Shown here: in pieces, positions 1-20,343 of the stretch
How positions within the stretch are numbered: the first letter of the stretch is position 1
How the letters are laid out: each line of letters begins with the position of its first letter
IMG/VR virus record: IMGVR_UViG_3300025896_000233
Span: 1 to 20,343 of that record
Length of the DNA stretch: 20,343 bases
Origin: a virus
Direction: 5' to 3' (one strand)
Made by a program: the position numbers and the translations under genes
The notes under the pieces: model-generated
Told to the model about the DNA's origin: nothing
The model's database searches: none
The model's input: only the letters and a program-made list of their open reading frames with translations

Positions 1-169
1 AAGAGTTAAGAAGTTCAACATTTTGAAGTGTTTTAGAAAGTTGTCTAACTTCTTTTTCTTTAAGTTCATCAATGAACCTGTTGTAAGACCACCTAACGAC
101 ACTAGAGTATTGCTTTAAGATAGGTGTTAAGTCTATTGATGATTTGTATGGAAGCTTAATCGTTTTCAC
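1..169 (-). CDS. tnpB: TnpB-type transposon nuclease, N-terminal part (cut by window edge)
   Basis: Reading leftward from a GTG at 169-167, the frame stays open to the window edge (56 codons). It begins MKTIKLPYKSS and continues through YSSVVRWSYNRF, which resembles the start of TnpB, the RNA-guided nuclease carried by IS605/IS607-type elements. The start overlaps the last 14 bases of the upstream recombinase gene, the usual tnpA-tnpB arrangement in IS607 elements, and this decides the GTG start. The RuvC-like catalytic part, the zinc finger and the guide-RNA end of the element lie outside the window, so activity cannot be judged. The family call rests on a short N-terminal match plus the gene order. 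Confidence 0.75.
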   Translation of the reverse strand, partial: MKTIKLPYKSSIDLTPILKQYSSVVRWSYNRFIDELKEKEVRQLSKTLQNVELLNS

Positions 170-746
170 TTTCTAGTATTTTCTTTAAAGCGTTTAATTC
201 TTTTCTTCTGTTAGAATACATTTTCATTGAAAAATGATGAATGATTGAAATTAAGTCTTGTGTTAGTTCAGTTTGAAAATCTTCTTCTTTAGTCAAGTTA
301 ACCACTTCAATTTTAGTACCGTATTTTTGAAAGATGTATTCAAAATAGTTATACCCGAATCTAGATAATCTGTCTTTGTATGAAATGAAGACTTTGTTTA
401 TTTTGTTTTGTACAATTAGGTCGATCAGTTGGTTTAGTTCTTTTCTATTTTCGTTCATTCCTGATGCAATATCTTTGAAAATGAAATCTGCTTTGTAGCC
501 ATTAGAGATTGCATATTCTTTTAATATTTGTTCTTGTTTAGCTAGATCTTCTTTTTGTTTAGTGTTTGATACACGACAATATATTGCATTTTGTCTAGTT
601 TCATCATTTTCTAGAGTATCTTCAAGCCAGTAAAAATAAATTTGATTGACAATTTTATATTTAACTGTGCCTTTCTTCCGTCTTTCATAAAGAGCTTGAT
701 TCGATAAACCTAGTATTTCTTTAAATTCTTTAGCTTTTTTCCACAT
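156..746 (-). CDS. tnpA: IS607-family serine recombinase (transposase TnpA)
   Basis: A 196-residue protein with the two-part IS607 TnpA layout. Residues 1-50 are a MerR-like helix-turn-helix (KEILGLSNQALYERRKKG). The resolvase catalytic domain follows and opens with YCRVSN, where the serine is the expected nucleophile, and continues with the conserved arginine-rich ISYKDRLSRFG segment. The length is normal for the family. These enzymes move their element through a circular intermediate using serine-recombinase chemistry. The gene overlaps tnpB by 14 nt, so the two probably share a transcript. It is read away from the phage replication gene. I see no terminal inverted repeats, which IS607 elements normally lack. 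The right boundary of the element probably lies between about 750 and 790, but no junction is visible. Confidence 0.9.
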   Translation of the reverse strand: MWKKAKEFKEILGLSNQALYERRKKGTVKYKIVNQIYFYWLEDTLENDETRQNAIYCRVSNTKQKEDLAKQEQILKEYAISNGYKADFIFKDIASGMNENRKELNQLIDLIVQNKINKVFISYKDRLSRFGYNYFEYIFQKYGTKIEVVNLTKEEDFQTELTQDLISIIHHFSMKMYSNRRKELNALKKILESEND

Positions 747-789
747 AATTTGTTATGTTATATTCTATATATCAAAAAGACTATAGATT

Positions 790-972
790 TTATCTCAAAT
801 TATTGAAAGCACTTAATATTTGTTTTTTTGATTCAAGAATTTGTTTAGCTTTTGTTTTTAAAGCTTCTTTAACTACGTGACTTAATGTGAAACCGTTAGC
901 TCTTATGATTTCCATTGCGATTACTGATTCTTCATCTACATTAAACGTTTTAAGAATGTGTTTGTTTTTCAT
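790..972 (-). CDS. Small ribbon-helix-helix (CopG/Arc-like) DNA-binding protein
   Basis: Sixty residues. The N-terminal part (ILKTFNVDEESVIAMEII, then NGFTLSHVVKEALK) has the length and hydrophobic pattern of a strand followed by two helices, as in ribbon-helix-helix dimers. The C-terminal 20 residues are lysine-rich. Such proteins are usually short repressors that bind tandem or inverted sites of 4-8 bp. The gene is transcribed divergently from the replication-initiator gene, and the control region between them holds four copies of ACTATTTY in helical phase plus a 19-bp dyad. A role as autorepressor or switch for that region is a reasonable inference. The ATG at 972 follows a leader rich in A on the coding strand and without a Shine-Dalgarno sequence. 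Family assignment is by pattern only. An RHH antitoxin is possible, but I see no toxin partner. Confidence 0.6.
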   Translation of the reverse strand: MKNKHILKTFNVDEESVIAMEIIRANGFTLSHVVKEALKTKAKQILESKKQILSAFNNLR

Positions 973-997
973 GTTGTTGTTGTTTTTATTTAATATT

Positions 998-1010
998 ATT
1001 ATATATCTAT
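998..1010 (-). promoter_or_regulatory. Promoter-like box for the leftward RHH gene
   Basis: On the minus strand this reads ATAGATATATAAT, sharing the 12-mer TAGATATATAAT with the rightward box at 1119-1130. It lies 26 nt upstream of the RHH start codon. The divergent pairing suggests -10-like promoter elements. No convincing -35 element is present. Confidence 0.45.
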
Positions 1011-1040
1011 TAGTTCTATGTAAATATGCAGCTTTCAGTG

Positions 1041-1118
1041 ACTATTTTAAAAATTTGAAACAATGTTTCAAAAATAGTTTAAAATAGTTGCTTGCACACT
1101 AAAACATTCGACTATTTC
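1041..1118. promoter_or_regulatory. Operator-like array: four ACTATTTY sites plus a dyad
   Basis: The octamer ACTATTTY occurs at 1041-1048 and 1111-1118 on the plus strand and, as its complement, at 1071-1078 and 1081-1088. All spacings (30, 10 and 30 bp) are multiples of ten, so the sites face nearly the same side of the helix. Between the first two lies a perfect 9-bp dyad, TTTGAAACAATGTTTCAAA, at 1054-1072. The array sits between divergent promoter-like boxes and next to an RHH-type gene, so a repressor-binding region is the natural reading. Binding itself is inferred. Confidence 0.5.
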
Positions 1119-1129
1119 TAGATATATAA
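1117..1129 (+). promoter_or_regulatory. Promoter-like box TCTAGATATATAA, copy 1
   Basis: This 13-mer recurs exactly at 2694-2706 and 3698-3710, and a 12-mer variant lies on the opposite strand at 998-1009. This copy overlaps the fourth ACTATTTY site and stands 114 nt before the initiator ATG, leaving room for a structured 5' leader. No standard -35 hexamer is obvious. Confidence 0.45.
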
Positions 1130-1174
1130 TATGTAACAAATAAACAAATATACGTCAGTAAAAGACTTTAAAAC

Positions 1175-1213
1175 CGGAGAACCAGGGGGTAGCTACCCTG
1201 GTTCGTCTCTCCG
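1175..1213 (+). promoter_or_regulatory. GC-rich hairpin in the leader of the initiator gene
   Basis: An 8-bp perfect stem (AACCAGGG at 1180-1187 with CCCTGGTT at 1196-1203) sits inside an outer 5-bp stem (CGGAG 1175-1179 with CTCCG 1209-1213), with a 5-nt bulge on the 3' side. The loop itself contains the palindrome GGTAGCTACC. It stands out in very AT-rich surroundings and lies 31 nt before the start codon. No T-tract follows, so a terminator is unlikely. It could be an RNA control element or a protein-binding site. Confidence 0.55.
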
Positions 1214-1243
1214 TAAAGAGAAAAAATTAAAAAGACGAATAAA

Positions 1244-2575
1244 ATGGAAAACAGTACTACACAAGTACACAAATTCAGTGTACAAATCTCAACAATTTTA
1301 GGAAACGTAGAAAAAACATTAATTTTTGAACGTATAGCGTTCATTCTTGACATGAATAAAAATAAAGAAGAATGTAAAGATGAAAATGGAGTAATATGGT
1401 CTTATTCTACTTTAGATGATTTTCATGAAATGTATAGTTATATCAATAGAACAAAAATTAAAAATATAGTTGATGAACTTGAAAAAATGGGGTTAATCAT
1501 TTTAAGAAACGATAACAAAATAAAGTTTAAAAAGACATTTTCTTTCTCATTATCTCAAAAAGGAACAAGATTATTAGAAATTAATTCAGATAAAAGACAT
1601 CCAATTAATATAGAAATAGCTAAATCTTTAGGATTGAATGATTCTATTTTATTTAATCATATACAACTTTGGATTTGTAACAATATCAAATCAAAAACTA
1701 ATCTTCGTGAAGACAAATATTGGACATTTGATTCTATAGATAAATTACATATCAAATTTCCTTATTTAACAAGAAACGAAATCAAATTATCTTTAAAAAG
1801 ACTAGAAACAAAAGAACTTATTTTATCTAGTAGTTTCAATACACATAAGTATGACAAGACTAAATGGTACACATTAACAGAAAAGGGAGTAGTACTTGCA
1901 AATCAAAAAGTCTTAGGCTTTTATGAAAAAGTCTTAGGCTTTTATGAAAAAGTCTTAGGCTTTTATGAAAAAGTCCAACCTATACCAGATATAGAACAAG
2001 ATAAAGAAACAATAATAGAAGAAAAAAATAGAACCTTAAGGAATAAGGAGCAGGTGCAAGCTATTTTTGATATTGAAAACATTTCTACTCAAGAATCTAC
2101 TTCATTCGATAATCAACAAGTGAAACTTGAAACACAAGAATCTACTTTACAGGATAATAAACAAGATATTGAAGATTGGTTTAGTAATATAGAAAAACTA
2201 GAATCTACTTCATTCGATAATCAACAAGTGAAACTTGAAACACAAGAATCTACTTTACAGGATAATAAACAAGTTAAACTTGAAGGTGCAAAACCTAAAG
2301 AATATATTGATAAGAATGGTAATTCTTTCTATAAACTTAGGTTGCATGTTTACAATCCATTTGAAAAACTTGATAGTGAAGGAAATGTTTATTTACCTAT
2401 TCATGAATCGCCTAATGTTAGAAAAATAGATAACTATACTAAAGACATAATGCATAACTGGAGAATTATTTACGGTAAAGATTTCTATCAAAAAAACGAT
2501 AGAACAATCAAGCAAGTTGCAATTGAAGTTGAACTCGATAATGAAAGCTTACATTTTACTGAATTTTATAGTTAA
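1244..2575 (+). CDS. Winged-helix replication-initiator-like protein with internal DNA repeats
   Basis: The 443-residue protein appears to have two winged-helix modules. Residues about 24-112 include a WSYSTLDDFHEMYSYINRTKIKN segment (given here only as landmarks around 52-73). Residues about 120-215 contain YWTFDSI, FPYLTRNEIKLSLKRLE and KWYTLTEKG. The second pattern is common in phage replication or replisome-organiser proteins. Residues 222-242 are three tandem copies of KVLGFYE, each encoded by an identical 21-bp unit. Residues about 284-355 carry repeated ESTxxDNxQ segments from a 74-bp DNA duplication. The rest of the middle is polar and probably unstructured. The C-terminal 90 residues form a distinct domain I do not recognise. 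The position beside a divergent RHH gene, and DNA repeats in mid-gene, recall lambda O, whose origin lies inside its coding sequence. A role in replication initiation is inferred; a transcriptional regulator is the alternative. Confidence 0.65.
   Translation: MENSTTQVHKFSVQISTILGNVEKTLIFERIAFILDMNKNKEECKDENGVIWSYSTLDDFHEMYSYINRTKIKNIVDELEKMGLIILRNDNKIKFKKTFSFSLSQKGTRLLEINSDKRHPINIEIAKSLGLNDSILFNHIQLWICNNIKSKTNLREDKYWTFDSIDKLHIKFPYLTRNEIKLSLKRLETKELILSSSFNTHKYDKTKWYTLTEKGVVLANQKVLGFYEKVLGFYEKVLGFYEKVQPIPDIEQDKETIIEEKNRTLRNKEQVQAIFDIENISTQESTSFDNQQVKLETQESTLQDNKQDIEDWFSNIEKLESTSFDNQQVKLETQESTLQDNKQVKLEGAKPKEYIDKNGNSFYKLRLHVYNPFEKLDSEGNVYLPIHESPNVRKIDNYTKDIMHNWRIIYGKDFYQKNDRTIKQVAIEVELDNESLHFTEFYS
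1905..1975 (+). repeat. Three 21-bp tandem repeats (iteron-like)
   Basis: Three nucleotide-identical 21-bp units, plus the first 8 bases of a fourth, lie in frame in the initiator gene. Each unit contains AAAAGTCTTAGGCTTTT, a 17-bp imperfect palindrome with a single mismatched pair (positions 6 and 12) around its centre. The 21-bp period is two helical turns. An AT-rich stretch follows at about 1985-2040. This combination fits an iteron set at a replication origin, though no copy has been tested. Confidence 0.6.
2092..2273 (+). repeat. 74-bp direct repeat, two exact copies
   Basis: Positions 2092-2165 and 2200-2273 are identical over 74 bp, offset by 108 bp (36 codons). Each copy itself contains two related segments beginning GAATCTACTT, so four ESTxxDNxQ peptide units result. 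Perfect identity, with no silent changes, indicates a recent duplication or DNA-level constraint. Confidence 0.9.
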
Positions 2576-2586
2576 TTGATAACAAA

Positions 2587-2652
2587 CTAGAAGTTCTTGA
2601 ATAGATAACAAAAAGGAATTATCTTATTACACACAAGAACTTCTAGCTTTTT
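2587..2652 (+). terminator. Bipartite intrinsic terminator after the initiator gene
   Basis: A perfect 13-bp stem (CTAGAAGTTCTTG at 2587-2599 with CAAGAACTTCTAG at 2634-2646) encloses a second stem (AGATAA 2603-2608 with TTATCT 2619-2624). The outer stem is followed at once by CTTTTTCCC. It begins 11 nt after the stop codon and should separate this transcript from the HNH and packaging genes. Confidence 0.8.
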
Positions 2653-2693
2653 CCCTACCCATAAAAGCAACCGCCCACATCGCTTTCTTCTTC

Positions 2694-2706
2694 TCTAGAT
2701 ATATAA
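2694..2706 (+). promoter_or_regulatory. Promoter-like box TCTAGATATATAA, copy 2
   Basis: This is an exact copy of the 13-mer at 1117-1129. It ends 2 nt before the ATG of the HNH gene and lies just past a strong terminator, where a new promoter is expected. If it is a -10 element, the transcript would be nearly leaderless, or the real start codon would be ATG 2772. Confidence 0.45.
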
Positions 2707-2708
2707 AT

Positions 2709-3134
2709 ATGAAAGCAAAAACAAGACGTTCACGTAAACAATCACTCCCTTTTACAAGAAATGCTTCAACAATGACTGAATCTCAATTCTTTTCAATGAT
2801 AAGAAGCACGCTTCGATCTAAATTTCGTTACTGGAAACCAATGATAATAGCGTTGAACGCTTCAAGCAGACCAAATGAAAGCTCAAACAAACGCCTCAAG
2901 AAAGAATTTCAATGCAAAATCTGCCAAAATTGGTTCAAACGAGCAGATGTACAAATAGATCACATTATCCCTTGTGGAAGCTTATCTTCATATGAAGATG
3001 TTGTTCCTTTTATTCAAAACCTTACTAATGAAGACCCTCTTTCTTATCAAGTTCTTTGCAAACCATGTCATCAAACAAAGACAAATGAAGAAAGACAAAC
3101 TAAGCATGCAAAACAAGCATCCTCGATCATTTAG
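2709..3134 (+). CDS. HNH endonuclease
   Basis: A 141-residue protein with a basic N-terminus and a C-terminal zinc-bound HNH fold: C69-x2-C72, D84-H85 within QIDHIIP, and C117-x2-C120-H121. D-H is the usual metal and base-activating pair, and the four cysteines hold the structural zinc. The N-terminal TRNASTMTES segment (residues 17-25) resembles the start of HNH proteins I know from Bacteroidota phages, which favours ATG 2709 over ATG 2772. In many phages an HNH nuclease next to the terminase helps DNA packaging, but this one is about 1.8 kb upstream of the small terminase, so recombination or homing-like roles remain possible. Confidence 0.88.
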   Translation: MKAKTRRSRKQSLPFTRNASTMTESQFFSMIRSTLRSKFRYWKPMIIALNASSRPNESSNKRLKKEFQCKICQNWFKRADVQIDHIIPCGSLSSYEDVVPFIQNLTNEDPLSYQVLCKPCHQTKTNEERQTKHAKQASSII

Positions 3135-3170
3135 CATAACTATAACTACACATCTAATATAACATATATA

Positions 3171-3710
3171 ATGAAACATCGTCCCATCCTTAAGTCTCCC
3201 CTACTACAACCTGCAATTCTTGTAGACTCCAATTCTATTCCTTACACAGGTTTCTCTTCACTTGCACTTCTTTTTAAATATACAGCTACAATCCAAAATG
3301 AAGACATTCAATATGTTCTTGAAGAAGACTATCTCAATAAATTCGGTCAAACACCTTATTATATTCAAAATGTGCTCACTAAAAAACTAGATTTCAAGCA
3401 TGTTCGCTACAATATCTTTCATCAATTCCAGGGACAAACACATAAACATCTCTCTTTTAAAGAACTTATCGATTTCTTAGGATATAGAAGACTTGATGGC
3501 GTAGAGAACTATGTAATGAACGATTACGATAATTTCCTCTATCCCAAGTGGAGAGCTAAACTTAGCCCAATTTTCATAACAATTTATTCACAAATCTTCT
3601 CTAAACTAGATAAAGACACAGTTTTTGACTGGAAATCAGGGCTAGAATGGCATAAACCCTATCCCCCTTTCGAACATTTTAAAAAGAACTACAAAACTCT
3701 AGATATATAA
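3171..3710 (+). CDS. Conserved-looking protein of unknown function
   Basis: 179 residues, no signal peptide, no membrane segment and no catalytic motif that I recognise. The sequence is rich in aromatics (many Tyr and Phe) and has an acidic patch near residues 42-54 (NEDIQYVLEEDY). The C-terminus is W-, P- and F-rich. It starts at an ATG after an AT-only leader (a TATATAATG context) and follows the HNH gene by 36 nt, so the two are probably co-transcribed. Its final codons and stop contain the third TCTAGATATATAA box. I cannot assign a function. Regular base composition and an uninterrupted length support it as a real gene. Confidence 0.7.
   Translation: MKHRPILKSPLLQPAILVDSNSIPYTGFSSLALLFKYTATIQNEDIQYVLEEDYLNKFGQTPYYIQNVLTKKLDFKHVRYNIFHQFQGQTHKHLSFKELIDFLGYRRLDGVENYVMNDYDNFLYPKWRAKLSPIFITIYSQIFSKLDKDTVFDWKSGLEWHKPYPPFEHFKKNYKTLDI
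3698..3710 (+). promoter_or_regulatory. Promoter-like box TCTAGATATATAA, copy 3
   Basis: This is an exact copy of the 13-mer at 1117 and 2694. Here it also encodes the last codons and stop of the preceding gene, so chance cannot be excluded. It lies 19 nt before the ATG at 3730. Confidence 0.3.
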
Positions 3711-3729
3711 AACAAAACCACACCTCCTC

Positions 3730-3984
3730 ATGACAGAACAAGAATTTCTAGAACAACAAGGAAAATACTTCCATATTCGTCTACTTAAATTCTACTATTT
3801 AGCAAAAAAGGAACAAGCAATTGTAGAAAACTCAGACATTCTTCATTTTGAATTCAAAGAAGGGACTTATGACATTTCTCTTTATGACCTCAAAACCAAA
3901 GCAGATGCAGAAACAATTCAATTCTTTGACGAACACAATCTAGACACTGCACCTATACTTCCCTCACCAAAAATTTCAAAATAA
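3730..3984 (+). CDS. Small acidic protein of unknown function
   Basis: 84 residues, acidic, and mixed helical in appearance at the N-terminus (TEQEFLEQQGKYFHIRLLKFYYLAKKEQ). No motif is recognised. Its stop codon TAATG overlaps the start of the sigma-like gene by one base, so the two are translationally coupled, and it may act with that protein. Such a pairing suggests a regulatory partner, but nothing in the sequence proves it. The next best reading is simply an operon-filler protein of the phage. Confidence 0.65.
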   Translation: MTEQEFLEQQGKYFHIRLLKFYYLAKKEQAIVENSDILHFEFKEGTYDISLYDLKTKADAETIQFFDEHNLDTAPILPSPKISK

Positions 3985-4493
3985 TGAATCTAGATAATAA
4001 ACGTTACAAAAAACTTTTTAACTTTGCAAAGATAATATGCAAGAAATCGTCAATTCTTCCTGAAGACCTTCTTAATGACACTATTCTACATTTCATTGAA
4101 AGAGAAACTCATGAAGACAAACTAACAGATTCTTACATTTTTACTTCACTACGAAACCGCTTCCTCTTAGAAATAGCTCGCTATAAAAGAAGACAAAATG
4201 TCATATCTCAGACCCAAGCCCAAACATTTAAAGTTAATCACATTCCCCATCCTATTCATAATGAAACAGATATCGACTTTCAAGAAGAAGACAACATCAC
4301 CTCTTCAAAACTTAAGACAATTGAGGATGTTATACTTTCCTTACGACATTACGAACAACTCCTCTACAAACTCCACTTTATCGATGGAATTTCACAAAGA
4401 GAAATTGCCCGTAACATTAACCTCTCTCATGTCTCAATCAATAAAAGAATAAATCGAATCAAGCTCCTCGTGCAAGAAACGCACGCCCTCTAA
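3984..4493 (+). CDS. Phage RNA polymerase sigma-factor-like protein
   Basis: 169 residues with the two-domain layout of small ECF-type sigma factors. Residues about 8-72 resemble region 2 (LFNFAKIICK, ILPEDLLNDTILHFIE, then FTSLRNRFLLEIARYKRR). A polar linker spans 73-110. Residues about 112-165 are a region-4 helix-turn-helix (LSLRHYEQLLYKLHFIDGIS, then QREIARNINLSHVSINKRI), which would read the -35 element. Region 4 is the clearer match. It starts inside the stop of the preceding gene and stands just before the terminase genes, a place where phages often encode a late-gene activator. It may redirect host RNA polymerase to phage promoters, and the repeated boxes in this window are candidate targets. 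A plain HTH regulator remains possible. Confidence 0.75.
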   Translation: MNLDNKRYKKLFNFAKIICKKSSILPEDLLNDTILHFIERETHEDKLTDSYIFTSLRNRFLLEIARYKRRQNVISQTQAQTFKVNHIPHPIHNETDIDFQEEDNITSSKLKTIEDVILSLRHYEQLLYKLHFIDGISQREIARNINLSHVSINKRINRIKLLVQETHAL

Positions 4494-4512
4494 ACAAATA
4501 AAAATAATAACA

Positions 4513-4893
4513 ATGGCAAAAAGAAAAATTAAACTAGAAAATCTAGTAGAAGAACAATCAACACAATCTCTACCCTTATCAGGAATAGGAGATATAATAG
4601 CAAGCGTAACAACTGCATTAGGAATAGAAAAATGCGATGGTTGCGAATCGAGACAAAGAGCACTCAACAATCTATTCCCTTTCCTCCATCTATCACGTCC
4701 ATACACAAATGACGAAATAGACTTTATCATCAAGATAACATCAACAAACACTTTACAAAACGACGATGTAAATTACCTATTCGCACTCTACAACTCAGTC
4801 TTCCCATCAAGAAATATACTAAAAAGATGCAATTGCCCTGGACTAATCTCTACAATGATAACAAGACTAGACGCATTCATCGTTAGAGGATAA
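4513..4893 (+). CDS. Conserved phage protein with CxxC and CxC motifs
   Basis: 126 residues. The segment GIGDIIASVTTALGI followed by CDGC, RQRALNNLFPF resembles a short protein often found just before the terminase in Bacteroidota phages. Its function is not known to me. C41-x2-C44 and a later CNC near residue 108 could bind zinc. It sits between the sigma-like gene (19-nt gap) and the putative small terminase, which suggests a role in packaging or late control. The leader is A-rich with no Shine-Dalgarno sequence, as elsewhere. Confidence 0.75.
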   Translation: MAKRKIKLENLVEEQSTQSLPLSGIGDIIASVTTALGIEKCDGCESRQRALNNLFPFLHLSRPYTNDEIDFIIKITSTNTLQNDDVNYLFALYNSVFPSRNILKRCNCPGLISTMITRLDAFIVRG

Positions 4894-4933
4894 ACAAAAC
4901 ACAATACTTGAGTATTAAAATAAAACAAATCCT

Positions 4934-5293
4934 ATGCCATTCATAAAAGGTCAAAGTGGTTATCCAGCTGGTAGAGCAAAGGGATCACTTAATAAAGATA
5001 CAAAAGCAATTCGTGCAGCTTATCAAGCACTGATAGAGAACAATCTTCCATTGATACAAGGTTGGATAAATGAAGTCGCAAAACAAGATAAGAACAAAGC
5101 CTTTGAAATGTTAATGAAACTGTCTCCGTTTGTTGTACCAAAACTTACAGAAGAACTAGGACAACCAGAGTCAACAATATTCGTTCTTCCAAAGGGTGTA
5201 GACGTTGTTCAGTTCAATAAAGAACAAAATGAGCTTGATTCTGATGAAAACGAACAAGAAAACGAACAAATAGAGCAAAACGACAACAAATAA
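4934..5293 (+). CDS. Putative terminase small subunit
   Basis: 119 residues. The start (FIKGQSGYPAGRAKGSLNKDT) matches the GQSGNPAGRPKGS-type N-terminus of phage proteins encoded just upstream of large terminases. A helical middle follows (residues about 25-75), then a very acidic tail (ENEQENEQIEQ). Small subunits recognise the packaging site and load the large subunit. The stop codon TAATG overlaps the start of the large subunit by one base, so the two are coupled. Motif plus position make small terminase the best call. No structural evidence is available, and members of this family are sometimes annotated only as DUF5681-like. Confidence 0.7.
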   Translation: MPFIKGQSGYPAGRAKGSLNKDTKAIRAAYQALIENNLPLIQGWINEVAKQDKNKAFEMLMKLSPFVVPKLTEELGQPESTIFVLPKGVDVVQFNKEQNELDSDENEQENEQIEQNDNK

Positions 5294-6510
5294 TGAAAGT
5301 ATTCCAGTTTCCTGATGCTTTTGCACCACTTTTTAATGACAAGAACTATTTCATTATTTCTGGTGGTAGAGCAGGCGCAAAATCTTATTCAGTAGCAGCT
5401 TACTTCCTTCTCAAACTATTTCAACCTGAATATTTTAGAGGTGTCATTTGTCGTTATACAGCAACATCAGTCAAGAAGACAATTCTTCAAGACTTTCTCG
5501 ATATAATGAATGATTTTGGTCTTTCTCAATATGCAACTGTTATAGGAAGTGACACTATTCAATGCAACTTTAATGGAAATAAGATTATTTCACATTCTAT
5601 GAAGCTTACAGATAACTCACAACAAGCAAAAGGTAAAGGACTTTCAGGTATAACACACCTCTTGATAGATGAAGCTACAGAAATAAGTACAGAACGAGAA
5701 TACATTAAATTAATTGACTCTATTAGAGCGACAAAAGGAGAACGCAAAATATTCGTAATGTTCAATCCAGAAGCAAAGTCACACTGGATTCATCAAAGAT
5801 GGTTTATCAATGGACGTCCCAACCCTAAATGGAATGAAGATCATGAATTCGTTCATGTTATATATAAAGATAATCCATTCCTCGATAAAAGAAAGGTTAG
5901 AGAATACGATCAAATCAAAGAAAGAGAACCTGAACGTTACAGTCGAGACATGTTAGGTGAATGGCAAGACTTTGTCGAAGGTAAAGTATATGACAATGTG
6001 TCATATGTCTATGAACCAGATCCAGAAAGCACAGTCATTTACGGTCTAGATTTCGGGTTTTCAAACGATCCAGCAGCGCTTGTCAAAATCAATATTAAGG
6101 GAAATCGTGCATGGATGAAAGAACTACTTTACCAGACTGGATATACAAATGATGATATTGTAGATGTACTGAACGAACTGGGAGTCACAAGATCTGACTT
6201 GATTGTAGCAGATTCAGCAGAACCAAAGTCAATAGAAGAGATAAAACGTAAAGGATTTAATGTAAAGGGTGCTATCAAGGGTCCAGATTCGATAAGATCT
6301 GGAATTCAACGGATGCGAGACATGGAACTCTTCGTAGATCCAACTTCAAAGAACTTGATTCATGAAATAGAGAACTATGCATGGAAACTAGGTACAAATA
6401 AACCAATTGATGCATTTAATCACCTTCTCGACTCTGCTAGATATGCAATAACAAGTGATAAACATAAAGTAGAGCAATTTAGGCTATCAGGAATTAGAAG
6501 AAGAGCTTAA
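5293..6510 (+). CDS. terL: Terminase large subunit (packaging ATPase and nuclease)
   Basis: 405 residues with the full two-domain terminase layout. The ATPase part has Walker A SGGRAGAKS (23-31), Walker B LLIDEATE (123-130, D126/E127) and a coupling motif FNPE (157-160). The RNase-H-like nuclease has D253 in GLDFGFS, D307 in IVADSAE and D380 in NHLLDSARYA, the three acidic metal ligands. It drives DNA into the prohead and cuts the concatemer. The length is normal and the gene is intact. It overlaps the small subunit gene by one base. The stop is followed by a small hairpin (6510-6524). Whether packaging is cos or pac cannot be told from this window. Confidence 0.97.
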   Translation: MKVFQFPDAFAPLFNDKNYFIISGGRAGAKSYSVAAYFLLKLFQPEYFRGVICRYTATSVKKTILQDFLDIMNDFGLSQYATVIGSDTIQCNFNGNKIISHSMKLTDNSQQAKGKGLSGITHLLIDEATEISTEREYIKLIDSIRATKGERKIFVMFNPEAKSHWIHQRWFINGRPNPKWNEDHEFVHVIYKDNPFLDKRKVREYDQIKEREPERYSRDMLGEWQDFVEGKVYDNVSYVYEPDPESTVIYGLDFGFSNDPAALVKINIKGNRAWMKELLYQTGYTNDDIVDVLNELGVTRSDLIVADSAEPKSIEEIKRKGFNVKGAIKGPDSIRSGIQRMRDMELFVDPTSKNLIHEIENYAWKLGTNKPIDAFNHLLDSARYAITSDKHKVEQFRLSGIRRRA

Positions 6511-6524
6511 TGACATTTTGTCAT
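6510..6524 (+). other. Short hairpin after terL
   Basis: ATGACA-TTT-TGTCAT is a perfect 6-bp stem with a 3-nt loop starting at the last base of the terL stop codon. There is no T-tract, so it may mark an RNA 3' end or a processing site rather than a full terminator. Confidence 0.4.
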
Positions 6525-6545
6525 ACATAAATTAAACAAACAAAC

Positions 6546-6998
6546 ATGAATCAATTTTATAATGCAATTGAAGTATTAAAACAAAGACTAGAAGCAAACA
6601 CAAATGTCAACACTGTAGTCTTTGGACAAATAGCAAAAGATGTATATAAGAAAAATGTATATCCACTTTGTCATATTAATGCAGTAGATGCGCAATTAGG
6701 AAGTAATGCTGCTTCACTTTTTACATTCGAAATTGCAGCGCTTGACCAACGAGACATATCGAAATCAATTGCAACCGATAAATTCGATGGAAATGACAAT
6801 ATAATAGATAACTTAAACATTACATTTACGATTCTTAATGACTTGATTAGCTACTTGCAACATCAAAACAATGATTTGGGAATAGAACTTGTCAGTGTTA
6901 ACAATGCAAACCCTATCTTGTTCAAAGAATATAACACCCTAGACGGTTGGATTTGTAACATTACAATTTCAGTACCTTCTAATCAAGATGCTTGTTAA
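6546..6998 (+). CDS. Tail terminator-like protein
   Basis: 150 residues. The start MNQFYNAIEVLKQRLEANTN, then VNTVVFGQI and later YNTLDGWICNITISVP, resembles a short protein of Bacteroidota siphophages that I take to be the tail terminator. Related proteins share an opening helix, a VNTVTFG strand and a closing GW strand ending in VP..C. A terminator ring would cap the tail tube and join it to the head. Its neighbour is an HK97 gp10-like gene, the usual partner in connector modules. Assignment is by remembered family resemblance and context, so the exact role is less sure than the virion function. Confidence 0.6.
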   Translation: MNQFYNAIEVLKQRLEANTNVNTVVFGQIAKDVYKKNVYPLCHINAVDAQLGSNAASLFTFEIAALDQRDISKSIATDKFDGNDNIIDNLNITFTILNDLISYLQHQNNDLGIELVSVNNANPILFKEYNTLDGWICNITISVPSNQDAC

Positions 6999-7012
6999 AA
7001 TAAACACCAGAC

Positions 7013-7423
7013 ATGAATCAATGGAAATCAATTAACGAACAACTTACTCTAATTGTTAACGAAATGAAATCACAAGCACCACATAAATCAGGTGCTCTTG
7101 CTAATTCAATAAGTTCTGAACTATTCAAGACAGATTCGGGATTTAAAGTATTCATAAGCATGCTACCCTATGGTGTATTTCAAGATGAAGGTGTAAATGG
7201 AACAGAAGTAAGTAGAGGATCTCGATTCTCATTCTCTGAAAAAAGACCCCCTTCTTATGCATTTCAAGGGAAGTTCTCTTATGCAATTGCTACTTCAATA
7301 TATAAGAAGGGATTCAAAGCACAACCATTCATAGATCCTGCAATGAGGAAACTCGATAATCTAGCAGATGGAATTACAGAAGAACTTTGGCAAAACTTTG
7401 AAGAGGGCATAAATGATATATAA
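7013..7423 (+). CDS. HK97 gp10-like head-tail/tail-joining protein
   Basis: 136 residues. The order SQAPHKSGALANSI, then VFISMLPYGVFQDEGVNG, and near the end FIDPAMRKL is the typical pattern of HK97 gp10-like proteins: an early SGxLxxSI, a YGxFxxEG turn, and a late AxPFIxPA. These proteins act at the head-tail interface or tail completion. It lies 14 nt after the tail terminator-like gene and overlaps the open frame of the tail assembly chaperone by 11 nt. The length fits the family. Confidence 0.8.
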   Translation: MNQWKSINEQLTLIVNEMKSQAPHKSGALANSISSELFKTDSGFKVFISMLPYGVFQDEGVNGTEVSRGSRFSFSEKRPPSYAFQGKFSYAIATSIYKKGFKAQPFIDPAMRKLDNLADGITEELWQNFEEGINDI

Positions 7424-7439
7424 AACAAACGAAACACCC

Positions 7440-8015
7440 ATGAAACTAATCCAAGATATCACAGTCGAACAATACATGAAAATCAAGCTAATCTCTGAAT
7501 CTTATGTCGAGGAACCAGATAAATTGTCATCAGAACTTGTTAAACTAATTCATGGAACACTAAATGTCAAGAAAAGCACTGCAGATGAAACACTAGAACA
7601 ACTTGGTCAACTTCTTCTTGCAAAACATGACTTTGTCAATCGATTCAAATTCGATGGTGTAGAATATGGATTCATTCCTTCTCTAGAAGATATGTCAGTT
7701 GGTGAATTTGTCGACATCGAAGAATATTCAAAAGGAGAAATTCAACTACATAAGCTTCTTGCAATCCTCTATCGTCCCATTACGAAGAAATACGGGAAGA
7801 TGTATGATATTGAACCTTACGAGTCTGCTTCAAAAACAAGCGACATCATGAAGAATGTTTCCTATAAGATTGGAGTTGGTGCACTGCTTTTTTTTTCTCT
7901 TTTAAAGGAACATTTGTTAAGAGATTTAGCTATTTATACGAAGAATCAAGAGATGAAAGTGAAGACTTTACAGAAGAAAGCGGTTTTGCAAGAGAATTCA
8001 GTTGGTATTCAATGA
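7440..8015 (+). CDS. Tail assembly chaperone, short form (lambda gpG-like)
   Basis: 191 residues from ATG 7440, or 200 from ATG 7413, which overlaps the previous stop. I prefer 7440 because MKLIQDITVEQYMKI looks like the family's start and follows an A-rich leader. The body (VDIEEYSKGEIQLHKLLAIL, then YRPITKKYGKMYDIEPYE) resembles tail assembly chaperones of Bacteroidota siphophages. A T9 run at 7888-7896 supplies the heptamer T TTT TTT in frame, where ribosomes can slip by -1 into a longer frame. After the run the 0-frame adds 40 residues. As in lambda gpG/gpGT, the short and long forms would together load the tape measure. Unusually, four or five genes separate it from the tape measure. Confidence 0.75.
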   Translation: MKLIQDITVEQYMKIKLISESYVEEPDKLSSELVKLIHGTLNVKKSTADETLEQLGQLLLAKHDFVNRFKFDGVEYGFIPSLEDMSVGEFVDIEEYSKGEIQLHKLLAILYRPITKKYGKMYDIEPYESASKTSDIMKNVSYKIGVGALLFFSLLKEHLLRDLAIYTKNQEMKVKTLQKKAVLQENSVGIQ

Positions 8016-8161
8016 TTTATGCAGCTGCAAATGAAGACTTTACAAAAATCGATACCGTTATAAAAAGTAATGTTTCATCTTTTCTATATTTCATTAACTT
8101 CTATAAAAGAAAACAACAACTTGAGTCAGCGAGAATCGAAAGATCTAGAAACAACCACTGA
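7895..8161 (+). CDS. Frameshift extension of the tail assembly chaperone (gpT-like part)
   Basis: This frame is open from 7868 to the TGA at 8159-8161. It has no ATG before about 8012 but clearly reads as protein: FVKRFSYLYEESRDESEDF, then FAREFSWYSMIYAAANEDF and a charged end. It is entered by a -1 slip at the T9 run, giving 88 more residues and a fusion of about 249 residues (from 7413) or 240 (from 7440). The WYSMIYA...DFTKID segment resembles the gpT-like half of other chaperones. Without the shift, the interval 8016-8190 would be an unexplained gap. A sequencing or mutational indel in the T run would give the same picture but would be less expected in this gene. Confidence 0.75.
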   Translation, partial: FSFKGTFVKRFSYLYEESRDESEDFTEESGFAREFSWYSMIYAAANEDFTKIDTVIKSNVSSFLYFINFYKRKQQLESARIERSRNNH

Positions 8162-8190
8162 TAAATAAGTTATTTAAAAAATAATTACAA

Positions 8191-9288
8191 ATGCAAGATA
8201 TAAGAGTAAGGAGCCCTTTTATTGTACGAAATACGTTAACAAACTTTCCATTTGATACCAGCACATTTGAAATTAGAGCGTGGACTGGTGGGTTGACTGC
8301 TGATTATCCAGTTAGCCCTACATACACTAAAACAAAACAGAAGATAAACTCTCTTCAAACGCAAGTTTACGTAAATGCTTCTAATCTTTTAAAAGAGGAT
8401 TTAGAAGCAAACCCAACTTTATACGTTGCTCCTGGGTCTACAGTTGCAGCACAAACATACTTTATTGGCGATAAAGAGTCTAAATTTTGTGAAATTAAAC
8501 AAACATGGACAAATGGAGCAACTGGAAGCACTGGAGCAACCCAAACAGATTCATTTTTCATTTTAGATGGATGGATAGATAGCACAGAGAGTCAAGGAGA
8601 CGTCGACGTCTTGTTATCGAGTGACTCTAACCATATATATAGACAGTTTGCAACTGGTGCTACTTCAAGAATTCACTTTAAAAAAGATAACTTATCTTCA
8701 ATATCAGTGACAGACTCTTATGGAACATCTACTATAAGCCTTACCGGTAGTTCTACTATATCTAATCAATATATTCAAAGTATAGTTACTCCTACAACAG
8801 AACCTTCTTCACTTATAACGTTTACGTATTCCTCACCTACTAGATCCTACTATGTACATGTAAATTGTACCGATAATTGCATTTACGATAACTGGAATGT
8901 AATTTTTAAAAATAAATTTGGTGTTCTTGAAACAATATCGTTTAATAAGAAGCATTCATCATCTATTTCAATAACAAATCAAGATTATAAAAGATCGCTA
9001 GTCGATTATAATGGAGATTTTGACAATACTTTACATATTTCTAAACAATTTAATGTTGTTGGGTTAGAGGAAGTAACTTTAAACACGGATTATCTTCCAG
9101 AATACATGAATCAGACTATAAAAGAACTTTTATTATCGGAACAGATATGGGCATATGTAAAAGGTATTCTTATTCCACTTACTCTATCAGACAAATCATG
9201 GACAAAGAAAACAAGACTAAACGATAAATTAATTCAATACACAATGAAGTTTAAGTATAGTCAAGAGTCAATAAATAATATAATTTAA
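8191..9288 (+). CDS. Tail/baseplate structural protein, unassigned
   Basis: 365 residues, rich in Ser, Thr, Ile and aromatic residues, so mostly beta. The C-terminal third (residues about 275-365; FNVVGLEEVTLNTDYLPEYM, then LLLSEQIWAYVKGILIPLTL and TLSDKSWTKKTRLNDKLIQY) is a conserved-looking module I associate with Bacteroidota phage tail proteins. It contains a low-complexity NGATGSTGATQT near 110. Its stop overlaps the next gene's start by one base (TAATG). It lies between the tail assembly chaperone and the tape measure, a tail region, which suggests a distal-tail or baseplate part. The exact role is unknown. Confidence 0.65.
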   Translation: MQDIRVRSPFIVRNTLTNFPFDTSTFEIRAWTGGLTADYPVSPTYTKTKQKINSLQTQVYVNASNLLKEDLEANPTLYVAPGSTVAAQTYFIGDKESKFCEIKQTWTNGATGSTGATQTDSFFILDGWIDSTESQGDVDVLLSSDSNHIYRQFATGATSRIHFKKDNLSSISVTDSYGTSTISLTGSSTISNQYIQSIVTPTTEPSSLITFTYSSPTRSYYVHVNCTDNCIYDNWNVIFKNKFGVLETISFNKKHSSSISITNQDYKRSLVDYNGDFDNTLHISKQFNVVGLEEVTLNTDYLPEYMNQTIKELLLSEQIWAYVKGILIPLTLSDKSWTKKTRLNDKLIQYTMKFKYSQESINNII

Positions 9289-11663
9289 TGAAAGTAACTA
9301 TATATATTGGTGAAGACAATAGAAAAGTAGATTTGTTTAACGATGAAAACATTACATTGACTGTAAAAAGCGGTGATGTTGAAAAGCTAAGTAGTGTGTT
9401 CACAGATTTTTCTAATACATTTACTATTCCAGCGACACCTAATAATAATGCTATCTTTGAACATTATTATGATTTCGATATTGATGGCACATTCAATGCA
9501 GCTACAAGAATTGTTAGCTTTATTGAACTAGACTCTTTTCAATTTAAGTCTGGAAAGATTCAATTAGAATCCGTGTCTCTAAAGAATTCAAAACCAATCA
9601 GTTATAAAATTACATTTTACGGTAGTCTTACTCAATTGACTGATTTATTTGGAAATGACTCTTTACAGGATTTAACGGGACTAACAGCGCTTGATTACAC
9701 TTATAATGAAACTAATTTTTATCGTACTTTAAACGATAGCACATTCTTAAACGGAGATGTCATATGTCCACTTATTCAATTTTCAAATAAAAATAATGTT
9801 AGAGATTGGAATTTCTTATCTGGTGATGTTTATGATGTTACGACTACAACTGCCGCCATAAAAGATTATGAGTTAAGACCAGCAATAAGACTAGAAAGCA
9901 TAATAGAACAAATAGAAGCTAAATATGGGTTAGAATTTTCTAGAGATTTCTTTGGAAGTGCTACTTTTAAGAATTTATTTATGACGTTAAATAATATAAC
10001 TGATGATTTCTATAATAACCCAATTGTGGGAGAACAGACCCGGGTACTAGACATTACTTCTAAGATAGGAACAGAAGTTCCTTGGGTTGGAACTAACGTC
10101 AGTACCTATTATTTCGATATAGATGAAGCTAATGATACTGTTAAACTTGCTATCGGAAATAATTACCACGGAAATAATTACCCTACGACAATATATTCTG
10201 TTTCACCTACAATAATACCAGAAGCTGGATATACAACAGTTCCATATAGAGTAGATATTTATATAAACAATATTCTTTATTACACAGGTTCTACTGTAAC
10301 CGGGTCATATACTGTTCCTGATAAGGGAATTACTAGTTTGTATGATTCTGTACAATTTAAAATAAGCTCAACTCAAAATCTTAGATATAAAACGACATTC
10401 ACATATACCATAAATAAACATGATGCTAAAGAAAATACTTGGTACCATATACAAGTCGTTCAACCAGAGATAAATTTCTTATCTCAAAGAACTATTGAAA
10501 TCAATAAACATATTCATTCCATTAAAATCATAGATTTTATAAGTGGGTTGATGAAAATGTTTAAACTTGTGATTAGACCATTTTCATCAACCTCTTTCTA
10601 CGTAGACACAATGAATAGATGGTATGGAAAAGGAAAAGTTATAGACCTTACTAAATATGTAGATATAAGCTCATTGGAAGTGAGCAGACCAACAGTCTAT
10701 AAAACACTTATATTCAAATATCAAAACAGTGAAAATATTCTAAACAAGAAGTTTAGAGAAGAATTAAATGACCCTACTAATAAAGAAATTGGATATGGAG
10801 ATTTAAAAGCTGAAATTAATTATATAGATAACAAAGAAGAACTTAAAATAGAACTTCCATTTGAGAATATGTTATTTGAAAGATTTGGTGCGCCTGGAAG
10901 CTCTTCATTTATTACAATAGGACAATGTATAACAAGCTCAGATGGAGGTATAACATTCTCACAAAATAAGTCGAAACCTATCATATTTTACAATAACGGG
11001 CTTGTACCTGAATATGTCAATCCAGTTTATTTTGAATTTGATGGTGCTGGTGCTACTTCACAGGAATACGTGTATTCAGCTAATGTTTCTAATAATATTT
11101 TACAAACTCAAGTTACTGACTCTTTAAATTTTAAGGCAGAATTCGATCCGTTTTTTACACCTAATATAGTTGAATCAACTTTATACGATAACTACTGGAG
11201 AGACTGGATAGAGACAATATACGATAGAAAACAAAGAAAAGTAGCATTAACTGCATGGTTGCCTCCGAGATTAATACGAGAACTTTCTTTAAATGATAGA
11301 ATAGTTATCAATGGAAATAGATGGAAGATTGACGATTATACTATTAACCTTGTTTCTGGTGAAGTCAAGTTCAACTTGTTGAAAGATATTTATGGATTTG
11401 GTGCTACACCACCTGAAATAGGAAAACCCGATTATTTATTTACAAAGGCAAAACAGTCAGCAGATGTATATTTGAATATTTCATCACCTTATTCAGTTTC
11501 TCTTATTAACACTGGAGATGGAACATCTTGGTTAACCTATACACTATATGATGATAGAATAACTTTTACCGTTGTACATAATACTGGGTCAACAAGAATT
11601 ATGAAAATACGGTTTACAATATTAGGTGTAGACACTGATATAACAATATTTCAAGCTAGCTAA
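9288..11663 (+). CDS. Large tail/baseplate protein with a C-terminal BACON-like domain
   Basis: 791 residues. The N-terminal 130 residues (KLSSVFTDFSNTFTIPATPN, NNAIFEHYYDFDIDG, then KSGKIQLESVSLKN) match a tail-associated protein I know from many Bacteroidota phages. The remaining middle is long and beta-rich. It includes an SWxx-type DYTINLVSGEVKFNLLKDI segment near 683-703, as in tail-hub or Dit-like assemblies. Residues about 716-791 look like a BACON-type immunoglobulin-like domain: W, then a turn, N-x-G-x-x-R, ending DITIFQAS. BACON domains occur in Bacteroidota enzymes and phage tail proteins and may bind glycans. The gene is intact and coupled to both neighbours by one-base overlaps. 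Adhesion to the cell surface is an inference. Confidence 0.7.
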   Translation: MKVTIYIGEDNRKVDLFNDENITLTVKSGDVEKLSSVFTDFSNTFTIPATPNNNAIFEHYYDFDIDGTFNAATRIVSFIELDSFQFKSGKIQLESVSLKNSKPISYKITFYGSLTQLTDLFGNDSLQDLTGLTALDYTYNETNFYRTLNDSTFLNGDVICPLIQFSNKNNVRDWNFLSGDVYDVTTTTAAIKDYELRPAIRLESIIEQIEAKYGLEFSRDFFGSATFKNLFMTLNNITDDFYNNPIVGEQTRVLDITSKIGTEVPWVGTNVSTYYFDIDEANDTVKLAIGNNYHGNNYPTTIYSVSPTIIPEAGYTTVPYRVDIYINNILYYTGSTVTGSYTVPDKGITSLYDSVQFKISSTQNLRYKTTFTYTINKHDAKENTWYHIQVVQPEINFLSQRTIEINKHIHSIKIIDFISGLMKMFKLVIRPFSSTSFYVDTMNRWYGKGKVIDLTKYVDISSLEVSRPTVYKTLIFKYQNSENILNKKFREELNDPTNKEIGYGDLKAEINYIDNKEELKIELPFENMLFERFGAPGSSSFITIGQCITSSDGGITFSQNKSKPIIFYNNGLVPEYVNPVYFEFDGAGATSQEYVYSANVSNNILQTQVTDSLNFKAEFDPFFTPNIVESTLYDNYWRDWIETIYDRKQRKVALTAWLPPRLIRELSLNDRIVINGNRWKIDDYTINLVSGEVKFNLLKDIYGFGATPPEIGKPDYLFTKAKQSADVYLNISSPYSVSLINTGDGTSWLTYTLYDDRITFTVVHNTGSTRIMKIRFTILGVDTDITIFQAS

Positions 11664-11773
11664 TGGAAATAAGAAAATATTACAAAGGTAAAGTAAACGT
11701 TTCCAACTCGACAGTTGGAACAAATGCAGCTACTGTAAACAGTTTAAGTTCGAGATGTGTGGTTTTAAGATAG
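11663..11773 (+). CDS. Short ORF, probably the first part of a frameshifted gene
   Basis: Thirty-six codons starting at an ATG that overlaps the previous stop (TAATG), the same coupling as at the neighbouring genes, which makes this the likely true start. It reads MEIRKYYKGKVNVSNSTVG and then NAATVNSLSSRCVVLR before a TAG. The downstream frame is -1 relative to it and overlaps it by 19 nt. A single shift near 11755-11770 would join the two into one protein of about 150 residues. Either two coupled proteins or a broken or programmed frameshift is possible. Confidence 0.5.
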   Translation: MEIRKYYKGKVNVSNSTVGTNAATVNSLSSRCVVLR

Positions 11774-12120
11774 AAACATTATCGCCTTGTGATGTTTTAC
11801 AATTAGGATATACATATAAACACGAAGAATATATAAGTGGCGAATGGGTTGTCCAGGAAGAAGAAACCGCGAATCTAGAAAATATAATTTCTAGTAATAG
11901 AATATATGGAGGTATTAAATTAGCTGGAAACATGATTATTGCTGATTATTGTGTGTCACAACCACATATTATGAAATTGGGACCAGATACAATAAGAATA
12001 TGGCATAAACTAGGAACTTCTAATATAATAAGCGATACAAATCGAATAGAAAATATAAACAGTGAAACATTAGATATGAAAATATTTGATGGACAATATT
12101 TTAATTTAATGACATACTAA
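11755..12120 (+). CDS. Unknown protein, probably the continuation of the ORF at 11663
   Basis: 121 residues from ATG 11755, mostly beta in character (KHEEYISGEWVVQEEE, then NRIYGGIKLAGNMI and IRIWHKLGTSN). No family is recognised. The nominal start lies inside the previous ORF and has no A-rich leader, unlike its neighbours. The open frame extends upstream to 11692 without an ATG, but the extra residues do not look coding. The slip region reads GGTTTTAAG, which is not a classical X XXY YYZ heptamer. I therefore favour translational re-initiation at the stop, or a true indel, over programmed slippage. It sits between the large tail protein and the tape measure, so a tail role is likely. Confidence 0.65.
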   Translation: MCGFKIETLSPCDVLQLGYTYKHEEYISGEWVVQEEETANLENIISSNRIYGGIKLAGNMIIADYCVSQPHIMKLGPDTIRIWHKLGTSNIISDTNRIENINSETLDMKIFDGQYFNLMTY

Positions 12121-12122
12121 TA

Positions 12123-12251
12123 ATGCAAGAAATTTACCAAATACTGCTTCTTGTCAAGAATTCAGACTCTGAGCTTGTCAAGATAGCAAAAGGGAAGTAT
12201 AAGATTCCTACTAATAGAATAAAAAGACTAATTAAAAAATGGCAGATGTAA
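12123..12251 (+). CDS. Possible 42-residue basic protein before the tape measure
   Basis: A 42-codon ORF starting two nt after the preceding stop and ending 13 nt inside the tape measure gene. It reads MQEIYQILLLVKNSDSELVK and then a basic end with KRLIKKWQM. Its tight spacing and balanced composition make it a plausible small protein, perhaps a tail-assembly accessory factor. No family is recognised, and it could be spurious. Confidence 0.45.
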   Translation: MQEIYQILLLVKNSDSELVKIAKGKYKIPTNRIKRLIKKWQM

Positions 12252-14200
12252 AAAAGACCGTAGAGATTGACGTACAGGTAAAAGGAGAAGGGGCACTAAC
12301 TGAAGTCACACAATCTACGAAAATGTTAGGTGATGCTAGCTCTGGTGCCGGTGGTAAATTAGGAATGTTTAGTGGAGCTCTAGAAAAACTAGCTCCTGGA
12401 CTTTCAAGTGCTACATCTAGTTCGCTTTCATTCGGTAAATCTCTATGGGCACTTGTTGCAAATCCAATCGGGGTTATTATAACTGGAATTGTAGCAGGTT
12501 TTACATTACTATATAAAGCTTTTACAGCAACTGCAGATGGTGCTGACAAAATAAGCTTTATATTTGAGGGAGTTAGTAAAGCAGTAGAATCTTTATTTGG
12601 AAGCATACTTGAATTTGCTAGCGGGTTAGCTGCAGTTTTATCGGGTGATGTTATTAGTGGTTTAAGCAAGATGAAAAATGCTGTCGTTAATGCAGGCGGT
12701 GGTATGGTAGATGCTGCTAAAGCTGGTTATGCCATGGCAGAGTCACTAGATAATATTGAAGATAGATTAAAAGAATTAGAAGTTACACAATCGAAAAACA
12801 ATTCTCTCTTAAAGAAATCTAGAGAACTTATAAATGATGAAAATGCAACGTATGCAGACAAGAAGAAAGCAATTGCAGAAATACGTAAAGTGGAAGCAGA
12901 GTATGCAAAAGAACAAGAAGCTCTTTTAGCTGCTAGAGTTGCAATTTTACAAGCAGATTACGATATTGCAGCAAAAAGAGGAAACTTGAGCCAAAAACAA
13001 ATAGACGATTTACAAAAAGCTCAAATAGAACTTAATAAATCTGTAGAAGAAAATACTGGTAAGAGAATAGCTATAAATAAACAAGAGTTAAAGGCTGATA
13101 AAGATAACGAGGCGGCAATTAAAGAAGAAGCAGATAAAAGAAAGGAATTAAAGAAGAAAAGAGATGACGAAGCTGCAGCTGCTCAAAAAATAAGAGATGA
13201 CGAAGAAAAAAAGAGACTTAAACTTAGAGGTGATTTCATTAATACAGCTGCAATCACTGAATTAAAAAACGAATTCGATAGAAATGATGAAAAGATAAGA
13301 CAAGATAAACAAGCCAAAGCTCAAGAAATAGATAGTTTAAAAATATCTAATGAACAGAAGAAAGAACTTCTTAGATTATTAGATAAACAAGTAGATGCTC
13401 AATATGATGCTAACAATGAAGCTCGTAAAAAGAAGAAAGCAGAAGATAATGCAAAGGAACAAGATGCAGAACAAAAGAAACAAGATGCTATTTTAGCTAA
13501 ATTTATAAAACGTCTTGATGAACAACAGAAGAAAAAACAAGATAGAATAGCACAACAACCAGAACTTGCTCGTGAAGCTGAACTTAATGCTATGAGTGAA
13601 TATGACAGGGAATTGTCACTATTAGAAGAAACATATATAAAGAAATTAGAGATAGCAGCAGGCAATGAAGCATTAATTTTTGCTCTTAATAGAGATTGGG
13701 GTGCTAAAAAACTTAAATTAAAGCAATCTGAAAAGAAAGAAGAATTGAATGCATATATGAGTGCAGCAGGTTCTATTGCTGAGATTGTAGGAAAAGAAAC
13801 ATTAGCTGGTAAAGCTATAGCTATAGCTCAGGCAACAATAAATACATATACTGCTGCAGCCCAAGTTTTTGCTAGACCTACACCAGGTATCGCACCTGTT
13901 TCATTAGCTGTTAAGATAGCTTCAATGGCTGCTGCATTAGCAGCCGGTTTTGCAACCGTTAAAGGAATCGTTGCGACCAAAGTTCCAGGTGGTGGAGGTG
14001 GTAGTGGGTCAGGAGGAGGTGAAGCAGTAGCTCCTCCTGCAGCATCTTTTAATATTGTAGGTGCTTCTACAAACAATCAATTAGCATCAAGCATTGCAGG
14101 TTCACAAGGAACACCAATTAATGCATACGTTGTTGGATCTCATGTGACATCTCAACAATCACTTGATAGACAAAGAATAAACAACGCTACATTCATATAG
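12239..14200 (+). CDS. Tape measure protein
   Basis: 653 residues. The N-terminus is a short beta-like VEIDVQVKGEGALTEV. Residues about 68-97 form a hydrophobic helix (LWALVANPIGVIITGIVAGF), a pattern seen in many tape measures. Residues about 165-500 are long charged helices rich in Lys, Glu and Ala, a coiled-coil rod. A second hydrophobic Ala/Gly stretch is near 520-580 (GSIAEIVGKETLAGKAIAIA), followed by a poly-Gly linker and a short tail. The rod sets tail length: 653 residues at roughly 1.5 angstrom each suggests a tail near 100 nm, shorter than lambda's. It overlaps the 42-codon ORF by 13 nt and is followed by the head genes rather than more tail genes. Confidence 0.9.
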   Translation: MADVKKTVEIDVQVKGEGALTEVTQSTKMLGDASSGAGGKLGMFSGALEKLAPGLSSATSSSLSFGKSLWALVANPIGVIITGIVAGFTLLYKAFTATADGADKISFIFEGVSKAVESLFGSILEFASGLAAVLSGDVISGLSKMKNAVVNAGGGMVDAAKAGYAMAESLDNIEDRLKELEVTQSKNNSLLKKSRELINDENATYADKKKAIAEIRKVEAEYAKEQEALLAARVAILQADYDIAAKRGNLSQKQIDDLQKAQIELNKSVEENTGKRIAINKQELKADKDNEAAIKEEADKRKELKKKRDDEAAAAQKIRDDEEKKRLKLRGDFINTAAITELKNEFDRNDEKIRQDKQAKAQEIDSLKISNEQKKELLRLLDKQVDAQYDANNEARKKKKAEDNAKEQDAEQKKQDAILAKFIKRLDEQQKKKQDRIAQQPELAREAELNAMSEYDRELSLLEETYIKKLEIAAGNEALIFALNRDWGAKKLKLKQSEKKEELNAYMSAAGSIAEIVGKETLAGKAIAIAQATINTYTAAAQVFARPTPGIAPVSLAVKIASMAAALAAGFATVKGIVATKVPGGGGGSGSGGGEAVAPPAASFNIVGASTNNQLASSIAGSQGTPINAYVVGSHVTSQQSLDRQRINNATFI

Positions 14201-14204
14201 AAAG

Positions 14205-14246
14205 TTAACAAAACAATAAGCATAAGTTATCTAATTATGGAAAACA
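14205..14246 (+). promoter_or_regulatory. Conserved leader block before the prohead protease, copy 1
   Basis: TTAACA-N11-ATAAGTTATCT followed by ATTA.GGAAAA. The same arrangement, with the same 11-nt spacer, recurs at 17011-17052. It would fit a -35 TTAACA and a -10 TATCTA with 17-nt spacing, but here the -10 ends 3 nt before the ATG, so the transcript would begin at or after the start codon. Its role is uncertain. Confidence 0.4.
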
Positions 14247-15364
14247 ATATCGATGTATACACAGTGGTATTTAATGATGAGTCTGATGGTGAAATCTATG
14301 GAATATCTTTAGTAGACTTTCCTGCAAACAAACGCCAGTTTATTGCACTTTCTGAACAGGAAAAACATGTACAAGTACGCTTAGCAGATGCTGCAAAACA
14401 ACTCTTAACTGGAATTGTCCTAATTCCAGAACAGCAAATCTACAGAGAATTTGAAGATGGAACACCTTTCTTTCTTACATTCTCTGCTCCTGTTATCGAA
14501 AAGTTTTCACAAGATTTCTTAATGAAGGGTTATCAACATAATTCTACATATAATCATCTTGACAAACAATGGCTTTCTGGTACTACAATAGTTGAATCTT
14601 GGATAGTAAACGATCCTAATAATGATAAATTAAATTCATTAGGGTTTAAAGACTTTCCAGCTGGAACATGGGCTATTACAATGAAACTTGACGATTCTAC
14701 GTGGAATGAATATGTTACAAATGGTAAGGTGAAAGGTTTTTCTATAGATAGTATTGTATCGTTTGAAAAATTAAAGAAAAAAAATAAAACACAAATGAAA
14801 AAAGAAGGATTTATACAGACTTTAGTGAAACTCTTGAATAAGGGTAAAGTAGAATGTATAGACGCAGAAACATCTATTGGAATTCTTTCAGCAGATACGT
14901 TTGAAATAGGTTCAGTTGTTGTTGATGCAAATCTTCAACCTCTAGTTAGTTCAACGTTTGATATGGAAGATAATACATATGTAACAGATGAAACTGGTGC
15001 TATCACATCAATTACACCTATCGTTGAAGCTCCTGAAGCTGAAATTGCTCCTGAAATGCCAGCAATGGAAGACATGGGAACAGCAGACGATATTACTGTG
15101 GCTGTAGATGAAATTGTTGCAGTAATTGCTAAACCAGAAGTTGATTTTGAAGCTTTACAAACTAAAATTGATGCTTTACAAGCTGAAGTTGATGCATTAA
15201 AAGCAGAAAAAGATGCATTAGCATCTCAAAACATGAAATTAATGGAAAAAGCTGCATCTTTAAAGATTAGATCTAATTCAAATGTTATCAATTTAGCAAC
15301 TAAAGAAACTAAAGTAGAGTCTAAATTAGACGCAATTTCTAGAATAAACAAACAAGCAAAATAG
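14237..15364 (+). CDS. Prohead protease with C-terminal scaffold (XkdF-like)
   Basis: 375 residues. The first 180 match XkdF-type phage serine proteases: VVFNDESDGEIYGISLVDFP, then KGYQHNSTYNHL (H107 a candidate catalytic histidine), VESWIVNDPNND and GKVKGFSIDS (S169 a candidate nucleophile). The rest is acidic and Pro-rich, then a regular coiled coil at about 305-345 (LQTKIDALQAEVDALKAEK), the usual build of a scaffold fused to the protease. It would shape the capsid shell and then be cut away, releasing peptides as the head matures. The major capsid gene follows directly, 38 nt downstream. Confidence 0.88.
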   Translation: MENNIDVYTVVFNDESDGEIYGISLVDFPANKRQFIALSEQEKHVQVRLADAAKQLLTGIVLIPEQQIYREFEDGTPFFLTFSAPVIEKFSQDFLMKGYQHNSTYNHLDKQWLSGTTIVESWIVNDPNNDKLNSLGFKDFPAGTWAITMKLDDSTWNEYVTNGKVKGFSIDSIVSFEKLKKKNKTQMKKEGFIQTLVKLLNKGKVECIDAETSIGILSADTFEIGSVVVDANLQPLVSSTFDMEDNTYVTDETGAITSITPIVEAPEAEIAPEMPAMEDMGTADDITVAVDEIVAVIAKPEVDFEALQTKIDALQAEVDALKAEKDALASQNMKLMEKAASLKIRSNSNVINLATKETKVESKLDAISRINKQAK

Positions 15365-15381
15365 AGGAAATAAGCTTCTCT
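15363..15381 (+). other. Hairpin before the capsid gene
   Basis: AGAGGAA (15363-15369) can pair with TTCTCT (15376-15381), leaving one bulged G, around a short loop. It begins one base before the last base of the protease gene's stop codon and resembles the AGAGGAAAT hairpin after the capsid gene. An RNA-processing or attenuator role is possible. Confidence 0.35.
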
Positions 15382-15402
15382 AATAAAAATTATAAAAACA
15401 AA

Positions 15403-16296
15403 ATGGCTACAACTGTAACTGTAAGTTCTCAATTCAATGGTGCATTAGCTGGCGAAGTATTCGTTCAAGCGTTCAAAGCATCAGATACAATCTCTAAGAA
15501 TTGTATCACTGTATTACCTAGTGTAATAGGTTCAGGTTTCTTACCAAAACTTTCTTACTCAGCTTCTATCGCTGCATATTCTTGTGGATTTACTCCATCA
15601 GGAACTGTATCATACACTGATAAAGAAGTTGCTACTAAGAAATATGAAATTAAGCATGAGTTATGTAAGGATGATTTTCATCAAACATTTCAAGCACAAG
15701 CTGCTGGTCTTTTCGCAGCTAACAATGAAATCCCTGCAACTATTCAAGATGCAATTTTACTTGCAATGGTGAATAACATGGGTGAAGCTGTAGATTATCA
15801 AATATGGCAAGGTACTGGTATCACTGGTTCTTTCAATGGATTGCTAGCTCAATTCGTAGCTGACGCTACTGTTGTAGATGTAACTGGTGCTACTGTAACA
15901 AGTTCAAACGTTATTACTGAAATGAATAAAGCATTCGATGCAGTTCCTGATGCAGTAGCTGATGACACTGATTTAGTAATCGCAGTTTCTAAAAACGTTG
16001 CTAAAGCTTATAAAAGGGCAATAGCTGCTCAAGGTTTAAATACCTACAATCAAGACAAAGCTCTTGACTATCTTGGTTATAGAATGGAATCTGTTGGAGG
16101 TTTACCTTCTAACACAATCTGTATCTATAGAGTTAAAAACTTAGGTTTCTTAACTGGTTTAGAAGCTGACATTAATGAAGTTAGAGTAATTGATTTGGAT
16201 GCAACTGATGGTTCTGGTTTAGTTAGAACTAAGATGGTGTTCACAGCAGGTGTTGGTTATTCTTTCGGTTCTGAAATCGTTTATTACAGACCTTAA
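15403..16296 (+). CDS. Major capsid protein
   Basis: 297 residues beginning MATTVTVSSQF. It has the length and style of HK97-fold capsid proteins of Bacteroidota phages: an N-terminal helix region, Ala-rich segments, a long mixed middle with LDYLGYRMESVGGLPSNTIC and a closing GVGYSFGSEIVYYR beta end. It builds the icosahedral shell around the scaffold. The leader (AAAATTATAAAAACAAA) is A-rich, suited to strong initiation in this host group. It follows the protease/scaffold directly, which supports the call, and is flanked by two hairpins. The codon choice seems cleaner than its neighbours, as for a highly expressed gene. Confidence 0.9.
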   Translation: MATTVTVSSQFNGALAGEVFVQAFKASDTISKNCITVLPSVIGSGFLPKLSYSASIAAYSCGFTPSGTVSYTDKEVATKKYEIKHELCKDDFHQTFQAQAAGLFAANNEIPATIQDAILLAMVNNMGEAVDYQIWQGTGITGSFNGLLAQFVADATVVDVTGATVTSSNVITEMNKAFDAVPDAVADDTDLVIAVSKNVAKAYKRAIAAQGLNTYNQDKALDYLGYRMESVGGLPSNTICIYRVKNLGFLTGLEADINEVRVIDLDATDGSGLVRTKMVFTAGVGYSFGSEIVYYRP

Positions 16297-16314
16297 TAAA
16301 CAAATATAAGGGTT

Positions 16315-16334
16315 AGAGGAAATTAATTTCCTCT
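16315..16334 (+). terminator. Perfect palindrome after the capsid gene
   Basis: AGAGGAAATTAATTTCCTCT is a perfect 20-bp palindrome followed by TCCTCTTTTAAATT. It could be a weak intrinsic terminator or an RNA-stabilising hairpin that lets the capsid message be more abundant than downstream genes. Confidence 0.5.
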
Positions 16335-16368
16335 TCCTCTTTTAAATTAAAAAATAAATAAAAACACG

Positions 16369-16923
16369 ATGAGTTGTGATATATCAAAAGGTAAAGCAAT
16401 ATTAGCATGTAAAGATAACGTAGGTGGTTTAAAAGCAATCTACTTAGCTAACTACGATGACTATGGTTTTACTATAAACGCTGGATCTACAGCAGGAAAT
16501 GTCCTGTCTGGCTTAGGTGCATTAGGAGCAACTGGAAGTGAAGTTTATAAATATGAATTAAAGAATACTGGCAATACATTTACTGAAGAGATTACATCAA
16601 ACAGAGATGCTGGAACAACTTCTTTTAAACAATCTTTAAACTTTGTAACATCTAAGCTTTCTGCTGAAATGCATTTTCAGATTAAAATGATGGCATGGGG
16701 ACGTCCAATTATATTCGTAGAATCTAATTCTGGATTAGTTTTCATAATGGGTATGGAAAATGGTTGTGAAGTAACAGGTAAAGCAGAAATACAAGGTGCT
16801 TTAACTGGAATGAACGGTTATACAATGACTGCAACAGCTGAAGAAAAAGACAGTATTTACTACTTAGATTCTACTTCTGTGACTGCTTTAAAAGCATTGG
16901 TTAGTACATCAAATGTAGCATAA
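16369..16923 (+). CDS. Major tail tube protein
   Basis: 184 residues. The start MSCDISKGKAILACKDNVGG, then LKAIYLANYDDYGF, and the later GMENGCEVTGKAEI with GALTGMNGYTMTATAEEKD are typical of the tail tube proteins of Bacteroidota siphophages. It forms the inner tube hexamers along which the tape measure runs. Gly/Thr-rich and intact. It lies between the capsid and portal genes, whereas tail tubes normally follow the connectors. The strong terminator after it isolates it, as expected for an abundant virion protein. Confidence 0.88.
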   Translation: MSCDISKGKAILACKDNVGGLKAIYLANYDDYGFTINAGSTAGNVLSGLGALGATGSEVYKYELKNTGNTFTEEITSNRDAGTTSFKQSLNFVTSKLSAEMHFQIKMMAWGRPIIFVESNSGLVFIMGMENGCEVTGKAEIQGALTGMNGYTMTATAEEKDSIYYLDSTSVTALKALVSTSNVA

Positions 16924-16942
16924 CTTTTTACATATTAAGTAT

Positions 16943-16980
16943 ACAATAGAGTGCGCAAAGTGCTCTATTGTTGTTTTGTT
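16943..16980 (+). terminator. Intrinsic terminator after the tail tube gene
   Basis: ACAATAGAG (16943-16951) pairs perfectly with CTCTATTGT (16963-16971), extendable by T-G, G-T and C-G pairs, leaving loop GCAAA. A T-rich run, TGTTTTGTT, follows. It lies 19 nt after the stop codon. The strongest terminator-like hairpin in the right half of the window. Confidence 0.75.
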
Positions 16981-17010
16981 GACATTGTTTATGCATTGTA
17001 TACGATGTTA

Positions 17011-17052
17011 TTAACATAAAGCAAAAGATAAGTTATCTTATTAAGGAAAAAA
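17011..17052 (+). promoter_or_regulatory. Conserved leader block, copy 2
   Basis: TTAACA-N11-ATAAGTTATCT matches copy 1 at 14205. It contains the dyad AAGATAAGTTATCTT (17026-17040, 7-bp arms, 1-nt centre). Here it is 20-50 nt before the ATG at 17061 and just after a terminator, a good position for a promoter (TTAACA, 17-nt spacer, TATCTT). Confidence 0.5.
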
Positions 17053-17060
17053 CATTACAG

Positions 17061-17456
17061 ATGAGTTTAAAAGTTATAAAAATACATGGTATGATCGAAA
17101 GTACCACTGCGGATACAACATTAATAACCGCGGATAACAGTACAGTAACAGTAGATATTACTAATTCTGGATATACATTAAAAGTTCCTTATCGTTTTTG
17201 GGCTACATCAGTTAATTTAATCCTTTGGAATGAACTAATTGAAGTAGAAACAGTTATTTCTTGTGTTCCAATTGAAGAAAACAACCAAATGAAACTAGAA
17301 TTTGATTATGTGTTTATTGATGGAACTACATTTGAAACGAAAATAGAAAGTGTAGATGGAAAATTGATATGGAGAGGTAAAATTTTAGCAACAACACAAA
17401 CAGATTTACAAAACTTTACGCTGAATCGTACATCTAGTAATATAATTAAAATATAA
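17061..17456 (+). CDS. Unknown virion-module protein
   Basis: 131 residues with a beta pattern throughout (MSLKVIKIHGMIESTTADTT, then KVPYRFWATSVNLILWNE and LIWRGKILATTQTD). No family is recognised and no signal or membrane segment is present. Its TAATG stop/start overlap with the portal gene implies translational coupling, and a promoter-like block precedes it. Possible roles are a head-tail completion protein or a head decoration protein. The position between tail tube and portal is the only clue. Confidence 0.6.
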   Translation: MSLKVIKIHGMIESTTADTTLITADNSTVTVDITNSGYTLKVPYRFWATSVNLILWNELIEVETVISCVPIEENNQMKLEFDYVFIDGTTFETKIESVDGKLIWRGKILATTQTDLQNFTLNRTSSNIIKI

Positions 17457-18559
17457 TGAAGAAAAATAGATTACATGTCGTTAATTTGAATCAATTTGTT
17501 AAAGTTGATATCCAGACTCTATTGACACAATCATCTAAATGGATAACAAACGGAGTAGACAATTCATATTTTACAACTGTAGAGAATGCATATCTTGGAT
17601 CTCCCACGAACCAATCGATAATCGATAACATGTCAAACTATATTCTTGGTGAAGGTATCAAGGATGTAAATGGAACAATCAATATTGAAGATTATCTAAG
17701 TGATGAAGATTTAAGACTAGCAGTTACTGACTTTAAGTTACAAGGGGCTATGTCTTTACAGGTCGTTTACAACCTAGCTGGAAATATAAAGGCACTTTAT
17801 TACATTCCTGTCAAAACATTAGCAGTTGCTAGGCAAGCAGATATCACAGAAGAACCAGAAGGTTTCTATTATTCATTTGATTGGAAATTAAAGACACGCT
17901 TTAAACCAGAATTTTATCCAGCTTTTGGCTATGGAGATAAAACTTGTACAGAAATACTATATATAAAGAGACAAAGCCCTCAACCTATTTTTGCTCTTCC
18001 TGATTGGCAATCTGGTATTCAATATGCACAAACTGAGGAACAATTGAGCAACTATTACATTAGTCATATAAGGAATAATTTTTCCGCTGGTAAAATAGTT
18101 AATATCAATCAAGGAATTCCTTCAAATGACGAAGCACAAGAGGAAGCTGAACTTGCAATAAAATCTCAGTTATCTGGATCGTCAAATGCTGGTGCAATTA
18201 TAATTTCATTTAATGAAAATAAAGAAAATGCAACAACTGTTGAAAATCTTCAAATAACAGACGCATACAATCAGTTTCAATTTCTTTCACAAGAATGTAT
18301 AGAAAAGATAATGCTAGCACACAAGATAAATGATAAAACATTATTCGGGCTTCCAATGGCTAGCGGATTTAGTTCTGTCGCTGAACAAATGATTCAATCT
18401 CTTAAAATTTTATATAGAAGTCAAGTTAATCCAATGAGAAAAATCATCACTAAAGGGTTAGAATGTGCATTTAAGACTATAGACCCGATATGCAAACTTG
18501 AATTTCAAGATTTTGAAGAATTAAAAACACTTCCAAGTGTTAAACCCGGTAATATTTAA
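17456..18559 (+). CDS. Portal protein
   Basis: 367 residues. The N-terminal TVENAYLGSPTNQSIIDNMS followed by NYILGEG is the typical beginning of portals, where the chain crosses the clip region. The middle is mixed, with the IYIKRQSP-type strand (EILYIKRQSPQPIFALPDWQ). Near the end, ECIEKIMLAHKINDKTLFGL with the VAEQMIQSLKILYRS helix matches the portal crown/stem helices that carry the conserved P-x-x-L-x-G type turn. Portals form the dodecamer through which DNA is packaged by TerL. Length is rather short but acceptable. It is unusual that it lies about 11 kb from terL and after the capsid and tail tube genes. Confidence 0.85.
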   Translation: MKKNRLHVVNLNQFVKVDIQTLLTQSSKWITNGVDNSYFTTVENAYLGSPTNQSIIDNMSNYILGEGIKDVNGTINIEDYLSDEDLRLAVTDFKLQGAMSLQVVYNLAGNIKALYYIPVKTLAVARQADITEEPEGFYYSFDWKLKTRFKPEFYPAFGYGDKTCTEILYIKRQSPQPIFALPDWQSGIQYAQTEEQLSNYYISHIRNNFSAGKIVNINQGIPSNDEAQEEAELAIKSQLSGSSNAGAIIISFNENKENATTVENLQITDAYNQFQFLSQECIEKIMLAHKINDKTLFGLPMASGFSSVAEQMIQSLKILYRSQVNPMRKIITKGLECAFKTIDPICKLEFQDFEELKTLPSVKPGNI

Positions 18560-18565
18560 TAGAGT

Positions 18566-19069
18566 ATGTCAACAACAATTTTAATAAAGGCAGATGACTT
18601 AACAAGAAACACTATTCTAGGAGGAAATATCGACGTAGATAGATATTTAAGTAGCATTAAAGCTTGTCAAAATACATTCATCAAGCCACTTCTAGGAGCA
18701 GATTTATATAATAAAGTATGTTCAGATTTTGAATCAAGTTCTCTTATAGGTGAATACCTAGTTCTTTATGAAGATTTTGTTAAAGAACTTGTTATTCATG
18801 GTAGTGCTGAAATCTATTTAACGAATGGTGCTTACATGATAACGAATAATGGAATTACTAAAGCAAAAAGTGATACTGCAGAAACAGTATCAAAAGAAGA
18901 AATAGATTATCTAGTTCAATCTTCAAAAAAACTTTATCAATTATATGAAAGAGAATTTTATAAATGGATAAAAACAGTTACTATCGCTGAATGGGTAGTA
19001 AAAGGTAGTAGAAGAGTCAACATTGGTGGATGGAGCTTATATAAACGAAACATAAATGAAACAATATAA
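18566..19069 (+). CDS. Head-tail adaptor protein (DUF6712-like)
   Basis: 167 residues. The helical order FIKPLLGADLYNKVCSDFES, then YEDFVKELVIHGSAEIY, then VSKEEIDYLVQSSKKLYQLY resembles head-tail adaptor (gp6-like) proteins found after portals in Bacteroidota phages. Adaptors bind the portal underside and receive the stopper or tail terminator. It follows the portal by only 6 nt, which strongly supports this. The C-terminal basic tail (GSRRVNIGGWSLYKRN) is unusual. The DUF6712 link is from memory and needs a profile search. Confidence 0.7.
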   Translation: MSTTILIKADDLTRNTILGGNIDVDRYLSSIKACQNTFIKPLLGADLYNKVCSDFESSSLIGEYLVLYEDFVKELVIHGSAEIYLTNGAYMITNNGITKAKSDTAETVSKEEIDYLVQSSKKLYQLYEREFYKWIKTVTIAEWVVKGSRRVNIGGWSLYKRNINETI

Positions 19070-19178
19070 GATTAAAGAGAAACATATTATAAAGCTTAAT
19101 AAATTCATTAAGAAACTAGAAGATAAAAATAAAGATAAGAATGTCACAAATAATAAATGTAGGAACAGTACCAAATGA
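19056..19178 (+). CDS. Possible 40-residue lysine-rich ORF
   Basis: Forty codons from an ATG 14 nt inside the adaptor gene to a TGA 38 nt inside the tail-fibre gene. It reads MKQYKIKEKHIIKLNKFIKK, then a charged end. It may be only the A-rich leader of the next gene read in frame. The interval does contain the A-rich, Shine-Dalgarno-free leader of the 19141 gene. Confidence 0.3.
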   Translation: MKQYKIKEKHIIKLNKFIKKLEDKNKDKNVTNNKCRNSTK

Positions 19179-20343
19179 TGGGTCTGGAGATGTTTTAAGA
19201 GATGCATTTATTAAAATAAATGCGAATTTTAGCGATATTGATATACTTCTTACAGATGCTTTATACACTGGAAATGTGAATATTAATGATGTCATAGGAC
19301 TGCAGCCGTTACTTGACGATATTAATAACGATATTGCAACAATACCTTTGCTGCAATCAGATATCGATTCAATAACCTCGACTATATACAATATAAATAA
19401 TACTCTTAATAGTCAAAATGCTTCAATTTTGACTATTAAAGCAGATATTCTTGATTTACAAGGCTCTATTAATATCTTGTTTTCAACAAAACTTAGTGAA
19501 GCGCCGATCGATGGCGTTACGTATGGAAGAAAAAATGGTGCATGGGACGATATTTCATCAGGTTTAAACGGGTTTGTGACATTAGATACACCTCAAACAA
19601 TTACAGGAATCAAGACTTTTCAAAATGAGTCATTACAATTGTTTGGTATTAATTCTGGAGGACCTCATGTTGTGTCTGTAAGAGCTGATGATGGTGCAGG
19701 AACTATAGTTTTTGAAGAAACAGGTGATGCTGTAACACAAACAGTTGCTTATAGAAGTTGGGTAATAGACCAAAATTATTTAACTTCTGCTAGTATTAGT
19801 GGTAAAGCTGATAAAGCTACAACATTAACTATAAATGGAGTAAGCCAAGATTTATCTACAAATAGAAGTTGGAGTATAGACTCTTTACCTTCTCAAACAG
19901 GTAAAAATGGAAAATGGTTAACTACAGATGGAACAACTCCTACTTGGGAAAGTTTATCTGGTAATTTATCACAATTTACAAATGATTTAGCAAATCTAAC
20001 TATTGGTGCTGAATTAATAAGTGGTGGCTCAACATATAATGGTAGTGCAGCAAAAACAATTGGTATACAAGCTGATTCTGTAACTAACGCAATGTTAGCT
20101 GGGAGTATTGATTTGACTACTAAAGTAACTGGCTTATTACCTGATGGAAATATTTCTAGTGCTAGTAATTGGAATACTGCTTATACAAATAGAATAACTT
20201 CTTTTTCTACAACAGGGGCTAGTGGTGCTGCTACATTAAGTGGTAATACCTTAAATATTCCTAATTATACATTAGCAGGTTTAGGCGGAGATAATGCAAG
20301 CAACATAACAAGTGGTACTTTAGAAGATGCAAGGTTAAGTAGT
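19141..20343 (+). CDS. Tail fibre-like protein, N-terminal part (cut by window edge)
   Basis: An ATG at 19141 opens a frame that runs to the window edge (401 codons with no stop). The N-terminus MSQIINVGTVPNDGSGDVLR, followed by DAFIKINANFSDI, is the typical anchor seen at the start of many phage tail-fibre proteins. Residues about 50-125 form a heptad-like coiled coil (LLDDINNDIATIPLLQSDID). Repeated segments follow that are common in fibres, such as SGKADKATTLTINGVSQDL and NTAYTNRITSF. The C-terminal receptor-binding tip is outside the window. It lies right after the adaptor gene, placing receptor-binding genes at the module's end. The role is well supported; the host receptor is not visible. 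Confidence 0.85.
   Translation, partial: MSQIINVGTVPNDGSGDVLRDAFIKINANFSDIDILLTDALYTGNVNINDVIGLQPLLDDINNDIATIPLLQSDIDSITSTIYNINNTLNSQNASILTIKADILDLQGSINILFSTKLSEAPIDGVTYGRKNGAWDDISSGLNGFVTLDTPQTITGIKTFQNESLQLFGINSGGPHVVSVRADDGAGTIVFEETGDAVTQTVAYRSWVIDQNYLTSASISGKADKATTLTINGVSQDLSTNRSWSIDSLPSQTGKNGKWLTTDGTTPTWESLSGNLSQFTNDLANLTIGAELISGGSTYNGSAAKTIGIQADSVTNAMLAGSIDLTTKVTGLLPDGNISSASNWNTAYTNRITSFSTTGASGAATLSGNTLNIPNYTLAGLGGDNASNITSGTLEDARLSS

Follow-up and report, generated by a model that had tools for sequence, protein, structure and literature searches.

A predicted replication origin embedded in the initiator gene of a tailed-phage fragment, with palindromic iterons and a conserved box

Results

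Overall organization of the record

The window analyzed here is the whole IMG/VR entry of 20,343 bases and seems to be a tailed-phage fragment, with terminase, portal and tape measure genes. Searches with the initiator, the terminase, the portal or the whole record found no near relative, and the same held at the DNA level. The virion genes (5293-18559) follow an unusual order: the terminase comes first, next the neck and tail genes with the tape measure among them, and then a protease and a major-capsid-like gene, with the portal last. The left edge is occupied by a serine recombinase of the IS607 TnpA-like type on the minus strand (156-746; PF00239, 5e-21; PHROG_6620, 3e-48), with a small minus-strand ORF (790-972) upstream of it and no visible TnpB partner. 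No Rfam match was found within the window.

The gene at 1244-2575 on the plus strand encodes a replication initiator of 443 residues, which matches the replication initiation protein family PHROG_11233 with an E value of 3.2e-40 and PHROG_6493 with 8.5e-13, and whose relatives carry replication-protein annotations. A perfect hairpin, GAACCAGGGGGTAGCTACCCTGGTTC, is located at 1179-1204 in the leader just 5' of the gene (fold z-score -3.0). Directly 3' of the gene, a long stable hairpin with a T run at 2587-2652 (z-score -4.4) is probably its terminator.

The initiator contains two fused winged helices

The first winged helix, WH1 (residues ~8-115; 1265-1588, plus strand), was detected with the family profile at 98.3% and an E value of 1.1e-14, and matches homologues with a single winged helix at an E value of ~1e-15. 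The second, WH2 (residues ~119-222; 1598-1909, plus strand), shares ~24-43% identity with homologues in tblastn, and its recognition helix spans residues 177-189. In the AlphaFold2 model the two domains share the order of their elements, with pLDDT values mostly of 77-91 in WH1 and of 92-98 in WH2, the rest of the model being poor (mean pLDDT of 65.7). A Foldseek search against the PDB returned low-confidence matches to MarR-, GntR- and PadR-like winged helices. The profile search and the model thus bear out the winged-helix modules that the first-pass annotation had assigned to this gene, and show two of them.

The window is alone in this fusion among 115 dereplicated loci; in the other 114, the domain is preceded by no more than 57 residues. 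A fused double winged helix is new here, the other sampled homologues having a single winged helix, and we treat the window as a variant. In several phages (phiLdb, Ld25A and Ceridwen), ORFs of ~105-115 residues that consist of a winged helix only adjoin the initiator (L015:1459-1800, L016:1498-1827 and L012:1992-2306) and are paralogous to its DNA-binding domain; a separate ORF of this kind is a possible source of the fusion.

The C-terminal part of the initiator (residues ~341-443; 2264-2575, plus strand) has no relative among the 114 homologues compared by blastp (best E value of 0.18). The protein has no match to PF09524 or to a DnaD/DnaB_2-type domain, that is, no recognizable C-terminal helicase-loading domain, which by Pfam is a minority feature, most of 48 family members being without a match. 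No helicase or loader gene was identified within the 20-kb fragment.

An iteron array, a box and AT-rich repeats inside the gene

Tandem Repeats Finder reports an array at 1905-1975 with a period of 21, 3.4 copies and 100% match. The sequence AAAAGTCTTAGGCTTTT occurs in it at 1906, 1927 and 1948, and forms a 17-bp palindrome with seven of eight arm pairs matched, one T/G mismatch and a central T. With up to three mismatches it gives six strand-matches against 0.23 expected, a number reached in none of 100 shuffles. A second dyad, GGCTTTTATGAAAAAGTC, found at 1916, 1937 and 1958, is as palindromic as AAAAGTCTTAGGCTTTT. The dyad centres fall at 1914, 1924.5, 1935, 1945.5, 1956 and 1966.5, that is, in steps of 10.5 bp, and six dyads in such a register occur once in the 20-kb record. 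A tandem palindrome has a pair of dyads in every period, and the best reading of the array is therefore one of half-sites AAAAAGTC and GGCTTTT alternating in inverted orientation every 10.5 bp. The three identical 21-bp units noticed in the first-pass annotation therefore stand, whereas its view of separate 17-bp palindromes is refined to half-sites. The exact 17-bp palindrome gave five single matches in IMG/VR with no initiator beside them, which were taken as chance.

All three units contain the rare codons GGC (4%) and GTC (12%), and codons identical to this extent would arise by chance with a probability of 6e-5. This use agrees with constraint at the DNA level and equally with recent copying. 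Moreover, a period of 21 bp is divisible by three, and the array of the window taken alone therefore fits a peptide cause as well.

Immediately after the array lies the box CAACCTATACCAGATAT (1976-1992, plus strand), with the core CCTATACCA at 1979-1987, which was recognized as conserved by an IMG/VR scan and by counts among homologues. It runs into four AT-rich 12-bp direct repeats, ACCAGATATAGA, ACAAGATAAAGA, AACAATAATAGA and AGAAAAAAATAG (1984-2031, plus strand), which form a putative DNA-unwinding element; in the position profile of the family CCAGATA recurs at +3, +15 and +27. The GC content at 2000-2039 is 20%, and several places of the record are lower still. An AT-rich stretch thus does follow the array, as proposed earlier, but its AT-richness is ordinary for this record. 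In the Firmicutes members (L207, L213, L214 and L217) and in 80alpha (L073), the AT-rich part consists of ACT/ACA/GAG triplets, for example ATACCAGAGACTACTACAGAGACTACTACAGAGA; these triplets downstream of the array are reminiscent of DnaA-trio elements.

Further downstream, a 74-bp direct repeat (2092-2273, plus strand; copies at 2092-2165 and 2200-2273) with 45-nt sub-repeats is exact, as had been stated. It was also considered as a second origin element and rejected: its steps of 45 and 108 nt are both in frame, and no counterpart was seen in the homologue sequences inspected. It is probably an in-frame duplication of the linker rather than a part of the origin.

Repeat position and box sequence are conserved among homologues

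Homologues were gathered by protein alone, from 80 IMG/VR loci (of at least 578), 64 loci of bacterial genomes and phage records; dereplication left 104, the window being counted among them. The locus search ran with a subset alignment of 8 sequences, the alignment of 22 sequences being too diverse. In the first phages inspected by eye, palindromic repeats directly follow the winged helix and a shared motif comes next. With repeats defined by a match of at least 13/16 and a spacing of 19-26 bp within 130 nt after the winged helix, 58% of the 104 homologues carry direct repeats there, compared with 1.3% among the 7249 control windows that these loci supplied. The spacing is 22 bp in 43 cases, 23 in 8, 21 in 5 and 24 in 4, a few of the 24-bp spacings representing the 12-bp AT-rich repeats and not iterons. 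Consequently 51 of the 60 arrays are out of the reading frame; in the Staphylococcus and Listeria phages, for instance, the repeats are spaced by 22 and 23 bp and the frame rotates. Since the prevailing spacing of 22 bp breaks the reading frame, the constraint must act on the DNA. Repeats or ATACCA were found in 76 of 96 homologues with an ORF of at least 190 residues; the other 20 full-length homologues fall below both the repeat and the box thresholds, several of them having visibly weaker repeats.

When the family is aligned on ATACC, the mean dyad symmetry peaks at -12.5, -23.5, -34.5, -45.5 and -56.5, in steps of 11 bp, compared with -15.5, -26, -36.5, -47, -57.5 and -68 in the window, in steps of 10.5 bp. 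The dyad-to-box distance is 15.5 bp in the window and 12.5 bp in the family. The window and the family have the same architecture, differing slightly in pitch and by a shift of 3 bp. The first-pass annotation had expected the repeats to stay in place in homologues even when the peptide changes, and indeed their position is kept while the DNA, the peptide and even the frame change.

In 43 of 104 homologues the core CCTATACCA follows the winged helix at a distance of up to 150 nt, whereas it occurs in 2 of 5828 control windows. The box is read mostly in one frame, encoding PIPDI, but ATACC is found in all three frames (56/11/5). The Ile-Pro codons are ATACCA in 53 of 59 cases, against ~12% expected from the codon use of the same ORFs, indicating that the nucleotide sequence of the box is under constraint; this coding is kept even in a GC-rich Chromobacterium prophage. 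In addition, an IMG/VR search by DNA only with the 17-mer CAACCTATACCAGATAT of the window gave 47 loci, 32 of which have the same winged helix just upstream, while the remaining 15 include several groups of unrelated genes. A full-text literature search with the literal string tataccagata returned no paper; the box may still be described, and with no description found we regard it as a new part.

Iterons covary with the recognition helix

Among 70 arrays, iteron similarity tracks winged-helix identity (Mantel r of 0.255, p ~5e-4). Residue 178 (window numbering) shows the strongest association beyond overall identity and is the sole residue to pass individually (family-wise p of 0.024), followed by residues 181, 205, 197, 200 and 179 as candidate specificity residues. 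Six of the top seven residues lie in the recognition helix (177-189, at its start) or in the wing, which make up 23 of 94 columns (p ~7e-4); the grouping into helix and wing was made after the ranks had been seen, and the structure was obtained after the ranks had first been computed.

Discussion

A model of the origin and its alternatives

Based on the layout of the sequence, we propose that 1905-2031 is very probably a tailed-phage replication origin embedded in its own initiator gene in a lambda-like manner. The first-pass annotation had suggested such an origin, with iterons inside the initiator gene bound by its product after the logic of lambda O, and this suggestion is strongly supported by the homologue comparison and by the nucleotide-constrained box. 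Direct results of the computation are the repeats, the assignment to the family, the conservation of the layout, the nucleotide constraint on the homologous origins and the covariation of iterons with the recognition helix. In the proposed mechanism, the winged helices of the initiator would bind the 21-bp palindromic iterons, with the protein stacked on one face of the DNA. The resulting complex might then open the adjacent CCTATACCA box and the 12-bp AT-rich repeats, and the opened complex would bring in the replicative helicase. That the iterons are bound, that the strands open at the box, that the helicase is loaded and that the window copy is active are inferences from this arrangement. 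An inversion of the cumulative GC skew had also been predicted near this region; that prediction is not supported, as the cumulative GC skew reaches a maximum, not a minimum, near 2.4 kb. With such a maximum, and with a fragment as the record, GC skew is unusable as support for the origin.

A more detailed proposal is tentative, and we consider it the less probable outcome when its parts are taken jointly. The CCTATACCAGATA box and the 12-bp repeats may act as a sequence-specific strand-opening element in phage origins of hosts from many phyla, read as single-stranded or melted DNA by the initiator or a helicase partner, in a role like that of the bacterial 13-mers or DnaA-trios. In addition, the initiator may be a covalent double winged helix-turn-helix protein, whose two non-identical domains would read the alternating half-sites AAAAAGTC and AAAAGCC. 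For the host range of the box we relied on the record titles of prophage-bearing genomes and MAGs, in which misassignment is possible.

The array might instead reflect a heptad repeat of the peptide (KVLGFYE x3), recently expanded by slippage within a linker that is flexible or coiled, so that the identity of the units would mark their youth. Their 21 nt equal seven codons in frame, this linker also contains the 74-bp repeat, an in-frame duplication, and another 21-nt tandem array at 15147-15220 (81% matches), which differs from the iterons, encodes a heptad-like stretch. However, homologous arrays are mostly spaced by 22 or 23 bp, which leaves the peptide unrepeated; the array is flanked exactly by the winged helix and the conserved box; and its 10.5-bp dyad register is found nowhere else in the record. 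The rare GGC and GTC codons in every copy also speak against a peptide repeat, though recent copying would give the same. We therefore regard this explanation as very unlikely.

Still less probable is that the array serves as an autoregulatory operator or a roadblock for the initiator while replication starts elsewhere. Self-regulation is frequent among initiators, and judging from the covariation the winged helix would bind the array either way. Against this, the array lies in the middle of the gene, ~660 bp past the start codon, and family arrays usually precede the conserved box and the AT-rich 12-bp repeats, the usual pairing of an origin. A like anatomy also has a replication function in 80alpha (PMC5499656) and in the lambda iterons (PMC7466680). 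A packaging (pac) or recombination site would suit the terminase genes ~3 kb downstream and the serine recombinase ~1.2 kb upstream of the array, but homologous arrays accompany the initiator gene across phages and prophages that are unrelated and differ in the neighbouring genes, making this the least probable of the alternatives and nearly negligible.

Few phage origins have been mapped. The layout of a winged helix, palindromic iterons, the CCTATACCA box and AT-rich 12-bp repeats can be read from sequence, and predicts the origin to within a few tens of bases in many uncharacterized phages and prophages. It also yields pairs of initiators and iterons with testable specificity residues. The conserved box raises the testable question of how such origins open, and the fused double winged helix lends itself to testing whether dimers read the iterons.

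Comparison with known systems

In lambda, the iterons bound by O are imperfect palindromes that lie midway in gene O, beside an AT-rich tract (PMC7466680). Lambda and the window are alike in having palindromic iterons inside the initiator gene and an adjacent AT-rich tract; the likeness is one of layout, the sequences being different. Lambda O matches PF04492 (Phage_rep_O) at 5.7e-36, whereas the window has no match to it, hhalign of the family winged helix against lambda O gave 0.1%, so that no sequence homology was found, and the lambda O gene has no CCTATACCA box. No lambda P-like gene was identified in the window record. The window initiator would thus work like lambda O, yet it is not a detectable member of the lambda O family.

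Staphylococcus phage 80alpha fails to replicate when ORF20 is deleted, and supplying the gene in trans does not complement the deletion. According to the authors, this suggests that the origin is embedded in ORF20, as in SPP1 gene 38 (G38P/oriL) (PMC5499656). We found palindromic repeats in the 80alpha gene, followed by an AT-rich triplet stretch, ACTAATAAT. The C-terminal domain of ORF20, PF09524, is also present in 6 of 48 family members. 80alpha lacks the CCTATACCA box and the window lacks PF09524, and hhalign detected no homology between the N-terminal domain of 80alpha gp20 and the family winged helix. Lambda and 80alpha therefore offer a similar layout with experimental support, neither being shown to be a member of the family of the window.

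The closest counterparts are the PHROG_11233 and PHROG_6493 initiators, such as those of Flavobacterium phage elemoE, Lactobacillus phage phiLdb and Bacteroides phage B124-14. To our knowledge, there are no experiments on the PHROG_11233 initiator family. These initiators share with the window a homologous winged helix and palindromic repeats directly after it and, in most of them, a CCTATACCA-type box with AT-rich 12-bp repeats. The window has the features of the PHROG_11233 type, namely the winged helix, palindromic iterons in the 19-26-bp range after it, and the box with the 12-bp repeats (1979-2031). It differs in its two fused winged helices, in a period of 21 instead of 22 and in the orphan C-terminal part; the single N-terminal winged helix from which it departs is usual in the sample, not defining. 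The arrangement is of a known kind, to which the widely shared box and the doubled winged helix add new parts.
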